From Pseudotamlana haliotis (GTDB lineage Bacteria; Bacteroidota; Bacteroidia; Flavobacteriales; Flavobacteriaceae), in contig NZ_WAAT01000037.1 of the NCBI RefSeq assembly GCF_008806375.1, positions 62,001 through 126,000 on the forward strand: a stretch of 64,000 nt of DNA, given 5' to 3'. Each line of letters opens with the position of its first letter. The first letter of the stretch is position 1. Below, piece by piece: positions 1-64,000 of this stretch. The notes under the pieces were generated by a model, which saw only the letters and a list, made by a program, of their open reading frames with translations, did not search any database and was not told the DNA's origin. The translations under genes and the position numbers were made by a program.

Positions 1-862
1 AACAGGACAATATTTTAATACCATTGATGTCTTCACTATATCTATTGTCATTTAAAAAATAACTGAGCATCAAAACAATGGCAAAACTAACCGCTGGTTG
101 AATGTAAGTGTAACTACCAGCAACCGATGGCGAAACTTGTCGAAGCGCATAAATATTAAACAGAAAGGTCAAAAACGTGGTAAAAATAATCACATAGGCA
201 ACCGTTAACCAGGTGTTCAGGTTAAATAACTCATAGTCTGTATTAAATATCGCATCATTCAAGCTTACAGGAATTACAAATAGTAGTCCGAATAAAAACA
301 CCCAACTAATGATAGTGATAAAGTGGTATTTTTTCATGAGCGGCTTTACAGCCACTTGGTACAGGGAGAAGAACACCACATTTAGAAAAACAAAGAGATT
401 TCCTAAAAAACTAGAGGTGCCTTCTGCGACATGGCCGTACCAAACTAAACCTATCGCTCCTATAGCACCCAGGCTTAAACCAATGAGTTTATTGGTGGAT
501 GTTTTTTCTTTCAAGAAAATCATACTTAAAATAAAGACCACAGTCGGTGAGGAAGTCATGATAATTGAGGTGTCTACAGGCGAAGTCAAACTCAAACCTT
601 CAAAAAAGAAGAGTTGGTTACAAGAGGCTCCAAAGAGTCCGCAAAGCACTAAGCGCAAGAAATCTTTTTTCTCTACGTTTTCCTTAATAAAAATCTTAAT
701 AAACCAGAATAAAAGACCAGCACCTATAACACGAAACAGTACAAAAGGTCTGGGCTCAAGCTTTTCAGGCATAATGCCTTTGGCAATGAAATGATTGGCC
801 GCATAGATGACGTGTGTACCAAATAAGGCAAGGTGGGCTTTTATAATATTGCTTTTTGTCAA
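1..862 (-). CDS. EamA/DMT-family transporter, 3' part cut by window edge
   Basis: This reverse-strand frame stays open from a TTG at 862-860 to the left edge, giving about 287 residues without the C-terminus. The product is an integral membrane protein of the drug/metabolite transporter (EamA) type. The opening reads KAHLALFGTHVIYAANHFIA, and the helical repeats include TSPVDTSIIMTSSPTVVF and the second-repeat motif RQVSPSVAGSYTYIQP, both typical of the 10-TM family. No ATG occurs until about residue 30, inside the first helix, so TTG is the best start. A TAnnTTTG promoter element lies about 36 bases upstream. The substrate cannot be told from sequence. It is divergently transcribed from leuS. 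Confidence 0.85.
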   Translation of the reverse strand, partial: MTKSNIIKAHLALFGTHVIYAANHFIAKGIMPEKLEPRPFVLFRVIGAGLLFWFIKIFIKENVEKKDFLRLVLCGLFGASCNQLFFFEGLSLTSPVDTSIIMTSSPTVVFILSMIFLKEKTSTNKLIGLSLGAIGAIGLVWYGHVAEGTSSFLGNLFVFLNVVFFSLYQVAVKPLMKKYHFITIISWVFLFGLLFVIPVSLNDAIFNTDYELFNLNTWLTVAYVIIFTTFLTFLFNIYALRQVSPSVAGSYTYIQPAVSFAIVLMLSYFLNDNRYSEDINGIKILSC

Positions 863-897
863 AAAAATAAGTTTTTTATCGAAGGTTAAATTTGCGG

Positions 898-905
898 CAA
901 AAGTA
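898..905 (-). promoter_or_regulatory. Predicted -7 promoter element of the EamA gene
   Basis: On the reverse strand this reads TACTTTTG, matching the Bacteroidota TAnnTTTG consensus. It leaves a leader of about 30 nt before the TTG start. No clear -33 TTG is seen. Confidence 0.5.
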
Positions 906-976
906 AATGTATTTAATGGTAATTGATTAGAAATTCATTTTTTATGCTTTAAGTCTTCCATTTTCTAATTAAAACG

Positions 977-984
977 TAAATTTG
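977..984 (+). promoter_or_regulatory. Predicted -7 promoter element of leuS
   Basis: TAAATTTG matches TAnnTTTG. It implies a short leader of about 20 nt and argues for the ATG at 1009, not the in-frame TTG at 982 that overlaps the promoter element. Confidence 0.55.
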
Positions 985-1008
985 CAACTTCTTAAAATAA
1001 GGATGATA

Positions 1009-3855
1009 ATGACCTATAATTTCAACGAGATCGATGCCAAGTGGCAAAAATATTGGGCCGAGAACCAAACTTTTAAAGCCGAAAACAACAGTGAAAAACC
1101 AAAATTCTATGTTTTGGATATGTTCCCTTATCCTAGTGGAGCGGGCTTACACGTTGGGCATCCTTTAGGTTATATTGCTTCTGATATTTATGCACGTTAC
1201 AAGCGTCATCAAGGATTTAATGTATTACATCCTCAGGGTTATGATAGTTTTGGTTTGCCTGCCGAACAGTATGCGATTCAAACTGGGCAACACCCTGCGC
1301 TTACCACTGCAGAAAATATAAAAACTTACCGTCGCCAATTAGATCAAATTGGTTTTTCATTCGATTGGTCGCGTGAAGTAAGAACCTCAGATCCGAGTTA
1401 TTATAAATGGACACAGTGGATTTTTATTCAATTGTTCGAATCGTGGTATTGTAAAAATGAACAAAAGGCTTTTTCTATTTCAGAATTGGTAAAAGTTTTT
1501 GAAGGAGAAGGCAATAAAAATGTAGAAGCGGTTTGTGCTGATCATGTTGGTGTTTTTTCAGCAAAGGAATGGAATGCCTATTCAGATAAAGAAAAACAAG
1601 AGGTGTTATTACAATACCGTTTAACTTATTTAGCTGAAACAGAAGTAAACTGGTGCCCTGCATTAGGAACGGTTTTAGCAAACGACGAGATTGTAAACGG
1701 CGTTTCAGAACGCGGTGGACATCCTGTGATTCGTAAAAAAATGACCCAATGGAGCATGCGAATTTCAGCTTATGCCGAGCGTTTGTTGCAAGGTCTTGAC
1801 ACGATTGATTGGACGGATTCTTTAAAGGAAAGTCAGCGTAACTGGATTGGGAAATCGGTTGGAGCCAGTGTGACTTTTAATGTGAAAGATCATGATGCCG
1901 TTATCGATGTCTTCACTACGCGCCCTGATACTATTTTTGGTGTGAGTTTTATGACTCTGGCACCAGAACATGAATTGGTGTCTAAAATCACGACACCAGA
2001 GCAAAAAGAAGAAGTTGAAGCTTATATTTTAGCTACAGCAAAACGTAGCGAACGCGATAGAATGGCCGATGTAAAAACCATTTCTGGTGCTTTTACTGGC
2101 GCTTACGCGGAACACCCTTTTACTAAAGAACCTATTCCTGTTTGGATTGGCGATTACGTTTTAGCGGGCTACGGTACAGGAGCAGTGATGTCTGTACCTT
2201 GTGGAGATCAACGCGATTACGATTTTGCGAAGCATTTTAATATTCCAATTATAAGTATTTTTGAAGGTGTTGATATTTCTGAAGAAGCTTTTTCAGATAA
2301 AGACAATACCGTGATTGCAAATAGTGATTTCCTTAACGGCATGAACTATAAAAAAGCAACAAAACGTGCTATTTACGAATTGGAGCAATTAGGTTGTGGT
2401 GAAGGAAAAACCAATTACCGCCTGCGTGATGCGGTATTTTCACGTCAGCGCTATTGGGGTGAACCATTTCCAGTGTACTACGATGAGCATGGTATGCCGC
2501 AAATGATTGAAGATAGATTTCTGCCTATTGAATTACCTGAAGTAGAAAAATATTTACCTACTGAAACCGGAGAGCCCCCGTTAGGAAATGCAAAAAAATG
2601 GTACTGGTTGCAATATGGTGATGAGGCGAACATTGTATCTAAAGAAGAATTTGAGAGTTCCTTCCCTTCTGGGAGGCTAGGAGGGGCCTTAGAATTGAAC
2701 ACCATGCCAGGATGGGCAGGAAGTTCTTGGTATTTTAACCGCTATATGGATTCTACAAACACGGAGGAATTCGCGAGTCAAGAGGCTTTGAACTACTGGA
2801 AAGATGTCGATTTATACATAGGCGGAAGTGAGCACGCTACAGGGCACTTGCTATATTCTCGCTTTTGGCAAAAATTCTTATTCGATAAAGGTTTAGTGCC
2901 AGTTGATGAGTTTGCTAAAAAACTGATTAACCAAGGGATGATTTTAGGAACGAGTGCTTTTATTTATAGAGAAGAAGGTACGCAAACTTATTATTCTGCT
3001 GGGTTAGCAAAAGATAAAAATGTACAGCCTATCCACGTAAAAGTGCAGTATGTTAATGCTTCTGATGAGTTAGATATTGAAGGTTTGAAAGCCGATGGCG
3101 AATTTGGTGAAGATTATAAAGATGCTGAGTTTATTTTAGAAAACGGCGTGTATAAAGTTGGTCGCGATGTTGAAAAAATGTCGAAGTCGAAATATAACGT
3201 GGTAAATCCAGATGATATTGTTGCCGATTATGGAGCCGATAGTTTGCGATTATACGAAATGTTTCTTGGGCCATTAGAACAATACAAACCTTGGAATACT
3301 GCTGGAATTACCGGTGTGCATAACTTCCTTAAAAAATTGTGGAAACTATATGTAGGAGATCAAGGACTGAAAGTAAACGATGCCAAGGCTTCTAAAGAGT
3401 CTTTAAAAACTTTACATAAAACCATAAAGAAGGTTCAAGAAGATATCGAGAACTTTTCGTTTAACACGTCGGTATCTACCTTTATGATTGCTGTAAACGA
3501 GTTAAGCGCGCAAAAATGTACTTCTAAGGATGTACTTGAGCCGTTATTGGTTTTAATTTCGCCTTATGCACCACATATTGCAGAAGAATTATGGAGTTTA
3601 TTAGGGCATGACGAATCGATTTCTACAGCGCCTTTCCCTGAGTTTGATGAAAGTCACTTGGTTGAAAGTGCTAAAAATTATCCTATTTCCTTTAACGGAA
3701 AAATGCGTTTCACTTTAGAATTGCCATTAGATATGAGCAAGGAAGATATTGAAGCCACAGTTTTAGCTCATGAAAAAACACAAGAGCAATTACAGGGCAG
3801 AACACCTAAAAAGGTGATTGTAGTGCCTGGTAAAATTGTGAATATTGTAGGGTAG
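1009..3855 (+). CDS. leuS: Leucine-tRNA ligase
   Basis: This is a cytoplasmic class I aminoacyl-tRNA synthetase that charges tRNA-Leu. The N-terminal stretch [16 protein letters not shown] is typical. The HIGH-type signature is HVGH at about residues 48-51, in the context [16 protein letters not shown], and KMSKS is at about 723-727. Between them lies the CP1 editing domain ([19 protein letters not shown]), followed by the C-terminal anticodon-binding region. At 948 residues it has the expected length. I chose ATG 1009 over ATG 1003 and TTG 982 because of the promoter position and family alignment; an ATAAGG stretch just upstream could act as a weak ribosome binding site. It is monocistronic, ending before a hairpin terminator. 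Confidence 0.98.
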
Positions 3856-3931
3856 TTTTTGGTTACTGGTTATTCGTTATTGGGTAGCTTGTCTTTAGAA
3901 ATGGTCCTAAGTATAAAATTGAAATAACTAG

Positions 3932-3965
3932 AACAAACCCGAGGCTTATTAGTTTCGGGTTTGTT
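3932..3965. terminator. Bidirectional terminator between leuS and the outer-membrane protein gene
   Basis: An 11-bp perfect stem (3932-3942 with 3955-3965) encloses an 11-nt loop. It lies between the convergent ends of leuS and the downstream barrel gene. Confidence 0.75.
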
Positions 3966-3984
3966 GTTTTGTAACTACTGTGTT

Positions 3985-4536
3985 TTAATTGAAAAAATAG
4001 CCAATAGAAAGTTGTAAAGCGCCAATATTATTTTTGCTTGACAAACCTTCTATATTATTAATATCAGTTAGACCATAGTTATATCGTACTCCAAAGTTAA
4101 GTCCGTTGTTAAGTTTGTAGCCCAAGCCTGCACTTAATCCAAAATCTACAGTGTTGTAAGCGTCTTTTACATCAAGGTCTTCGTGTTTTGCTGAGACTAA
4201 AAACCCTATTTGTGGGCCTGCTTCAAGGCTTAACCTGTTTGTTATATAGTATTTTCCCATTAATGGCAGGTTTATATAGTTTAAAGCTGTCACATCTTCG
4301 TCAATACTAAACCCTGCCCCAGAAAATAGGAGTTCGGGTTGAAATGAAAATTTTTCCGAAAATGGTATTTCTGCCATAGCCCCAAAGTTAAAGGCGGTAA
4401 CCATATCAATATTTTCTGTGTTATCACCGTAAACATTAGCAAAGTTGAGTCCGCCTTTAATTCCATATTGAATGTTTTGTGCGTTAAGGTTTGCTAGTCC
4501 TAAAAGGAATAAGCTGCTTAGTAAAATTTTTTTCAT
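3985..4536 (-). CDS. Outer-membrane beta-barrel protein (PorT/OMP_b-brl type)
   Basis: The 183-residue product starts with a clear signal peptide (MKKILLSSLFLLGLANLNAQ). It continues as alternating short amphipathic strands typical of small outer-membrane barrels (IQYGIKGGLNFANVYG, LGYKLNNGLNFGVRYNYGLTD) and ends in an aromatic residue pattern (IGYFFN). This fits the Bacteroidota outer membrane beta-barrel family (PF13568 type). An upstream in-frame ATG at 4566 would add ten residues before the signal peptide, so the internal ATG at 4536 is preferred. The function is probably structural or porin-like; no specific ligand can be inferred. It is convergent with leuS. Confidence 0.85.
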   Translation of the reverse strand: MKKILLSSLFLLGLANLNAQNIQYGIKGGLNFANVYGDNTENIDMVTAFNFGAMAEIPFSEKFSFQPELLFSGAGFSIDEDVTALNYINLPLMGKYYITNRLSLEAGPQIGFLVSAKHEDLDVKDAYNTVDFGLSAGLGYKLNNGLNFGVRYNYGLTDINNIEGLSSKNNIGALQLSIGYFFN

Positions 4537-5033
4537 AATATATAATTTGTTTTTAAGTTGGGTCAAAAAAAGGTGTTTTACTGGTTTTACGATTTCTGTT
4601 TACCATAGTTTTAACTTATTTAACCAATTTTAACAGAAGTATTTAAAAGGCGTGCTGAGCTTCTGTTTTTAAGAGGGTTTCGCGATAAGGATAGAAGCAA
4701 AAATCCTTTTTTTTGAAACCAATAACTAACAGCCAACAACTCAATAAAAAAGATTGCAGTAGATAGCCTGAACTTTGTGATAACCTGCCTGCCTGACCCA
4801 AAAACCTAAGAGGTTCATCGTTTGGGTATGTGAGAAGTTAAGCTATATGATTTTGAATTATTGAATCTTCATTTAATCCCTAGTAAATCGATGTGTATTA
4901 TTTTATTCTTAACAAAAAGTTAAATGTGTTATTGAAAGTATAGCGAAAATTAGATTTTAGGTTTTTTTTGTCAATCATTTAATTTAGCTTTGTTGGCGGT
5001 TTAACATATTAACTTTTTTTAAAAATTAGGCTT
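4537..5033. other. Intergenic region between the barrel gene and ald
   Basis: No gene is seen in these 497 bases. They hold a nested hairpin at 4796-4827, in which the ends ACCCAAA and TTTGGGT pair and AACCT and AGGTT pair inside, preceded by CCTGCCTGCC. The ald promoter is at the right end. The left side must contain the promoter of the barrel gene, which I could not place. Confidence 0.5.
4985..4992 (+). promoter_or_regulatory. Predicted -7 promoter element of ald
   Basis: TAGCTTTG matches TAnnTTTG and leaves a leader of about 37 nt before the ald ATG. A TTTG lies at 4967-4970, closer than the usual -33 spacing. Confidence 0.5.
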
Positions 5034-6128
5034 ATGAAAATTGGTGTTCCTATTGAGATTAAAAACAACGAAAATAGAGTGGGAATGACGCCTTCTGGGG
5101 TGTTTGAATTAACGAAGAGAGACCATGAGGTTTTTGTTCAGAAAAATGCTGGTTTTAACAGTGGTTTTTTAGATGAAGATTATATTGAGGTTGGCGCAAC
5201 TATTTTAGATACGATTGAAGAAGTATATGCTGTGGCAGAAATGATCGTGAAGGTAAAAGAGCCAATCGAGCCAGAATACAAGTTAATACAGCCAAATCAA
5301 GTGGTATTTACATATTTCCACTTTGCTTCTAGTGAAGCGCTAACCAATGCGATGATTGAAAGTAAATCGATTTGTATTGCTTATGAAACGGTTGAAGATG
5401 CTGATGGTACATTACCATTGTTAATACCGATGAGTGAAGTAGCAGGAAGAATGTCTATTCAGCAAGGTGCTAAATATTTAGAAAAACCAATTAAAGGACG
5501 TGGTATTTTACTCGGTGGTGTTCCTGGAGTACCGCCTGCAAAAGTACTTATTTTAGGAGCTGGTATTGTAGGATATCAAGCGGCCAAAATGGCTGCTGGT
5601 TTAGGGGCACACGTGGTAATTATGGATATTAATATGAAGGCTTTACGTTATGTTAGTGATTCTATGCCAAACAACGTGATTAGTGAGTTTTCAAGTGAAT
5701 ATAATATTAGAAAACATATTAAAGACGCAGATCTAATTGTGGGAGGTGTATTAATTAAAGGGGCAAAAGCACCAAAATTAATCACTAGAGATATGTTGAA
5801 AGAGATGCAGCCAGGAACTGTTATGGTTGATGTTGCTGTAGATCAAGGTGGTTGTTTTGAAACGACAAAACCAACAACACACCAAGATCCAACCTATATT
5901 ATTGATGAGGTGGTACATTACACTGTGGCGAATATGCCTGGTGCGGTACCTTACACATCTACAATGGCTTTAACAAATGTGACTTTGCCGTATGTGATTA
6001 AGTTAGCAAACCAAGGATGGGAAGCCGCTTGCGAGAATAACCCACCATTAGCTAGAGGTTTAAACATTGTTAAAGGTGATATTGTTTATAAAGAAATCGC
6101 TGAAGCTTTTGATATGGAAATGGCTTAA
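5034..6128 (+). CDS. ald: Alanine dehydrogenase
   Basis: This cytoplasmic enzyme catalyses the NAD-dependent interconversion of L-alanine with pyruvate and ammonium. The N-terminus MKIGVPIEIKNNENRVGMTP is the AlaDH/PNT signature. Substrate-site residues sit in IVKVKEP (about 72-78) and YFHFAS (about 93-98), and the Rossmann motif GAGIVGYQAAKMAAGLGA is at about 175. DVAVDQGG carries the catalytic-site aspartate. The length of 364 residues is close to the usual 370. It stands alone between its own promoter and terminator. Lack of a membrane domain separates it from transhydrogenase subunit PntA. Confidence 0.95.
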   Translation: MKIGVPIEIKNNENRVGMTPSGVFELTKRDHEVFVQKNAGFNSGFLDEDYIEVGATILDTIEEVYAVAEMIVKVKEPIEPEYKLIQPNQVVFTYFHFASSEALTNAMIESKSICIAYETVEDADGTLPLLIPMSEVAGRMSIQQGAKYLEKPIKGRGILLGGVPGVPPAKVLILGAGIVGYQAAKMAAGLGAHVVIMDINMKALRYVSDSMPNNVISEFSSEYNIRKHIKDADLIVGGVLIKGAKAPKLITRDMLKEMQPGTVMVDVAVDQGGCFETTKPTTHQDPTYIIDEVVHYTVANMPGAVPYTSTMALTNVTLPYVIKLANQGWEAACENNPPLARGLNIVKGDIVYKEIAEAFDMEMA

Positions 6129-6152
6129 GTCAACATGATTTTTAATATACTG

Positions 6153-6190
6153 AAACGCCTAGAGCTTAATTTTTAAGTCTGGGCGTTTTT
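6153..6190 (+). terminator. Intrinsic terminator of ald
   Basis: A stem formed by AAACGCCTAGA and TCTGGGCGTTT (one G-T pair), extended by CTTAA/TTAAG, is followed by a T run. It lies about 25 bases after the ald stop. Confidence 0.8.
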
Positions 6191-6277
6191 TTATGAGGCG
6201 TACTGACAAATATTCATGATGTAATTATGGCTTTATTTTTGCTATCTTTATAGTACATTTTAAATTTAAAAGAAACC

Positions 6278-6973
6278 ATGTTTGGATATTATATAATTAT
6301 TGGAGCTGTAGCTTTAGTAAGCTGGTTAGTGAGTAATACACTTAAACGTAAGTTTGAAAAGTATTCTAAGGTTCACTTAAGAAACGGTATGAGTGGTGCT
6401 GAAATCGCTAAAAAAATGTTAGCTGATAACGGTATTTATGATGTTGAAGTGATTTCTACACCAGGGCAATTAACGGACCATTATAACCCAAAAAATAAAA
6501 CGGTAAATTTAAGTGAGTCGGTTTACAACCAAAGAAATGCGGCTGCTGCCGCTGTTGCAGCACACGAATGTGGTCATGCCGTACAACATGCTCAAGCTTA
6601 TAACTGGTTGCAAATGCGTTCGGCGCTAGTACCTGTAGTGAGCGTGACCTCTGGTATGTCGCAATGGCTTATTATTGGTGGACTTGTTTTAGGTGGTGCC
6701 GCTGGCGTTGGATTAGGCTGGTGGGTTGCCGTTTTAGGTGTTGTATTTATGGGTTTTGCTACGCTTTTTAGCTTTATCACTTTACCTGTAGAATACGATG
6801 CGAGTAACCGTGCCTTGGCATGGCTGAAAAATAAAAATATGCTGGCTCCAGAAGAATATGCCGGAGCAGAAGATTCGCTTAAATGGGCGGCTAGAACCTA
6901 TTTAGTTGCTGCCATTGGTGCTTTAGCAAATTTACTGTACTGGGCACTTCAACTTTTTGGAGGTCGCGATTAA
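6278..6973 (+). CDS. Membrane-bound zinc metallopeptidase, YugP type
   Basis: The 231-residue protein belongs to the neutral zinc metallopeptidase family PF04298 (YugP-like). It has an N-terminal membrane anchor (FGYYIIIGAVALVSWLV) and the zinc site HECGH at residues 96-100 (HExxH with a Cys insert). At least two hydrophobic segments follow (about 125-170 and 205-225). The sequence LPVEYDASNRALAWL supplies the family's downstream conserved glutamate and asparagine. The active site is expected at the membrane, but the substrate is unknown. It stands alone between terminators; a near-consensus TATCTTTA at 6243-6250 may be its promoter. Confidence 0.9.
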   Translation: MFGYYIIIGAVALVSWLVSNTLKRKFEKYSKVHLRNGMSGAEIAKKMLADNGIYDVEVISTPGQLTDHYNPKNKTVNLSESVYNQRNAAAAAVAAHECGHAVQHAQAYNWLQMRSALVPVVSVTSGMSQWLIIGGLVLGGAAGVGLGWWVAVLGVVFMGFATLFSFITLPVEYDASNRALAWLKNKNMLAPEEYAGAEDSLKWAARTYLVAAIGALANLLYWALQLFGGRD

Positions 6974-7001
6974 ATCATTCAAGAATAAAATACAAACTAA
7001 A

Positions 7002-7028
7002 AGCTCTGAACTATTTCAGGGCTTTTTT
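7002..7028 (+). terminator. Intrinsic terminator of the zinc protease gene
   Basis: A 9-bp stem AGCTCTGAA/TTCAGGGCT (one G-T pair) has a 4-nt loop and is followed by a T run. Confidence 0.8.
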
Positions 7029-7056
7029 GTTACTTTATACGCAACAAATTTTTTAA

Positions 7057-8829
7057 ATGAAATCACCTTTAGAGTACTATAAAAACCACCTAGAATCCTA
7101 TCAATTAGAAGTTAAAAAACTTTACAAGAAAATGGCCAGTTTGAGTGTGCTGCGTTTGGCTGTTTTTGTGGCTACTGGTTTCGGTGTTTATTTGTTTTTT
7201 CAACAATGGCAAGTCGCATTGCTAGTTGCTGTTATTGGTATTGCTATATTTCTGTATTTGCTTTCAAAATACACCGATGTCAAGCAAAAACGCGAATTTA
7301 ATAAGGCGCTAGTAGCCCTTAATCAGGAAGAAATTAAAATCGCTGCTGGGGATTTTTATAATCGCGAGGAAGGGCTTGAATTTCAAGACCCGAATCATTT
7401 TTATAGCTTGGATATCGATTTGTTTGGGAGAGGTTCGTTTTATCAGTTTATGAATCGTGCCACGAGTCGTGAGGGAGCAAAAACCTTGGCAGACCTATTA
7501 AAGGCAAACCATGTTTCAGGTATTCCTTTACGTCAGGAAGCCATAAAAGAATTGGCTGAAAAAACAGAGTTCCGACAGTTTTATGGGGCAACGTCAAGCT
7601 TAATTAAAGTTGAAACTCCAGCTGAATTCATTGTTAATTGGATTAAAAACCATAAACTCTTTTTAAACAAAACCGTTTTTAGGCTGGCTCAAGGTTTTGG
7701 AATGATTTCCATACTCATCTTTGTGCTAACCGTTTTTAATGTGATTACTTATAAACCATTACTTGCCTATTGGATGTTTTTAGGTTTAGGGTTTTCTGCC
7801 ATTTATTTAAAAAAGGTTAACGTTCTGGCTTCCAAAACGGATAAAGTTCGAGATACCTTTCGTCAGTATGCGACTTTATTGGATTTGATTGAAAAGGAAA
7901 CTTTTACTTCAGCATTACTTAAAGAAAAACAACAGCATATTCAGGCGGAAGCCGAAAAAGCATCAGGGATTTTTAAGACGTTTTCAAAACAATTGGACGC
8001 CCTTGATAATCGTAATAATTTAATAGGTGCTATCTTCGGAAACGGACTTTTCTTAATTGATATTAAAAATGCCTACCGTATCGAACAATGGATGACGCAA
8101 TACGGAAAAATTGTTTCCGAATGGTTTGAAGTCGTAGCTTTCTTTGATGCCTACAATAGTTTGGGAACCTATGCCTACAATCATCCTGAATTTGTGTTTC
8201 CTGAAATTAAAGCTTCTGGACCCGTGATAAAAGCCAACGGTTTAGGACATCCTTTATTGAATAAAACGAAACGTGTAGATAGTGATGTCACCATTGACGA
8301 TGAACAGTTTTTTATCGTTACTGGTGCCAATATGGCTGGAAAAAGTACCTTTTTACGAACCATATCTTTGCATATTGTTATGGCGAATACAGGTTTACCC
8401 GTTTGTGCAAAAGCTAGTGTCTATTCGCCAGTAAAATTAATTACAAGCATGCGTACCACCGATTCTTTAACCGATGAGAGTTCGTATTTCTTTTCAGAGT
8501 TAACACGTTTAAAATATATTGTTGATGCCATTAAAAAAGAACCGCACTTTATTATTCTTGATGAAATTTTAAAAGGAACGAACAGTACCGATAAAGCCAT
8601 TGGCTCTAAGAAGTTTGTTGAAAAATTGGTAGCTTCAAATGCTACAGGTATTATCGCAACCCACGATTTGAGTTTGTGTGAGATTGAAAAGGAACTTCCA
8701 GAAGTGAAAAATTATTATTTTGATGCTGAAATTATTAATGACGAACTGCATTTTGATTATAGGCTGAAAAAAGGCGTTTGCCAGAACATGAATGCCTCCT
8801 TTTTACTGAAGAAGATGGAGATTGTGTAG
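7057..8829 (+). CDS. Membrane-anchored MutS-family ATPase
   Basis: The 590-residue protein ends in a MutS-type ATPase. Walker A is GANMAGKST at 423-431, Walker B is FIILDE at 498-503, and the MutS signature GTNSTDKAIGSKKF and the switch GIIATHD follow. Unlike MutS it lacks the N-terminal mismatch-recognition domain. Instead it has hydrophobic segments at about 30-67 and again at about 207-245, which should place it in the inner membrane. The middle part resembles the MutS core/lever helices. A role in mismatch repair is therefore doubtful; a membrane-linked DNA or nucleotide-sensing role is inference only. It probably starts its own transcript after the terminator at 7002. Confidence 0.85.
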   Translation: MKSPLEYYKNHLESYQLEVKKLYKKMASLSVLRLAVFVATGFGVYLFFQQWQVALLVAVIGIAIFLYLLSKYTDVKQKREFNKALVALNQEEIKIAAGDFYNREEGLEFQDPNHFYSLDIDLFGRGSFYQFMNRATSREGAKTLADLLKANHVSGIPLRQEAIKELAEKTEFRQFYGATSSLIKVETPAEFIVNWIKNHKLFLNKTVFRLAQGFGMISILIFVLTVFNVITYKPLLAYWMFLGLGFSAIYLKKVNVLASKTDKVRDTFRQYATLLDLIEKETFTSALLKEKQQHIQAEAEKASGIFKTFSKQLDALDNRNNLIGAIFGNGLFLIDIKNAYRIEQWMTQYGKIVSEWFEVVAFFDAYNSLGTYAYNHPEFVFPEIKASGPVIKANGLGHPLLNKTKRVDSDVTIDDEQFFIVTGANMAGKSTFLRTISLHIVMANTGLPVCAKASVYSPVKLITSMRTTDSLTDESSYFFSELTRLKYIVDAIKKEPHFIILDEILKGTNSTDKAIGSKKFVEKLVASNATGIIATHDLSLCEIEKELPEVKNYYFDAEIINDELHFDYRLKKGVCQNMNASFLLKKMEIV

Positions 8830-8887
8830 CTTGATGTATTTCAGAAATCAAAAACAAGGTTCCTTAGAAGTTTTTTATCTTTAATAT

Positions 8888-8912
8888 GACATTATATGGT
8901 TAAATTGGTATA
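8888..8912 (+). repeat. Solo arm of the foldback repeat found at 24576-24737
   Basis: These 25 bases match the right arm of the foldback element at 24714-24738 in 24 positions. They lie just upstream of the omega-amidase ATG and downstream of a TATCTTTA (8877-8884) that may be its promoter, so the arm would be transcribed as the leader. Confidence 0.75.
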
Positions 8913-8917
8913 AACTT

Positions 8918-9697
8918 ATGCAAAAAGAATTAAAAGTAACATGGATTCAAGCCGATTTAGTTTGGGAAAATCCCGAGCAAAATCGCATTAATTTCACTGA
9001 TAAAATTGAAAATCTTTCTGAAGCGACTGATGTTATCATGCTACCCGAAATGTTTTCAACTGGTTTTACCATGAATGCCGAAAAAGTCGCTGAAACCATG
9101 ACAGGTGACACGGTGAGTTGGATGCAGGATATGGCTAAAAGACATGATGCTGCGATTACAGGTAGTTTAGTGATTTCAGAAAATGACCAGTTTTATAACC
9201 GTTTATTGTTTGTAGAGCCTTCAGGGAAAATAAGTGTTTATAATAAGCGGCATGCTTTTACTCTAGTAGGCGAAGAGCAAACCTATTCCGCAGGAACTAA
9301 AAAGGTGATTGTTGATTATAAAGGCTGGAAAATTTGTCCGTTAGTATGTTACGATTTGCGTTTCCCAGTTTGGGCTAGAAACAGCGAAGATTACGATGTA
9401 CTGCTGTATGTAGCCAATTGGCCAAAACCAAGAATAGCTGCTTGGGATACGCTTTTACAGGCCCGTGCCATTGAAAATATGGCCTACTGTATTGGTTTAA
9501 ATCGTGTGGGTATTGATGGTGTGAATAGTGTGTATTCTGGTCATTCAGCCGCTTATGATGTGCTGGGTAATCGTATTTCTGAAATTACCCCAAACCAAGA
9601 ACAGGTAAAGACCGTAACTTTAGAAAAACGACATATTGAGGCTTATCGAAACAAATTCAAATTCTTAAACGATAGAGACCAGTTTTCAATTACTTAA
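8918..9697 (+). CDS. Omega-amidase, nitrilase superfamily (YafV/NIT2 type)
   Basis: The protein is a 259-residue carbon-nitrogen hydrolase of the cytoplasm. The catalytic triad is visible as E44 in MLPEMFSTGF, K110 in YNKRHAFT and C144 in LVCYDLRFPVW. These contexts match the YafV/NIT2 omega-amidase branch, which hydrolyses alpha-ketoglutaramate and alpha-ketosuccinamate, metabolites formed by glutamine and asparagine transamination. The length is normal. Its stop codon overlaps the end of the convergent Ig-like lipoprotein gene by 8 bp, and a repeat arm lies in its leader. Confidence 0.9.
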   Translation: MQKELKVTWIQADLVWENPEQNRINFTDKIENLSEATDVIMLPEMFSTGFTMNAEKVAETMTGDTVSWMQDMAKRHDAAITGSLVISENDQFYNRLLFVEPSGKISVYNKRHAFTLVGEEQTYSAGTKKVIVDYKGWKICPLVCYDLRFPVWARNSEDYDVLLYVANWPKPRIAAWDTLLQARAIENMAYCIGLNRVGIDGVNSVYSGHSAAYDVLGNRISEITPNQEQVKTVTLEKRHIEAYRNKFKFLNDRDQFSIT

Positions 9698-11294
9698 ACT
9701 CTAGAGTTTCTTTCACACCCCAATCGGCTCTAATTTCAACATCTGGAAAATGCGTTATCTTTTCAGGTTGACGTTTTTTTAAGTAGCTTCCGGTGTCGTA
9801 TTGCTCATTACCATTAGCGTCGTGTATAATACGAATGGCGTAAACAGCAGGATTTAGGTCGTAGAAATCTACAGAGCCCTCTTCAGAAACAAACTGCTCA
9901 TATTTTACTTCACCTTCTTTATCGGTTAGTTGTACAATAATGGGGTAGGTGGCATTAACTAAAGAGAAACGCACATAGCCATAGTCTGAAGCTTTTTTCG
10001 TTTTTACTGAAACATTTATTGTGTCGTTTTTATAATCGAAAATATCAACAAAAGCTTCAGGGAGAATGCGCATTTTATAACTGTTGTCTTCGGTTTTATC
10101 GAAGTTGAAATCGTAAGTATTATTTAAGGTGTCAAATTCTGTTTTGAAGGCTATGTCCATAGAGTCCTTATCTATTAACGCTATTTTTGAAGCGTCAAAT
10201 TTTGTGATTGGCGTATTGGCTGTAATTTGAAATGGTTCTTGAAGGCTCATGGTTGTACCCGTAATGATTCTTAACTTAATAGAATCCCTAGGCTGTTCGC
10301 TAATCCTTACCGTAAAATCTTCTTCGTAATCTTGTTTGGTAACTTTAAAAAGTAGGGAGTCTACTTTCATTCTTGGGGTGTACCAATAAAGCAACGAATC
10401 TGTTTTCGGGTCTTTGGTAATCCGGTGTTTAAAATCTTCAGGGGTGTCTGATAAAATTTCAATATCCATGCCTTTGTAATTCCCTTCGTAACCAAAAGCA
10501 ATTTTTTCACCCGATAATAATTTTGGTCTGGTGGCTGTGTAATCTAATTGCTCATTAAATAGTTTTAAAGTGTATGAACTATCGGTAGGAACATTTATAA
10601 GTTCTTTATGAAAGGCAATCTGATCTGTTTTTTGCTGAAATTTATTATCACCATTGCCATCGTTTAAAGCCATAAGCAAATATTTTCCTGGCTTTACATT
10701 TTCAATGGAAAACGTAGTGATACTGTCTAAGGTATTGGTTATGTATTTCGGACTTTTTTTAAAAACAATAGAATCTGTAAACGTGGTGTCTACTTCATAA
10801 AGTCCGACATTGATAAAATTTTCTGGTTTCTTTTTAATAGCATCTATTATGGTACCTGCTACTTTTAACGAGTCGATATAGTCGCCAGTAGACAGGACAT
10901 ATCGGTAATACGGATACGGGTTTCCTTCGTTGTTGTCGGTGATACTATTTCCAAAGTTAAATGCGTAAGTGGTATTTGGAGCTAAAGTATCTAATATTTT
11001 AATGGTTACACGCTTACTTGCCGATCCAAGCGGTGTGATGTCCGGTTGATATTCCATTGGCGGTGAAATAATCAACTGCTTTTGTATGTCTTTTATTTTT
11101 ATAAATTCATCAAAAGTGATCTCTATTTCATTACCCGTAAAATTGGTAGAAAAATTTTCTGGTTCAGATTTAATAATTGTAGGCGGGGTTTCATCTTTTG
11201 GGCCACCACTAGGTGTTCCTCGATTGGCACAATTGATAAAAATAGCAGCAATAAAAAGGGCTAGAACAAAATTAGAAACGGTCTTCTTCATCAA
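9690..11294 (-). CDS. Ig-like domain lipoprotein (Big_5 type)
   Basis: The 534-residue product begins with a lipoprotein signal (lipobox FINC, Cys about residue 22), followed by ANRGTPSGGPKDETPPTI, a conserved opening in Bacteroidota. A bacterial Ig-like domain of the Big_5 kind covers about residues 40-135 (SEPENFSTNFTGNEIEITFD). The rest is beta-rich repeats with no recognised catalytic motif. It should sit in the outer membrane or face the surface. It is conserved in flavobacteria, but its function is unknown. It follows comF on the same strand with a gap of about 50 bases, so the two could be co-transcribed. Confidence 0.85.
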   Translation of the reverse strand: MMKKTVSNFVLALFIAAIFINCANRGTPSGGPKDETPPTIIKSEPENFSTNFTGNEIEITFDEFIKIKDIQKQLIISPPMEYQPDITPLGSASKRVTIKILDTLAPNTTYAFNFGNSITDNNEGNPYPYYRYVLSTGDYIDSLKVAGTIIDAIKKKPENFINVGLYEVDTTFTDSIVFKKSPKYITNTLDSITTFSIENVKPGKYLLMALNDGNGDNKFQQKTDQIAFHKELINVPTDSSYTLKLFNEQLDYTATRPKLLSGEKIAFGYEGNYKGMDIEILSDTPEDFKHRITKDPKTDSLLYWYTPRMKVDSLLFKVTKQDYEEDFTVRISEQPRDSIKLRIITGTTMSLQEPFQITANTPITKFDASKIALIDKDSMDIAFKTEFDTLNNTYDFNFDKTEDNSYKMRILPEAFVDIFDYKNDTINVSVKTKKASDYGYVRFSLVNATYPIIVQLTDKEGEVKYEQFVSEEGSVDFYDLNPAVYAIRIIHDANGNEQYDTGSYLKKRQPEKITHFPDVEIRADWGVKETLEFK

Positions 11295-11346
11295 AGATTT
11301 AAAAATTTATACAAACCTACATAATTTTAAAGATATAATAGATAAG

Positions 11347-12027
11347 TCATGAGGCTATTGCCATGGTAGCGATACTAATTTTAATATTTTTAGCTTGATT
11401 TAAAACCGTAGCACAAGATTCTAAGGTGGCTCCGGTAGTAATGATATCATCTACTAACAAAATATGTTTGTTTTCTAAGCCTTCTAAGTAGTTCAATGTA
11501 AACTGTTCGCTGTTGTTTTGCCAACGCGCAAATCGTTTTTTATGCGCTTGCGACTCACTTGATGAAATTTTTAAAAGTAAGTCTTCACGATAGCTTGCAT
11601 GTAAGGCCTTGGCAATTTGTTCTCCAAATTTACTCACTTGGTTATAGCCACGTTTTTTAAGCTTCTTTTTGTGAAGGGGCACAGGAATGACGAGGTCAAT
11701 GTGTTGATAAGCTTCAATAGTTTGTAATTCACTACCCAACCAATCACCTAGAACTTTCCCGATATTTTCTTGATCTCTATATTTTAAATTATGAATAAGC
11801 TCTTGTACGGGGCTTTTCTTGTCAAATCTGAAAAGTGCTGTAGCATTTTCAAGTTTTGTTCTTCCGTAAAGGACTTTTTTAACACTTTTATCATGGGTAA
11901 AATGAAAGTTGGTGACCGGTAAATCATGTCGGCAATCTAGACAAATGGTTTCTACATTGTCGGGTAATTGAAGCTGACAAGCGGCACAGATTTTAGGAAA
12001 AAATAAGTCAACCAGATGATTAAGCAT
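11347..12027 (-). CDS. comF: ComF family phosphoribosyltransferase-like protein
   Basis: This 226-residue cytoplasmic protein has an N-terminal four-cysteine zinc finger (CAAC about 14-17 and CLDC about 29-32). It ends in a type I phosphoribosyltransferase domain with the PRPP-binding loop LLVDDIITTGATLES. The family supports DNA uptake during natural transformation, although orthologues occur in many bacteria not known to be competent. VIPVPLHKKKLKKRGYNQ is the other family hallmark. It is divergent from glyS. Confidence 0.92.
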   Translation of the reverse strand: MLNHLVDLFFPKICAACQLQLPDNVETICLDCRHDLPVTNFHFTHDKSVKKVLYGRTKLENATALFRFDKKSPVQELIHNLKYRDQENIGKVLGDWLGSELQTIEAYQHIDLVIPVPLHKKKLKKRGYNQVSKFGEQIAKALHASYREDLLLKISSSESQAHKKRFARWQNNSEQFTLNYLEGLENKHILLVDDIITTGATLESCATVLNQAKNIKISIATMAIAS

Positions 12028-12122
12028 GTGTATGAAAAATCTTTCCGGTAAACTTAATTAAAAATTACAGGATTTAGGGTGTTATTTTTTAATAAACACG
12101 CTATTAGTTTAATGCGGTTTTT

Positions 12123-12130
12123 TATTTTTG
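12123..12130 (+). promoter_or_regulatory. Predicted -7 element of glyS, four bases from the ATG
   Basis: TATTTTTG matches TAnnTTTG and ends only 4 nt before the glyS ATG at 12135. The transcription start would then fall on or next to the start codon, implying a leaderless mRNA. Confidence 0.5.
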
Positions 12131-12134
12131 CAGC

Positions 12135-13679
12135 ATGGCAAATCAAGATGATCAATTTAAAAAAGTAACCTCTCACGCGAAGGAGTATGGTTACGTGTTC
12201 CAGAGTAGTGAAATCTACGATGGGTTAAGTGCAGTTTACGACTATGCTCAAAACGGCGTTGAGCTAAAGAAAAATATACGCAACTACTGGTGGAAAGCCA
12301 TGGTGCAAATGAATGATAATATTGTAGGTTTAGATTCTGCAATTTTTATGCATCCAACAACCTGGAAAGCTTCTGGCCACGTTGACGCTTTTAACGATCC
12401 TTTAATTGATAATAAAGATTCTAAAAAACGTTATAGAGCCGATGTTTTAATTGAAGACTATTGTGCTAAAATTGAAACAAAAATAGAAAAGGAAGTTAAG
12501 AAAGCTGAAAAACGTTTTGGCGAGGCTTTTAATAAAGAGGAATTTATTTCAACAAACGGCCGTGTTGTGGGCTATCAAGAAAAGATCAATGCGATTCTTT
12601 CACGTATGGGTAAATCTCTTGAAAATGAAGATTTAGCCGATGTTAAGGCACTAATTGAAGAATTAGAAATCGCTTGTCCGTTATCAGGAAGTAAGAATTG
12701 GACCGATGTTAAGCAATTCAACTTAATGTTTGGAACAAAACTTGGCGCTTCGGCGGAAACTGCGATGGATTTATATTTACGTCCGGAAACCGCTCAAGGT
12801 ATTTTTGTGAACTTTTTAAATGTTCAGAAAACGGGGCGAATGAAGATTCCTTTCGGTATTGCGCAAACAGGAAAAGCTTTTAGAAATGAAATTGTTGCAA
12901 GACAGTTTATTTTTAGAATGCGTGAGTTTGAACAAATGGAAATGCAGTTTTTTATTAAGCCAGGTACTCAAAAAGAGTGGTACGAGCACTGGAAAGAAAC
13001 GAGATTAAAATGGCACTTATCATTAGGCATGGGCGCTGATAACTACCGTTTCCATGATCATGAGAAATTAGCACATTATGCTGATGCAGCTGCCGATATT
13101 GAGTTTAAATTCCCATTCGGTTTTAAAGAGTTGGAAGGGATTCACTCAAGAACCGATTTTGATTTATCACAGCACGAAAAATTCTCAGGGAAGAAATTAC
13201 AATATTTCGATCATGAAGAAAATAAAAGCTATGTACCTTACGTATTAGAAACCTCTATTGGTTTAGATCGTATGTTTTTAGCGGTTTTCTCTAATGCTTT
13301 ACAAGAAGAAGAATTAGAAAACGGGACCACAAGAACGGTATTAAAATTACCAAGTGTTTTAGCACCTGTAAAAGCAGCAATTTTGCCATTGGTAAAAAAG
13401 GACGGTTTACCAGAAGTTGCTAAAGAAATTCTAGAAGATTTAAAATGGGATTTCAATGTGATTTATGATGAAAAGGATGCTGTTGGTAGACGTTACAGAC
13501 GTCAAGATGCAAACGGAACGCCATTCTGTATTACTGTAGATCATGACACTTTAGAAGATCAATCGGTAACCATTCGTCATAGAGATTCTATGGCTCAAGA
13601 ACGTGTTAAGATTTCAGACTTAAGAAACATTATTAAGAGTGAAGTGGAAGTATGTAACTGGTTGAGGAAAATGCAGTAA
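12135..13679 (+). CDS. glyS: Glycine-tRNA ligase (single-chain type)
   Basis: This is the class II glycyl-tRNA synthetase of the homodimeric type, 514 residues. Motif 2 includes FGIAQTGKAFRNEIVARQFIFRMREFEQ and is followed by the glycine-pocket segment YRFHDHEKLAHYADAAADIE. Motif 3 is ETSIGLDRMFLAVF. The C-terminal anticodon-binding domain begins at about 415 (LAPVKAAILPLV). It acts in translation in the cytoplasm. There is little room for a leader (see promoter). A strong bidirectional terminator follows. Confidence 0.97.
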   Translation: MANQDDQFKKVTSHAKEYGYVFQSSEIYDGLSAVYDYAQNGVELKKNIRNYWWKAMVQMNDNIVGLDSAIFMHPTTWKASGHVDAFNDPLIDNKDSKKRYRADVLIEDYCAKIETKIEKEVKKAEKRFGEAFNKEEFISTNGRVVGYQEKINAILSRMGKSLENEDLADVKALIEELEIACPLSGSKNWTDVKQFNLMFGTKLGASAETAMDLYLRPETAQGIFVNFLNVQKTGRMKIPFGIAQTGKAFRNEIVARQFIFRMREFEQMEMQFFIKPGTQKEWYEHWKETRLKWHLSLGMGADNYRFHDHEKLAHYADAAADIEFKFPFGFKELEGIHSRTDFDLSQHEKFSGKKLQYFDHEENKSYVPYVLETSIGLDRMFLAVFSNALQEEELENGTTRTVLKLPSVLAPVKAAILPLVKKDGLPEVAKEILEDLKWDFNVIYDEKDAVGRRYRRQDANGTPFCITVDHDTLEDQSVTIRHRDSMAQERVKISDLRNIIKSEVEVCNWLRKMQ

Positions 13680-13707
13680 TTTTGTAAACTTTACTGGAAA
13701 TGATAAG

Positions 13708-13736
13708 AAAAAAGAGGCTTTTATAGCCTCTTTTTT
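13708..13736. terminator. Bidirectional terminator between glyS and the Lrp gene
   Basis: AAAAAAGAGGCT pairs with AGCCTCTTTTTT over a 5-nt loop, giving U tracts in both directions. It separates two convergent genes. Confidence 0.85.
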
Positions 13737-13760
13737 TATCATTTTAAATGTGAGTAGGTG

Positions 13761-14231
13761 TTATACCAATATTTGTCTGTCTATTTGTTGGTCTAGTGAA
13801 ATCAGTGATTCCGTTCTTAAAACACCTTCAATGGATTGTATGTTTTTGTTAAGTAAATGCATTAGGTGTGCATTGTCTACAGATAGTAATTTTATAAATA
13901 AATTGTAATTTCCTGTGGTGAAATGACATTCTAAAACTTCAGGGTAACGTTTTAAGGCTTTAATTACTTCATCGGTATTAGCGGCTTTATCTAAATAAAT
14001 ACCAACAAATGCCATGGTCGAATATCCTAATACTTTTGGGTTGATGATGAATTTTGATCCAGATAATAAATTAGATTTTTCAAGTTTTTTTAGTCTTTGA
14101 TGTATAGCTGCGCCTGAAATCCCTACATTTCTAGCAATCTCAAGAATAGGTGTTCTAGCGTCTTCGGTTAAAACACGCAGAATCTTCTTGTCGATGCCAT
14201 CTATAGCTATAGTTTTTTGTTTAGTGCTCAT
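13761..14231 (-). CDS. Lrp/AsnC family transcriptional regulator
   Basis: The 156-residue protein has an N-terminal winged helix-turn-helix (IDKKILRVLTEDARTPILEI, then GISGAAIHQRLKKLE, about residues 10-52). A C-terminal RAM effector domain follows (VGIYLDKAANTDEVI to the end). The family senses amino acids and regulates their metabolism. The neighbouring saccharopine-dehydrogenase-like gene on the same strand, upstream, is a plausible target. The leader contains an AAATGT-AA-ACATTT dyad that overlaps a possible promoter, which suggests autoregulation. Confidence 0.9.
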   Translation of the reverse strand: MSTKQKTIAIDGIDKKILRVLTEDARTPILEIARNVGISGAAIHQRLKKLEKSNLLSGSKFIINPKVLGYSTMAFVGIYLDKAANTDEVIKALKRYPEVLECHFTTGNYNLFIKLLSVDNAHLMHLLNKNIQSIEGVLRTESLISLDQQIDRQILV

Positions 14232-14252
14232 TTTGGTTATGATTTAGGGCGT

Positions 14253-14266
14253 AAATGTAAACATTT
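14253..14266. promoter_or_regulatory. Possible operator dyad upstream of the Lrp gene
   Basis: AAATGT and ACATTT form an inverted repeat with a 2-bp spacer, about 22 bases upstream of the Lrp start. It overlaps a near-consensus -7 element (TACATTTA on the reverse strand). Its role is inferred from position only. Confidence 0.3.
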
Positions 14267-14442
14267 GATTTTAAATTGAAACTTTTATTTCGTTCTAGGG
14301 AGTGGAGTGAAATTGTTTGTAGTTGTAAGTTGTTGGTTTACAGGAGGTATTGCGCTTATTTTAACAAATGTTAAATATTGTATTCGTACTGAGTATTTGT
14401 GAAACCCTAGTAGAGACAAGGTGTTTGGAGAGATTATTCGTG

Positions 14443-15780
14443 TTAAAATATTACGGTATCATTAAAAATGATACCATTTTTTTCAAGCTCTGCTAGAGTG
14501 GGGTCGTAAATATTTTTTGATATTGGAATTTGAACGCCTGTTTGTTTTATCCTTTTATTTAAGATGGCTAATGTTGCAATGCCCAGAGGTAGTCCAACGG
14601 TTTTCGCCATGGCAGTATAGGTACTGTCTGCTCCAGTGGCTACCATAGTCGATATGATCTCATGATTTTTTCCGGCTAAGGTGTAGCCAAATTTATGATA
14701 CATGACTACCATATCTTTATCGTTTTCTGAGAGTGACCAAGTATCCATAAGGATATTTTGAAGTATTTGAGCGGGAGTAGCTTTTTTGAGTCCACAATAT
14801 TTATTACTGTTGAACAGGTCTAGGGTTTCAAGCTTTTTCCACACGGGGTGTTCGCTGTCCATATTAAATTGCTTTTGTAGTTTGTGCTCTACCGTATCAC
14901 TAGGATGATAAGGCAGGAAAGTATTAACGAACTCACGATAGTTTAAGTCAGCACTGTTTTCTATAATACAGCTGTCATCAGTCATGCCTAAACTTACAAA
15001 GATATCCCATGCTTGGCAAAACCCAGCACGTCTTAAGGTGCCACGATATAACGTTTTAATGTTTTCAAGTTTATAGATGTTTTGATATTTCAAAGCATCA
15101 CGGTTAGCATATACTTCAAAATGGCCATATTCTTCAATATTTAAAGTTTTATAGCGCTTGAACAATTGCTGGTAAGCTACATGTTTGTATTGTCCTTCCT
15201 CTAAAAACTTAGCGGTTCCCCCTTGTCCTGCGAGTACGACATTTCTAGGGTTCCATGTGAATTTGTAGTTCCATAGGTTGTTGTCACTTTCAGGAGCTAC
15301 AAGTCCGCCAGCGTAAGATTCAAAAGTATGAATGTCGCCACCTGTTTCGCGGATGGTATCTAAAGCTTTCATGGCGCTCATGTGGTCTATGCCGGGGTCT
15401 AGCCCCATTTCATTCAAAAAGATAAGGCCTTTCGCTTTGACTTTTTCATCTAAAGCTTGCATGTCGTCACTAACATAGGAGGCTGTTACTAAGTTTTTGT
15501 TTAATTTCAAGCAGTCTTTTGCAATGTCTATATGCAGGTGGGCTGGAAGCATGGAAATCACGATATCTGATTTTTTGATTAAATTGTACCGAGCGTTTTC
15601 ATTGAAAATATCAAGTGGAATTATTTTCCCATTGGGATGATTATTCATTAAACGTGAAGCGTTTTCAATATATTTATCAGCTACGGTTAACTTTAGTGAT
15701 TCTACGGCGGATTGGTCTAATAAATACTTGATGAGGAATGCCGAAGATTTTCCTGAACCTATTACTAAAATCTGTCTCAT
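14443..15780 (-). CDS. Saccharopine dehydrogenase family protein (LYS9-like)
   Basis: The 445-residue enzyme starts with a Rossmann NAD(P) motif, MRQILVIGSGKSSAFLIKYL. It contains the saccharopine reductase hallmarks ISMLPAHLHIDIAKDCL, NEMGLDPGIDHMSAM and ETGGDIHTFESYAGG. The C-terminal domain resembles saccharopine dehydrogenase (glutamate-forming). Lysine or alpha-aminoadipate metabolism is the likely pathway, but a related amino-acid dehydrogenase role cannot be excluded. It lies upstream of the Lrp gene on the same strand, separated by about 210 bases, which supports amino-acid control. Confidence 0.85.
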   Translation of the reverse strand: MRQILVIGSGKSSAFLIKYLLDQSAVESLKLTVADKYIENASRLMNNHPNGKIIPLDIFNENARYNLIKKSDIVISMLPAHLHIDIAKDCLKLNKNLVTASYVSDDMQALDEKVKAKGLIFLNEMGLDPGIDHMSAMKALDTIRETGGDIHTFESYAGGLVAPESDNNLWNYKFTWNPRNVVLAGQGGTAKFLEEGQYKHVAYQQLFKRYKTLNIEEYGHFEVYANRDALKYQNIYKLENIKTLYRGTLRRAGFCQAWDIFVSLGMTDDSCIIENSADLNYREFVNTFLPYHPSDTVEHKLQKQFNMDSEHPVWKKLETLDLFNSNKYCGLKKATPAQILQNILMDTWSLSENDKDMVVMYHKFGYTLAGKNHEIISTMVATGADSTYTAMAKTVGLPLGIATLAILNKRIKQTGVQIPISKNIYDPTLAELEKNGIIFNDTVIF

Positions 15781-15885
15781 ATTAACTAGGGTTTCGGTAA
15801 TTTTGTTAGACGCAGGTGTTTTCTATAACTTGGGTTTTACTAATTTATAAATATTAAAATAAATCGTAAATAATTATTTAAGCGT

Positions 15886-16278
15886 ATGAATAAGAAAATG
15901 TTAGTTGCTGGGGTTGTTTTAGGTTTGTTAAGTATCATTTTGGGAGCCTTTGGAGCACATGGATTAAAGGCTTTAATTTCCGCGGAAGCGATACAAACTT
16001 TTGAAACTGGCGTGCGTTATCAAATGTATCATGCCTTTTTCCTGCTAATCGTTGGAGGAACATCAATTGTGAGTTTAAAATCACAAAATTTGATTTATTA
16101 TTTTGTGTTAATTGGCGTTTTATTTTTTTCTGGATCCATCTACGGATTGGCAACCAATGCCTTGACTGGTTTCGATTTTAAAAGCATTGGCTTTATAACG
16201 CCTATTGGTGGCTTGTTTTTGATTATGGCTTGGGGAGTTTCTTTTGTTGATTTGATAAAAAATAAGTCTAAAAACTAG
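15886..16278 (+). CDS. DUF423 family membrane protein
   Basis: The 130-residue protein has four hydrophobic segments (about 5-25, 43-62, 68-88 and 98-120). It carries the DUF423 (YwdK/YgdD) motifs LGAFGAHGLK at about 20-29 and TGVRYQMYHA at about 43. It is an inner-membrane protein of unknown function. It is divergent from the saccharopine-dehydrogenase-like gene and 65 bases upstream of pckA, so it could share a transcript with pckA. Confidence 0.9.
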   Translation: MNKKMLVAGVVLGLLSIILGAFGAHGLKALISAEAIQTFETGVRYQMYHAFFLLIVGGTSIVSLKSQNLIYYFVLIGVLFFSGSIYGLATNALTGFDFKSIGFITPIGGLFLIMAWGVSFVDLIKNKSKN

Positions 16279-16343
16279 ATTAAATTAAATATAATTTAAA
16301 ATAAATATATTAATTTTATGGAATAATTAAATTCTTATATGAT

Positions 16344-17960
16344 ATGGGGCAAGCTAATCAGGTTAAAAAAATCATTTCTTTAGATCAATATGGTATTAAA
16401 AATGCTAAAATTCATTATCAGTTAACGCCGGAAGCACTACAAGCCCTTGCTATTGAAAAAGGGCAAGGTGTGGAAGCGAGTACAGGTGCTCTTGCAGTGA
16501 ACACCGGGGAGTTTACAGGGCGTTCACCCAAAGATCGTTTTATCGTTAAAGATGACGTGACTAAAAACCGTATTTGGTGGGGCGATGTTAATATTCCGTT
16601 TGAACCCGAAAAGTTTGATAAACTGTATAATAAAGTTGTTGATTATTTATCGGGTAAAGAGGTGTTTGTGAGAGATAGTTACGCTTGTGCTGATGAAAAC
16701 TACAAGCTAAATATTCGTGTTATTAATGAATACCCATGGAGTAATCAGTTTGCTTATAATATGTTTTTGCGTCCTACAGAAGAAGAATTAGGACATTTTA
16801 ACCCAGAATGGACTATTGTAAACGCACCTGGTTTTATGGCAGAACCGGAAGTAGATGGCACGAGACAACACAATTTCGCTATTTTAGATTTTACTAAAAA
16901 AATCGCTCTCATAGGAGGAACAGGTTACACTGGCGAAATCAAGAAAGGTATCTTTTCAGCTTTAAATTTTATTTTACCTGTTTTTAAGGAAACCATGCCG
17001 ATGCACTGTAGTGCTAATGTGGGGAAAGAAGGTGATACAGCCGTGTTTTTTGGCCTGTCAGGAACTGGTAAAACCACGTTGTCTACCGATCCCGATAGAA
17101 GTTTAATCGGTGATGATGAGCATGGTTGGACCAAAGAAAACACCATTTTTAATTTTGAAGGCGGTTGTTATGCCAAAGTAATCAACTTATCGAGGGATCT
17201 GGAACCAGAGATTTTTGATGCCATTAAAAAAGGAGCTATTCTTGAAAACGTCATTTTAGACGATCAAGGAGTTGTTGATTTTAAAGATACGAGTATCACA
17301 CAGAATACTAGAGTGAGTTATCCTATTCATCATATAGAAAATATTCAGGTGCCATCTATAGGTAAAAACCCTAAAAATATTTTCTTTTTAACGGCCGATG
17401 CTTTTGGTGTGATACCGCCAATTTCAAAATTAACGCCAAGTCAGGCGGCCTATCATTTCATTTCTGGCTATACGGCAAAGGTGGCAGGTACCGAGGCTGG
17501 AGTTGTAGAGCCGGTGCCGTCTTTTTCAGCTTGTTTTGGAGCGCCTTTCATGCCGCTGCATCCTGCTAAATATGCTGAAATGCTAAGTCAGAAAATGACT
17601 GATGCCGGAGTTAATGTATGGTTAGTAAACACAGGTTGGACTGGTGGACCATACGGTGTTGGTACGCGTATGAAACTCAAATATACTCGTGCTATGATTA
17701 ATGCGGTGCTGAATGGCGATTTAGGCTTGTATAATTACGACGATTATCACATTCATTCTGTTTTTGGTGTGGCGCAGCCAAGAAGTTGTCCAGGCGTTCC
17801 AGCCGAAGTTTTAAGTCCAAGAGCCACTTGGAGCGACGATGAAGCTTATTACACAACGGCTTTTAAACTGACGAATGCATTTCGTGAAAACTTTAAAAAG
17901 TTTGAAGCCCATTGTTCGGAAGAAATTAGACGTGGAGGACCACAACGTTATGCTTTTTAG
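16344..17960 (+). CDS. pckA: Phosphoenolpyruvate carboxykinase (ATP)
   Basis: This cytoplasmic gluconeogenic enzyme converts oxaloacetate and ATP to phosphoenolpyruvate, carbon dioxide and ADP. The kinase-1a P-loop GLSGTGKTTLS is at 237-247. The oxaloacetate-side motifs TGRSPKDRFIV (about 53-63) and SANVGKEGDTAVFFG are present, as is the metal/kinase-2 region LIGDDEHGW. At 538 residues it has the length of the ATP-dependent family. A near-perfect bidirectional terminator follows, shared with the convergent hemD gene. Confidence 0.97.
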   Translation: MGQANQVKKIISLDQYGIKNAKIHYQLTPEALQALAIEKGQGVEASTGALAVNTGEFTGRSPKDRFIVKDDVTKNRIWWGDVNIPFEPEKFDKLYNKVVDYLSGKEVFVRDSYACADENYKLNIRVINEYPWSNQFAYNMFLRPTEEELGHFNPEWTIVNAPGFMAEPEVDGTRQHNFAILDFTKKIALIGGTGYTGEIKKGIFSALNFILPVFKETMPMHCSANVGKEGDTAVFFGLSGTGKTTLSTDPDRSLIGDDEHGWTKENTIFNFEGGCYAKVINLSRDLEPEIFDAIKKGAILENVILDDQGVVDFKDTSITQNTRVSYPIHHIENIQVPSIGKNPKNIFFLTADAFGVIPPISKLTPSQAAYHFISGYTAKVAGTEAGVVEPVPSFSACFGAPFMPLHPAKYAEMLSQKMTDAGVNVWLVNTGWTGGPYGVGTRMKLKYTRAMINAVLNGDLGLYNYDDYHIHSVFGVAQPRSCPGVPAEVLSPRATWSDDEAYYTTAFKLTNAFRENFKKFEAHCSEEIRRGGPQRYAF

Positions 17961-17986
17961 AAGCAAAAATTAAATTGTTATAAAAT

Positions 17987-18022
17987 AAAACGGGCTGATT
18001 TTTTAAAATCAGCCCGTTTTTT
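17987..18022. terminator. Bidirectional terminator between pckA and hemD
   Basis: A 16-bp perfect inverted repeat (17987-18002 with 18005-18020) carries A and T tracts at its ends, so it works on both strands. It lies between convergent genes. Confidence 0.85.
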
Positions 18023-18047
18023 ATATGAGAATTAAACTTGAGTTTAA

Positions 18048-18797
18048 TTATTTTCCTTTGTTTGCTTTTTCAATGTACTTTTCTAAAGCCATTGTCATAG
18101 AAGGTGTTTCAGGTGTTGGTGCGGCAATATCTACACGTAACCCTTTCTCTTCAACAGCTTTAATAGTTGTATTTCCAAAAACAGCAATGCGTGTGTCATT
18201 TTGCTTGAATTCAGGAAAGTTTTTAAATAAAGACTCGATTCCAGACGGGCTGAAAAACACCAGTATATCGTAAGATACATTAGCTAAATCAGATAAATCA
18301 CTTACTACAGTTTTATAAAAAGTAGCTTGTTTCCAATCTACACCTAGAGCATCTAAAGTATTAGGCACTTCAGGTTTTACTTTATCTGTATTTGGAAGTA
18401 AGAATTTTTCATCCTTATACTTCTTAATAAGTGGTGAAAGCTCGGCGAATGTACGTTTACCCACATAAATTTTACGTTTTCTGTAAACCACGTATTTTTG
18501 TAAGTAGTAAGCAACAGCTTCAGATTGACAAAAATATTTTAAAGTATCAGGGACTTTAAAACGCATTTCATCTGCAATTCTAAAAAAATGATCTACCGCA
18601 TTTCTACTGGTTAAGATGATTGCAGTGTAATTTTTTAAGTCTATTTTCTGTTGTCTAATTTCTTTAGATGAAACGCCCTCAACGTGAATAAAAGGTCTGA
18701 AATCTATTTTTACACGTTGCTTTTGTTGTAAATCAAAGTAGGGAGAATTCTCTATTTTAGGTTCTGGTTGAGATACTAAAATTGTTTTTACTTTCAT
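18048..18797 (-). CDS. hemD: Uroporphyrinogen-III synthase
   Basis: The 249-residue protein fits the HemD family, which closes and isomerises hydroxymethylbilane to uroporphyrinogen III in heme synthesis. Recognisable stretches are KTILVSQPEP at the start, IILTSRNAVDHFF at about 75-88, LLPNTDKVKPEVPNTL, and DILVFFSPSGIESLF with AVFGNTTIKAVEEKGLRVDI near the end. The family is weakly conserved and is recognised by its two-domain pattern. It follows the DUF4271 gene with a 21-base gap, a pairing common in flavobacteria, so the two are likely one operon. Confidence 0.85.
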   Translation of the reverse strand: MKVKTILVSQPEPKIENSPYFDLQQKQRVKIDFRPFIHVEGVSSKEIRQQKIDLKNYTAIILTSRNAVDHFFRIADEMRFKVPDTLKYFCQSEAVAYYLQKYVVYRKRKIYVGKRTFAELSPLIKKYKDEKFLLPNTDKVKPEVPNTLDALGVDWKQATFYKTVVSDLSDLANVSYDILVFFSPSGIESLFKNFPEFKQNDTRIAVFGNTTIKAVEEKGLRVDIAAPTPETPSMTMALEKYIEKANKGK

Positions 18798-18818
18798 AAG
18801 GGAATCGGTCGATTGTCA

Positions 18819-19466
18819 TTATTGTGAAACAAACACCTTATATAAAATGATATAGGGTGCGATTTCGAGAGTGCAAAGATACAAAATAAAATAGAACAAG
18901 TTTGATTTAATTACGCTTTGATGCGTTTTGAATGAACTGATTAAGCCTATAATATTAATAATTAACAAAAAAATAATGATCCCATAAATAATAGGTAACG
19001 TGGATTGAAAGCTAAAAAGCAGGATGGCGTTTATAGGTAGTAATAAAACGCCTAAGAGATTTTTAAAGGTGATTTTTTGAAATAGATAGTGATCTGTGAG
19101 TTTGTCAATTTCAAAAATACTTCCAATTAAGCGCTCAAATAACACCTTGATAAGAATAAAAACAGCAATGCAAATCAAAAGTTTTAGCATGTCGTTAATA
19201 GGGACGCTATTCGCTTCGGTGATTTTTCTGAAAATAATCAGACTAAATAGACCTAATGAAACCGTAAGGTTGCCAAAAAGTAAGGCGTCAAATTGATCAA
19301 AAAACTTTTGATCTCGTGCATAGATTTTTAGGTAGCGGTCGTTTCCTATAACCAACATAAAATCATGAAATCGTTTTGGAGCCAATAATTTAGCAGTTGC
19401 CACAATGGCTAAACCAACAACAATTAATATTGTAAAAATCTCGTTTGAAACAATGTTACGAAGCAT
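18819..19466 (-). CDS. DUF4271 domain membrane protein
   Basis: The 215-residue protein has about six hydrophobic segments (for example FTILIVVGLAIVATAKLLA at 12-30 and LLGVLLLPINAILLFSF at about 134-150). It ends in ILYLCTLEIAPYIILYKVF, the conserved C-terminal motif of DUF4271. It is an inner-membrane protein of unknown function, restricted to Bacteroidota. It lies directly upstream of hemD in a likely operon, so a link to heme or cell-envelope biology is possible but not shown. Confidence 0.85.
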   Translation of the reverse strand: MLRNIVSNEIFTILIVVGLAIVATAKLLAPKRFHDFMLVIGNDRYLKIYARDQKFFDQFDALLFGNLTVSLGLFSLIIFRKITEANSVPINDMLKLLICIAVFILIKVLFERLIGSIFEIDKLTDHYLFQKITFKNLLGVLLLPINAILLFSFQSTLPIIYGIIIFLLIINIIGLISSFKTHQSVIKSNLFYFILYLCTLEIAPYIILYKVFVSQ

Positions 19467-19543
19467 GGTATAAAATTATTATAAAATTTAGTTTTATAAG
19501 CTATTATTAGGGATTATTTAAAAAAAATAAAGTCTTAATAATG

Positions 19544-19551
19544 TACATTTG
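19544..19551 (+). promoter_or_regulatory. Predicted -7 element for the GT2-dihydroorotase operon
   Basis: TACATTTG matches TAnnTTTG and lies 32 bases before the ATG of the glycosyltransferase. Confidence 0.5.
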
Positions 19552-19583
19552 TCAAAATAAGAAACTTGCTCTAAATTAAGAAT

Positions 19584-20306
19584 ATGCTGAATACGGTTGT
19601 TATTATACCGACTTTTAATGAAATTGAAAATATAGAAGCCATAATAAGGACTGTGTTTTCGCAATCACAGGATTTGCATATTCTTATTGTAGATGATAAT
19701 TCGCCTGATTTAACAGGGGCAAAGGTTAAGGAGTTAAAGACGGAATTCGACGGGAAACTGTTTTTAGAAACGAGGAAAGAGAAATCGGGATTGGGTACGG
19801 CCTATATTCATGGATTTAAGTGGTGTTTGGAAAGAAACTACCAGTATATCTTTGAAATGGACGCTGATTTTTCACATGACCCTAAGGATATTATTAGGTT
19901 ATATAATGCCTGTCATTTGGAAGGAGCGAGTTTGTCAATTGGCTCTAGGTATGTTACCGGTGTCAATGTGGTTAATTGGCCTATGGGGCGTGTGTTGATG
20001 TCGTATCTAGCCTCCAAATATGTGCGTTTTATTACAGGAATGGATATTCAAGACACCACGGCAGGTTACGTATGTTATAAACGCGAGGTGCTGGAAACTA
20101 TAGATTTAAATAAAATTAAATTTATTGGTTACGCCTTTCAAATTGAAATGAAATTTAAAGCCTATTTAAAAGGTTTTAAAATTATTGAAGTTCCTGTTAT
20201 ATTTACTGATAGAACACGCGGTGAATCTAAGCTGAGTTCAAGTATTATTTCTGAAGCTATATTTGGAGTAATTTCCATGAAAATAAAAAATCTATTTAAA
20301 AAGTAG
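19584..20306 (+). CDS. Polyprenol-phosphate mannosyltransferase-like GT2 glycosyltransferase
   Basis: The 240-residue protein is a GT2 family glycosyltransferase of the dolichyl-phosphate mannose synthase type. It opens with VVIIPTFNEIENIEAII and has the nucleotide-sugar motif VDDNSPDLTG at about 35-44. The metal-binding DAD sits in FEMDADFSHDP at about 91-101, and GSRYVTG and DTTAGYVCYKREVL follow. There is no C-terminal membrane region, so it is a soluble or peripheral form using a lipid-phosphate acceptor at the inner membrane. It is the first gene of an operon with dihydroorotase and DUF4296. Confidence 0.9.
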   Translation: MLNTVVIIPTFNEIENIEAIIRTVFSQSQDLHILIVDDNSPDLTGAKVKELKTEFDGKLFLETRKEKSGLGTAYIHGFKWCLERNYQYIFEMDADFSHDPKDIIRLYNACHLEGASLSIGSRYVTGVNVVNWPMGRVLMSYLASKYVRFITGMDIQDTTAGYVCYKREVLETIDLNKIKFIGYAFQIEMKFKAYLKGFKIIEVPVIFTDRTRGESKLSSSIISEAIFGVISMKIKNLFKK

Positions 20307-20312
20307 AAACCA

Positions 20313-21659
20313 ATGAAAGAGAAAACTACACTAATAAAAAACGCGAAAATTGTTAATGAAGGTAAAGTTTTTAGCGGAGATATATTAATTGAAGGTGAGT
20401 ACATCAAACAAATTGACTCGTCTATAAGCGCTAAATCTGCCGATGTGAATATTGTTGATGCCGAAGGTAAATATGTTTTGCCAGGGGTAATTGATGATCA
20501 AGTGCATTTTAGAGAGCCAGGCTTAACAGAAAAAGCAACAATTGCAACCGAATCAAAGGCAGCGATAGCTGGAGGGATCACCTCTTTTATAGAAATGCCA
20601 AATACCAATCCTCAAACTACGACGATTGAAAAGTTAGAAGAAAAATTTGCTATAGCTGCTGAAACCTCTTCTGCAAACTATTCGTTTATGTTTGGTGGTA
20701 CCAATGATAATTTAGAAGAAGTTTTAAAGGTTGATAAAACCAATGTGGCTGGGTTAAAGTTGTTCTTGGGGTCGTCAACAGGAAATATGCTTGTTGATAA
20801 CCCAGAGGTTTTAGAGAAAATTTTTAGTAGTACCGATTTATTAATTTCTGTACACTGTGAAGATGAAGGCACGATTAAAGCCAACTTTAAAAAGTATCAT
20901 GACGAGTATGGTGATGATATTCCGGTGAAGTTTCATCCTGAAATTAGAAGTGAAGAAGCCTGTTATCTGTCCTCTTCAAAAGCTATAGAATTGGCTAAAA
21001 AAACTGGAGCACGCTTACATATTTTTCACCTGTCTACAGGAAAGGAAACTAGTTTGTTTTCAAACAAAATTCCTCTAAAGGATAAAAAAATAACAGCCGA
21101 AGTTTGTGTGCACCACCTATGGTTTTCTGATGAAGATTATGAAAAAAAAGGTACCTTAATTAAATGGAATCCTGCGGTTAAGAAAAAATCAGATAGAGAG
21201 CAGCTTTGGAAGGCCTTGTTAGATGGTAGAATTGATGTGATTGCCACTGATCATGCACCACATACTAAAGAAGAGAAAGATAATGTTTATACTAAGGCAC
21301 CTTCTGGTGGACCGCTTGTTCAACATGCTTTACCTGCTTTATTGGAAATGTATCACCGCGGTAAAATCTCCATTGAAAAAGTCGTAGAAAAAATGTGTCA
21401 TAATCCAGCGATTTTATTTCAAGTTGAAAAACGTGGTTATATTAAAGAAGGTTATTTTGCCGATCTCGTTTTAGTAGATTTAAATAATCCTTGGACCGTT
21501 ACAAAAGATAATATTTTATATAAGTGTGGTTGGTCACCTTTTGAAGGGACTACTTTCAAATCTAGAATTACTCATACTTTTTTAAACGGAAGTTTGGTGT
21601 ATCAAAATGCTGAATTTAAAGATGTAAAAGCTGCAAAACGATTAACGTTTACAAGATGA
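20313..21659 (+). CDS. pyrC: Dihydroorotase (class I amidohydrolase)
   Basis: The 448-residue metal-dependent amidohydrolase has the first metal motif [10 protein letters not shown] (about 61-70). The lysine expected to be carboxylated lies in [10 protein letters not shown], and [19 protein letters not shown] and [13 protein letters not shown] supply the remaining histidines and the catalytic aspartate. This is the class I dihydroorotase pattern of pyrimidine synthesis; allantoinase is the main alternative, but no allantoin genes are nearby. The gene begins 6 bases after the glycosyltransferase, and its stop overlaps the DUF4296 start by 4 bases (ATGA), so the three are translationally coupled. 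Confidence 0.92.
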
Positions 21660-22105
21660 TTTTAAAACGCATAATATTATGTTTAGGAATATTGCTGTCG
21701 GTTTTGGCATGCAAGCGATTTAATGGTCCTGAAAAGCCTGAAAATTTAATTCCTGAAGATAAAATGGTTGCCATTTTAATAGATTCGAAGTTATTGACTT
21801 CGGCCAATTCAGCCAATAAAAAAGTGATGCGTGATAGTATGGTAGATGTAAATAATTATGTTTACAAGAAATATAATATTGACAGTTTGCAATTTGCTGA
21901 AAGTAATGCTTATTATGCCTTTCATGTCGAGGTATATGATGCTATTTATACAAAGGCTATTGATAGTTTAGAAAACCTTCATGAGGCCTTAAAGGCTCAG
22001 CAGGCTGAAGAATGGAAGTCGCACACAAAAGATGCCGAGGAATCAATAAAAAAAAGAGTGCAAGTAAAAGATACTTTAGAATTACCAAAGCACCTTAAAA
22101 AGTAA
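21656..22105 (+). CDS. DUF4296 lipoprotein
   Basis: The 149-residue protein has a lipoprotein signal ([17 protein letters not shown], Cys about residue 19). The DUF4296 motif [20 protein letters not shown] is at about 28-47 and [18 protein letters not shown] at about 75-92. Its C-terminus is charged and helical. The family is confined to Bacteroidota and has no known function. It is the last gene of the glycosyltransferase-dihydroorotase operon and overlaps pyrC by 4 bases. The next gene is convergent, 3 bases away. Confidence 0.85.
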
Positions 22106-22108
22106 AGC

Positions 22109-23113
22109 TTACTTGTTAAGATAATGCTTCCCGGTTTCTGAAATAGATTGATTAACGGCTTTAAATTTATAATTTAAGGCGGTTTTTATTTTATTGCTGT
22201 TGTAGTTTGTTATCGTGTCTAATGAGCTGGCTAAGTGTTTTGTGAGTTGGCGCTCTTTTCCTGCAAGTTTACGTTTGAGCCAGTCTAATCGCCAAGCGAT
22301 ATTTAGTAATTTTTTAGAGGCTAGTTTTTTGGGTGCTTCGGCATTTACCGATTGGGCAAGAGTTTCTAGGAAGATTTTGTAGGGGATGTTTTCAGAGACT
22401 AAAATAAAACGCTCATTTTTAATCGGGCTATTGGTAAGTGAGATCATGATAGCCACAACATCTCCTACATCAACTAGAGCTACCGTGCCAGCGGTATAAT
22501 ATTTAAAACCTTTTTGTGCTTTTTTAAACAAGTGGCCAGTGCCTTTGTTCCAAATACCAGGGCCTAAAATCACTCCTGGATTTACAATGACAGCGTCTAA
22601 CCCTTCTTGAGTACCACGCCAAACTTCCATCTCGGCGCCGTATTTAGTTATGGCATAAACATTATTGTCATCTTCGGGATTCCAAATGGTGTCTTCAGTT
22701 ATAGGGGCTTGGTTTAAAGTACTTCCCAGTGTAGCAACGGAGCTAACGTAGCAAAATTTTTCAACCGAATGGCTCAGTGCAAAGTTTACCAAATTAGCCG
22801 TGCCTTCAATATTCGTTTGTCGTAAGAGCTGATAGTTTTTGGGGTCAAAGGAAACTAAAGCAGCGCAATGGTAAACCTGCGTGATGTCTTTAAATGCATC
22901 TGTTAAAGCTGGAATATCTAAAATATCAGCGTTAACCCATTCAATCTTATTAAAAAGAGCTTCAGAATTTTCAGAATAACAAGAAAAAACATTTTTTGTA
23001 TGCGTCTTCTTTTCCTCATTCCTGAAAATGGCTCTCACGTTTTGTTTGTCGCTGACAAGTTTGTAAAGTAAATGTGCGCCAACCAAACCAGTTCCTCCTG
23101 TTACTAAAATCAT
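22109..23113 (-). CDS. NAD-dependent epimerase/dehydratase (extended SDR)
   Basis: The 334-residue protein is an extended short-chain dehydrogenase. The NAD motif TGGTGLVGAHL is at about 5-15, the serine in CYVSSVATLG, and the catalytic pair in YAITKYGAE (about 152-160). The closest recognisable group is the dihydroflavonol-4-reductase-like/NAD-dependent epimerases. The substrate is unknown. It is convergent with the DUF4296 gene and divergent from tyrS. Confidence 0.88.
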   Translation of the reverse strand: MILVTGGTGLVGAHLLYKLVSDKQNVRAIFRNEEKKTHTKNVFSCYSENSEALFNKIEWVNADILDIPALTDAFKDITQVYHCAALVSFDPKNYQLLRQTNIEGTANLVNFALSHSVEKFCYVSSVATLGSTLNQAPITEDTIWNPEDDNNVYAITKYGAEMEVWRGTQEGLDAVIVNPGVILGPGIWNKGTGHLFKKAQKGFKYYTAGTVALVDVGDVVAIMISLTNSPIKNERFILVSENIPYKIFLETLAQSVNAEAPKKLASKKLLNIAWRLDWLKRKLAGKERQLTKHLASSLDTITNYNSNKIKTALNYKFKAVNQSISETGKHYLNK

Positions 23114-23166
23114 GGAACTAAAATAAAGAATTATTCATAATTGCTCCCTTATTATGCTTGTATTTT

Positions 23167-23174
23167 TATCTTTG
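23167..23174 (+). promoter_or_regulatory. Predicted promoter of tyrS
   Basis: TATCTTTG matches TAnnTTTG, with a TTG at 23141-23143 (23-base spacing) as a possible -33 element. The ATG is 25 bases downstream. Confidence 0.6.
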
Positions 23175-23199
23175 CCTAGGTTTTTAAAATTGAGCTAAA

Positions 23200-24498
23200 A
23201 TGACAAAGAATTTTGTTGAAGAATTAACATGGAGAGGCATGATCCAAGACAGTATGCCTGGAACAGAAGAACATTTATTAGAAGCTATGCGTATGGCTTA
23301 CGTGGGTATTGATCCTACGGCAGACTCTCTGCATATTGGACATCTAGTAGGTGTTATGGGGTTAAGGCATTTTCAATTAGCTGGCCATAAACCTGTTGCT
23401 CTTGTAGGTGGAGCTACAGGGATGATTGGTGACCCGTCAGGGAAATCGGCCGAACGTAATTTGCTTAATGAAGAAACCTTAAGACACAATCAAAACGCGA
23501 TTAAAGAACAATTATCTCGTTTTTTAGATTTTGATAGTGATGCGGAAAACGCTGCAATTTTGGTAAATAACTACGATTGGATGAAGGAGTTTTCATTCTT
23601 AGAATTTATTCGTGATGTGGGTAAGCATATTACCGTAAATTATATGATGGCTAAAGATTCTGTAAAGAAACGTTTGTCTTCCGAGTCATCGGTAGGGATG
23701 AGTTTTACAGAATTCACCTATCAATTGGTTCAGGGTTATGACTTTTTGCACTTATACCGTGACCAAAAATGTACGCTTCAAATGGGTGGTAGTGACCAAT
23801 GGGGTAACATTACCACAGGAACGGAGTTAATTCGTCGTGTCGATGCAGGTAAAGGTTACGCTTTAACATGGCCTTTAATCACTAAAGCTGACGGCACAAA
23901 ATTCGGAAAAACTGAGGGTGGTAACATTTGGCTTGACGCCGAAAGAACTTCCCCTTATAAATTTTACCAATATTGGTTAAATACCAGTGATGTTGATGCT
24001 GAAAAGTATATCAAAATTTTCACCTTTTTAACTAGAGAAGATATAGAATCTTTAATTGAAACGCATAAAGAAGCACCGCATTTACGCGCTTTACAAAAAC
24101 GTTTAGCAGAAGAGATGACTACAATGGTGCACTCTAAGGAAGATTTAGATAACGCGATTAAAGCCAGTAGTATTTTATTCGGAAAATCAACGAGTGAAGA
24201 TTTAAAAGCGCTTAATGAAAAAACATTTTTGGATGTTTTTGATGGGGTGCCTCAAACGCAAATCGCTAAAGCGGAAGTTGAAAACGGTCTCGATATTATT
24301 GGGGCGCTTGCTGAAAAAGGAGGGTTTTTAAAATCTAACGGTGAAGCGAGACGTGCATTAAAAGAAAACTCAATTTCTGTAAATAAAGAAAAAGTGAAAG
24401 ACGATTATCAAATTACCACAGCAGATTTAATCAACAATAAATTTGTGCTTTTACAACGTGGTAAAAAGAATTACTTCGTTTTGCAAGTGGTGGATTAG
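23200..24498 (+). CDS. tyrS: Tyrosine-tRNA ligase
   Basis: This cytoplasmic class I synthetase charges tRNA-Tyr. The HIGH-like motif HIGHLVG is at about 42-48, followed by [14 protein letters not shown]. The tyrosine pocket contains QGYDFLHLY and [11 protein letters not shown], and the KMSKS equivalent is KFGKTEGG at about 231-238. A C-terminal S4 RNA-binding domain covers about 365-432. The length of 432 residues is normal. It has its own promoter and terminator. Confidence 0.97.
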
Positions 24499-24531
24499 AT
24501 TGAAAGTTTTTTAGAAAGTATCATTATTAAA

Positions 24532-24559
24532 AAGGCCTGATTTTTTAAAATCAGGCCTT
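24532..24559. terminator. Intrinsic terminator of tyrS
   Basis: AAGGCCTGATTTT pairs perfectly with AAAATCAGGCCTT (13 bp, 2-nt loop), 33 bases after the tyrS stop. Confidence 0.8.
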
Positions 24560-24575
24560 CTTGTTTTAACCAATA

Positions 24576-24737
24576 ATACCAATTTAACTGTATAATGTCG
24601 TATTTATAATTTGAATTATTTTTTGCTCATATGAAATAGAAAATTTAAGCATAGCATTAGCTACGGTTTAATTTTATATTGAAATATGGGCGAAAAAGAA
24701 ACAAATTATATGCGACATTATATGGTTAAAATGGTAT
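24576..24737. repeat. Foldback (MITE-like) element
   Basis: The 162-bp stretch is one long imperfect palindrome. The outer 25 bases (24576-24600 and 24713-24737) match as inverted repeats in about 21 positions. The pairing continues inward through ATAATTTG/CAAATTAT and TTTTTTGCTCATAT/ATATGGGCGAAAAA to a tip around 24650-24665. No coding frame is seen. The same end sequence occurs once more at 8888-8912. This looks like a non-autonomous mobile or repeat element; the family was not identified. Confidence 0.8.
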
Positions 24738-24824
24738 AGATATAATTTTTCTTTTTCTATCTGTTCTTTAGTCGTATAGAATTAGGTGACTTTACACCGA
24801 AGCGCTGTTTTTTAATTAATTTTT

Positions 24825-25802
24825 TTATAACACCATCAAATTACACCCACGAATATCAGAGTTGTCAAAACGGCCAATAACCTCAAAAGAGCCATCTGCA
24901 CCTATACGACCTAAATCTTGGGTCGCTATAAAGGAGCACGAGTTTATGTTGGCTAAATCGATGATGTTTAATCCGCCAGCTTTTCCTGGTTCTTGAATAC
25001 TTAGGGCGTCTTCAGTGTCGCGGGTTAAAACTTTCATCCAAGGAGGGCAATCAAAAATACCATGGCCTTTAGAGTAGGCCTGACTTAAAAGTTCGGTCAT
25101 GCCGTATTCGCTGTGAATGGTTTCAACACCAAAACCTTGTTTTAAAATGGCGTGAAGTTCATGGCGAATAAGTTCTTTGCGTTTGCCTTTCATGCCTCCG
25201 GTTTCCATGATAATGGTGTTTTTCAGTTGAAACTTAAACGATTCTACCAAATCCAACAAAGCAAAAGACACCCCGATTAAAAGGATTTTTTTACCTTCAG
25301 CATCTAACTTAATCAATTGTTCTTTTAATTCCGATAGGTTATTTAAATAGAAACCACTTTCGGGATGTTTAGAGGTTTTTATCATGGCATCAACCATGTG
25401 AATTAATGACGACCCTTGTCGTTCTAAATATGAGGGTAATAAACCTAGAATCACGTAGTCTTCAATGTTTCCGTAGAATTGCTCAAAACCTTGCGTAAAA
25501 CTCGTATTGTAGAGTTCTATGTTAGTAACATGGTGTTTACTCGTTTCGCTTCCTGTGGTTCCTGAGCTCGTAAAAGTGGCTTGAATTTCGGCTTTAGAAC
25601 TTAAAACATCTCGTGTTTTAAAAAACTGAATAGGTAAAAACGGAATGTCGTTTATTGATTTAACTTCTGCAGGGTGCTTGTATAATAAATCGCAAAAAGA
25701 CCGATAAACCCTGTTGTTTTCAAACTGAAATCTAAAAACTTTCAGCGCTAAGCTTTCAAATTCAGCATTGTTTTTTATGTCGAAAATAGTGTTTGTGTCC
25801 AT
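24825..25802 (-). CDS. LuxE-like acyl-protein synthetase/acyltransferase
   Basis: The 325-residue protein matches the LuxE domain family (PF04443), a branch of the ANL adenylating enzymes. Seen are IPFLPIQFFKTRDVLS at about 52-67, the phosphate-loop motif TFTSSGTTGSETSKH at about 76-90, METGGMKGKRKEL at about 200-212, and HSEYGMTELLSQAYS at about 234-248. LuxE activates a fatty acid in bioluminescence, but no luxC, luxD or luxAB is present here. A role in activating a carboxylate for surface or secondary metabolism is inferred. It is alone in its transcription unit. Confidence 0.85.
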   Translation of the reverse strand: MDTNTIFDIKNNAEFESLALKVFRFQFENNRVYRSFCDLLYKHPAEVKSINDIPFLPIQFFKTRDVLSSKAEIQATFTSSGTTGSETSKHHVTNIELYNTSFTQGFEQFYGNIEDYVILGLLPSYLERQGSSLIHMVDAMIKTSKHPESGFYLNNLSELKEQLIKLDAEGKKILLIGVSFALLDLVESFKFQLKNTIIMETGGMKGKRKELIRHELHAILKQGFGVETIHSEYGMTELLSQAYSKGHGIFDCPPWMKVLTRDTEDALSIQEPGKAGGLNIIDLANINSCSFIATQDLGRIGADGSFEVIGRFDNSDIRGCNLMVL

Positions 25803-25834
25803 TGTTATTTAATAAAGCACTAAAGTATGTAAAA

Positions 25835-25862
25835 TAAAAAAGCGTTGCTAGAGGCAACGCTT
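25835..25862 (-). terminator. Terminator of the T9SS-domain gene
   Basis: AAGCGTTGC (25840-25848) pairs with GCAACGCTT (25854-25862). Read on the reverse strand the stem is followed by a T tract, 33 bases after the stop of the gene at 25895. Confidence 0.75.
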
Positions 25863-25894
25863 ATAAATGCTTTTGATTTTCAGTATGAAGTATC

Positions 25895-26236
25895 TTATTT
25901 AATAACCAGTTTACGTGTTTCGCTAAACTCGTTTTCGGTTATCTTTAGGATGTAAATGCCTTTGTTTAACTGGGAAATATTCAATTCTCGACCACTAAGT
26001 TTTGTTGCAAATAAACGCTTGCCCAGCACATTGTAAATTTCAATGTTTTTAGTGGCGTTCATCGTTGAGACGATATTGATATAAGTTGTTTGAGAATTTA
26101 CGGGATTTGGGTAAATGTTTAATCCAGGTATATTTTCTTCTACAGACGAAAATGCTCCCTTATTTTGCGCTTCAGTAGGGAAGGCTAAAAGCAAGGAAAA
26201 TGCAATAAATAAAAAGAAAAAGTATTTTTTTTTCAT
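25895..26236 (-). CDS. Small secreted protein made almost only of a T9SS type A sorting domain
   Basis: The 113-residue product has a signal peptide (KKKYFFFLFIAFSLLLAFPT, cut near TEAQ). A linker of about 20 residues follows, then a complete type A C-terminal sorting domain (IYPNPVNSQTTYINI, IEIYNVLGKRLF, LNISQLNKGIYILKI, TRKLVIK). Such domains normally sit at the end of large cargo proteins exported by the type IX system and attached to the surface; here there is no cargo. An ATG at 26257 would add seven residues before the signal peptide, so ATG 26236 is preferred. Confidence 0.88.
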   Translation of the reverse strand: MKKKYFFFLFIAFSLLLAFPTEAQNKGAFSSVEENIPGLNIYPNPVNSQTTYINIVSTMNATKNIEIYNVLGKRLFATKLSGRELNISQLNKGIYILKITENEFSETRKLVIK

Positions 26237-26428
26237 CTGTTTTGTTTGGTAGTACAAAGGTAGTATTTTACAGCAAAATTGATGCCGTATTTTTGTTAAA
26301 AATCTAGGGTATTCGGGTGCAATTTAAATTTTTGTAACACTATTGTTATCTTAATGTTATTAATAATGTAATTTTCCTTAGATTGTGTTAATAGCTTTAT
26401 CTTTACCTCGACAAATGTCGTATATATA

Positions 26429-27109
26429 ATGAAAAAAAAGGATATTAAAATTTTACTGGTTGATGATGAACCAGATATTTTAGAGATTGTTGGATATAAT
26501 TTATCTAGCGAAGGTTATCAAGTTATTACTGCTGAAAACGGACAAGAAGGTGTTAAGAAGGCGAAGAAAGAATTGCCACACTTAATCATCTTAGATGTGA
26601 TGATGCCAGAAATGGATGGTATTGAAGCTTGTGAAATCATCAGAAAAAATCCTGATTTAAAAAATACCATTGTTACCTTTTTAACTGCTAGAGGTGAAGA
26701 TTATTCTCAGGTTGCTGGTTTTGATGCTGGTGCCGATGATTATATCACCAAACCTATCAAGCCGAAAGTTTTAATGAGTAAGGTAAAAGCACTTTTAAGA
26801 CGCTTTAAAGAGGAAGATGTTGCTGATACTATGAAAATAGGAAGCTTAGTCATTAACCGCGACGAGTATAAAATTACGTCTAAAGGTGTTGAAATCGTTT
26901 TACCTCGTAAAGAGTTTGAATTGCTATCATTATTAGCTTCTAAACCAGGAAAAGTTTTTAAAAGAGACGAGATTCTTGATGCGGTTTGGGGTAATGAAGT
27001 CGTAGTTGGTGGTAGAACTATTGACGTTCACATTAGAAAGCTTCGTGAAAAATTAGGTGATGAAAGTTTTAAAACCATTAAAGGGGTTGGATACAAGTTT
27101 GTAGATTAA
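26429..27109 (+). CDS. Two-component response regulator, OmpR/PhoB family
   Basis: The 226-residue protein has a receiver domain (acidic pocket D12/D13 in LLVDDEP, phosphoacceptor D56 in LIILDVMMPEMDG, conserved Lys in YITKPIKP). A winged-helix DNA-binding domain follows at about 132-226 (LPRKEFELLSLLASKPGKVF, GRTIDVHIRKLREKLGD). It is a cytoplasmic transcription factor. Its stop overlaps the kinase start by one base, so the pair is coupled. In flavobacteria this pair is PhoB/PhoR-like, but phosphate control is not shown by anything nearby. Confidence 0.93.
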   Translation: MKKKDIKILLVDDEPDILEIVGYNLSSEGYQVITAENGQEGVKKAKKELPHLIILDVMMPEMDGIEACEIIRKNPDLKNTIVTFLTARGEDYSQVAGFDAGADDYITKPIKPKVLMSKVKALLRRFKEEDVADTMKIGSLVINRDEYKITSKGVEIVLPRKEFELLSLLASKPGKVFKRDEILDAVWGNEVVVGGRTIDVHIRKLREKLGDESFKTIKGVGYKFVD

Positions 27110-28152
27110 TGCCTTCTCAGTTTAAGAAATCATATCGTTTTTCGGCAAGAACATCGCTTTCCATAACTTTGTTTACAACACTCGTTTTGAGTGTTTTTTT
27201 GCATTATTTAGGTGGTCTTCAGTGGTATTGGTTACTCGTGTTTAGCTTAGTTGTGTTTTCATTTTCTTTTGTGATTATTCAGTATAATGTAGAGCGTTAT
27301 ATTTATAATCGTATTAAGAAAATATACGATGAATTAACACTTTTAGAATCGACACGATTAACTAAGGGACCAATCACCACCAATATAAAAACGCTTACCG
27401 AAGACATCGATCGCTATGCGAAAGAAAAAAAGATTGAAATTGAATCCCTTCGTGTAAGAGAAGAATACCGAAAAGAATTTATTGGTAATGTTTCCCATGA
27501 GTTGAAAACGCCGTTGTTTACAGTGCAAGGTTATATTTTGACCTTGTTAGATGGGGCTTCTGAGAATAAAGAACTTCGAGAAAAATATTTAGCACGTGCC
27601 AGTAAGGGTATCGAGAGGCTAGGTTTTATCATTAAGGATTTAGATATGATCACCAAATTAGAAGTTGGTGATTTAAGGTTAGAACCAGAAGTTTTTGATA
27701 TCATCGAATTAACCAAACAGGTGTTTGATATGTTAGAAATGAAGGCTAATAAAAAAGATATTACTTTAGCTTTTGACCGAAAATATTCAGTGCCTGTTTT
27801 AGTACGTGCCGATAAAGAGCGTATTCAACAGGTTTTGGCGAATTTAATGGTAAACTCTATTAAGTACGGAAGCGAAAGAGGTACCACCGAAGTCAGTATA
27901 GAAAACCTCATTAAGAATAAAGTCATTGTACGAATCACTGATAATGGAGAAGGTATTGAAAAAGTACACCTACCGCGATTATTTGAGCGTTTTTACCGCG
28001 TAGATAAAAGTGGCTCACGACGAGAAGGTGGTTCTGGATTAGGCTTGTCTATTGTTAAGCATATACTTGAAGCCCACCGCGAAAAAATTTACGTTGAAAG
28101 TGAGTCCGGAATTGGAAGCGAATTTTCTTTTACTCTAGAAAAGGCTGAATAA
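27109..28152 (+). CDS. Sensor histidine kinase, PhoR-like
   Basis: The 347-residue inner-membrane kinase has two N-terminal transmembrane segments (about 16-31 and 35-56). There is almost no periplasmic loop between them, so the signal is probably sensed in the membrane or via partners. The HisKA box NVSHELKTPLF has the phosphorylated His at residue 130. N and G boxes of the ATPase domain follow (LANLMVNSIKYG, ITDNGEGI, GGSGLGLSIVKH). It is coupled to the upstream regulator. Its 3' end overlaps the convergent glycosyltransferase by 18 bases. Confidence 0.93.
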   Translation: MPSQFKKSYRFSARTSLSITLFTTLVLSVFLHYLGGLQWYWLLVFSLVVFSFSFVIIQYNVERYIYNRIKKIYDELTLLESTRLTKGPITTNIKTLTEDIDRYAKEKKIEIESLRVREEYRKEFIGNVSHELKTPLFTVQGYILTLLDGASENKELREKYLARASKGIERLGFIIKDLDMITKLEVGDLRLEPEVFDIIELTKQVFDMLEMKANKKDITLAFDRKYSVPVLVRADKERIQQVLANLMVNSIKYGSERGTTEVSIENLIKNKVIVRITDNGEGIEKVHLPRLFERFYRVDKSGSRREGGSGLGLSIVKHILEAHREKIYVESESGIGSEFSFTLEKAE

Positions 28153-29181
28153 GCTTTTGTAGTCTGGGGCATAATCAAAGGCTTTTAAACCTTCAAAGGC
28201 AATGACATCCTCTAGTTTTTCAATAGTAAAATCATCTTGATTACAGGTTGGAACCATACTAAGTTCCCAAAGTCGTTTTGCTAAATATTCTTGTTCAAAT
28301 TGCCCGGGCGTAGGGATGAAAAAAGCTTTTTTATTGAGTTTCGCCAAATCCATCACCGTAGTATAGCCTGATCGTGATAGAATTAAAGCACTTTCGCTAA
28401 TGGTTTTTTCGAGCATGGCTGAAGTCATAAAATTGTAAATACTAATGTTTCCAAAACATTCCGTGGTTTGTTCTGCTTGCATTTGGCCTTTTACAAAAAC
28501 AACCTTACCCTGATAATTTTTAAGTTCAGCTAAGAGTTTTTCTTCTAAAAATGTACGCTGTGGTTCTGGACCTGAAAGTAGTACCAACAAATCATTCTTT
28601 ATTACAGCGTTGTTTGAGGTAAATCTGCTTAACGGACCAATATATTCTGTTGGAATGTCAAATGATTTTACGTGTCCTAATTTGCCACTTAAATTAATTT
28701 CACCAGGCACATCTGGTACCCAGCAAACATCAAACTTCTGAATAAATTTTTGATGCATTGTAGTGCTTAGCCATGAGGTGCTTCCGCTTAACACATAGAG
28801 TTGGTGTGTGATAAAAACTGAAGGTATTTTTTTATTTCTAACGCCCATGCGGTTGTCTGAGATGATACCTGCAATATCATGGTCTTCCAAGATCTTAGCG
28901 ATAGCTTTTTTTTCATTTTTTATGGCCTTTAAAAGTTTAGGCGAATCTTTAATAAGTTTCAACTTAAAGTTTTTCCCTTTTTTTGCATAGGTAACATTGT
29001 ATGAAGGGAGTTCTATAGAGGTTAAAGTTGGGAACTCCTTTTGTAATAGAGCTAAAGCATCGCCATCACTAGCAATAATAGGCATGTAGTTTTGAGCTAT
29101 TAAGGCGTGGATGATAGGGATGCATCGTGTAGCGTGACCTAGTCCCCAGTTTAGTGGTGCAACTAAAATTTGCTTCTTCAT
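28135..29181 (-). CDS. MurG-like glycosyltransferase
   Basis: The 348-residue protein resembles the GT-B glycosyltransferases of the MurG/GT28 neighbourhood (PF13528 type). It has MKKQILVAPLNWGLGHATRC, with the glycine-rich acceptor loop at about 12-19. ISDNRMGVRNKKIPSVFITHQLY is in the N-terminal half and SALILSRSGYTTVMDLAKL, with the nucleotide-sugar site, at about 265-283. It is not MurG itself, whose motifs differ. The likely acceptor is a lipid or cell-surface sugar; this is inference. It overlaps the kinase gene convergently. Confidence 0.85.
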   Translation of the reverse strand: MKKQILVAPLNWGLGHATRCIPIIHALIAQNYMPIIASDGDALALLQKEFPTLTSIELPSYNVTYAKKGKNFKLKLIKDSPKLLKAIKNEKKAIAKILEDHDIAGIISDNRMGVRNKKIPSVFITHQLYVLSGSTSWLSTTMHQKFIQKFDVCWVPDVPGEINLSGKLGHVKSFDIPTEYIGPLSRFTSNNAVIKNDLLVLLSGPEPQRTFLEEKLLAELKNYQGKVVFVKGQMQAEQTTECFGNISIYNFMTSAMLEKTISESALILSRSGYTTVMDLAKLNKKAFFIPTPGQFEQEYLAKRLWELSMVPTCNQDDFTIEKLEDVIAFEGLKAFDYAPDYKSLFSLF

Positions 29182-29402
29182 AGGTTGATGTTACATTTTC
29201 ATATTGCGGTAAGTTAAGTGCTTTTTATCGTTTACAGCAATGCTTGAATTAATTTTTTAGACAGGCTAAGTTCCTGTGAAAGTTTTGATAAAATCAAAGA
29301 TATAACTATGACCACTCTTTTATATTTCCTTAATTTTATCAAATCTATTTCAAATAATAATTAATTGTTAATTCATTGTTTTAAAATGGCTTAAGTATGT
29401 CT

Positions 29403-29410
29403 TACTTTTG
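29403..29410 (+). promoter_or_regulatory. Predicted -7 element of the trmB operon
   Basis: TACTTTTG matches TAnnTTTG, with a leader of about 45 bases before the TTG start of trmB. Confidence 0.5.
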
Positions 29411-29459
29411 CAAGCTATTATAGCGGTGAAATTAAATAATTATAAATAGTTAGTATACC

Positions 29460-30134
29460 TTGGGAAGTAAAAATAAACTTAAGCGTTTTAGAGAAAACGA
29501 AACATTTTCAAATGTGTTTCAGCCTACTAGAAGTGAACTTGTTGACTCAAAATTCAAGTATAGAGGGCAATGGAGAAAAGAGGTTTTTAAAAATGTTAAC
29601 CCCTTAGTTCTAGAGCTTGGCTGTGGTAAAGGTGAGTATTCGGTAGCTTTAGCTCAAAAATACCCTAATAAAAACTTTGTAGGTGTAGACATTAAAGGCG
29701 CGCGTTTCTGGCGTGGTGCTAAAACAGCGATTGAAGAGCATATTCCTAATGTAGCATTTTTACGTACGCAAATTGAGCTTATTGATCACGCTTTCGCGGA
29801 AGGCGAAGTTGATGAAATTTGGATTACTTTCCCTGATCCTCAAATAAAGTATAAACGTACCAAACACCGCATGACTAATGCCGTGTTTTTAGAGCGCTAT
29901 AAGAAAGTTTTAAAACCAGAAGGTGTGGTAAATCTAAAAACAGATAGTGAATTTATGCACGGTTACACCTTAGGATTATTGCATGGTGCCGGGCATGAGG
30001 TGCTTTATGCTAACCACAATGTCTACAAACAAGAGGGGAGTCCTGAAGAAGTGACTTCAATTCAAACGTATTACGAGTCTCAGTATTTAGAGCAAAACAA
30101 ACCGATTACTTATATCCGATTTAAAATTAAGTAA
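29460..30134 (+). CDS. trmB: tRNA (guanine-N7)-methyltransferase
   Basis: This 224-residue SAM-dependent enzyme makes m7G46 in tRNA. The SAM motif is VLELGCGKGEYSVALAQKYP (about 49-68). The family signature VDEIWITFPDPQIKYKRTKHR is at about 116-136, with the C-terminal TSIQTYYESQYL. The start is TTG, because the family N-terminus (GSKNKLKRFRENETF) begins exactly there and no ATG is available. LysE begins 2 bases after the stop and an alkyltransferase-like gene follows, forming a tight operon. Confidence 0.95.
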   Translation: MGSKNKLKRFRENETFSNVFQPTRSELVDSKFKYRGQWRKEVFKNVNPLVLELGCGKGEYSVALAQKYPNKNFVGVDIKGARFWRGAKTAIEEHIPNVAFLRTQIELIDHAFAEGEVDEIWITFPDPQIKYKRTKHRMTNAVFLERYKKVLKPEGVVNLKTDSEFMHGYTLGLLHGAGHEVLYANHNVYKQEGSPEEVTSIQTYYESQYLEQNKPITYIRFKIK

Positions 30135-30136
30135 TT

Positions 30137-30766
30137 GTGGGGGATGCTGTTATTTTTTTATTGGGCTTTGTCTTTGCTATGTTAGCGGTTGTGCCGCCAG
30201 GATTACTGAATATGACAGCAGCAAAAATCAGCTTAAATGAGGGACATGTTCGTGGTATTATGTTTGCTATGGGAGCTTGCTTGGTGGTGCTTTTCCAAAC
30301 TTATATCGCTACACTTTTAGCACGTTATTTAAGTGAAAATCCCGACGTTGTTGATGTGCTAAGACAGGTAGCAGCAGGTATTTTTATAATAATTACGATA
30401 TATTTTTTATTTATAGCCAAAGGAACCCCTAAAAAGCAGGTAGATCCCAAAATAAAAAGTAAACATAGTCGCTTTTTTCAAGGTATGTTTATGTCTGTTT
30501 TAAATGTTTTTCCTGTGCCTTTTCAGTCTTATATGACGGTAACTTTGTCATCATATGGCCTTATGGATTTTGAACCCATAAGCATTATATCTTATGTATC
30601 GGGCGCTGTAATAGGGTCTTTTGTGGTGCTATACGCCTATATTTTCTTCTTTGAAAAAATAAAAGGAAAAACCATAACCTCGCAAAAAAATATGAACCTG
30701 ATCATAGGAGGCATCACTGGAGTTATTTCGGTAGTCACACTGCTAAATATTTATTTTAGAAGTTAA
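30137..30766 (+). CDS. LysE family translocator
   Basis: The 209-residue inner-membrane protein has six hydrophobic segments. It carries the LysE opening FAMLAVVPPGLLNMTAAKISL (positions about 14-34), where the GP/PG motif after the first helix is typical. A charged loop (KGTPKKQVDPKIKSKHSRF) lies between helices 3 and 4. The family exports amino acids or related small molecules; the substrate is not evident. The start is GTG. It overlaps the next gene by one base (TAATG). Confidence 0.85.
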   Translation: MGDAVIFLLGFVFAMLAVVPPGLLNMTAAKISLNEGHVRGIMFAMGACLVVLFQTYIATLLARYLSENPDVVDVLRQVAAGIFIIITIYFLFIAKGTPKKQVDPKIKSKHSRFFQGMFMSVLNVFPVPFQSYMTVTLSSYGLMDFEPISIISYVSGAVIGSFVVLYAYIFFFEKIKGKTITSQKNMNLIIGGITGVISVVTLLNIYFRS

Positions 30767-31098
30767 TGAAGCCGGAAACACTCAATTTTTTCGAACGTGT
30801 GTATGAAGTTGCTAAAAAAATCCCCTACGGAAGGGTAACAAGTTACGGAGCAATTGCTGTGTATCTAGGCGCTCAGCGCGGAGCAAGAATGGTTGGGTAC
30901 GCTATGAATAATGCGCACGGGAAAGACGTACCTGCACACCGTGTTGTGAACCGAAAAGGGTTGCTAACGGGCAAGCATCATTTTGAAGGCACCAATTTAA
31001 TGCAACAGCTTCTAGAGAATGAAGGTGTTGAGGTTGTTGAAAACCAAATTCAGAATTTTGATGATGTCTTTTGGAGTCCTTCTGAAGCATTACATTAA
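30766..31098 (+). CDS. Alkyltransferase-like protein (MGMT fold, catalytic Cys replaced by Ala)
   Basis: The 110-residue protein is the DNA-binding domain of the O6-alkylguanine-DNA alkyltransferase family. It has VYEVAKKIPYGRVTSYGAIA and GARMVGYAMNNA, the helix-turn-helix and the arginine finger. The active-site motif PCHRV is PAHRV here (about residues 57-61), so it cannot transfer alkyl groups. Such ATL proteins bind O6-alkylguanine lesions and hand them to nucleotide excision repair. It is the third gene of the trmB operon. Confidence 0.92.
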   Translation: MKPETLNFFERVYEVAKKIPYGRVTSYGAIAVYLGAQRGARMVGYAMNNAHGKDVPAHRVVNRKGLLTGKHHFEGTNLMQQLLENEGVEVVENQIQNFDDVFWSPSEALH

Positions 31099-31102
31099 AT
31101 TT

Positions 31103-31501
31103 TTAGCTTGATTTTAAATTAGGCGTAATTGAAAGTGATTTTTTCTTTCGCGCTGAAACATTCAGAATTTTATCTAAAAGGTCAATTTCATTCTTAAAGA
31201 GCGTCTTTTTTAATGCCTGCATTTCATTTTCCATCTGCTTTTTTATAATTTTCTTCAGATTACTAGTGAAGGACAAATTGAAAGTCTTTTTGTAAAGGTA
31301 AACGTGATTTGCGAGTATTATTTCATCATCGGCAATACAGATTGAAACTTGATTTTTTTCATCCAATAGATAGTATTCATCAGAAATTGGAGAAATTAAT
31401 TTTTTAATAGATGAGTCTTCCGAATAGTTCTTTATAATATCAATTATGAATTTACAATCTTCTCGGGTCGCCTTACTGTCAAATTTAAACATCTTAAACA
31501 T
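31103..31501 (-). CDS. Hypothetical protein
   Basis: The 132-residue frame is rich in Lys, Ile and Asp, has no signal peptide or membrane helix, and ends in a basic tail (SARKKKSLSITPNLKSS). Its middle reads like a small mixed alpha/beta fold (DEKNQVSICIADDEIILANH) followed by helices. I do not recognise a family. It is convergent with the alkyltransferase-like gene (4-base gap). The codon use looks like that of its neighbours, which supports a real gene. ATG 31492 is an alternative start. Confidence 0.6.
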   Translation of the reverse strand: MFKMFKFDSKATREDCKFIIDIIKNYSEDSSIKKLISPISDEYYLLDEKNQVSICIADDEIILANHVYLYKKTFNLSFTSNLKKIIKKQMENEMQALKKTLFKNEIDLLDKILNVSARKKKSLSITPNLKSS

Positions 31502-31924
31502 AATGAGTTATATTAAACTGTTATTATGTAGGTGTCTTAGACTTAAAAAGTCTATGCTAATATCAATAACTTCAACATACGATTAGGGAGAATATTGAAA
31601 ACATGCTATTGTACTAGATTGAGCCTTACTAAGATACGAAATTTCAGCAAGAAATATGTTATGCGTACATAAAAAAAAGGTTTCTTCAATGTTTTACGAT
31701 ATACGACTTTTTTGAGCCGATGAAATTCACATGTTGTAAGTTGAATAAGCCTAAAAAGGGCCTGATTTATCAGCTTTTTGTCTTTCTTTTTGGTGGTTTC
31801 TTTAAAAAATTGAGACCCGTTTATAGTAATTTGAATATAAAAAACACTGCTTTATAACATTACTGCTATGTTAATTATAAGCAAATCTTATAGAAGCCGG
31901 TTTCCGTCTTAACGCATTATTAAT
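31502..31924. other. Intergenic region upstream of the Mrp ATPase gene
   Basis: No frame of useful length is seen. The region contains a terminator-like hairpin (31753-31779) and an imperfect stem at 31849-31882 (ATAACAT/ATGTTA). It may hold a small RNA or a long leader, but no promoter consensus could be matched to the hairpin. Confidence 0.4.
31753..31779. terminator. Terminator-like hairpin in a long intergenic region
   Basis: CTGAT pairs with ATCAG over a 2-nt loop, and the flanking AAAAAG and CTTTTT pair outside a 3-base bulge. No gene ends nearby on the plus strand, so its transcript is unknown. Confidence 0.35.
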
Positions 31925-31932
31925 TATCTTTG
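31925..31932 (+). promoter_or_regulatory. Predicted -7 element of the Mrp-NifU operon
   Basis: TATCTTTG matches TAnnTTTG in the common flavobacterial context TATCTTTGCA, 22 bases before the ATG. Confidence 0.6.
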
Positions 31933-31954
31933 CACCTAGAATTAAACGCAATAG

Positions 31955-33091
31955 ATGAAGCTTAATAAAAAAGATATATTAACCGCACTTGAAAGTATTA
32001 CAGTTCCTGGTGAAGGACAAAATATGGTGGAAAGTGGAGCGGTTAAAAACGTAGTGACTTTTGGTGATGAAGTTATCGTTGAAATAACCATCAACAACCC
32101 GAGTTTACAAGCAAAAAAACGTACTGAAGTCGATATTTTGAAAACCATCCATGAGAAGGTTTACGAAAAGGCTAAAATTACGGTAAACGTTAAAGTAGAT
32201 GCGCCTGAAAAACCAAAAGCAAATGTAATCAAAGGGAAGCCAGTACCTGGAATTAATAATATTATTGCTGTAGCATCAGGAAAAGGTGGTGTAGGGAAAT
32301 CTACGGTAACGGCAAATTTAGCGGTGTCTTTAGCTAAGATGGGGTTTAAAGTAGGGGTTCTAGATGCCGATATTTACGGGCCATCTATTCCAATTATGTT
32401 TGATGTGGTAGCAGAGAAACCTTTAGCAGTTAATGTGGAAGGGAAATCTAAAATGAAGCCTATCGAAAACTACGGTGTTAAAGTTTTATCTATCGGTTTT
32501 TTCACCCAACCTAACCAAGCGGTGGTTTGGAGAGGGCCTATGGCAGCTAAGGCTTTAAATCAGATGATTTTTGATGCCCATTGGGGAGAATTAGATTTCT
32601 TATTATTAGACTTGCCTCCTGGAACGGGTGATATTCATTTAAGTATCATGCAATCGCTTCCTATCACGGGGTCGGTTATTGTTAGTACCCCGCAGAATGT
32701 GGCTTTAGCAGATGCTAAAAAAGGTGTAGCGATGTTTCAACAAGAGAGTATCAATGTGCCTGTATTAGGATTGATTGAAAATATGGCGTACTTTACACCG
32801 GCAGAATTACCAGATAATAAGTATTTTATCTTTGGAAAGGAAGGTGCTAAAAATTTGGCTTTAGATTTAAAAGTACCATTCTTAGGTGAAATTCCGTTAG
32901 TACAAAGTATTAGAGAAGCAGGTGATATTGGTCGTCCAGCAGCTTTGCAAACTGATACCCCTTTAGAAAAAGCATTTGAGAAAATTACTCAGAATGTGGT
33001 TCAAGAAGTTGTTAAAAGAAATGATGATTTACCGCCTACAGAGGCTATAAAAATAACAACAATGGCTGGTTGTTCAGCGGTTAAAAAATAA
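31955..33091 (+). CDS. Mrp/NBP35 iron-sulfur cluster carrier ATPase
   Basis: The 378-residue cytoplasmic protein has an N-terminal MIP18/DUF59 domain (about 1-85). The P-loop ATPase of the ApbC/Mrp type follows, with the deviant Walker A ASGKGGVGKSTVTANLA at about 107-123, GVLDADIYGPSIP at about 133-145, and LLLDLPPGTGDIHLS. It carries and transfers [4Fe-4S] clusters to apo-enzymes. Instead of a CxxC pair near the end it has MAGCSAVKK, with a single terminal Cys. The NifU-like gene begins 3 bases later. Confidence 0.93.
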   Translation: MKLNKKDILTALESITVPGEGQNMVESGAVKNVVTFGDEVIVEITINNPSLQAKKRTEVDILKTIHEKVYEKAKITVNVKVDAPEKPKANVIKGKPVPGINNIIAVASGKGGVGKSTVTANLAVSLAKMGFKVGVLDADIYGPSIPIMFDVVAEKPLAVNVEGKSKMKPIENYGVKVLSIGFFTQPNQAVVWRGPMAAKALNQMIFDAHWGELDFLLLDLPPGTGDIHLSIMQSLPITGSVIVSTPQNVALADAKKGVAMFQQESINVPVLGLIENMAYFTPAELPDNKYFIFGKEGAKNLALDLKVPFLGEIPLVQSIREAGDIGRPAALQTDTPLEKAFEKITQNVVQEVVKRNDDLPPTEAIKITTMAGCSAVKK

Positions 33092-33094
33092 AAT

Positions 33095-33337
33095 ATGACA
33101 TCAGAAGAGTTAAAAATTAATGTTGAAAAAGCACTCGAAGAGATTCGTCCTTTTTTACAAAGTGATGGCGGTGATATATCATTGCTTTCAATTGAAGATG
33201 ATAGTGTGGTTAAAGTGCGTTTAGAAGGTGCTTGTGTTGGGTGTAGTGTGAATCAAATGACACTTAAATCTGGTGTAGAAATGACCATTAAGAAATATGC
33301 CCCTCAAATTGAGCAGGTTATTAATATAGAAGGTTAG
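33095..33337 (+). CDS. NifU C-terminal domain iron-sulfur scaffold protein
   Basis: The 80-residue protein is a stand-alone NifU C-terminal (Nfu) domain. ALEEIRPFLQSDGGDISLLS is the family opening and GACVGCSVNQMTLKSGVE holds the cluster-binding CxxC at about 49-52. It binds a [4Fe-4S] cluster at a dimer interface for delivery to clients. It follows the Mrp ATPase gene by 3 bases, and the two proteins are expected to cooperate in iron-sulfur cluster maturation. Confidence 0.93.
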   Translation: MTSEELKINVEKALEEIRPFLQSDGGDISLLSIEDDSVVKVRLEGACVGCSVNQMTLKSGVEMTIKKYAPQIEQVINIEG

Positions 33338-33485
33338 TTTAAAGAATAACTGTAAAAGTTATATTTAAATTGTGACTTCAATGCAAAAGGGTTTCTAAAA
33401 AATATAGAATTTTAAAAATTTAATATTTTTTAGAAACTTTTTTTAATTAGGGTCTTAAAATTTATTAAAATCAAGGTACTTCGTT

Positions 33486-33493
33486 TAAATTTG
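33486..33493 (+). promoter_or_regulatory. Predicted -7 element of the ferredoxin gene
   Basis: TAAATTTG matches TAnnTTTG and lies about 50 bases before the ferredoxin ATG. Confidence 0.5.
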
Positions 33494-33543
33494 TGTCATT
33501 AAAAAATTAAGGAGCTTAAGTTAAAGCGAATAAAAATTAAGTG

Positions 33544-33873
33544 ATGGAAGATATTAATATCAAAATAACAGATAGAGATGGCGTAACACACGAGATTGTT
33601 GCCCCAACAGATATGGCAATGAATCTTATGGAGGTGGTAAGGTCTTATGAATTAGCACCTGAAGGAACTATTGGTGTTTGTGGTGGTATGGCGATGTGTG
33701 CCTCTTGTCAGTGTTACGTTCTTAGCGATACAGACTTGCCTGAAATGGGAGATGATGAAGAAGCGATGCTTTCAGAAGCTTTTGATGTTAAAGATAACAG
33801 CCGCTTAGGTTGTCAAATTCAAATGACACCAGAAATGGAAGGTCTTGAGGTTGAATTAGCTCCAGAAAGTTAA
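33544..33873 (+). CDS. Adrenodoxin-type 2Fe-2S ferredoxin
   Basis: The 109-residue protein binds a [2Fe-2S] cluster through CGGMAMCASCQC (the C-x5-C-x2-C pattern of adrenodoxins), with the fourth ligand in SRLGCQIQM. The beta-grasp fold starts with NIKITDRDGVTHEIVAP. Such ferredoxins feed electrons to oxygenases or to iron-sulfur assembly. Its place after the Mrp-NifU pair fits the latter. A GTG at 33541 directly before the ATG is an equally possible start. Confidence 0.93.
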   Translation: MEDINIKITDRDGVTHEIVAPTDMAMNLMEVVRSYELAPEGTIGVCGGMAMCASCQCYVLSDTDLPEMGDDEEAMLSEAFDVKDNSRLGCQIQMTPEMEGLEVELAPES

Positions 33874-33917
33874 TAGTTATTGAGTAGCAAAAGTCGGAAG
33901 TTTAGTCCTACATATAG

Positions 33918-33956
33918 GTATAGAAAAGCCCCTAATTTATAGGGGCTTTTCTATAC
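33918..33956. terminator. Bidirectional terminator between ferredoxin and lipoprotein genes
   Basis: A 17-bp perfect stem (33918-33934 with 33940-33956) carries AAAA/TTTT inside it. It lies between convergent genes. Confidence 0.85.
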
Positions 33957-33978
33957 TTAAAATTAATTGATTTAAGGC

Positions 33979-34416
33979 TTATTTTGTAGAGATCTTTAAG
34001 TTTGGATCAATTTTAGTAAGTGAATCTTCTAGTTTTTTAACACTAGCCTCAACTTCATCTTGGTGACCTGAAAAAGTCTTAGATCCAGTAAGTACTTTTC
34101 CCATTACGGTATAAGAGTACACTACTTCAACAGTTTCAGTATCTTTAACATCGCCGTTAGAACCGTCTTCTGTTAACTCTACATTGTCAGTTGAACCTCC
34201 TGAAACTTTAGTTGATCCAGTTGCTGGTGTAGCTTCAGCCTCAGTCTCAGTGTCTTCAGTAGCTTCTTCTACGACAACTTCTTCCTCTACAACAACAACT
34301 TCTTCAGTCGTGTCTTCTGATGACGATGCTTCGTCAGCTTTTGCATTATCTTTACAAGATGTAAAAGAAACAAGTAAAGCTGCAAGCGCTAAAGAACTTA
34401 AAAATGATTTTTTCAT
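33979..34416 (-). CDS. Acidic low-complexity lipoprotein
   Basis: The 145-residue protein has a lipoprotein signal (SSLALAALLVSFTSCKD, Cys about residue 21). A long Glu/Val/Thr-rich stretch follows at about 28-65 (TTEEVVVVEEEVVVEEATED), then a folded C-terminal part (VEVVYSYTVMGKVLTGSKTF). The latter may be a small beta domain with a helix ending in a DPNLKIST tail. I do not recognise a family. The acidic tract could act as a spacer or bind cations; that is inference. Confidence 0.75.
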   Translation of the reverse strand: MKKSFLSSLALAALLVSFTSCKDNAKADEASSSEDTTEEVVVVEEEVVVEEATEDTETEAEATPATGSTKVSGGSTDNVELTEDGSNGDVKDTETVEVVYSYTVMGKVLTGSKTFSGHQDEVEASVKKLEDSLTKIDPNLKISTK

Positions 34417-34636
34417 GATTTTGGATTTTGTATTAATGAATTGATTATTAGTTATGACGAATTTAACAACTTTTTAGGATATACTACGCACTTGTATGTG
34501 TTTTTTTGCGAGTAAAAGCAATAAAATCCCATAGCTGGGGCTTGTCCTTACACGTCTTTATGTTTGTCTAAAGTGGATATATTGTTTGTTTAAAACAAGT
34601 GTATTATGGCTGTTGTAAGCTAAATACTTAGATTTT

Positions 34637-34909
34637 TTATTCTAAATCTTTTTTTACTTTATCAGAAGTTTCTTCTATAGCGTCTTCTGTGGCATCAGCT
34701 GCATTTTTTATAGCATCTCCTGTAGCATCTACGGCATTTTCAACAGCTTCCTTCGTGGCATCAGCTGCATCCTCAATCGCTTCCTCAGTTTTGTCTGCAG
34801 ACTCGTGTATGGCGTCATTAGCAGAATCAGCTTTCTTAGAATCTCTACATGATGTGAAACTTAAACTTAAAATGATAACTAAAACGGTGTTTAAAATTAC
34901 TTTTTTCAT
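34637..34909 (-). CDS. Small lipoprotein with Ala/Glu/Asp helical repeats
   Basis: The 90-residue product has a lipobox (SLSFTSCRDSKKAD, Cys at about 21) and then near-repeats of about 11 residues built on the pattern DAxxATxEAxENA (for example EDAADATKEAVENAVDATGD). These should form one long amphipathic helix, similar in style to LEA-like or Lpp-like lipoproteins. The signal peptide is closely related to that of the acidic lipoprotein at 33979, which suggests paralogy or shared export. Function unknown. Confidence 0.75.
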   Translation of the reverse strand: MKKVILNTVLVIILSLSFTSCRDSKKADSANDAIHESADKTEEAIEDAADATKEAVENAVDATGDAIKNAADATEDAIEETSDKVKKDLE

Positions 34910-34987
34910 TTTTACTGGTTTTGATGTTATTTATTAGTTTTAATGTAATTAATCATACTTGACATTACGTTATCAACGTATTAAACG

Positions 34988-36232
34988 CTATAATATACGT
35001 AGATAATTTAAAACTTGGACTACGGCACCTGTATTCTTTTTAATGAAAGCCTCGTTTTTATGACCGGCTTCAAGCCGAATATCCTTATTTGAAATGAGTT
35101 TGCCAAGGATCTCATTAAAAGCTTTTTGATTGGAAATTGAGAACATCCCACCATGGTCGATAAGGGCTTTCGCTTCTGGAAATTTGTCAAAGTGATTGCC
35201 TATAATTATAGGTATGCCAAAAACAGCTGGTTCCAAGGTATTGTGTAGTCCCGTTGATCCTAGAGCACCTCCTACATAAGCAATATCAGCATAACTGTAA
35301 ATCTTTGTCAGGAGACCTATGGTGTTTACAATAAATACTTTGGCTTCAGATAATTTGTGATTTTCCATTTCTGAAAATAAAACTGTAGGCACTTGAAGCT
35401 GCCTTTGAAGTTGCTCTATTTTTTCAGCCTTCATTTGATGTGGAGCAATGATGAATTTTAAATCTTTATCAGCTTGCTCATTAATGAAATTAATTAACAT
35501 AGATTCTCCTTCCGACCAAGTGCTTCCGGCAATAATACATAACTTTTGATCTTTAAATTCTGCAATAAAATCTAAGGTGTTGTCTATGTCTAGCTGACTG
35601 GTCACACGATCGTAACGGGTGTCCCCAGAAACGGTGACCTTGTCGTAGTTTATACTGTTTAATAATGCTTTAGAACTTTCGTTTTGGGTGAAAATATGTT
35701 CAAAAGCAAATAATGCTTCACGAAGTGGTTTGCCATACCATTTAAAAAATGATTGATTTTCTCTAAAAGCAGCTGATATTAAAATGGCACGTTGCTTCCT
35801 TTTTTTGAGTTCCTTTAAAAATACAGGCCAAATATCATACTTCACAAAAATGGTGAGTTCTGGATTGACAATGTCTAAAAATCGCTTAGCGTTATTTTTG
35901 GTGTCTAATGGGAGGTATACCACCACATCGGCAATGGCGGTGTTTTTTCTGATCTCATAACCAGAAGGGGAAAAGAAGCTCAAAACAATTTTATGTGTTT
36001 TGTAATGGGTTCTAAGCGCTTTGAAAACTGGAAGTCCCTGTTCGTATTCACCTAATGAAGCGCAGTGAAACCAAAGGGTTTTGTCTGATGGTTTGATTTG
36101 CTTTTCTAGGATATTAAAGGTGTTTTTTCGGCCTTCAACCCCTTTTCTGAGTTTATCATTCATTAAAGCGCCACCATGTAGAGCGGCATCAGTAAGTTGT
36201 ATTCCTATGTTGTAAATTAAGCCCACTATCAT
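34988..36232 (-). CDS. waaA: 3-deoxy-D-manno-octulosonic acid (Kdo) transferase
   Basis: The 414-residue GT30 enzyme transfers Kdo from CMP-Kdo to lipid A precursors at the inner membrane. Markers are an N-terminal membrane anchor (IVGLIYNIGIQLTDAAL), the acceptor motif WFHCASLGEYEQG at about 53-65, LPLDTKNNAKRFL, and the C-terminal sugar-nucleotide region AYVGGALGSTGLHNTLEPAVFG at about 325-346. Length matches KdtA. It is divergent from the aminotransferase-galE pair. Confidence 0.95.
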   Translation of the reverse strand: MIVGLIYNIGIQLTDAALHGGALMNDKLRKGVEGRKNTFNILEKQIKPSDKTLWFHCASLGEYEQGLPVFKALRTHYKTHKIVLSFFSPSGYEIRKNTAIADVVVYLPLDTKNNAKRFLDIVNPELTIFVKYDIWPVFLKELKKRKQRAILISAAFRENQSFFKWYGKPLREALFAFEHIFTQNESSKALLNSINYDKVTVSGDTRYDRVTSQLDIDNTLDFIAEFKDQKLCIIAGSTWSEGESMLINFINEQADKDLKFIIAPHQMKAEKIEQLQRQLQVPTVLFSEMENHKLSEAKVFIVNTIGLLTKIYSYADIAYVGGALGSTGLHNTLEPAVFGIPIIIGNHFDKFPEAKALIDHGGMFSISNQKAFNEILGKLISNKDIRLEAGHKNEAFIKKNTGAVVQVLNYLRIL

Positions 36233-36368
36233 TTCTTTATGCTAAAATACGTTTCTTTTAAAATAATTCAGAAGTTATATTTTTAATTGTTGTTAGGAGA
36301 TGAGGTTCTGTTATAAAAATCACCTTATTATTCCTAAGACTTTGATGCTTAAACAGCAATCATTTTTG

Positions 36369-36376
36369 TAAATTTG
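36369..36376 (+). promoter_or_regulatory. Predicted -7 element of the aminotransferase-galE operon
   Basis: TAAATTTG matches TAnnTTTG; the ATG is 81 bases downstream, leaving a longer leader than usual here. Confidence 0.45.
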
Positions 36377-36457
36377 TTGGTTGTGAAGCCGATTAGGGCT
36401 TATTTAAAATTTGTCTTTGCTATAGTGTTTTATAGTAGGCATTAATCTTTTTTTTAG

Positions 36458-37591
36458 ATGAAGAAAATTCAAATGGTTGACCTTAAAGGTCAGTATAATG
36501 AGATTAAAGATACGGTTAATCCTGCCATACAAGAGGTCATAGAAAATACAGCGTTTATTAACGGACCAAAAGTTCACGATTTCCAAAAAAAATTAGAGAA
36601 TTATTTAGATGTCAAGCATGTTATCCCATGTGCGAATGGTACAGATGCTTTACAGATTGCTATGATGGGTTTGGGTTTAAAACCTGGTGATGAGGTAATC
36701 ACTGCTGATTTTACCTTTGCTGCCACTGTGGAGGTGATTGCTTTATTGCAACTAACTCCTGTTTTAGTTGATGTTAATCCAAATGATTTCAACATCAATA
36801 TTGAAGCCATTAAAAATGCTATTACGCCAAAAACCAAAGCTATTGTTCCTGTGCATTTGTTTGGACAATGTGCTAACATGGAAGCGATCATGGAAATAGC
36901 CCAAGCACATGATTTATTTGTCATTGAAGATAATGCTCAAGCTATTGGTGCGAACTACACTTTTAAAGATGGTAGAAAAGTAAAAGCTGGAACCATTGGA
37001 AATGTTGGGGCAACCTCATTTTTTCCTTCAAAAAACTTAGGATGTTATGGCGATGGTGGTGCTATTTTTACCAATGATGATGAATTGGCACACACGATTA
37101 GAGGTGTTGTCAATCATGGTATGTATGAACGTTATCATCATGATGTTGTTGGTGTGAATTCAAGATTAGATAGTATTCAAGCGGCTGTATTAGATGCGAA
37201 GCTACCACTTCTCGATGCTTATAATGCACGCCGAATTGAGGCAGCCAACAAATATGATGCAGCATTTAAAGACATTGATTGTATTGAAATACCTTTCCGT
37301 TATGGAGATGTTGATAATCATGTGTTTCATCAATACACCTTAAAAGTTAAGGGTGTTGATCGTGATGCTTTAGTGAAGCATTTAAATGAAAAAGAAATTC
37401 CTTGTGGTGTTTATTACCCGATTCCACTTCACAAGCAAAAAGCATATTTGGATGAACGTTATGTGGAATCCAATTTTGAAGTAACCAATCAATTGGTAAA
37501 AGAAGTGATATCTTTACCTATGCATACGGAATTAGATAACGAACAAATTAACTATATAACAACAACTATAACTAACTTTATTGATGGATAA
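36458..37591 (+). CDS. DegT/DnrJ/EryC1 sugar aminotransferase
   Basis: This 377-residue PLP enzyme transfers an amino group to a keto-sugar nucleotide. It has MVDLKGQYNEIKDTVNPAI at the start and CANGTDALQIAMMGLGLKPG at about 58-77. VPVHLFGQCANM precedes the DNAQAIGA aspartate that contacts PLP, and the Schiff-base lysine is in FFPSKNLGCYGDGGA at about 187-201. Such enzymes supply amino sugars for O-antigen, capsule or glycoprotein glycans. Its last 8 bases overlap galE. Confidence 0.93.
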   Translation: MKKIQMVDLKGQYNEIKDTVNPAIQEVIENTAFINGPKVHDFQKKLENYLDVKHVIPCANGTDALQIAMMGLGLKPGDEVITADFTFAATVEVIALLQLTPVLVDVNPNDFNINIEAIKNAITPKTKAIVPVHLFGQCANMEAIMEIAQAHDLFVIEDNAQAIGANYTFKDGRKVKAGTIGNVGATSFFPSKNLGCYGDGGAIFTNDDELAHTIRGVVNHGMYERYHHDVVGVNSRLDSIQAAVLDAKLPLLDAYNARRIEAANKYDAAFKDIDCIEIPFRYGDVDNHVFHQYTLKVKGVDRDALVKHLNEKEIPCGVYYPIPLHKQKAYLDERYVESNFEVTNQLVKEVISLPMHTELDNEQINYITTTITNFIDG

Positions 37592-38603
37592 AATTTTAGT
37601 CACAGGCGGACTGGGATTTATTGGATCCCACACCGTTGTAGAATTACAAAACGAAGGCTACGAAGTCGTAATTATTGATGATTTATCAAACTCATCAGAA
37701 AAGGTGTTAGACGGTATTACTACCATTACCGGAAAAACACCGCTTTTTGAAAAATTAGATTTAAAAGACAAAGGGGGCGTTGAAGCTTTCTTTGCTAAAC
37801 ATAATGACATAAAAGGGGTCATTCATTTTGCAGCGAGTAAAGCTGTTGGTGAAAGTGTACAAGAGCCTTTGTTGTATTATGAAAACAATATTGGAACTTT
37901 AGTTTACATTCTTAAAGAATTAAAAAAGTTGCCTTCGGCGGCCTTTATTTTTAGTTCTTCATGTACGGTTTATGGTCAGGCTGATGAACTACCAATCACA
38001 GAAAATGCACCGGTTAAGCAAGCTGAGTCACCTTATGGTAATACCAAGCAAATTGGTGAAGAAATTATTAAAGATACCTGTAGGGTCGTACCGAACTTAA
38101 AAGCTATTGCTTTACGTTATTTTAACCCTGTAGGTGCTCATGAGACTGCTGAAATTGGTGAACTGCCAATTGGTGTGCCTCAAAATTTAGTACCTTTTAT
38201 TACGCAGACCGCTATAGGGTTACGCGAAGAATTATCTGTTTTTGGAGATGATTATCCAACACCAGATGGTACTTGCATAAGAGATTATATTCATGTGGTT
38301 GATTTAGCGAAGGCCCATGTCGTGGCTCTAGGGCGTCTATTGCAAGGTAAAAACAAATCCAATTTTGAAACGTTTAACTTAGGGACAGGAACAGGAAGTT
38401 CTGTATTAGAAGTGGTGAAATCTTTTGAGAAAGTTTCAGATGAAAAGTTAAATTATAAAATTGTTGGCAGACGTGAAGGTGATATTATTTCAGCCTATGC
38501 CGATACTAATAAAGCTAATGATGAATTGGGTTGGAAAACGACTCTAACTTTAGATGACGCGATGCGTTCCGCCTGGAAATGGGAGCAAAAAGTACGTGGA
38601 TAA
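37584..38603 (+). CDS. galE: UDP-glucose 4-epimerase
   Basis: The 339-residue extended SDR interconverts UDP-glucose and UDP-galactose (or the N-acetyl forms). The NAD motif is TGGLGFIGSHTVVEL and DDLSNSS follows at about 34-40. The serine is in FIFSSSCTVYGQ and YGNTKQIGEE holds the catalytic Tyr and Lys. The GalE-specific RYFNPVGAH and PDGTCIRDYIHVVDLA are present. I chose the ATG at 37584, since the TTG before it has no support. The 8-base overlap with the aminotransferase implies translational coupling. Confidence 0.95.
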   Translation: MDKILVTGGLGFIGSHTVVELQNEGYEVVIIDDLSNSSEKVLDGITTITGKTPLFEKLDLKDKGGVEAFFAKHNDIKGVIHFAASKAVGESVQEPLLYYENNIGTLVYILKELKKLPSAAFIFSSSCTVYGQADELPITENAPVKQAESPYGNTKQIGEEIIKDTCRVVPNLKAIALRYFNPVGAHETAEIGELPIGVPQNLVPFITQTAIGLREELSVFGDDYPTPDGTCIRDYIHVVDLAKAHVVALGRLLQGKNKSNFETFNLGTGTGSSVLEVVKSFEKVSDEKLNYKIVGRREGDIISAYADTNKANDELGWKTTLTLDDAMRSAWKWEQKVRG

Positions 38604-38634
38604 ATAATTCTTAAAAAGATTAAAAGTACAGAGA

Positions 38635-38663
38635 AAAGGTTGCTGAAATTAGCAGCCTTTTTT
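38635..38663 (+). terminator. Intrinsic terminator of galE
   Basis: AAAGGTTGCT pairs with AGCAGCCTTT (one wobble pair) and is followed by a T run, 32 bases after the galE stop. Confidence 0.8.
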
Positions 38664-38727
38664 ATTTGATTTATTGACGATTAAAAATGAAGACACCGCA
38701 TGTCGTATAGAGCGAGGGGGAAGGTTA

Positions 38728-38783
38728 GTATCTTTGAATAGTTAATTAAAAGTAAAGATTTTTCATAAGTTTAGTTTGGTTAG
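38728..38783 (+). repeat. Tandem direct repeat, copy 1 (promoter plus 5' part of the small RNA)
   Basis: These 56 bases match copy 2 at 38909-38964 in 54 positions, with a period of 181 bases. The repeat starts at the TATCTTTG promoter element (38729-38736) and ends just before the terminator hairpin. Confidence 0.9.
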
Positions 38784-38831
38784 ATTGAGAAGGCTACAAA
38801 ATGTTTGAAATGACATTATGTAGCCTTTTTT
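38741..38831 (+). ncRNA. Candidate small RNA, copy 1
   Basis: A consensus -7 element TATCTTTG at 38729-38736 starts a unit of about 90 nt. It ends in a strong intrinsic terminator: AAGGCTACA at 38790-38798 pairs with TGTAGCCTT at 38819-38827, the stem is extended by AATG/CATT, and a T run follows. There is no start codon with a sensible frame and no gene downstream to be controlled. The transcription start is estimated from the promoter element. The family is not identified. Confidence 0.6.
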
Positions 38832-38908
38832 GTGATGTTTTTAATTTGTTGTCTCCTCATGATGGCAAAACGGACATGAGATGTCGTATAAAATAGAGCT
38901 AAAGCCGT

Positions 38909-38964
38909 GTATCTTTGAATAGATAATTAGAAGTAAAGATTTTTCATAAGTTTAGTTTGGTTAG
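38909..38964 (+). repeat. Tandem direct repeat, copy 2
   Basis: This is the second copy of the 56-base block (54 of 56 identical to 38728-38783), beginning at TATCTTTG 38910-38917. The bases between the two copies are less similar, apart from an ATGTCGTATA shared at 38700-38709 and 38881-38890. Confidence 0.9.
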
Positions 38965-39011
38965 TCAAAAAAGGCTACAACACGTAAATCACGTCTTGTA
39001 GCCTTTTTTTT
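38922..39011 (+). ncRNA. Candidate small RNA, copy 2
   Basis: The layout is the same as in copy 1: TATCTTTG at 38910-38917, then a nearly identical 5' half, then a terminator with AAGGCTACAA at 38971-38980 pairing to TTGTAGCCTT at 38996-39005. The lower stem is conserved between copies, while the upper stem differs and still pairs (ACGT/ACGT instead of AATG/CATT). The same hairpin could end lspA transcripts from the other strand. Confidence 0.6.
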
Positions 39012-39033
39012 AGCAAAAGAAGATTATTAAAGC

Positions 39034-39543
39034 TTAGCTTGTTTTCTTTTGTTTTAAACTTACAAAAAGTAAAATAATCATACCGGCGCTTACAGACATG
39101 TCGGCGAGGTTAAAAATACCAGTTCTGAAAAAACCGCCTAAATCTATGAATAAAAAATCGGTTACCGAACCATAAACGATTCTATCGTAAACATTGGCTA
39201 CGCCACCTCCAATAATACTTGCAAAGGCAAATAAACTCCAGTTGTCTAAGCTTTTGTCTTTTAAAATATGTCTTAGTACAAAGCCTAAAACTAAAATAGG
39301 AACGATTAACAAAAAGATAAGGCGTAGTGTGGGATTCAAATCACTGCCCATACCTAAAAAAGCGCCTGTATTTTCAACATTCATTAGGGTGAAATAATCA
39401 CCAATAATAGGGATGCGCTCGCCAGGATTGTTTGCGGTTCTTCCTGCCACGTTAGCTCTAACGATAACTTTTGAAATCTGATCGGCAGCAATGGTTAGAA
39501 TAATAACCGTGAAAATATAAATGGAACGTTTGCTAAGTTTCAT
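39034..39543 (-). CDS. lspA: Lipoprotein signal peptidase (signal peptidase II)
   Basis: The 169-residue inner-membrane aspartic protease cleaves prolipoproteins. It has four hydrophobic segments. The family motifs are NVENTGAFLGMG (about 55-66), GGGVANVYDRIVYGSVTDF (about 112-130, holding the two catalytic aspartates) and FNLADMSVSAG (about 145-155). Its start overlaps the fabD stop by one base, so the two genes are co-transcribed. Many lipoproteins in this window are its likely substrates. Confidence 0.95.
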   Translation of the reverse strand: MKLSKRSIYIFTVIILTIAADQISKVIVRANVAGRTANNPGERIPIIGDYFTLMNVENTGAFLGMGSDLNPTLRLIFLLIVPILVLGFVLRHILKDKSLDNWSLFAFASIIGGGVANVYDRIVYGSVTDFLFIDLGGFFRTGIFNLADMSVSAGMIILLFVSLKQKKTS

Positions 39544-40436
39544 TAATTGTTGGATTCAAGAGTTGCAGAAATCGTTTCTGAAGCTCTGTTTATTTTCTTA
39601 ACCAAACCTTGCAATACTTTACCTGGACCAACTTCAGTAAATAAAGTAGCACCATCGGCAATCATTTGCTCTACTGACTGTGTCCAGCGTACTGGCGCTG
39701 TAAGTTGTGAAATTAAATTCGCTTTAATTTCAGTTTCATCAGTAACTGCAGAAGCCGTTACATTTTGATATATTGGGCAGTTAGGTTTGCTAAATGTTGT
39801 GTTTTCAATAGCAGCTGCTAGCTCTTCACGAGCAGGCTCCATCATTGGTGAGTGGAAAGCTCCACCTACCGGTAACACTAAAGCGCGTCTAGCTCCCGCA
39901 TCTTTTAAAGCTTCGCAGGCTTTATTGATGGCTTCAATTTCTCCAGAGATGACTAATTGACCTGGGCAGTTGTAGTTGGCAGCTACAACAACACCATCAA
40001 TTTGTTTACATACATCTTCAACAACTTGGTCTTCTAGGCCCAAAACAGCAGCCATAGTACTTGGTTGTAACTCACAAGCTTTTTGCATAGCTAAAGCACG
40101 TTGTGAAACCAGTTTTAATCCGTCTTCAAAAGTTAAAGCGCCACTAGCAACTAATGCTGAAAACTCCCCTAAAGAGTGTCCTGCAACCATATCTGGTTTA
40201 AAACTATCGCCTAAAGTTTTTGCTAGAATTACAGAGTGTAAAAAGATAGCGGGTTGTGTTACTTTAGTTTCTTTAAGGTCTTCAGCAGAACCTTGAAACA
40301 TAATATCAGTAATGTTAAAACCTAAAATTTTATTCGCTTTTTCGAATAATTCTTGTGCGAGTTGTGAGTTTTCATAAAGGTCTAAGCCCATTCCAGAGAA
40401 TTGAGCCCCTTGACCAGGAAATATATATGCGTTCAT
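39543..40436 (-). CDS. fabD: Malonyl-CoA:ACP transacylase
   Basis: The 297-residue cytoplasmic enzyme loads malonyl groups onto acyl carrier protein for fatty acid synthesis. Motifs are YIFPGQGAQFSGMG at the start, the nucleophile in GHSLGEFSAL (Ser about 92), the arginine in LVSQRALAMQ, and the catalytic His in GGAFHSPMM (about 198). Length is normal. It is coupled to lspA downstream. Confidence 0.96.
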   Translation of the reverse strand: MNAYIFPGQGAQFSGMGLDLYENSQLAQELFEKANKILGFNITDIMFQGSAEDLKETKVTQPAIFLHSVILAKTLGDSFKPDMVAGHSLGEFSALVASGALTFEDGLKLVSQRALAMQKACELQPSTMAAVLGLEDQVVEDVCKQIDGVVVAANYNCPGQLVISGEIEAINKACEALKDAGARRALVLPVGGAFHSPMMEPAREELAAAIENTTFSKPNCPIYQNVTASAVTDETEIKANLISQLTAPVRWTQSVEQMIADGATLFTEVGPGKVLQGLVKKINRASETISATLESNN

Positions 40437-40457
40437 TGTTTTTGTTTTTTAGCGCTG

Positions 40458-40465
40458 CAAAAATA
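40458..40465 (-). promoter_or_regulatory. Predicted -7 element of fabD-lspA
   Basis: On the reverse strand this reads TATTTTTG (context TATTTTTGCA), 21 bases before the fabD ATG. It separates this unit from the upstream acetyltransferase gene. Confidence 0.55.
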
Positions 40466-40477
40466 AGAATTATAAAT

Positions 40478-41038
40478 TTAGTCGTTATCTATGGTTTTGA
40501 TAATTTTAGCAGGATTTCCTGCAATAACCACATTGTCTGGAAAACTTTTGGTAACCACAGCCCCTGAGCCAACCACAACGTTGTTTCCTAGAGAAACTCC
40601 AGGGCAAATCGTGGCATTACCACCAATCCAAACATTGTGTCCAATTGAAATCGCTTTGCCAAGTTCTTTACCACTATTTCGAGCCTTAAATTCTAAGGGA
40701 TGCGTTGCTGTATAAATTTGAACATGCGGACCAAACATACAATTGTCTCCAATAGTAACTTCTGCAACATCTAATATACAGCAGTTAAAATTCATAAACA
40801 GATTGTTTCCCGCTTTGATATTGCTGCCGTAATCACAATGAAACGGCGGCTCTACAAATAAGTTTTCTCCGGAATTTGGAATGATTTGATATAAAACTTT
40901 TTGACGCTCCTCTAAATCAAGTTCACTTAAACTATTAAATTTATGAAACAGTAAGCGAACATTGTGGCGTTCTTTAGCTAAATCAGGGTCTGAAGGGTTA
41001 TACATTTCTCCAGCAAGCATTTTCTCTTTTTCAGACAT
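40478..41038 (-). CDS. Sugar O-acetyltransferase (maltose acetyltransferase type)
   Basis: The 186-residue protein has the maltose/galactoside acetyltransferase N-terminal helix domain (EKMLAGEMYNPSDPDLAKER). A left-handed beta-helix of hexapeptide repeats follows, including NLFMNFNCCILDVAEVTIGD, the active-site His in YTATHPLEFKAR, and WIGGNATICPGVSLGNNVVV. It uses acetyl-CoA to acetylate a sugar in the cytoplasm. The gene is 14 bases downstream of the FAD-enzyme gene, so they may form a unit. Confidence 0.92.
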   Translation of the reverse strand: MSEKEKMLAGEMYNPSDPDLAKERHNVRLLFHKFNSLSELDLEERQKVLYQIIPNSGENLFVEPPFHCDYGSNIKAGNNLFMNFNCCILDVAEVTIGDNCMFGPHVQIYTATHPLEFKARNSGKELGKAISIGHNVWIGGNATICPGVSLGNNVVVGSGAVVTKSFPDNVVIAGNPAKIIKTIDND

Positions 41039-41052
41039 AAGTTATTAACGTT

Positions 41053-42609
41053 TTAAAGTCTCGAAACAGCAGCTTCCGCACAGCGTTCACCGTCCATTGC
41101 CGCAGAAACAATACCACCAGCATAGCCACCACCTTCACCACAAGGGTATAAGTTCGTTATTTGTGGATGCTCTAAAGTATCTGTTCTAGGAATTGAAACG
41201 GGTGAAGATGTTCTAGATTCTACGCCTACAATATTAGCTTCTTCAGTGTAATAGCCCTTCATTTTTTGTCCGAAGGCCTCAAAACCTTTACGTAATCTTC
41301 CGCCAATAAATTTAGGTAAAAGCGAATGTAGTGGTGCCGATTTTAATCCTGGCTGGTATGAAGTATCATTGAGGTCGTTTGATAGTCTGCCTTCAACAAA
41401 ATCAGTTAAACGTTGTGCAGGTGCCACCTGACTTCTTCCGCCAGCGGTAAAGGCTAAGCGTTCTAAGTTTTTTTGATATTCCAAGCCTTTTAGAACTCCG
41501 AATTTTTCATATTTTGCTAAATCGGTATCAACATTTATTTCAACAACAATACCCGAATTAGCATATAAATTATTACGTTTTGAAGGAGACATACCGTTTA
41601 CCACCACTTCGCCATTGGCGGTAGCTGCTGGTACAATAAATCCACCAGGACACATACAAAAGGAGTAAACTCCACGGTTATTCACTTGTTGAACCAATCC
41701 GTAGGAAGCTGCAGGAAGTAATTCACTGCGTTCCCCAGAACAATGGTATTGGATCGAATCAATAATATGTTGCGGATGTTCCACACGAACACCCATAGCG
41801 AACGATTTGGCTTCAAGGGCCACTTCTTTATCATGAAGTAAATAAAAGATATCTCTAGCCGAATGGCCTGTGGCTAAAATGACTTTGTCAACGGCTAATT
41901 CTTCTCCGTTTTTAAGCTGAATCGCACTTATCGCATTATTTTTTAATTTGAAATCGGTAACACGGGTTTCAAAATGTACTTCACCACCATAATTTAAAAT
42001 GGTTTCTCGAATATTTTGAACCACTTTTGGGAGTTTGTTAGTACCAATATGTGGGTGGGCATCGATTAAAATTTGGTCTGTAGCCCCATGAAAAACAAGG
42101 TTTTCAAAAATACGACGTACATCACCACGCTTTAAGCTTCGTGTGTATAATTTACCATCGCTGTAGGTTCCTGCACCACCTTCGCCAAAACAGTAGTTGG
42201 AATCTTCATTAACGTGATGATCCTGATTAATGGCTTTTAAATCGCGACGGCGGTCTTGAACATTTTTACCACGTTCTAAAACAATGGGTTTATAACCCAA
42301 TTCTATACAACGTAAAGCGGCGTACATACCGGCAGGGCCAAAACCAATAATATGGACTGGTTTAGCTTTTGAAACATCTTTATAGTCAAATTGATATTCT
42401 GAAGTTTTAGGAAGCACTTCACGAATATAAACAGCTACCTTATAATTGAATATAATTTTAGGTTTTCGAGCATCAATAGATTTCCGTAGAACTTTTACGC
42501 CTGTAATATCCTCACGGTCTATATCTAGTTTTAACGCCGATTTTAAGACTAAAATATCACTGCGCTCTTCCTCTTTAAGCGTAATACGAAGTTGAATTTC
42601 TTTTACCAT
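41053..42609 (-). CDS. FAD-dependent oxidoreductase (COG2509 type)
   Basis: The 518-residue protein has a long N-terminal region (about 1-85) before the FAD Rossmann motif HIIGFGPAGMYAALRCIELG (about 90-109). CFGEGGAGTYSDGKLYTR at about 143-160 is the hallmark of this uncharacterised FAD dehydrogenase group, with VILATGHSARDIFYLL in the middle and PCGEGGGYAGGIVSAAMDG at the end. It is cytoplasmic and the substrate is unknown. It is the first gene of a possible pair with the acetyltransferase. Confidence 0.9.
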   Translation of the reverse strand: MVKEIQLRITLKEEERSDILVLKSALKLDIDREDITGVKVLRKSIDARKPKIIFNYKVAVYIREVLPKTSEYQFDYKDVSKAKPVHIIGFGPAGMYAALRCIELGYKPIVLERGKNVQDRRRDLKAINQDHHVNEDSNYCFGEGGAGTYSDGKLYTRSLKRGDVRRIFENLVFHGATDQILIDAHPHIGTNKLPKVVQNIRETILNYGGEVHFETRVTDFKLKNNAISAIQLKNGEELAVDKVILATGHSARDIFYLLHDKEVALEAKSFAMGVRVEHPQHIIDSIQYHCSGERSELLPAASYGLVQQVNNRGVYSFCMCPGGFIVPAATANGEVVVNGMSPSKRNNLYANSGIVVEINVDTDLAKYEKFGVLKGLEYQKNLERLAFTAGGRSQVAPAQRLTDFVEGRLSNDLNDTSYQPGLKSAPLHSLLPKFIGGRLRKGFEAFGQKMKGYYTEEANIVGVESRTSSPVSIPRTDTLEHPQITNLYPCGEGGGYAGGIVSAAMDGERCAEAAVSRL

Positions 42610-42859
42610 ACTGCGAAATTAATGAAAATTGTTGTACCAATACGGCATTAAAATTCTAACCTTTTTTAATACTAAGGATGTATATCTTCATAGAACTAAT
42701 CATTCCTACATTAAAGCTATTACGGCTCTTATTTTATTAAAGATTATTGTGAAGAAAAGGTAACCAGTTGCTTTAAATTGTTCTGCTGATTTAGAGTTTT
42801 CAATATACTTCTCTTGATTCGGTCAGCTAGCATAAAACCTATTAAGCATAGGTAAGTGC

Positions 42860-43501
42860 TTATTCTGATATTTCTATAAGTGGATCCGGAAACTCTGTCA
42901 TTCCTGGTATTTCGGGCATAGGGGCATAACTACCTTCTATAGAGCCCATGCATTCTTCTCCCGTGGTTTTATCGATAAAATATTTACCAAAAGCAACATC
43001 GTTATCTATATGAATACGATACATTTTAGCGTCTTCCACAATACTGTTATTAAAACCAAATCGTGGTAAACTAAAAGCGTCTATCACAAAGTCTATTTTT
43101 TCTTGTTCTTCTGCAGTCGGAATGTAAAAATCGGTCATTCCCAAAGTGTCAAAAGGGGAGATGCGTTGGTTGGTTAGGTTCACTTCAAAATCATACCTGA
43201 GGTGGTTTGCTAAACGCCCGTCATTTTTGTTTAACGGTGTAAACCTAATAATACGCCTATATTTAACGATTGTTTTTTTTGAGTTTGACCATGCGGTAAT
43301 ATCATAATCATCTAGAAGGAATTTAAAATCCGGGTATTTAGTCTTGAGTATTTTATTAGCTCTTGTAATTAATTCAGCTTTTTTTAATGGCATGGTTTCT
43401 TTTGAAGGATTAGCGGTATTAGCGCTAGTATTTATATTGTTTGATTGGCCATAATACGCAAAGCTTGAAAAGAAAAAAAGCAAGGTGAACAGTCTCGTCA
43501 T
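42860..43501 (-). CDS. Hypothetical secreted protein
   Basis: The 213-residue product has a signal peptide (MTRLFTLLFFFSSFAYYGQS). The rest looks like a single soluble domain with TKYPDFKFLLDDYDITAWS and KTIVKYRRIIRFTPLN. I recognise no family. Export to the periplasm is likely. It starts 10 bases after the 2TM-DHFR gene on the same strand, so it may be the second gene of that operon. Confidence 0.7.
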   Translation of the reverse strand: MTRLFTLLFFFSSFAYYGQSNNINTSANTANPSKETMPLKKAELITRANKILKTKYPDFKFLLDDYDITAWSNSKKTIVKYRRIIRFTPLNKNDGRLANHLRYDFEVNLTNQRISPFDTLGMTDFYIPTAEEQEKIDFVIDAFSLPRFGFNNSIVEDAKMYRIHIDNDVAFGKYFIDKTTGEECMGSIEGSYAPMPEIPGMTEFPDPLIEISE

Positions 43502-43511
43502 TTAAAGCTGT

Positions 43512-44432
43512 CTATTTTCTAACATAAGTAATAAAAGAAAATTGATGATCATTCTTATCATCTTTTAGATGAAATTTATGAGCACTTTCTTTCCATATTT
43601 TCGTGTCTATTTCAGGGAAATAGGTGTCAGCCTCAAAATTGTCATGTACACGAGTGAGTTCAATTTTATCAGCCAAAGGCAGGGCTTGTTTATAAATTTC
43701 TCCACCGCCAATAATGTAGGGTTGCTCATCATTTTTACAAAAATCGATAGCGTCTTGAAGGCTGTTCACTACAATCACACCTTCAGGTACTTCATAGTCT
43801 TGTTGTCTGCTTATCACGACATGAATTCTGTTAGGTAATGGTTTTGGGAAGCTTTCAAAAGTTTTACGTCCCATGATAATATGGTGTCCGTTGGTTAATG
43901 TTTTAAAACGTTTTAAGTCATCACTTAAATGCCAAATGAGTTTATTGTCTTTTCCAATAGCGTTGTTTTCCGCGGCAGCGACAATAACAGTAAGTTCTTG
44001 ATTTGTGTTTAATGTTTTTGTAGTTAAGACCTCTTTGGTTGTAGGTTGTGGCGTTACTGGTGCAACTTTAGGTAGGTTTTCTTGAAGTTGTTCAATGCGC
44101 TTTTTCTGTTTATCTACTAATTTTGCTAGTTGTTTTTGTTCCCAGTCTTTGCCCATAAACTTATAAGTCACAAAGACATTAAACGTGTGGTATAACAAAA
44201 AGAATAACCAAATTAAAATCGCGTATAAAAACCACTCGGCACCTAGTATTTCATTCAATCGGGTACCCATACCTAAAACCGTATTGGCTAGGATTAAAAA
44301 AGCACTTCCAATAAGGAATAATACAAAATGAAAATAGAGTCGCTTCTTTTGTTTAATGCGTTTTTGAGCATTTTTAATAAGCTCTAATTGTTCTTTGTCT
44401 ATTTGTGGAGTTGGTTTTTTTTTGCCGAACAT
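43512..44432 (-). CDS. Fusion of a 2TM domain with dihydrofolate reductase
   Basis: The 306-residue protein joins two modules. Residues about 10-100 form a 2TM domain (helices HFVLFLIGSAFLILANTVLG and LYAILIWLFFLLYHTFNVFV) followed by a coiled stretch (KQLAKLVDKQKKRIEQLQEN). From about 145 it is a full dihydrofolate reductase, with VIVAAAENNAIGKDNKLIWH carrying the start and the W of the folate pocket, then DDLKRFKTLTNGHHIIMGRKT and PYIIGGGEIYKQALPLADKIELTRV. Catalytic Asp/Glu is supplied by LSDDLKRFK. Tetrahydrofolate recycling would thus be tethered to the inner membrane. thyA lies about 0.8 kb away. Confidence 0.9.
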   Translation of the reverse strand: MFGKKKPTPQIDKEQLELIKNAQKRIKQKKRLYFHFVLFLIGSAFLILANTVLGMGTRLNEILGAEWFLYAILIWLFFLLYHTFNVFVTYKFMGKDWEQKQLAKLVDKQKKRIEQLQENLPKVAPVTPQPTTKEVLTTKTLNTNQELTVIVAAAENNAIGKDNKLIWHLSDDLKRFKTLTNGHHIIMGRKTFESFPKPLPNRIHVVISRQQDYEVPEGVIVVNSLQDAIDFCKNDEQPYIIGGGEIYKQALPLADKIELTRVHDNFEADTYFPEIDTKIWKESAHKFHLKDDKNDHQFSFITYVRK

Positions 44433-44736
44433 AGTGGTTTAATTATGAAGGTAAAGTTACTGCTTTTTTATTGAGATTAAAATCATTTAATTTAGGAAGA
44501 CTTTTTTCGATATTATCAAATGAAGCCTGTAACAGTATGTGTTGATTATCAGTTTGTAAAGTAGCGTATTAATTAAAAATACAATAATTATATGAATGAA
44601 TTATTTAGTTAGTATTATTTTTTTAGAAGCCAAATTATTAAAATGATAATTCTTTCAATATGAGAAATTTAAATGCTTAATTGTGATAAAAACTTTATAA
44701 ATTAGTAGCTATAACAGCAACGAAAAAAATAAGATT
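44433..44736. other. Intergenic region before the glycogen-binding protein gene
   Basis: About 300 AT-rich bases with no frame, repeat or strong hairpin that I can see. It must hold divergent promoters; a near-consensus TAACTTTA on the reverse strand (44447-44454) could serve the 2TM-DHFR gene. Confidence 0.4.
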
Positions 44737-45033
44737 ATGGCTATAAAAAAACAATACTTAAAGAGCAAACCGGTTTGTAAAGTAACTTTCTCAATTGATG
44801 CTGCTGAGGCTGAAAAAGTAGCTTTAGTTGGAAGTTTTAATGATTGGAGTACTGAAGAAACCGAATTAAAAAAGTTAAAAAGCGGAACGTTTAAAGGCAC
44901 TGTAAACCTTGACGCAGGAAGTAGCTACGAGTTTAAATATGTGGTAGATGGTGTTTATGAAAACGACGAAGCTGCCGATGCTTATGCTTGGAGCGATTTT
45001 GCAGGCGCTGAGAATAGCGTGCTGAATTTATAG
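44737..45033 (+). CDS. Stand-alone CBM48/AMPK-type glycogen-binding domain protein
   Basis: The 98-residue protein is a single isoamylase early-set domain of the AMPK-beta/CBM48 kind. It has VCKVTFSIDAAEAEKVALVG, the starch-binding tryptophan in SFNDWSTEETELKKL, and YEFKYVVDGVYENDEAADA. No enzyme is fused to it and no glycogen genes lie in this window. It may bind storage polysaccharide or a partner enzyme; that is inference. It is monocistronic in a repeat-rich neighbourhood. Confidence 0.88.
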   Translation: MAIKKQYLKSKPVCKVTFSIDAAEAEKVALVGSFNDWSTEETELKKLKSGTFKGTVNLDAGSSYEFKYVVDGVYENDEAADAYAWSDFAGAENSVLNL

Positions 45034-45070
45034 AAATAGTATAAAAGAATCTGTCTTTAAAAACAAAGGG

Positions 45071-45192
45071 GTCATTCTGAATTTGTTTAACTGTGTTGAA
45101 TCTTCGATTTCAGAATCTCATCAGGCTGTTAACTAGTAGTAATGAGAACCTGAATCATCCATCGTACTTGTCGGCAGGCAGGAGTTCAGGTT
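45071..45192. repeat. Intergenic palindromic repeats
   Basis: Two inverted repeats follow one another: ATTCTGAA (45074-45081) with TTCAGAAT (45109-45116), and AACCTGAA (45147-45154) with TTCAGGTT (45185-45192). The first is related to the repeat at 49745-49773. They lie between the convergent glycogen-binding protein and thyA genes. Confidence 0.65.
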
Positions 45193-45227
45193 GACGTATA
45201 GTTCGCTTTTTACGTGATTATTCTTAA

Positions 45228-46052
45228 TTATATAGCAACTTTACCCTTTATGTGTGGGTGCGGATTGTAATCTTCTAAGGTGAAATCTTCAAATTTAAAG
45301 TCGAAAATATCTTTGACTTCTGGGTTGAGTATCATTTTAGGAAGTGGTCTTGGGTCTCTTGATAATTGCAGTTCCACTTGTTCGAAGTGGTTGCTGTAAA
45401 TATGCGCATCACCAAAAGTGTGGATAAAATCTCCGGCTTCATAACCACAAACTTGAGCCATCATCAAGGTAAATAAGGCATAAGAGGCAATGTTGAAAGG
45501 CACGCCTAAAAAGATATCGGCACTGCGTTGGTATAACTGGCAAGATAATTTTCCGTTAGCCACGTAAAACTGAAAGAACGCGTGGCAAGGTGGTAAAGCT
45601 GCTTTGCCATTGGCAACGTTTTCACTAAAGGATTTTGAAGTGTCCGGTAAAACCGAAGGATTCCATGCCGAGACCAACATGCGTCTGCTATTCGGGTTGG
45701 TCTTTAAGGTTTCAATAATTTCTTTAATCTGGTCAATATCATCACCATTCCAGTTGCGCCATTGGTAACCGTAAACGGGGCCTAGATCACCATTTTCATC
45801 GGCCCATTCATTCCAGATTTTCACACCGTTTTCAGTAAGGTAATCAATGTTTGTATCACCCTTTAAAAACCACAGTAGTTCGTAAATAATAGATTTTAAG
45901 TGTAATTTTTTGGTGGTTACCATGGGGAACCCTTCACTTAAATCGAAGCGCATTTGATAACCAAAAACACTTTTTGTTCCGGTTCCAGTGCGGTCTCCTT
46001 TTTCATTTCCGTTCTCTAAAACGTGTTTTACTAGGTCGTGATATTGTTTCAT
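45228..46052 (-). CDS. thyA: Thymidylate synthase
   Basis: The 274-residue cytoplasmic enzyme methylates dUMP with methylene-tetrahydrofolate. Markers are [31 protein letters not shown], the catalytic Cys in [13 protein letters not shown] (about 168), [20 protein letters not shown] and [11 protein letters not shown]. Dihydrofolate made here is regenerated by the nearby DHFR fusion. An in-frame ATG at 46127 would add 25 residues (including [10 protein letters not shown]) that are translated from an intergenic repeat, so ATG 46052 is the start. Confidence 0.96.
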
Positions 46053-46059
46053 AGGCCTC

Positions 46060-46080
46060 ATTCCTGTACAGGCAGGAATC
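46060..46080. repeat. Short palindromic repeat upstream of thyA
   Basis: ATTCCTG and CAGGAAT form an inverted repeat around a TACAGG centre. The 21-base unit recurs at 46312-46332 with two differences. It sits 8 bases upstream of the thyA ATG, so it is in the leader. Confidence 0.6.
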
Positions 46081-46265
46081 TGTTTTTTAAGTGAAAATTT
46101 CGTTGGAAATTTGAATACATATTCCAACGGCGAATTTAGTGAAAATCATTAAAATTCATCTAACAATTGGTTGGAATTAGATTTCGATAAGTCTACAAGG
46201 GGCGATTTCTAAGGTGTTAATATGATGAAATGGGTAACTGAGGAGATTGTTTGTGGCATGTTGTC

Positions 46266-46309
46266 CTTCGATATACTCTTAAGATTCCTGCTTTCGTAGG
46301 AATTTAGCC
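46266..46309. repeat. 44-base intergenic repeat, copy 1
   Basis: This copy matches 46414-46457 in 42 of 44 bases. It contains an ATTCCTG...AGGAAT hairpin. Confidence 0.8.
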
Positions 46310-46311
46310 CT

Positions 46312-46332
46312 ATTCCTGCGCAGGCAGGAATC
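46312..46332. repeat. Short palindromic repeat, second copy
   Basis: Nearly identical to 46060-46080, differing by two central bases; it directly follows copy 1 of the 44-base repeat. Confidence 0.6.
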
Positions 46333-46413
46333 TTGTTATTCCAACAGGCTAAAACCTGCAAGTTTAGAGCTAGATTAAAGTGATTAGGTAATGCTTTTTT
46401 GTTGTAATATGTT

Positions 46414-46457
46414 CTTCGATATACTCTTAAGATTCCTGCTTTCCCAGGAATTTAGCC
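46414..46457. repeat. 44-base intergenic repeat, copy 2, overlapping the nupC stop codon
   Basis: This copy is 42/44 identical to 46266-46309. Its last bases supply the final Gly codon and TAA stop of the nupC-like gene (46452-46457), and its hairpin could act as that gene's terminator. Confidence 0.8.
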
Positions 46458-47978
46458 TATAATCATTCCGGCAATAGTCGCTGAAATTAAAGAAGCAATG
46501 GTCCCGCCAATTAAAGCTTTCATACCAAATTTAGATAAGGTTTTTCTCTGCCCAGGTGCTAGGGATCCAATACCACCTATTTGAATGCCTATGGATGCAA
46601 AGTTTGCAAAGCCACAAAGCATATAGGTTGCCATGATTATCGATTTTTCGTAATTAAGATGTATGGTATTAGCTGTGTTTTTTAATTCGGCTAATTGAAT
46701 GTAACCTACAAACTCACTAGCTGCGAGTTTAATTCCTAGGAGTTGCCCCATCATCATGACATCTTCTTTAGCAACACCAATAAGCCACATAAGTGGAGCG
46801 AATACGGTTCCTAAAATGGCTTCTAAAGACAAGGCTTGGTATGGTGAATTTTCACTAACCCAAAGGTTGAAGTTTCCAATAGACCCTATTTTTAAGAAAA
46901 AGTAGTTAATCATTGCTATAAAAGCAACAAACACCAGAAGCATGGCAGCGACGTTGGCAGCCAATTTGAAACCTTCGGTAGTCCCAGTAGCAATAGAATC
47001 TAATATATTATCGCCAATTTTTTGTTTTGACACAGCAACTTCGGTGTTTACGGCGTCGATTTGCGGATATAAAATTTTTGAAATCACAATAGCTCCAGGT
47101 GCAGCCATGACTGATGCCGCTAACAAATGTTTGGCGAAATATTCACGTAAAACCATATCATCACCACCTAAAAACTGAATGTATGCGGCTAAAACACCTC
47201 CAGCTACGGTGGCCATACCCCCTATCATCACCAAGAGAATCTCAGACTTGTTCATTTTTTCTAAATAGGCCTTAATCATCAATGGGGCCTCTGTTTGCCC
47301 GAGAAAGATGTTCCCGGCAACACTTAAACTTTCAGCGCCAGAAATGCCCAAAAGTTTGGTGAGTAACCAGGCCATGCCTTTGACTACTCTTTGAATGATT
47401 CCTAAGTAAAATAAAACTGAGGTTAATGCTGAAAAGAAAATAATAGTAGGTAGAATGGTCACAGCGAAATTGATAAGCGGACTCTCAATCGTGCCCGATA
47501 TAAAAGAGCTAAATAAGAATTCGGTGCCAGCTTCCGTAAAGGTTAAAACTTTATTGAAAGCTTTACCAAGGTACTTGAATATGTTTTGTATGAAAGGCAC
47601 TTTTAAAACACCAATAGCAATTAGCAGTTGAAAAGTTAGTCCCATGCCTACGGTCTTCCAATTGATGGCTTTTTTATTGCTACTGAATAAATAAGCAAGT
47701 AGAATGAGTGAAATCATTCCTAAAATGCCACGCCATAAGCTATTAAAAGAGAATCCTTCACTAGGGTGGATGGAGGCTTTAGTTTTAGGTTCCTGACTTG
47801 ATGCAGAATCTGAAGTACTAATTTCAACCATTTCATCACCAGCCGGTAAATAAATGGAATCAGTTGTGATGCCTTGTGTTACAGAATCAACAACAGCATG
47901 GGTTTCTGTGTCTTGAGCAAAAGTATTTAAAGATGAGAATAAACAGATTGCAGCAATACACAGAAACAACTTTTTCAT
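46452..47978 (-). CDS. NupC/CNT family nucleoside transporter with N-terminal extension
   Basis: The 508-residue protein is a concentrative nucleoside transporter. The nucleoside-site motif GQTEAPLMIKAYLEKMNKSE is at about 227-246, GGMATVAGGVLAAYIQF follows, and the C-terminal domain contains MLCGFANFASIGIQIGGIGSLAPGQR. CNT proteins import nucleosides with Na+ or H+. It is longer than E. coli NupC (about 400) because it begins with a signal-peptide-like helix (KKLFLCIAAICLFSSLNTFA) and about 60 polar residues before the first core helix. It sits in a run of reverse-strand genes 15 bases after the DUF151 gene. Confidence 0.9.
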   Translation of the reverse strand: MKKLFLCIAAICLFSSLNTFAQDTETHAVVDSVTQGITTDSIYLPAGDEMVEISTSDSASSQEPKTKASIHPSEGFSFNSLWRGILGMISLILLAYLFSSNKKAINWKTVGMGLTFQLLIAIGVLKVPFIQNIFKYLGKAFNKVLTFTEAGTEFLFSSFISGTIESPLINFAVTILPTIIFFSALTSVLFYLGIIQRVVKGMAWLLTKLLGISGAESLSVAGNIFLGQTEAPLMIKAYLEKMNKSEILLVMIGGMATVAGGVLAAYIQFLGGDDMVLREYFAKHLLAASVMAAPGAIVISKILYPQIDAVNTEVAVSKQKIGDNILDSIATGTTEGFKLAANVAAMLLVFVAFIAMINYFFLKIGSIGNFNLWVSENSPYQALSLEAILGTVFAPLMWLIGVAKEDVMMMGQLLGIKLAASEFVGYIQLAELKNTANTIHLNYEKSIIMATYMLCGFANFASIGIQIGGIGSLAPGQRKTLSKFGMKALIGGTIASLISATIAGMIIG

Positions 47979-47993
47979 AGTCTAAAAATAAGG

Positions 47994-48611
47994 TTATTCG
48001 CGTTTAGAAATTTCATCCCTAATATGCGCTGCTTTTTCGTAATCTTCTGTAGCAACAGCTTCTTCTAATAATTTTTGAAGTTCTTCTAGGGTTTTGCCTT
48101 TGTAAGTCTCGTCTTGCTCATCGGTTTCAATTTCATTAGCTACCAATTCATCTAATAAAACACTATCCTCTTGAGATTCATCTTCTTGCTTTGGGTTTAC
48201 TTTTAAGTAGATTCCAGCTTTATCAAGAATGTTTTTATAGGTAAAAATAGGTGCTTGAAAACGAAGGGCTAAAGCAATAGCATCACTAGTTCTAGCATCA
48301 ATGATTTCTTCAATTTTATCGCGTTCGCAAATTAAACTGGAATAAAAAACACCGTCTACAAGTTTGTGAATAATCACTTGTTTAACCACAATATCAAAGC
48401 GGTCGGCAAAATTTTTAAATAAATCGTGAGTTAATGGGCGGGGTGGGCTAATTTCTTTTTCTAATGCGATGGCAATAGATTGTGCCTCAAAAGCACCAAT
48501 TACGATAGGGAGTTTACGGTCGCCATCTACTTCATTCAAAATTAACGCATAAGCACCATTTTGTGTTTGGCTATAGGAAATCCCCTTTATATTTAATCTT
48601 ACTAAACTCAT
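47994..48611 (-). CDS. Bifunctional nuclease (DUF151) with C-terminal UVR motif
   Basis: The 205-residue protein has a DUF151/BFN domain at about 1-130 (LPIVIGAFEAQSIAIALEKE, RTSDAIALALRFQAPIF). It ends in a UvrB/UvrC-type helical motif at about 168-203 (LEELQKLLEEAVATEDYEKA). The family is reported as RNase/DNase in plants and bacteria; the UVR motif usually mediates protein contact. The role in flavobacteria is not known. It lies upstream of and next to the nucleoside transporter gene, which suggests co-transcription. Confidence 0.9.
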   Translation of the reverse strand: MSLVRLNIKGISYSQTQNGAYALILNEVDGDRKLPIVIGAFEAQSIAIALEKEISPPRPLTHDLFKNFADRFDIVVKQVIIHKLVDGVFYSSLICERDKIEEIIDARTSDAIALALRFQAPIFTYKNILDKAGIYLKVNPKQEDESQEDSVLLDELVANEIETDEQDETYKGKTLEELQKLLEEAVATEDYEKAAHIRDEISKRE

Positions 48612-48628
48612 ATATTTAAAACGTAAAA

Positions 48629-48696
48629 AACCGCTTAATTTAGAACTTAACCTTCTGAATATTCAGAAAAGGTATAAAATGCTAAATTAAGCAGTT
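48629..48696 (-). terminator. Terminator of the etf genes
   Basis: A 15-bp outer stem (48629-48643 with 48682-48696, one mismatch) surrounds an inner palindrome TTCTGAATATTCAGAA. On the reverse strand it is followed by a T tract, about 30 bases after the etfA stop. Confidence 0.7.
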
Positions 48697-48727
48697 CTTT
48701 AGGACTACACAATTTATAAAAAATAAA

Positions 48728-49687
48728 TTATTGTTGTGCTTTAAAAGCTTTTAATTTTTCAATTAGGGCAGGAACCACTTCAAAGGCATCGCCAACTACG
48801 CCATAATCTGCAGCCTTAAAGAAAGGTGCTTCGGGGTCTGTGTTGATGACTACTTTTGTTTTTGAAGCACTAACACCAGCTAAATGCTGAATGGCTCCAG
48901 AGATTCCAATAGCAATGTATAAGTTTGATGCTACAGGTTTTCCGGTTTGACCAACGTGTTCACCATGCGGGCGCCACCCTAAATCAGATACCGGTTTAGA
49001 ACATGCTGTCGCTGCACCTAAAACTTCGGCTAATTCTTCAATCATGCCCCAGTTTTCTGGTCCTTTTAAGCCTCTTCCTCCAGACACTACAATTTCGGCA
49101 TCAGCAATGCTCACCTTGTCACTGGCTTTGTCTACCGATTCAACTTTAACTCCTAAACTTGGTATTTCAGGTGAGAAGTCTTCCGCGGAAGCGCTACCCG
49201 TATTTTCGACCAATCCGAATGCATTATTAGAAACACCTATGATTTTAACATCGGTGTTTATTTGAGTTGCCTCAAAAGCTTTGTTGGTGAAAGCGGTACG
49301 TTTAACAGTAAACGGGCTCGTGCTTGACGGTGCTTCAACCACATTGGAAGCGTAACCAGCTGATAAACTCACCGCTAAAAGTGGTGCTAAATATTTGCTA
49401 TTGGCACTTGAGCTTAATATCACAACTTTAGAGTCTTCTTTTTCAGCAGCTTGTTTGATGGCTGCGGCATAGCCTTTGGCATTAAAAGCATCAAGTTGTG
49501 AGTTGCTTACGTTTAAAACTTTATCAACACCATACTGCCCTAAAGCCGAAGTGTCGTTGGCGTTTATAGCAATGGCTGTAACGCTTGTTCCTAATTGGTT
49601 GGCCACGGCTTTGGCATAAGAAGCAACTTCAAAAGCTGCTTTTTTAAAGGTGCCTTGTTCTGATTCTGTATATACTAAAACGGACAT
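48728..49687 (-). CDS. etfA: Electron transfer flavoprotein subunit alpha
   Basis: The 319-residue FAD-binding subunit takes electrons from acyl-CoA dehydrogenases to the quinone pool. The N-terminal domain is adenine-nucleotide alpha-hydrolase-like (SVLVYTESEQGTFKKAAFEV). The C-terminal FAD domain is clear: VSGGRGLKGPENWGMIEELA, GATACSKPVSDLGWRPHGEH, VGQTGKPVASNLYIAIGISG, HLAGVSASKTKVVINTDPEA. It is the partner of etfB upstream on the same strand, separated by a 154-base spacer that contains a repeat. Confidence 0.96.
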   Translation of the reverse strand: MSVLVYTESEQGTFKKAAFEVASYAKAVANQLGTSVTAIAINANDTSALGQYGVDKVLNVSNSQLDAFNAKGYAAAIKQAAEKEDSKVVILSSSANSKYLAPLLAVSLSAGYASNVVEAPSSTSPFTVKRTAFTNKAFEATQINTDVKIIGVSNNAFGLVENTGSASAEDFSPEIPSLGVKVESVDKASDKVSIADAEIVVSGGRGLKGPENWGMIEELAEVLGAATACSKPVSDLGWRPHGEHVGQTGKPVASNLYIAIGISGAIQHLAGVSASKTKVVINTDPEAPFFKAADYGVVGDAFEVVPALIEKLKAFKAQQ

Positions 49688-49744
49688 ATTAAATTTTTTT
49701 TAATTTCCACGAAAGTAGAAATCTCATTAATGAGTTTTTGTTTT

Positions 49745-49773
49745 GTCATCCTGAATTTATTTCAGGATCTCAT
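49745..49773. repeat. Palindromic repeat between etfB and etfA
   Basis: ATCCTGAA (49748-49755) pairs with TTCAGGAT (49761-49768), flanked by GTC and CTCAT. It is related to the repeat at 45071-45120. It could fold in the etfBA transcript and set the ratio of the two subunits. Confidence 0.65.
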
Positions 49774-49841
49774 GGTGATTTCGGTATTTCAACGAACCTC
49801 TCCGCAATCATTACGCCTCCAATACAGGGGCTAGAGGAGGT

Positions 49842-50588
49842 CTAAATCACTTTAGCCTCGTTGTGAAGCAAGTTGACCAATTCATCTAAATTATCGGCAT
49901 CAACTAAAGTCACAGCGCCTTTTGGAGTAGGTTTTTCAAATGAAGTAGAGCTTGTTTCAACCTGCGTTTCGATAGCATCAACAACCTTTAAGGGTTTTTT
50001 ACGCGCCATCATAATACCTCGCATGTTTGGAATGCGTAAATCACTTTCTTCAACTAAGCCTTTCTGGCTCCCTATAACTAATGGTAGTGACGTAGAAACG
50101 GTTTCTTTTCCGCCGTCTATTTCTCTTATCGCTTTCGCGGAAGTCCCCTCAACTTCTAAACCTATACAGTTATTTACAAAATTGGCATCGGTTAATCCAG
50201 CAAGCATACCAGGTACCATACCACCATTATAATCAATAGATTCTCTTCCAGCAATAATAAGGTCGTAAGCACCATCTTTTGCGACTTCGGCGAGTTGTTT
50301 AGAAACTGAAAAACCATCAGTAGCTTCAGCATTTACACGAATGGCTTCATCTGCTCCAATCGCAAGGGCCTTACGTAAAGTAGGCTCAGTTTCTGTAGTT
50401 CCAACGTTAATTACAGTAACGTGAGCACCTTGTTTTTCTTTAAACCACATGGCACGTGTTAATCCAAATTCATCATTCGGATTAATTACAAATTGTACAC
50501 CATTGGCGTCAAATTTCGTGTTGTCTTCAGTGAAATTAATCTTTGAAGTAGTGTCTGGAACATGACTGATACACACTAATATTTTCAT
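49842..50588 (-). CDS. etfB: Electron transfer flavoprotein subunit beta
   Basis: The 248-residue AMP-binding subunit pairs with EtfA. Family markers are MKILVCISHVPDTTSKI, VINPNDEFGLTRAMWF, AGRESIDYNGGMVPGMLAGL (about 115-134), and DLRIPNMRGIMMARKKPLKV (the signature near 182-201). The length is usual. It is the first gene of the etfBA unit and divergent from pdhB. Confidence 0.96.
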   Translation of the reverse strand: MKILVCISHVPDTTSKINFTEDNTKFDANGVQFVINPNDEFGLTRAMWFKEKQGAHVTVINVGTTETEPTLRKALAIGADEAIRVNAEATDGFSVSKQLAEVAKDGAYDLIIAGRESIDYNGGMVPGMLAGLTDANFVNNCIGLEVEGTSAKAIREIDGGKETVSTSLPLVIGSQKGLVEESDLRIPNMRGIMMARKKPLKVVDAIETQVETSSTSFEKPTPKGAVTLVDADNLDELVNLLHNEAKVI

Positions 50589-50989
50589 TTGTATAATTTT
50601 TATAATGATTAGATATATGTAAAACCAGTACTAATGTTGTTAAGAAACAGACATTAATAAGGTCATCATCTTAATTTTTTAGCAAAATCGTCTGAGATTT
50701 TCAGGAGACGAAGTTAATTATTTTATTCGTAAAAATTGCTATGCATGCATAATAATTAATCAAAAAATTAATGATAAATATTACAAAATGATAATGTATG
50801 AGCCTTTAGTGTGAAATGGATTAAAGTCCGCGGTTTTATTATGCACTATTATTAATGTATCCGCATAAATAGTAGGTTTTTACTGTAAAGATGGCAAAAA
50901 CCAAATATTCCTGAATTTTCATTTCACATTTTATAGGATACTTTTAGCAATAATTGTTATTTTTGCTACTCGAATAAAAATAAACTTTA
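50589..50989. other. Divergent promoter region between etfB and pdhB
   Basis: These 401 AT-rich bases hold no gene. At 50958-50965 TATTTTTG matches TAnnTTTG with a TTG just upstream, 25 bases before the pdhB ATG; this is the predicted pdhB promoter. I could not place the etfB promoter. Confidence 0.55.
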
Positions 50990-51967
50990 ATGAAGACAAT
51001 TCAATTTAGAGAAGCTATTTGCGAAGCCATGAGCGAAGAAATGCGCAGAGATGAGAGCATTTACCTTATGGGAGAGGAAGTAGCGGAGTATAATGGTGCC
51101 TATAAAGCATCAAAAGGCATGTTAGACGAATTTGGTGCTAAACGTGTTATTGATACACCAATTGCAGAACTTGGTTTTGCTGGTATCGCTATTGGTTCTA
51201 CAATGACAGGTAATAGACCGATTGTAGAATATATGACGTTTAACTTTTCATTAGTTGGAATTGATCAAATTATAAATAATGCAGCAAAAATCAGACAAAT
51301 GTCTGGTGGGCAGTTTAAATGTCCGATTGTATTTCGTGGGCCTACAGCTTCTGCTGGACAGTTAGGAGCAACACACTCACAAGCTTTTGAAAACTGGTTT
51401 GCTAACACGCCAGGTTTAAAAGTAGTTGTACCTTCAAACCCTTACGATGCTAAAGGTTTATTAAAAGCTTCTATCCGTGATGATGATCCGGTTATTTTTA
51501 TGGAAAGTGAGCAAATGTATGGTGATAAGGGTGAAGTTCCAGAAGGAGAATACATCATTCCATTAGGAGTTGCTGATATCAAACGTGAAGGAACCGATGT
51601 AACTATCGTTTCTTTTGGAAAAATCATTAAAGAAGCTTACAAGGCAGCAGACGAATTAGAGAAAGAAGGTATTTCTTGTGAAATTATCGACTTACGTACA
51701 GTGCGTCCAATGGATAGAAAAGCGATTATCGAATCAGTTAAGAAAACAAATCGTTTAGTTGTTTTAGAAGAAGCATGGCCGTTTGGTAGTGTTGCTACTG
51801 AGATTACTTACTTAGTACAATCTGAAGCTTTCGATTACCTTGATGCGCCTGTTGTAAAAATAAACACTGCAGATACCCCTGCACCGTATTCTCCAGTATT
51901 ATTGGAAGAATGGTTACCTAACAAAGACGAGGTAATTAAAGCGGTAAAAAAGGTAATGTATAAATAA
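50990..51967 (+). CDS. pdhB: Pyruvate dehydrogenase E1 component subunit beta
   Basis: The 325-residue subunit works with E1-alpha in decarboxylating pyruvate. It has FREAICEAMSEEMRRDESIY, MGEEVAEYNGAYKASKGML (TPP-contacting Glu), FGAKRVIDTPIAELGFAGIA, PIVFRGPTASAGQLGATHSQ, VVVPSNPYDAKGLLKASIRD and the C-terminal transketolase domain (LEEAWPFGSVATEITYL). Branched-chain E1-beta is a close relative, but AYKASKGML fits pyruvate E1. The alpha subunit is not in this window. It is monocistronic with a strong terminator. Confidence 0.92.
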   Translation: MKTIQFREAICEAMSEEMRRDESIYLMGEEVAEYNGAYKASKGMLDEFGAKRVIDTPIAELGFAGIAIGSTMTGNRPIVEYMTFNFSLVGIDQIINNAAKIRQMSGGQFKCPIVFRGPTASAGQLGATHSQAFENWFANTPGLKVVVPSNPYDAKGLLKASIRDDDPVIFMESEQMYGDKGEVPEGEYIIPLGVADIKREGTDVTIVSFGKIIKEAYKAADELEKEGISCEIIDLRTVRPMDRKAIIESVKKTNRLVVLEEAWPFGSVATEITYLVQSEAFDYLDAPVVKINTADTPAPYSPVLLEEWLPNKDEVIKAVKKVMYK

Positions 51968-51990
51968 ACTGTATTTTTTTACGTTATATA

Positions 51991-52027
51991 AACTTCATCA
52001 ACAACCTTGTTGATGAAGTTTTTTTTA
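51991..52027 (+). terminator. Intrinsic terminator of pdhB
   Basis: A 14-bp perfect stem (51991-52004 with 52007-52020) has a 2-nt loop and a run of T. It ends 3 bases before the next ATG. Confidence 0.85.
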
Positions 52028-52029
52028 TT

Positions 52030-54531
52030 ATGAATATAAGATGCTCACTTTTTTTATTTCTACTAAGTTTTTGTGCAGCTTTTGCGCAAACAAAAGTGAG
52101 TGGTTATGTTTTTGATGAAAATGATGAAGCCGTATCTTTTGCTAATGTCATTTTTAAAGGCTCCACTCAAGGGACAATTACTAATGAAGAAGGACGGTTT
52201 TACTTAGAGTCTGATGAGACTTGGCCCGAGCTTACCGTGTCTTTTATTGGCTATGAAACTTTAACGGTGCCTTTGCAAAAAAAAATCAACTACGATTTAA
52301 AGTTTACACTTGTTGAAGCCACTTCTCAATTAAATGAGGTTTTTATTGTATCCGGTAAGCAACCTAAAAAAAATAATCCCGCTATAGATTTGCTGCGGAA
52401 AATTTGGGAACACAAACGTAGTAACGGGCTAAAGCAATTTAAGCAATACGAATATGATAAATACGAAAAATTAGAATTCGATATCAATACCATAGACAGT
52501 ACACTTATAAATAGTAAACTGTTTAAAGGGATGGAATTCGTGTTTGATGAAGTAGATACCTCTAGGGTTACTGGAAAAACCTACCTGCCTATTTTTGTTA
52601 ATGAAGCTGCATCAAAAGTATACGGTGATAATGAGCTTAACAAAAACAAAGAAATCTTACAGGGTAATAAAAACTCAGGATTTAGCGATAACCAAAGTCT
52701 TATTGATTTTGTGAAAGACCTCTATGCAGATATCAATGTCTATGATAATTTCCTGAAGTTTTTTGATAAAAGTTTTGTGAGTCCTCTATCGCGAACGGGC
52801 ATCAATACCTATAATTATGTGCTGGCCGATAGTGCTTACATTGATAATAAGTGGTGCTACAATATTATTTATTACCCACGACGAAAAAACGAACTCACTT
52901 TTAAAGGCGATTTTTGGGTTGCTGATACTACTTATGCCATTAAGGAAATTAATATGCAGGCCTCAAAAAGTGCCAATATTAACTGGGTTAAGGAAATATA
53001 TATCGAACAAGAGTTTGAGGTATTAAATGATTCCCTTTTCCTTGTGAAGCGTGATTATATGATGTCTGATTTTGCGCCTAATAAAAAGGAAAAGTCCCGC
53101 GGACTCTACGGAAAGCGAACAACCCTTTATGATAATTATAAATTCGATATTAAAAGAGATAAGAAGTTTTATGAAAAAGAGGTAAACTTCTATGATACAG
53201 CTGCCTTTGATCGTGATGATGCCTTTTGGGAAGCCAAAAGGATGGAAAAACTTAGCGAAGACGAAAAAGGCGTTTACAAAATGTTGGACACCTTAAAAAC
53301 GGTTAAGAAGTTTAAAAATCTCTACAGTGCTGGTACTGTTTTAGCTTCGGGTTACTATGAGTTTAATACTTTACCGCTAGATTACGGACCGGTGTTTTCT
53401 TCCTTTGGATACAATGAAGTGGAAGGTGTACGTTTACGTGCCGGTGGGCGCACCTATTTTGGGAGAAACGATTTATGGCGTATTGAAGGGTTTATGGCCT
53501 ACGGATTTCGTGATGATAAATTTAAATACGGTATATCTGGAAAATGGCTTATAGATAAGAAAACCCGATTGATTATAGCCGGCGGAAATCGTCGTGATAT
53601 CGAACAGATAGGGGCGAGTTTAACCAATTCTACTGATGTTTTAGGAAGAAGCTTTGCGTCGTCTGGAATATTTACAACGGCCACTAATGATAAACTAACC
53701 AATATTAATTTAAGCACCTTATCGCTTCAGTTTGAGCCTGCAAGAAATTTAATTTTCAGACTGGGCGGAAGTTATAGAACTTTAGAGTCGGCTTCAGAAA
53801 CCTTCAGTTTAGATTACTATGACCCCAATTCTCCAACGGGAGTGTCTTCTGAAATCAAACAATACGAAACCGAAATTTTAATGTCTTATTTTCCGAATAG
53901 AAAAATGACAGGATTTGGTGTAGAGCGCTCTGCAGCAAATGACGATTATGCTCAAATTTATGCCTTAATCAGTAAAGGTTTAAAAGGAAGGCATAATGAT
54001 AATTTTGATTATACTAAACTACAGTTTAGATATGTGCAGCCTTGGCAAGTAGGTGGTTTCGGAAGGTTGTTTACCACGATTGAAGCTGGGAAAACCTTTG
54101 GAGCTGTGCCTTTAGGTTTATTAAGTGTTATTCCGGGTAACCAAAGTTATTTTTCTATTTATAACACTTTTTCTCAAATAGATTTTTATGAGTTTGTTAC
54201 CGATGAATATGCCTCTTTACATGTAGAACATAATTTTAACGGACGCTTGTTTTCTCGAATTCCGTTAATTAAAAAGTTTAATTTACGGGCTATAGCTGGC
54301 TTTAGAACGGTTATGGGAAGTATATCTCAAGAAAATATAGACCTGAATGCTTCTGGCTTAAACTACGTTGCACCGTCTAAAGACCCTTACTACGAATACA
54401 GTTTTGGTATAGGTAATATTTTTAAGGTTTTCCGAATCGATTTCAACTTCCGCGGGAACTACATGGATGAGGTTGAAAACCCTAATGCCCGACCTTTTGG
54501 GATTACAGGGGCTTTTGGTTTTAGTTTTTAG
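52030..54531 (+). CDS. DUF5686 protein with N-terminal carboxypeptidase-regulatory-like domain
   Basis: The 833-residue outer-membrane protein has a signal peptide (CSLFLFLLSFCAAFAQ). A CarboxypepD_reg-like domain covers about 22-105 (VSGYVFDENDEAVSFANVIF, GTITNEEGRFYL). The long DUF5686 region ends in barrel-like strands and a C-terminal GAFGFSF. Such proteins resemble TonB-dependent receptors without a plug. A role in surface transport or assembly is plausible but unproven. Its start directly follows the pdhB terminator, so its promoter must overlap or lie within the upstream gene, or it relies on readthrough. Confidence 0.85.
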   Translation: MNIRCSLFLFLLSFCAAFAQTKVSGYVFDENDEAVSFANVIFKGSTQGTITNEEGRFYLESDETWPELTVSFIGYETLTVPLQKKINYDLKFTLVEATSQLNEVFIVSGKQPKKNNPAIDLLRKIWEHKRSNGLKQFKQYEYDKYEKLEFDINTIDSTLINSKLFKGMEFVFDEVDTSRVTGKTYLPIFVNEAASKVYGDNELNKNKEILQGNKNSGFSDNQSLIDFVKDLYADINVYDNFLKFFDKSFVSPLSRTGINTYNYVLADSAYIDNKWCYNIIYYPRRKNELTFKGDFWVADTTYAIKEINMQASKSANINWVKEIYIEQEFEVLNDSLFLVKRDYMMSDFAPNKKEKSRGLYGKRTTLYDNYKFDIKRDKKFYEKEVNFYDTAAFDRDDAFWEAKRMEKLSEDEKGVYKMLDTLKTVKKFKNLYSAGTVLASGYYEFNTLPLDYGPVFSSFGYNEVEGVRLRAGGRTYFGRNDLWRIEGFMAYGFRDDKFKYGISGKWLIDKKTRLIIAGGNRRDIEQIGASLTNSTDVLGRSFASSGIFTTATNDKLTNINLSTLSLQFEPARNLIFRLGGSYRTLESASETFSLDYYDPNSPTGVSSEIKQYETEILMSYFPNRKMTGFGVERSAANDDYAQIYALISKGLKGRHNDNFDYTKLQFRYVQPWQVGGFGRLFTTIEAGKTFGAVPLGLLSVIPGNQSYFSIYNTFSQIDFYEFVTDEYASLHVEHNFNGRLFSRIPLIKKFNLRAIAGFRTVMGSISQENIDLNASGLNYVAPSKDPYYEYSFGIGNIFKVFRIDFNFRGNYMDEVENPNARPFGITGAFGFSF

Positions 54532-54803
54532 GAAGCATCTCTTTTTCTTTCTTTCACAATTTAATACATTTTTTCAATTAACATTGATGTGCCGATTTGG
54601 GTTGGTTAGTCATATGTGTAGTGTTTGTTTAGCTCAATTAAAAATTTAGATGTCATTCCGACAATAGGACGAATCTTTTCCAATAGAATAAAAAAACTTC
54701 AACTAAATAAAAAATTTCTATTTAAAAAAGAAAGTTAAATCGTACAAACAAAAAGAATAATACTTACATTTGGTACTTCTCAAATCTATAAAGTGTATTC
54801 TAT

Positions 54804-55274
54804 ATGTCTGGAAAACCTGCAGCGACTTTAGGAAGTCATCATACTTGCCCCATGTGCAGTGGCACTACGCCCCATGTTGGCGGACCAATAATTAAAGGTG
54901 AAGCTAATGTTTTATTTAACGGAAAGCCTGTGGCTACTATGGGGAGCATGTGCACCTGTAATGGTGGTCCAGATACGGTTATTAGCGGGAATCCATCGGT
55001 ACTTGTAAATGGGAAACCGATTTCTTGTTTGGGAGATTCCACGGCTCATGGTGGGGTGATTACCGTAGGCGAACCAAATATTATAGTAAGTAGTTCTGCG
55101 ACAGTACCTTCTGAAGCCCTGCCTGCCGAAAAAATTCCTTTTCCGAAAATCACTTCATTAGATAGAATCAAATCGACGGTTATTGGCCAAGGTGAAAACC
55201 TAAAAGAAGCTAGAAAAAAACAGGAAGAAGCTAAAAAGCAGGGATACCTCATTCAAATTGATTTTAGTGTTTAG
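54804..55274 (+). CDS. PAAR-domain tip protein
   Basis: The 156-residue protein has a PAAR-type fold at about 1-95: repeated short strands with GEANVLFNGKPVATMGS and NPSVLVNGKPISCLGDSTAH and pairs of Cys and His (HHTCPMCSGTTPHVGG, CTCNGG) that could bind a metal. PAAR proteins sharpen the spike of type VI or related contractile injection systems and carry effectors. A C-terminal tail of about 55 residues is helical and charged (EARKKQEEAKKQGYLIQI). It begins a three-gene unit with the large protein 11 bases downstream. No other injection-system gene is in the window. Confidence 0.88.
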   Translation: MSGKPAATLGSHHTCPMCSGTTPHVGGPIIKGEANVLFNGKPVATMGSMCTCNGGPDTVISGNPSVLVNGKPISCLGDSTAHGGVITVGEPNIIVSSSATVPSEALPAEKIPFPKITSLDRIKSTVIGQGENLKEARKKQEEAKKQGYLIQIDFSV

Positions 55275-55285
55275 ATTTTAAGGAA

Positions 55286-58200
55286 ATGAGAGTAGAGTAC
55301 CCCATCATACCATCTTACGGAAACCATCCCGACGAAATTGAAAAAGAAAAGACCAATGCTTATCATTTTGGCCATAATAACAGAAACGGTTTTTTTCCAC
55401 TTGGTATAAATAATTCTTGGCACGGGGGTATACACATTGAAGGTCTTGGTACCAAGGTTTGTGCGATAGCCGACGGTCGTATTATTGCTTACCGTTTTGC
55501 GGAAGATTATTTACCTGAAAAAGATAGTGAAACGGCTAAATATTCCAATAGTTTTATGTTAATACAGCATGATTTTGAAACTCCTGAAAAAATAAAATTT
55601 CGTTTTTATAGTCTGTACATGCACTTGCAGCCTAAAAAGGAGATGGTTGCTAGTAAGGACGGTCAAAATATTCCTGATTTGTACGCGAAGTATGTGGTAA
55701 AAATAAAAACGAATTCAAGGGAAATGGGATTGAAAGTTCGTGAGTATAAATCCGAGGTTTTAGAAAAACAGAAAAAGGAAACTCATTTTTTCGCTAAAGG
55801 AACCACTCTGAAAATGGAGTATGATGTATGCTTGCCTCCAGAACATTGGATGTGTGGCAATGCTTCATATGTGTTTTGTTCTCATAACAATAAAGTTTTC
55901 TGTGTATACAAAGGCTACTTAACTGATGAGGTTGATGAGTTTGTTAAAGTAGATCATTATAAAGCTAAAGAGGTTAATGTTTTTGGGGAAGCCGATTATA
56001 AGGGAACCATGTTGTTTGACGCTGTTAACGGCAATTTTGTCGGAATGGAATGTTATAATACAGAATTGGAAATAGAAAAAACAAAAGATAAAGCCTGGTA
56101 TAAAGTTAAAGGTACTGACCACTACGTTTTAGCCCAAGACTGTAGCAAAATTTTCAAGAAAATAAAAGATGATGTCTTTTTTAAAACGGTTGAAAATGTT
56201 GACGTGCCTATAAAGGCAGGACAAATTATAGGTAACCTTGGTCAATATAACTCTGAAAACTGTAAATCGTATAATGCGTTACATTTAGAAGTGTTTACAG
56301 ATGATGCCAATCTTTCTGAATTTATAAATAATACTAAAGATAAGGATCGGATCACATATGAGGTTGACAAAGGTAAAAAACTTCATAAAGGAAAGCCTTG
56401 TGATTTATTACTAACAAATACCAATGTAAAAATTTTTGAATGTGATGGGGATTATACACAAATCGGGTTTGAAGATGAAACCGCTGTTGTGCCCTATGTT
56501 ATACTGAATGATGAAAATAAAAAAATTAAGACCTATGTTAATGGAGTTAAAGTAAGAAACAATGTTTACACCATTAAAGAGGCAGATTTTGACGAAATCA
56601 ATTCCCAATTAAACCATGTTTTACCAAATAAGCAATCTGAAGTCTATTATATAAATAAAACAGGAGCTGACAATGTGAACAGAACCATAGGTTATGGTAT
56701 GAAATATTCAGGAAAAAAGTTTTGGGTGAAATCTATAGAAGTTACTGGAGATTCTGGTGCTTGGGTAAGTTTAAGGGCTGCTATCAATACGGTGTTTGAG
56801 AATAAACCTAGTAATCATTCTGAAACTGTTGAGGTTTTGAAAACCTCCAAAATAATAAAAACAGCAGAAGCTAAAGATAGTCAAGGCGTGCTGTGGTGGC
56901 ATGTCAAAACGAAACAGGAAGCTGGTTGGATTAAAAAATCGGAACTCACAGAAAAGAACCCCTACAATTGGACTGATTTTGGCTGGAAGCTATTAGATGA
57001 TACTGGTGATCAATATTTTTATATGTTCGGTGAGTTTGTTGAAAAAAGCAGTCCGCATAAATTCGTCGAAGATATCTGGACACAGGCCGATACCGACGGA
57101 GATAAGGTGTTATCTAATTTTGAATTACAGCAGGTCATGCGAAATAAGGCATCCCTACATCACGTTAGTAAGTTAATTTGTAAACATGAGAGTGAGTGGA
57201 ATACTTGGAAAAATATAGATATATTTGAAAGAGAACTGAAAAGCTTGTTTCAAAAAGGCATCGATGAGGCCTCTGATCCTGAAAGGAAGCAGGAGCTAGA
57301 AACCCAGCGGGACAAAAAAATAAAGGTCATAACAAACAAAACAGGAAACTTATGTTTCTGGGATGAAATAACCACAGGTGATTTACGCTCTAAAGAAGAA
57401 CGTAAACAAACCTATATTGCTGCCCATCGCAAGTATACACCAGTAATCAGAATAACCGATAACCTTACTGTTGAAGAACAGGGTTTAGCTTATGATTTTG
57501 AAATCTTAGATAAAAAACGCATAAAACGTCAATTCCCAAAAGAATCAAATGTGTATCATTTTCATCCTATTGCTTTTGTGGAGCAGATGAAGATGATTGT
57601 AGGGGTTAATATTACCACTTATTTTATTTTCTATAATGGAAATATAGAAAAACATCTATCTTCTTCTTTAGAAGTAAATAAGTATAAATATGTTTATGTT
57701 GATGATAAAGGGAGTCATCACGAAATTTGTACTACTGAATTCTTTGTTATTAAAAAGAAAAAATATGGAGTAGTACATTATTCGAAACCTACTCATGCTG
57801 CCATAATTTATGATGAAAATGTAAGTGAAGGTAGTACGTCAAGAAGAGTTAAGTATGTTAATAATGATATAGCGGAATATGGAGAGCATCCAACAAAGGG
57901 GAAGATTTGGAGATTATATGAAGCCTTAGATGAAGATGTTGAAATTGTTAAAATGCCCGATAACCTAAATTATTCAAAAAATGGAGTAATAATTAAATAT
58001 CAATTTACTAGTACAAAAAGAAGATTTACAGGTTCTGGGTCTTTAGCAGGTTTTATTGGTGCATTAGCTGAACATCAGGAGGGAATAAAGACGACAGGAA
58101 GTTGCTTTAATGAAGGCTCTTGTTTTCCTAGTTCAAAACACGTCAACGGAGAAAGCGTAGATACAATATACAAATGGGACCAAAATAAAGATCAAAAAAT

Positions 58201-58357
58201 AATTGATGCTATGAAAAAGTTTCATTTTAACGAAAGGTTAATTGGTTCAAAAAAATATTTTGAAAATTTCAATAATGCATCTGATGGAGGTTCACTTCAT
58301 AACTCGCATTTACATTCTGGAGAGTTTGATAATAATAAAATTCAAATTATAAAATAA
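55286..58357 (+). CDS. Putative peptidoglycan-targeting effector with LytM-like and M15-like domains
   Basis: This 1023-residue protein has several recognisable parts. Residues 40-335 resemble an M23/LytM peptidase: SWHGGIHIEGLG (H46 and H50), AIADGRIIAYRF, FRFYSLYMHLQP and NALHLEVFTDD (H333). However, H50 stands where LytM enzymes have Asp. SH3-like stretches follow (about 365-410 and 515-560). D602 starts a canonical EF-hand loop, DTDGDKVLSNFE. The end carries the M15 motif SKHVNGESVD (H952, D959) and HNSHLHSG (H1005, H1008, H1010), typical of D,D- or L,D-carboxypeptidases. There is no signal peptide, as expected for injected effectors. From about 57,600 the DNA looks more AT-rich. Assignments are by motif only. 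Confidence 0.75.
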   Translation: MRVEYPIIPSYGNHPDEIEKEKTNAYHFGHNNRNGFFPLGINNSWHGGIHIEGLGTKVCAIADGRIIAYRFAEDYLPEKDSETAKYSNSFMLIQHDFETPEKIKFRFYSLYMHLQPKKEMVASKDGQNIPDLYAKYVVKIKTNSREMGLKVREYKSEVLEKQKKETHFFAKGTTLKMEYDVCLPPEHWMCGNASYVFCSHNNKVFCVYKGYLTDEVDEFVKVDHYKAKEVNVFGEADYKGTMLFDAVNGNFVGMECYNTELEIEKTKDKAWYKVKGTDHYVLAQDCSKIFKKIKDDVFFKTVENVDVPIKAGQIIGNLGQYNSENCKSYNALHLEVFTDDANLSEFINNTKDKDRITYEVDKGKKLHKGKPCDLLLTNTNVKIFECDGDYTQIGFEDETAVVPYVILNDENKKIKTYVNGVKVRNNVYTIKEADFDEINSQLNHVLPNKQSEVYYINKTGADNVNRTIGYGMKYSGKKFWVKSIEVTGDSGAWVSLRAAINTVFENKPSNHSETVEVLKTSKIIKTAEAKDSQGVLWWHVKTKQEAGWIKKSELTEKNPYNWTDFGWKLLDDTGDQYFYMFGEFVEKSSPHKFVEDIWTQADTDGDKVLSNFELQQVMRNKASLHHVSKLICKHESEWNTWKNIDIFERELKSLFQKGIDEASDPERKQELETQRDKKIKVITNKTGNLCFWDEITTGDLRSKEERKQTYIAAHRKYTPVIRITDNLTVEEQGLAYDFEILDKKRIKRQFPKESNVYHFHPIAFVEQMKMIVGVNITTYFIFYNGNIEKHLSSSLEVNKYKYVYVDDKGSHHEICTTEFFVIKKKKYGVVHYSKPTHAAIIYDENVSEGSTSRRVKYVNNDIAEYGEHPTKGKIWRLYEALDEDVEIVKMPDNLNYSKNGVIIKYQFTSTKRRFTGSGSLAGFIGALAEHQEGIKTTGSCFNEGSCFPSSKHVNGESVDTIYKWDQNKDQKIIDAMKKFHFNERLIGSKKYFENFNNASDGGSLHNSHLHSGEFDNNKIQIIK

Positions 58358-58359
58358 TT

Positions 58360-58989
58360 ATGAAAAAAGTGATATTTATTCTTGTCATGGTAGTTGCATT
58401 AGGGCTGATATCATGTAAAGAAACTTTAAGTAATAAATCAGAAGACACGACGTGTTACAATAAGAAAGATACTGTTAGTGACATGTTAAAAAATACTATA
58501 AGTCCTAAGGAAAAGGGTATTCAGTTAATGGGTGATTCTTTAATTTCTGATGGAAATTTTATTGATAAAATTAATACAACATGTGTTTCGGGTGGAGATT
58601 TGGAGATTTCTGATTCTTACAAAATGAAATGCGAGTTTTTTAAAATAAAATTTATTTATGAAAACTTAAATGGTATAAATAATGAGGTGATTCAAAATTT
58701 TAAAAATATAAACTATAGTATTAAACAATCTAAAGAAACATCTGATGCTGATGATTTTGTTATAAAGAATTTAATTTTAAAGAAAGAAGGAGTTTTAACC
58801 GATTCAATCAGAATGTATAGTTATGAAAACTATATAGAGGCTTTAGCTCAAAAAAATGAATATTTTTATATAAAGGATAATAATTTGTGGATATTAAAAT
58901 TTAATATTGATGAAGACGGTGTAAATGTTGTTGATTGGCATAGATTTACAGTAAATGATGGTGGTAAGATTATTTTGGAAGAAAACTAA
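58360..58989 (+). CDS. Lipoprotein, candidate immunity protein to the upstream effector
   Basis: The 209-residue product has a lipoprotein signal (VMVVALGLISCKETLS, Cys about residue 19) and no recognised family. It begins 2 bases after the effector stop and shares its AT-rich base use. If the effector cuts peptidoglycan, the protected site is the periplasm, where a lipoprotein would reside; this fits the usual arrangement of effector-immunity pairs. The evidence is context only. Confidence 0.65.
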   Translation: MKKVIFILVMVVALGLISCKETLSNKSEDTTCYNKKDTVSDMLKNTISPKEKGIQLMGDSLISDGNFIDKINTTCVSGGDLEISDSYKMKCEFFKIKFIYENLNGINNEVIQNFKNINYSIKQSKETSDADDFVIKNLILKKEGVLTDSIRMYSYENYIEALAQKNEYFYIKDNNLWILKFNIDEDGVNVVDWHRFTVNDGGKIILEEN

Positions 58990-59002
58990 ATTATGTAAGT
59001 TT

Positions 59003-59032
59003 CCGATAGCGAGGACTCGTAGTCCATGCCAT
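59003..59032 (+). repeat. REP-like element, copy 1
   Basis: The sequence begins CCGATAGCG and contains GGACTCGTAGTCC, a small palindrome, followed by ATGCCAT. It matches copy 2 (59193-59223, inverted) and copy 3 (61106-61136, direct) closely. Such repeats bracket REP-associated transposase genes. Confidence 0.75.
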
Positions 59033-59084
59033 TCATGAAATATTAAAGAGGTATCATAAAAATGTTTCTAAAAATAAATAAGAG

Positions 59085-59153
59085 TTGTCTACAAAATATA
59101 AGGCTACAGAAAAGGATGTCGCGTATTTTATAACAATAACGACAGTAAGTTGA
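59085..59153 (+). pseudogene. N-terminal remnant of a REP-associated tyrosine transposase (RAYT)
   Basis: A TTG-started frame gives STKYKATEKDVAYFITITTVS, the conserved opening of Bacteroidota RAYT (Y1 transposase) genes, then a TGA in place of the usual Trp (Trp-Val/Leu-Asp). Reading past it gives only LDVVALDLF before another stop. The rest of the enzyme is missing. It lies between REP copies 1 and 2. Confidence 0.7.
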
Positions 59154-59192
59154 CTAGATGTTGTTGCATTAGATTTGTTTTGAGTTATTAGT

Positions 59193-59223
59193 ATGGCACG
59201 GACTACAAGTCCGCGCTATCGGG
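59193..59223 (-). repeat. REP-like element, copy 2 (inverted)
   Basis: On the reverse strand it reads CCCGATAGCGCGGACTTGTA and continues GTCCGTGCCAT, about 27 of 31 like copy 1. Copies 1 and 2 form an inverted pair around the RAYT remnant. Confidence 0.75.
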
Positions 59224-59232
59224 TGAAAGATG

Positions 59233-59748
59233 TCTACTTTTTTGTGCTCCGACAATTTGCCTAGCCTGGAAAAGATGGTAGAGGCTATTTCCCCAGATGG
59301 CATTCGTCAGATCGGTACTGTATATCAAATTAGAAAATCGTTAAACTATGTAAGTTACAACGACCGAAAGGCAATAATGGTAGATATTAAGGCTATTTAT
59401 CAAGCAGACAATAAGGGATTTACAATAGAAGCTTTTGAGGTGTTTAAACAAAACTTGGAGGCAAATACCTATCTGCCGTAAAGTCTTGGGGAAATAACTG
59501 GCAAAACCTAACCACATTTTTAATCTACCCTAAAGAAATTAGGAAACTCCTTTACGCCACCAATATATTGAAAGTTTTAATGCAAGTCTGCATAAATAAA
59601 CAAGAAACAAAAAGGTATTTCCCAATGATGGTACAGCCTTGAAATTTATTTATTTGGTAGCTCAAGGTGTCAGTGAAAAATGGTAGAAAACCAGATTTAA
59701 ATGGGGTCGATTTACATTCAATTGTATGTTTTTTTTCTGATAGGTTAT
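59233..59748 (+). pseudogene. Degenerate IS256-family transposase, 5' part missing
   Basis: Pieces of the IS256 (mutator-type) transposase are readable in successive frames. These are SDNLPSLEKMVEAISPDGIR, then the VHxxRxSLxYVS-like YQIRKSLNYVS (up to a frameshift near 59475). After that come AVKSWGNNWQNLTTFLIYPK and YATN, then, in another frame, IESFNASLHK, stop, KKVFPNDGTALKFIYLVAQG with SEKW, and a final FSDRL at the end. Everything before the DxxxS/L region is absent. The frame at 59230 begins MST, as RAYT genes do, so a REP/RAYT unit may have inserted in it. Confidence 0.75.
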
Positions 59749-60003
59749 AATCAAAACTATTTTAATCTATGAAATTTGAAATGTTTTTCAAAAGCACATA
59801 ATTTTGGATAAACGCTATGGAATTATAAATTTAAGATGTATAGCTCAATAATTCGTTATATTTGGATCAAAATTATTTATTGTATATCTGCGTGTTTCCA
59901 AGTATTCTGTATCGCATAGGTTTCTTAAAATTAAGTAGTAATAATAGTTCAATCAATAAATTTGAATGGAGGCGTTTTAAACCAAATAACATAAAAGAAC
60001 AAT

Positions 60004-61038
60004 ATGATAGAATCTAAAAACATTGGATTTATAAGACTTTTTAAATGGTCTGGAGGTTATTTTTTTTGGCTTCTAGTTTTTAATGGTATAGTGGCATCTC
60101 TCTATCATTTTAAAGTGATAAACATAATTATTCCTTGGTTACCTGTTTCAATTATTGGTACTGCGGTTGCGTTTTATCTCGGATTTAAAAACAACAATGC
60201 TTATGAGAGAATTTGGGAAGCTCGAAAAATATGGGGTGGCATTGTAAATACAAGTCGTAGTTGGGGGATGCTTTTAGATAGTTATATTAGCAATCAGTTT
60301 ACTGTAACTGATAAAAGTAGTTCTGATATTCATCAAATTAAGCAACGACTCATTTATCGACATATAGGATGGTTATATATTCATAGAAATCAACTTCTAA
60401 CACCAACAACTTGGGAGCATAAAAAAGATACCCATAAATCTAGAATAATTGCAGGTTATTTCAGAAAAAACTTAGGAAAACGACTTTTGAATAATGAAAT
60501 TAGTGAAGGCGAATTAAAAGATTATTTTCCAAATGATGAGTACGATACCTTAATTGGTTATGCCAACCCAGCGACCCAAATTATGAACGCACAGTCTAGG
60601 GATTTACAGGTTTTGCGACAAGAAAATGTTATTGATGATTTCAGACATATGCAATTAGAAGATTTGTTAAGAACTCTTATAGAATTGCAAGGTAAAAATG
60701 AAAGAATTAAGAAATTTCCTTTACCAAGGCAGTATTCCTCTATAAGTGATTATTTTGTTGCCATTTTTCTATTCCTGTTGCCTTTTAGTATGGTTCCAGA
60801 ATTGATGGCTTTTGATAAATGGATTATTTGGCTTTCTGTGCCAATAACAGCTTTAATTGGTTGGGTTTATATTATGATGGAAGTTGTTGGTGATACCTCT
60901 GAAAATCCTTTTCAGGGTCTAGTAAATGACATTCCTATGCTTTCTCTATGTCGCACTATTGAAATAGATTTACGTGAAATGTTGTGTGAGAAAAATCTTC
61001 CCGAACCTATTAAAGCGGTAGATGGGGTATTAAATTAA
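60004..61038 (+). CDS. Bestrophin-family anion channel
   Basis: The 344-residue membrane protein matches the bestrophin/UPF0187 family. VAFYLGFKNNNAYERIWEAR at about 56-75 is the family signature, with WGGIVNTSRSWG after it. Helices lie at about 18-35, 41-60, 253-270 and 275-295. The end is GDTSENPFQGLVNDIPMLSL with the acidic NPF motif. Bacterial bestrophins are ion channels of the inner membrane. It is intact among remnants of mobile DNA. Confidence 0.92.
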   Translation: MIESKNIGFIRLFKWSGGYFFWLLVFNGIVASLYHFKVINIIIPWLPVSIIGTAVAFYLGFKNNNAYERIWEARKIWGGIVNTSRSWGMLLDSYISNQFTVTDKSSSDIHQIKQRLIYRHIGWLYIHRNQLLTPTTWEHKKDTHKSRIIAGYFRKNLGKRLLNNEISEGELKDYFPNDEYDTLIGYANPATQIMNAQSRDLQVLRQENVIDDFRHMQLEDLLRTLIELQGKNERIKKFPLPRQYSSISDYFVAIFLFLLPFSMVPELMAFDKWIIWLSVPITALIGWVYIMMEVVGDTSENPFQGLVNDIPMLSLCRTIEIDLREMLCEKNLPEPIKAVDGVLN

Positions 61039-61105
61039 AATACATATTTGTATAATACTTAATATAGGTGTGATTCCAATTCTTGAATGGAGTTGTATGG
61101 TTTAA

Positions 61106-61136
61106 CCCGATATCGTGGACTTGTAGTTCGTGCCAT
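61106..61136 (+). repeat. REP-like element, copy 3
   Basis: It begins CCCGATATCG and keeps the GGACTTGTAGTTC core and GTGCCAT end, with 28 of 31 bases like copy 2 (reverse complement). It precedes a second RAYT remnant just as copy 1 does. Confidence 0.75.
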
Positions 61137-61188
61137 GCCTAAAATATAAAAGCAGCACCCCAAGAAAGTTCCTGAAAATAAATAAGAG

Positions 61189-61230
61189 ATGTCTACAAAA
61201 TATAAAGCTACAGAAAGGGACGTCACGTAA
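61189..61230 (+). pseudogene. Second RAYT N-terminal remnant
   Basis: An ATG-started frame gives MSTKYKATERDVT and then TAA. The upstream 30 bases are also shared with the first remnant (CTGAAAATAAATAAGAG versus CTAAAAATAAATAAGAG). The rest of the gene is absent. Confidence 0.7.
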
Positions 61231-61278
61231 GCAAATGGTTGTATGTCAAAAATTTCTTTAACTTTTTCTTGCAAAACA

Positions 61279-61317
61279 GGTAGAAGCTATAAACTGCGAG
61301 AGTTTATAGCTTCTGCC
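61279..61317. terminator. Long perfect hairpin between REP remnants and the sulfatase gene
   Basis: AGAAGCTATAAACT (61282-61295) pairs perfectly with 61301-61314 over GCGAG. GG/CC pairs beyond one mismatch extend the stem. There is no T tract directly after it, so it may be a terminator for either strand or part of a mobile element end. Confidence 0.5.
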
Positions 61318-61410
61318 AATATAAATTTTACTTAATAGTTTGTTATGCTTTGCTTTTGTTTCTAGTTTTTATTCAATTACAATTTTGGTTATAAGTGACT
61401 AAATATATAA

Positions 61411-63762
61411 CTACTCTACACTAACTATCACTTCTTTAATTTTACCTGTAAAAGTAGTTTCCTCTGGACCATAACCAATACCTAAAGCTACTGGAGTTTG
61501 GTTATCAAGACCTACATCTGCTGTTTCATCTGCCGAAAATATGTTAGGTTGCGTTTTTTCAATACGCCCATTTCCAACTTCTTTATTGTCAACAAAAATA
61601 GTAGCGACACCACCTTTACCTAAACCATTTCCATCATAGTTAAAGTCAACTTTAACTGTAGTAGCCCCTGGTGCTAACTTGTTCTTTCCTGAAATTACAT
61701 AACGTTCTAGTCCGAGGAAGTTATAGGTAAACTCAGGTATGCCATCTTTCATGTACATAGACCATCCTCCAAAACGACCACCTTGAGTAAGAATAACGCC
61801 GTTAGCACCATCTTTTGGTACTTCGATATCAGCCGTTATTGAAAATGATTTATTCTTGATGTTAATAAAGGTATTCTCCATCATACCTTCCATACCTTCA
61901 TATAACTTTAACGATTTTCTACCACCCATAATGTCTGGACGTCCAGCTAGAGCTGGGTTCATTCTTTCGATGGTTCTGTCGTCAATTGGTAATACATGGT
62001 ATTTTTCGGCTTCAGCCATAAACAAGCTCTTCATCTCTTTTACTTTCTCTGGATATTGAGCTGCTAAATTTTTTGATAAGCTAAAATCCTTTCTTGCGTT
62101 GTATAGCTCCCAAACATCGTCATTTAAATTAGGTAAGTTGGTCATCTCCCAAGGCGCTCTGTGAATGGTTCGTGCAAACCAACCATTGTTGTATAAGGCT
62201 CGATTACCAAACATTTCAAAGTATTGAATGGTATGTCTTTCAGCTGCTTTGGCATCGTTAAATGAGTAGGCAAAACTGGTTCCTTCAATCGGGATTTGCG
62301 GTACGCCGTTTACTACTTTTGGTTCTGGAAGTCCAACGATTTCTAAAATAGTAGGGGCAATATCAATGGCGTGAGAGAATTGCGTTCTTAAACCTGTTTT
62401 GTCTTTTATACCTTCTGGATAGTGGATAATCATACCATTTCGCGTACCACCAAAGTCTGAAGCCACTTGCTTGGTCCATTTAAATGGCGCATCAAAAGCT
62501 ACCGCCCAACCAGCTGCCATGTGCGGAAATGTTCCTGGGCCACCCCATTCATCCATTAGAGGTAATAAGTCTTCTACTTTTTCTTCTACACCATTAAAGT
62601 AGGTCATCTCATTATACATTCCAACCATTCCGCCTTCGGCACTAGTTCCATTATCTCCTGCAACAAAAATAAATAAGGTATTATCTAATTCACCGATATC
62701 GGCCACGGCATTCATTAAACGACCTACTTCATAATCTGTCATTTCCATAAATCCAGCAAATACTTCTGCCTGGCGTGCAAATAATTTTCTTTCGTTTGCT
62801 GTTAACTTATCCCAATCCTTAATATCTTTTGGTTTTGGAGTTAAGTTGGTGTTTTCAGGAATCATTCCTGTACGCTTCATTTTTGCTACTGTTTCTTTAC
62901 GGATAGCATCCCAACCTTTATCAAACTGTCCCTTATACTTATCAGACCATTCTTTAGACACATGGTGTGGTGCGTGAACAGCCCCCGTTGCAAAGTACAT
63001 AAAGAAAGGTTTGTCTGGCGTCATCGACTGCTGTGCTTTTACCCAGTTGATCGCTTGGTTGGTCATGTCTGTAGTAAAGTGGTAATTTTCCGTTTTTGGA
63101 GGGTTTACTTTTTTTAACCCATCATAAATTAGTGGCGCCCATTGATCGGTTTCTCCACCAATAAATCCATAGAACTTATCAAAACCTTGGTATGTTGGCC
63201 AACGGTCAAAAGGTCCAGATACAGAAGTTTCCCAAGCTGCAGTTTCGTGCCACTTTCCAAAAGCACCAGTGCTATAGCCATTCAGTCTAAGCATCTCAGC
63301 TAGCGGCGCTACACTTTTAGGTAGAGAGCCTGTATTACCAGGATAAGCCGTTGAAGATTCCATAATAGACCCAGTGTTACAAGTATGGTGGTTTCTTCCT
63401 GTTTTTATTGCCATCCTTGTAGGTGAACATAAGGATGTGGTATGGAAATTATTGTAACGCAAACCGTTATTGGCTAGTTTGTCCATAGTTGGTGTTTTGA
63501 TAGGACCTCCAAACGAAGAAGTTGCACCAAAACCTAAATCATCAATCAATACGATTACAACGTTAGGAGCGCCTTCGGGGGCAGCTACATTGAATGGTTT
63601 AGGAGGTTTTGTATTTCGTACATCCAACTCTGTATAGGTCTTTGCTTCTGGTGGCACTACAGGAAGGATTTCACGGTTAATTTTCTCTTGTGCTTCTAGG
63701 CTTAAAAAGCTCAATAGCATCATGAGGGTTACTAAAGAGAAGTTTTTGGTTTTCATATTCAC
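61411..63762 (-). CDS. Secreted arylsulfatase (type I, formylglycine-dependent)
   Basis: The 783-residue enzyme has a signal peptide (LVTLMMLLSFLSLEAQ, cleaved near residue 25). The sulfatase domain includes NVVIVLIDDLGFGATSSFGG (metal-binding DD), then SLCSPTRMAIKTGR with C112 in the CxPxR motif that is oxidised to formylglycine. Further markers are YSTGAFGKWHE, the catalytic VHAPHHVS, and FVAGDNGTSAEGG. It is likely periplasmic or surface-associated and removes sulfate esters. A C-terminal beta-rich region (about 630-783) may be a binding module. The natural substrate is not evident; no polysaccharide-utilisation genes are in view. It needs a formylglycine-generating or anaerobic sulfatase-maturing partner elsewhere in the genome. 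Confidence 0.95.
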   Translation of the reverse strand: MNMKTKNFSLVTLMMLLSFLSLEAQEKINREILPVVPPEAKTYTELDVRNTKPPKPFNVAAPEGAPNVVIVLIDDLGFGATSSFGGPIKTPTMDKLANNGLRYNNFHTTSLCSPTRMAIKTGRNHHTCNTGSIMESSTAYPGNTGSLPKSVAPLAEMLRLNGYSTGAFGKWHETAAWETSVSGPFDRWPTYQGFDKFYGFIGGETDQWAPLIYDGLKKVNPPKTENYHFTTDMTNQAINWVKAQQSMTPDKPFFMYFATGAVHAPHHVSKEWSDKYKGQFDKGWDAIRKETVAKMKRTGMIPENTNLTPKPKDIKDWDKLTANERKLFARQAEVFAGFMEMTDYEVGRLMNAVADIGELDNTLFIFVAGDNGTSAEGGMVGMYNEMTYFNGVEEKVEDLLPLMDEWGGPGTFPHMAAGWAVAFDAPFKWTKQVASDFGGTRNGMIIHYPEGIKDKTGLRTQFSHAIDIAPTILEIVGLPEPKVVNGVPQIPIEGTSFAYSFNDAKAAERHTIQYFEMFGNRALYNNGWFARTIHRAPWEMTNLPNLNDDVWELYNARKDFSLSKNLAAQYPEKVKEMKSLFMAEAEKYHVLPIDDRTIERMNPALAGRPDIMGGRKSLKLYEGMEGMMENTFINIKNKSFSITADIEVPKDGANGVILTQGGRFGGWSMYMKDGIPEFTYNFLGLERYVISGKNKLAPGATTVKVDFNYDGNGLGKGGVATIFVDNKEVGNGRIEKTQPNIFSADETADVGLDNQTPVALGIGYGPEETTFTGKIKEVIVSVE

Positions 63763-64000
63763 TGGATTTATATTTATTCTAGTTTAGAGTGTTAGTAGTT
63801 ATTAAATTTAATTAATATTAAAGCTAGTTCAGCACCAACTTGTCGTTGTGTTTATGTAGGTTTGAAGTCGTTTTTAAAAATCACAGATGATTTAATATGA
63901 TTTTTTATAAAATTCTTTTAAGTAGGTCTAAACAAATATATTCATTTATTTGATGGGTTTTTAATATAATAACAGATCTAGACTAATTAATAATTTTTAA

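Follow-up and report, generated by a model that had tools for sequence, protein, structure and literature searches.

The window analysed, a 64,000-nucleotide stretch of Pseudotamlana haliotis DNA, contains galE (37581-38603, + strand) and the convergent lspA (39034-39543, - strand), both assigned from the ORF list and from synteny. As was claimed in a preliminary description of this DNA, the gap between them lacks a coding frame, there being no listed ORF of at least 40 residues from the galE stop at 38603 to the lspA boundary, and a small-ORF reading of the units is rejected on that basis. What the gap does contain is a direct repeat with a period of 181 nt, of which copy 1 spans 38728-38804 and copy 2 spans 38909-38985 (88% identity over 77 nt, with 54 of the first 56 nt identical, as previously described). 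When copy 1 is searched against the genome by BLAST, copy 2 is recovered with E values between 1.7e-20 and 1.7e-26, which excludes chance as the origin of the repeat. A terminator search places galE's own terminator at 38632-38663 (+), between galE and the repeated units, which thus are not the 3' end of galE.

The two units, both on the + strand, are built alike. Each has a perfect TAnnTTTG promoter box, TATCTTTG (38729-38736 in copy 1, conserved in the congeneric genomes G002 and G005; 38910-38917 in copy 2, likewise conserved in relatives), and exactly 23 nt upstream of the box each has a dyad of the form GACAY-N3-(A/G)TGTCG, i.e. GACACCGCATGTCG at 38692-38705 and GACATGAGATGTCG at 38873-38886, the latter recovered in the genome pattern search. 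With starts deduced from the boxes, the predicted RNAs would extend over 38741-38832 (~92 nt) and 38922-39011 (~90 nt), an assignment consistent with the predicted folds and, for copy 1, with aligned relatives. The conserved core includes a 30-nt seed, AAAGATTTTTCATAAGTTTAGTTTGGTTAG, at 38754-38783, in which the CAT at 38764-38766 is an anti-ATG; the repeat and alignment locate the same sequence at 38935-38964 in copy 2. Neither the dyads, nor the galE terminator, nor the observation that the core, read on the opposite strand, is a translation start formed part of the preliminary description.

As had been proposed, each unit ends in a strong intrinsic terminator, identified from its repeat arms and fold. 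In copy 1 the hairpin and T tract occupy 38790-38831 (arms 38790-38804/38813-38827), and in copy 2 the hairpin occupies 38967-39009, with 19-nt arms (38967-38985/38991-39009) that are 95% complementary and a T tract that reaches 39011. Both units fold to far lower energies than their shuffles (z -4.4 for copy 1, -6.0 for copy 2), owing to these near-perfect hairpins. The earlier proposal that the upper stems differ while still pairing, as expected of selection for RNA structure, stands as regards the pairing; the compensation between the copies (ATGT/ACAT versus ACGT/ACGT) amounts to one pair, T-A to C-G, which is weak evidence when taken alone, but gains support from a set of paralogues (below) whose terminators covary, 7 of 21 pairs being changed on both sides.

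The tandem pair is also present in G002 and G005, with the galE and lspA flanks read directly in G002, and the pair is syntenic at galE-lspA in both relatives. Among six aligned units, identity between genomes is 94% for the box and seed, 53% for the spacer between dyad and box, and 45% for the upstream flank. In the leader, the tandem copies of one genome resemble each other more closely; whole-unit identities are equivocal with respect to concerted evolution. Further copies are dispersed in the genome that contains the window (G000), which has at least seven dyad-driven copies together with a related one on contig C76. Five of the former (on C12, C50, C69 and, twice, on C56) constitute subfamily II, the covarying set mentioned above, in which the seed is closely related to that of the tandem pair and the terminator is different. 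The RNA at C76 is without an exact dyad and has orthologues in G002 and G005; more dyad-driven paralogues are found in G001, G003, G004 and G005. The contrast between the conserved box and seed and the diverged spacer, the synteny in two congeneric genomes, and the dispersed paralogues with the same promoter architecture and seed make sibling small RNAs, as initially suggested, the best reading of the pair, and the units are very probably real sRNA genes, their transcription being predicted from these sequence features.

A model of the wider family was constructed from 11 members on sequence only; as their stems were misaligned by MAFFT from one clade to another, it includes no base pairs. Of 299 Flavobacteriaceae genomes, 79 have matches to it at E<=0.01; the tail of these matches near 0.01 is uncertain and not all to be trusted, although most of the weak-tail members that were read have a seed-like sequence and a terminator. 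Strong multicopy sets, with a best E below 1e-15, occur only in seven genomes (G000, G002, G005, G022, G425, G446, G521), of which the Algibacter/Tamlana genomes G022, G425, G446 and G521 have 8-11 matches each, with a terminator after the seed in nearly all. In another flavobacterial genus, G503 C4 (L246:1958-2509) contains four tandem sRNA-like copies ~160-180 nt apart with a variant seed, TTTTTCATAGTTTAGATAGTTTTAGTTAG. In the Algibacter genome G022, six copies are interspersed with genes within 20 kb (C7:98500-118400, L090); their leaders are longer, and a small hairpin can be discerned there.

The association of dyad and promoter is rigid. The whole genome has 11 sites with the pattern ATGTCG-N23-TAnnTTTG, against 3 with the reversed control; the dyad pattern independently recovers every one of the 11. 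The left half-site GACAY is present at 34 of 34 [AG]TGTCG-N23-TAnnTTTG sites in ten stretches from seven genomes, which were chosen for that pattern, GACAY itself not being required by the search. All six genus genomes have such dyad-promoter sites, 6-11 in each (55 in total versus 16 for the control), and the remaining sampled genomes, outside the genus, are at about chance level; the matches listed in a scan of named genomes include chance matches in unrelated phyla. The dyad with its 23-nt spacing is kept outside the genus in G399 and G356 sequences and is not kept by the Algibacter sRNA copies. TAnnTTTG promoters have their box at -12 to -5 from the start (PMC9723704). The start position expected from this geometry would put the dyad centre near -42.5. 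Class II activators bind at about -42.5, and the dyad is thus a putative activator site.

Other dyad sites precede a gene for a 200-residue secreted protein, or drive a conserved cluster of small ORFs of unknown function around an XRE-like protein (G000 C31:119379-120254; 73-91% identical in seven genomes, one of them Algibacter), which has dyad promoters on its flanks. The XRE-like protein, for which the HTH_3 match is sub-threshold (17.1 bits versus 23), is by association a plausible candidate regulator of the GACAYNNNATGTCG promoters.

Reverse-complemented, the seed becomes CTAACCAAACTAAACTT-ATG-AAAAATC, which resembles the start of a receptor gene. Pairing was evaluated against 646 gene starts from about 0.9 Mb of G000 stretches, including 17 genes with a Plug domain. 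Seed duplex energies average -14.6 kcal/mol for the TonB genes versus -9.8 kcal/mol for the others (p=1e-6), and SusC-type receptors are five of the top eight genes; a good seed site is absent from many TonB genes. When the seed was shuffled 150 times with its dinucleotides preserved, neither the overall TonB enrichment nor the top-8 or top-20 count was reached in any shuffle, and the SusC-only statistic was reached in one. Among the same gene starts there is no TonB enrichment with the reversed seed, nor with the Bacteroides FopS seed (p=0.34), and the subfamily II seed gives a weaker enrichment (p=0.004). In Algibacter G022, the genome's own seed behaves similarly (TonB -14.8 versus -10.4, p=5e-5; FopS seed there, p=0.09), and a Bacteroides control of the test (8 receptors, 0.4 Mb) is in the same direction and not significant (p=0.11). 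The best duplexes extend over the AUG; that at C74:57579 has 17 perfect pairs. In the predicted fold, to be compared with the single-stranded 5' region that characterises FopS, the seed bases are partly paired (mean unpaired about 0.40-0.45), with an open UUUUCAU loop and weak leader pairing. One of the top seed targets predicted within the window is the start accaaacaaaacagATGAAAAAA of a 113-residue protein with a T9SS sorting domain (25895-26236, - strand).

With respect to known families, the preliminary description had left open whether the units belong to one in Rfam. An Rfam 15 scan of the window gives only Flavo-1 (RF01705; 4677-4777, + strand; 47.8 bits, exceeding the gathering score), which is outside the tandem units, and a permissive search of Rfam gives chance-level matches apart from FopS and BTnc049, both under cut-off. 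With BTnc049 (RF04179) there is a weak whole-length covariance match of 22.9 bits covering AGUUUAGUU and the terminator; however, the cut-off is 81.9, and the predicted 5' structure of BTnc049 is not shared. FopS (RF04319), the nearest meaningful family although far below its cut-off, comprises paralogous sRNAs described as conserved within Bacteroidaceae. Its blocking of initiation on a susC mRNA has been demonstrated through in-line probing, in vitro translation and EMSA that included compensatory mutants, and it is bound and counteracted by the RRM protein RbpB (PMC11697453). Like FopS (PMC11697453), the tandem-unit RNAs are short, intergenic and multicopy in the genome, with a canonical Bacteroidetes promoter, a 3' Rho-independent terminator and a seed that begins UUUUUCAU and is antisense, in silico, to susC-type translation starts. 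By contrast, the seed complement is lineage-specific (CTAACCAAACTAAACTTATG versus AACCTTAAATCTAATACTATG in FopS), the R1' seed UUUUUCAUGGUAUUAGAUUUAAGGUUAA of FopS is not present as such (UUUUUCAU and GGUUA are retained and the middle differs), and the promoter is dyad-controlled with a fixed 23-nt spacing. No RRM_1 (PF00076) protein, the RbpB type, was found in the seven flavobacterial genomes examined, compared with three in the Bacteroides-like control G331. A phylum scan with the FopS model reports no match in G000, and the unit itself scores 18.4 bits versus a gathering score of 56, and by these tests, together with the different seed core and the lack of an RRM protein, it is not a member of FopS. 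GibS of Bacteroides thetaiotaomicron (PMC7366714) is similar in that it shares the R1 seed with FopS and has its regulation marked by a non-canonical promoter element, but it has two seeds and a PM2 promoter at -10/-30, and leaves susC, the FopS target, unrepressed. No flavobacterial counterpart of FopS was found in the searched literature, and the tandem units are members of an uncatalogued, multicopy, FopS-like flavobacterial sRNA family.

Two readings of the units as something other than regulatory RNAs are very improbable. That they might be a dispersed repeat or mobile element of the MITE or REP type, with no regulatory RNA, is suggested by their multiple and frequently clustered or tandem copies, but is largely refuted by the synteny of the pair, the retention of box and seed while spacers diverge, the fixed dyad spacing, and a repeat listing that has no terminal inverted repeats bounding the unit. 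Scarcely credible, too, is the notion that the units are no more than terminators working in both directions, or leftovers of the galE/lspA 3'UTRs, with no function in trans: these genes are convergent and terminators do lie between them, but galE has its own terminator upstream, each unit carries a dyad and a TAnnTTTG box, and the paralogues at unrelated loci largely refute it. A diverged FopS orthologue, with common descent rather than convergence, is possible if doubtful; this concerns origin and is compatible with receptor repression. In favour of common descent are the shared order of elements (UUUUUCAU, ..UUAG.UUU.., GGUUA, AAAA, terminator) and sequences of intermediate appearance from other Bacteroidota (L116, L117), both families also being multicopy. 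On the other hand, the low covariance score corresponds to an E of 0.6-4, depending on search size, RRM_1 proteins are lacking as above, and each of the two seeds mimics the receptor starts of its own lineage, which would lead to convergence as well.

A further alternative concerns the targets. It may be that the RNAs are real but act principally on the starts of secreted or cell-surface proteins of any kind (MKK/MKN, with A-rich leaders), of which TonB receptors are merely the largest group. Among the top single matches are those to a T9SS-sorted protein (C74:57579) and to an LRR protein (C74:128931); when MK-type starts with a signal-peptide-like hydrophobic stretch serve as the comparison, the TonB excess is no longer significant (p=0.15), implying that the signal is partly common to secreted-protein starts. 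However, the excess persists against all MK-starting genes (p=0.002), and the upstream-pairing part of the seed, AAGTTTAGTTTGGTTAG, by itself separates the TonB genes (p about 2e-6). General targeting of this type appears rather unlikely.

The favoured interpretation, which we consider likely, is that of an anti-start-codon sRNA family that represses SusC/TonB nutrient receptors, the transcripts, sizes and starts being deduced from the DNA and the target enrichment being statistical. The tandem units would produce two near-identical, trans-acting sRNAs of ~90 nt, each with a TAnnTTTG promoter and a dyad near -42.5, the seed UUUUUCAUAAGUUUAGUUUGGUUAG and a Rho-independent terminator. The seed would pair with translation initiation regions resembling 5'-CUAACCAAACU..AUGAAAAA, mainly those of SusC/TonB-dependent receptors, plus those of some secreted (T9SS) proteins, and the duplex would mask the start codon and the A-rich region upstream, so blocking ribosomes from initiating; such a block is suggested by the geometry of the duplex over the AUG and by the FopS precedent. 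Synthesis of nutrient receptors would then fall while the dyad-binding regulator, possibly the conserved XRE-like protein whose gene lies among dyad promoters, is active, with the several sRNA copies adding dose. The probable effect of the tandem sRNAs is thus to shut down nutrient uptake.

Flavobacteria play a major part in degrading algal polysaccharides, and the literature searched yielded no sRNA that regulates their SusC/TonB systems. The present analysis provides sRNAs with mapped loci, target sites predicted to span start codons, and one candidate regulator, for which about ten promoters are mapped in each genome. A further suggestion is that receptors are countered by anti-start-codon sRNAs in at least two lineages of Bacteroidota, that the seeds are adapted to the start consensus of the lineage concerned, and that RbpB is not needed. 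In Enterobacteria, MicA/RybB-type sigma-E sRNAs are made by a dedicated regulator and shut off outer-membrane protein synthesis; the regulatory logic, if confirmed for the tandem-unit family, would be alike, whereas the sequences, regulators and chaperones are unrelated. More tentatively, the XRE-like protein may govern about a dozen rigid promoters, mostly of redundant sRNAs that jointly shut off SusC/TonB receptors without RbpB, as a flavobacterial analogue of the sigma-E/outer-membrane-protein sRNA system in which seeds evolve with the receptor start consensus.

The surroundings of the XRE-like gene have features of their own. In L096:6105-9899 (G000 C31), small ORFs of unknown function, the XRE-like protein and YtxH/holin-like, stress-type genes form the conserved cluster, in which one dyad is near-palindromic and could act in both directions. 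Adjoining the XRE-like gene, from L096:9914 onward (G000 C31:120913), is a second, distinct non-coding unit, likewise conserved and likewise under the dyad promoter; it has a block of conservation around TTAATAGCAA...GTTTGATTTTTAAGTTTG, a terminator-like end in G000, and orthologues in L414, L416, L418, L419, L420 and L421.
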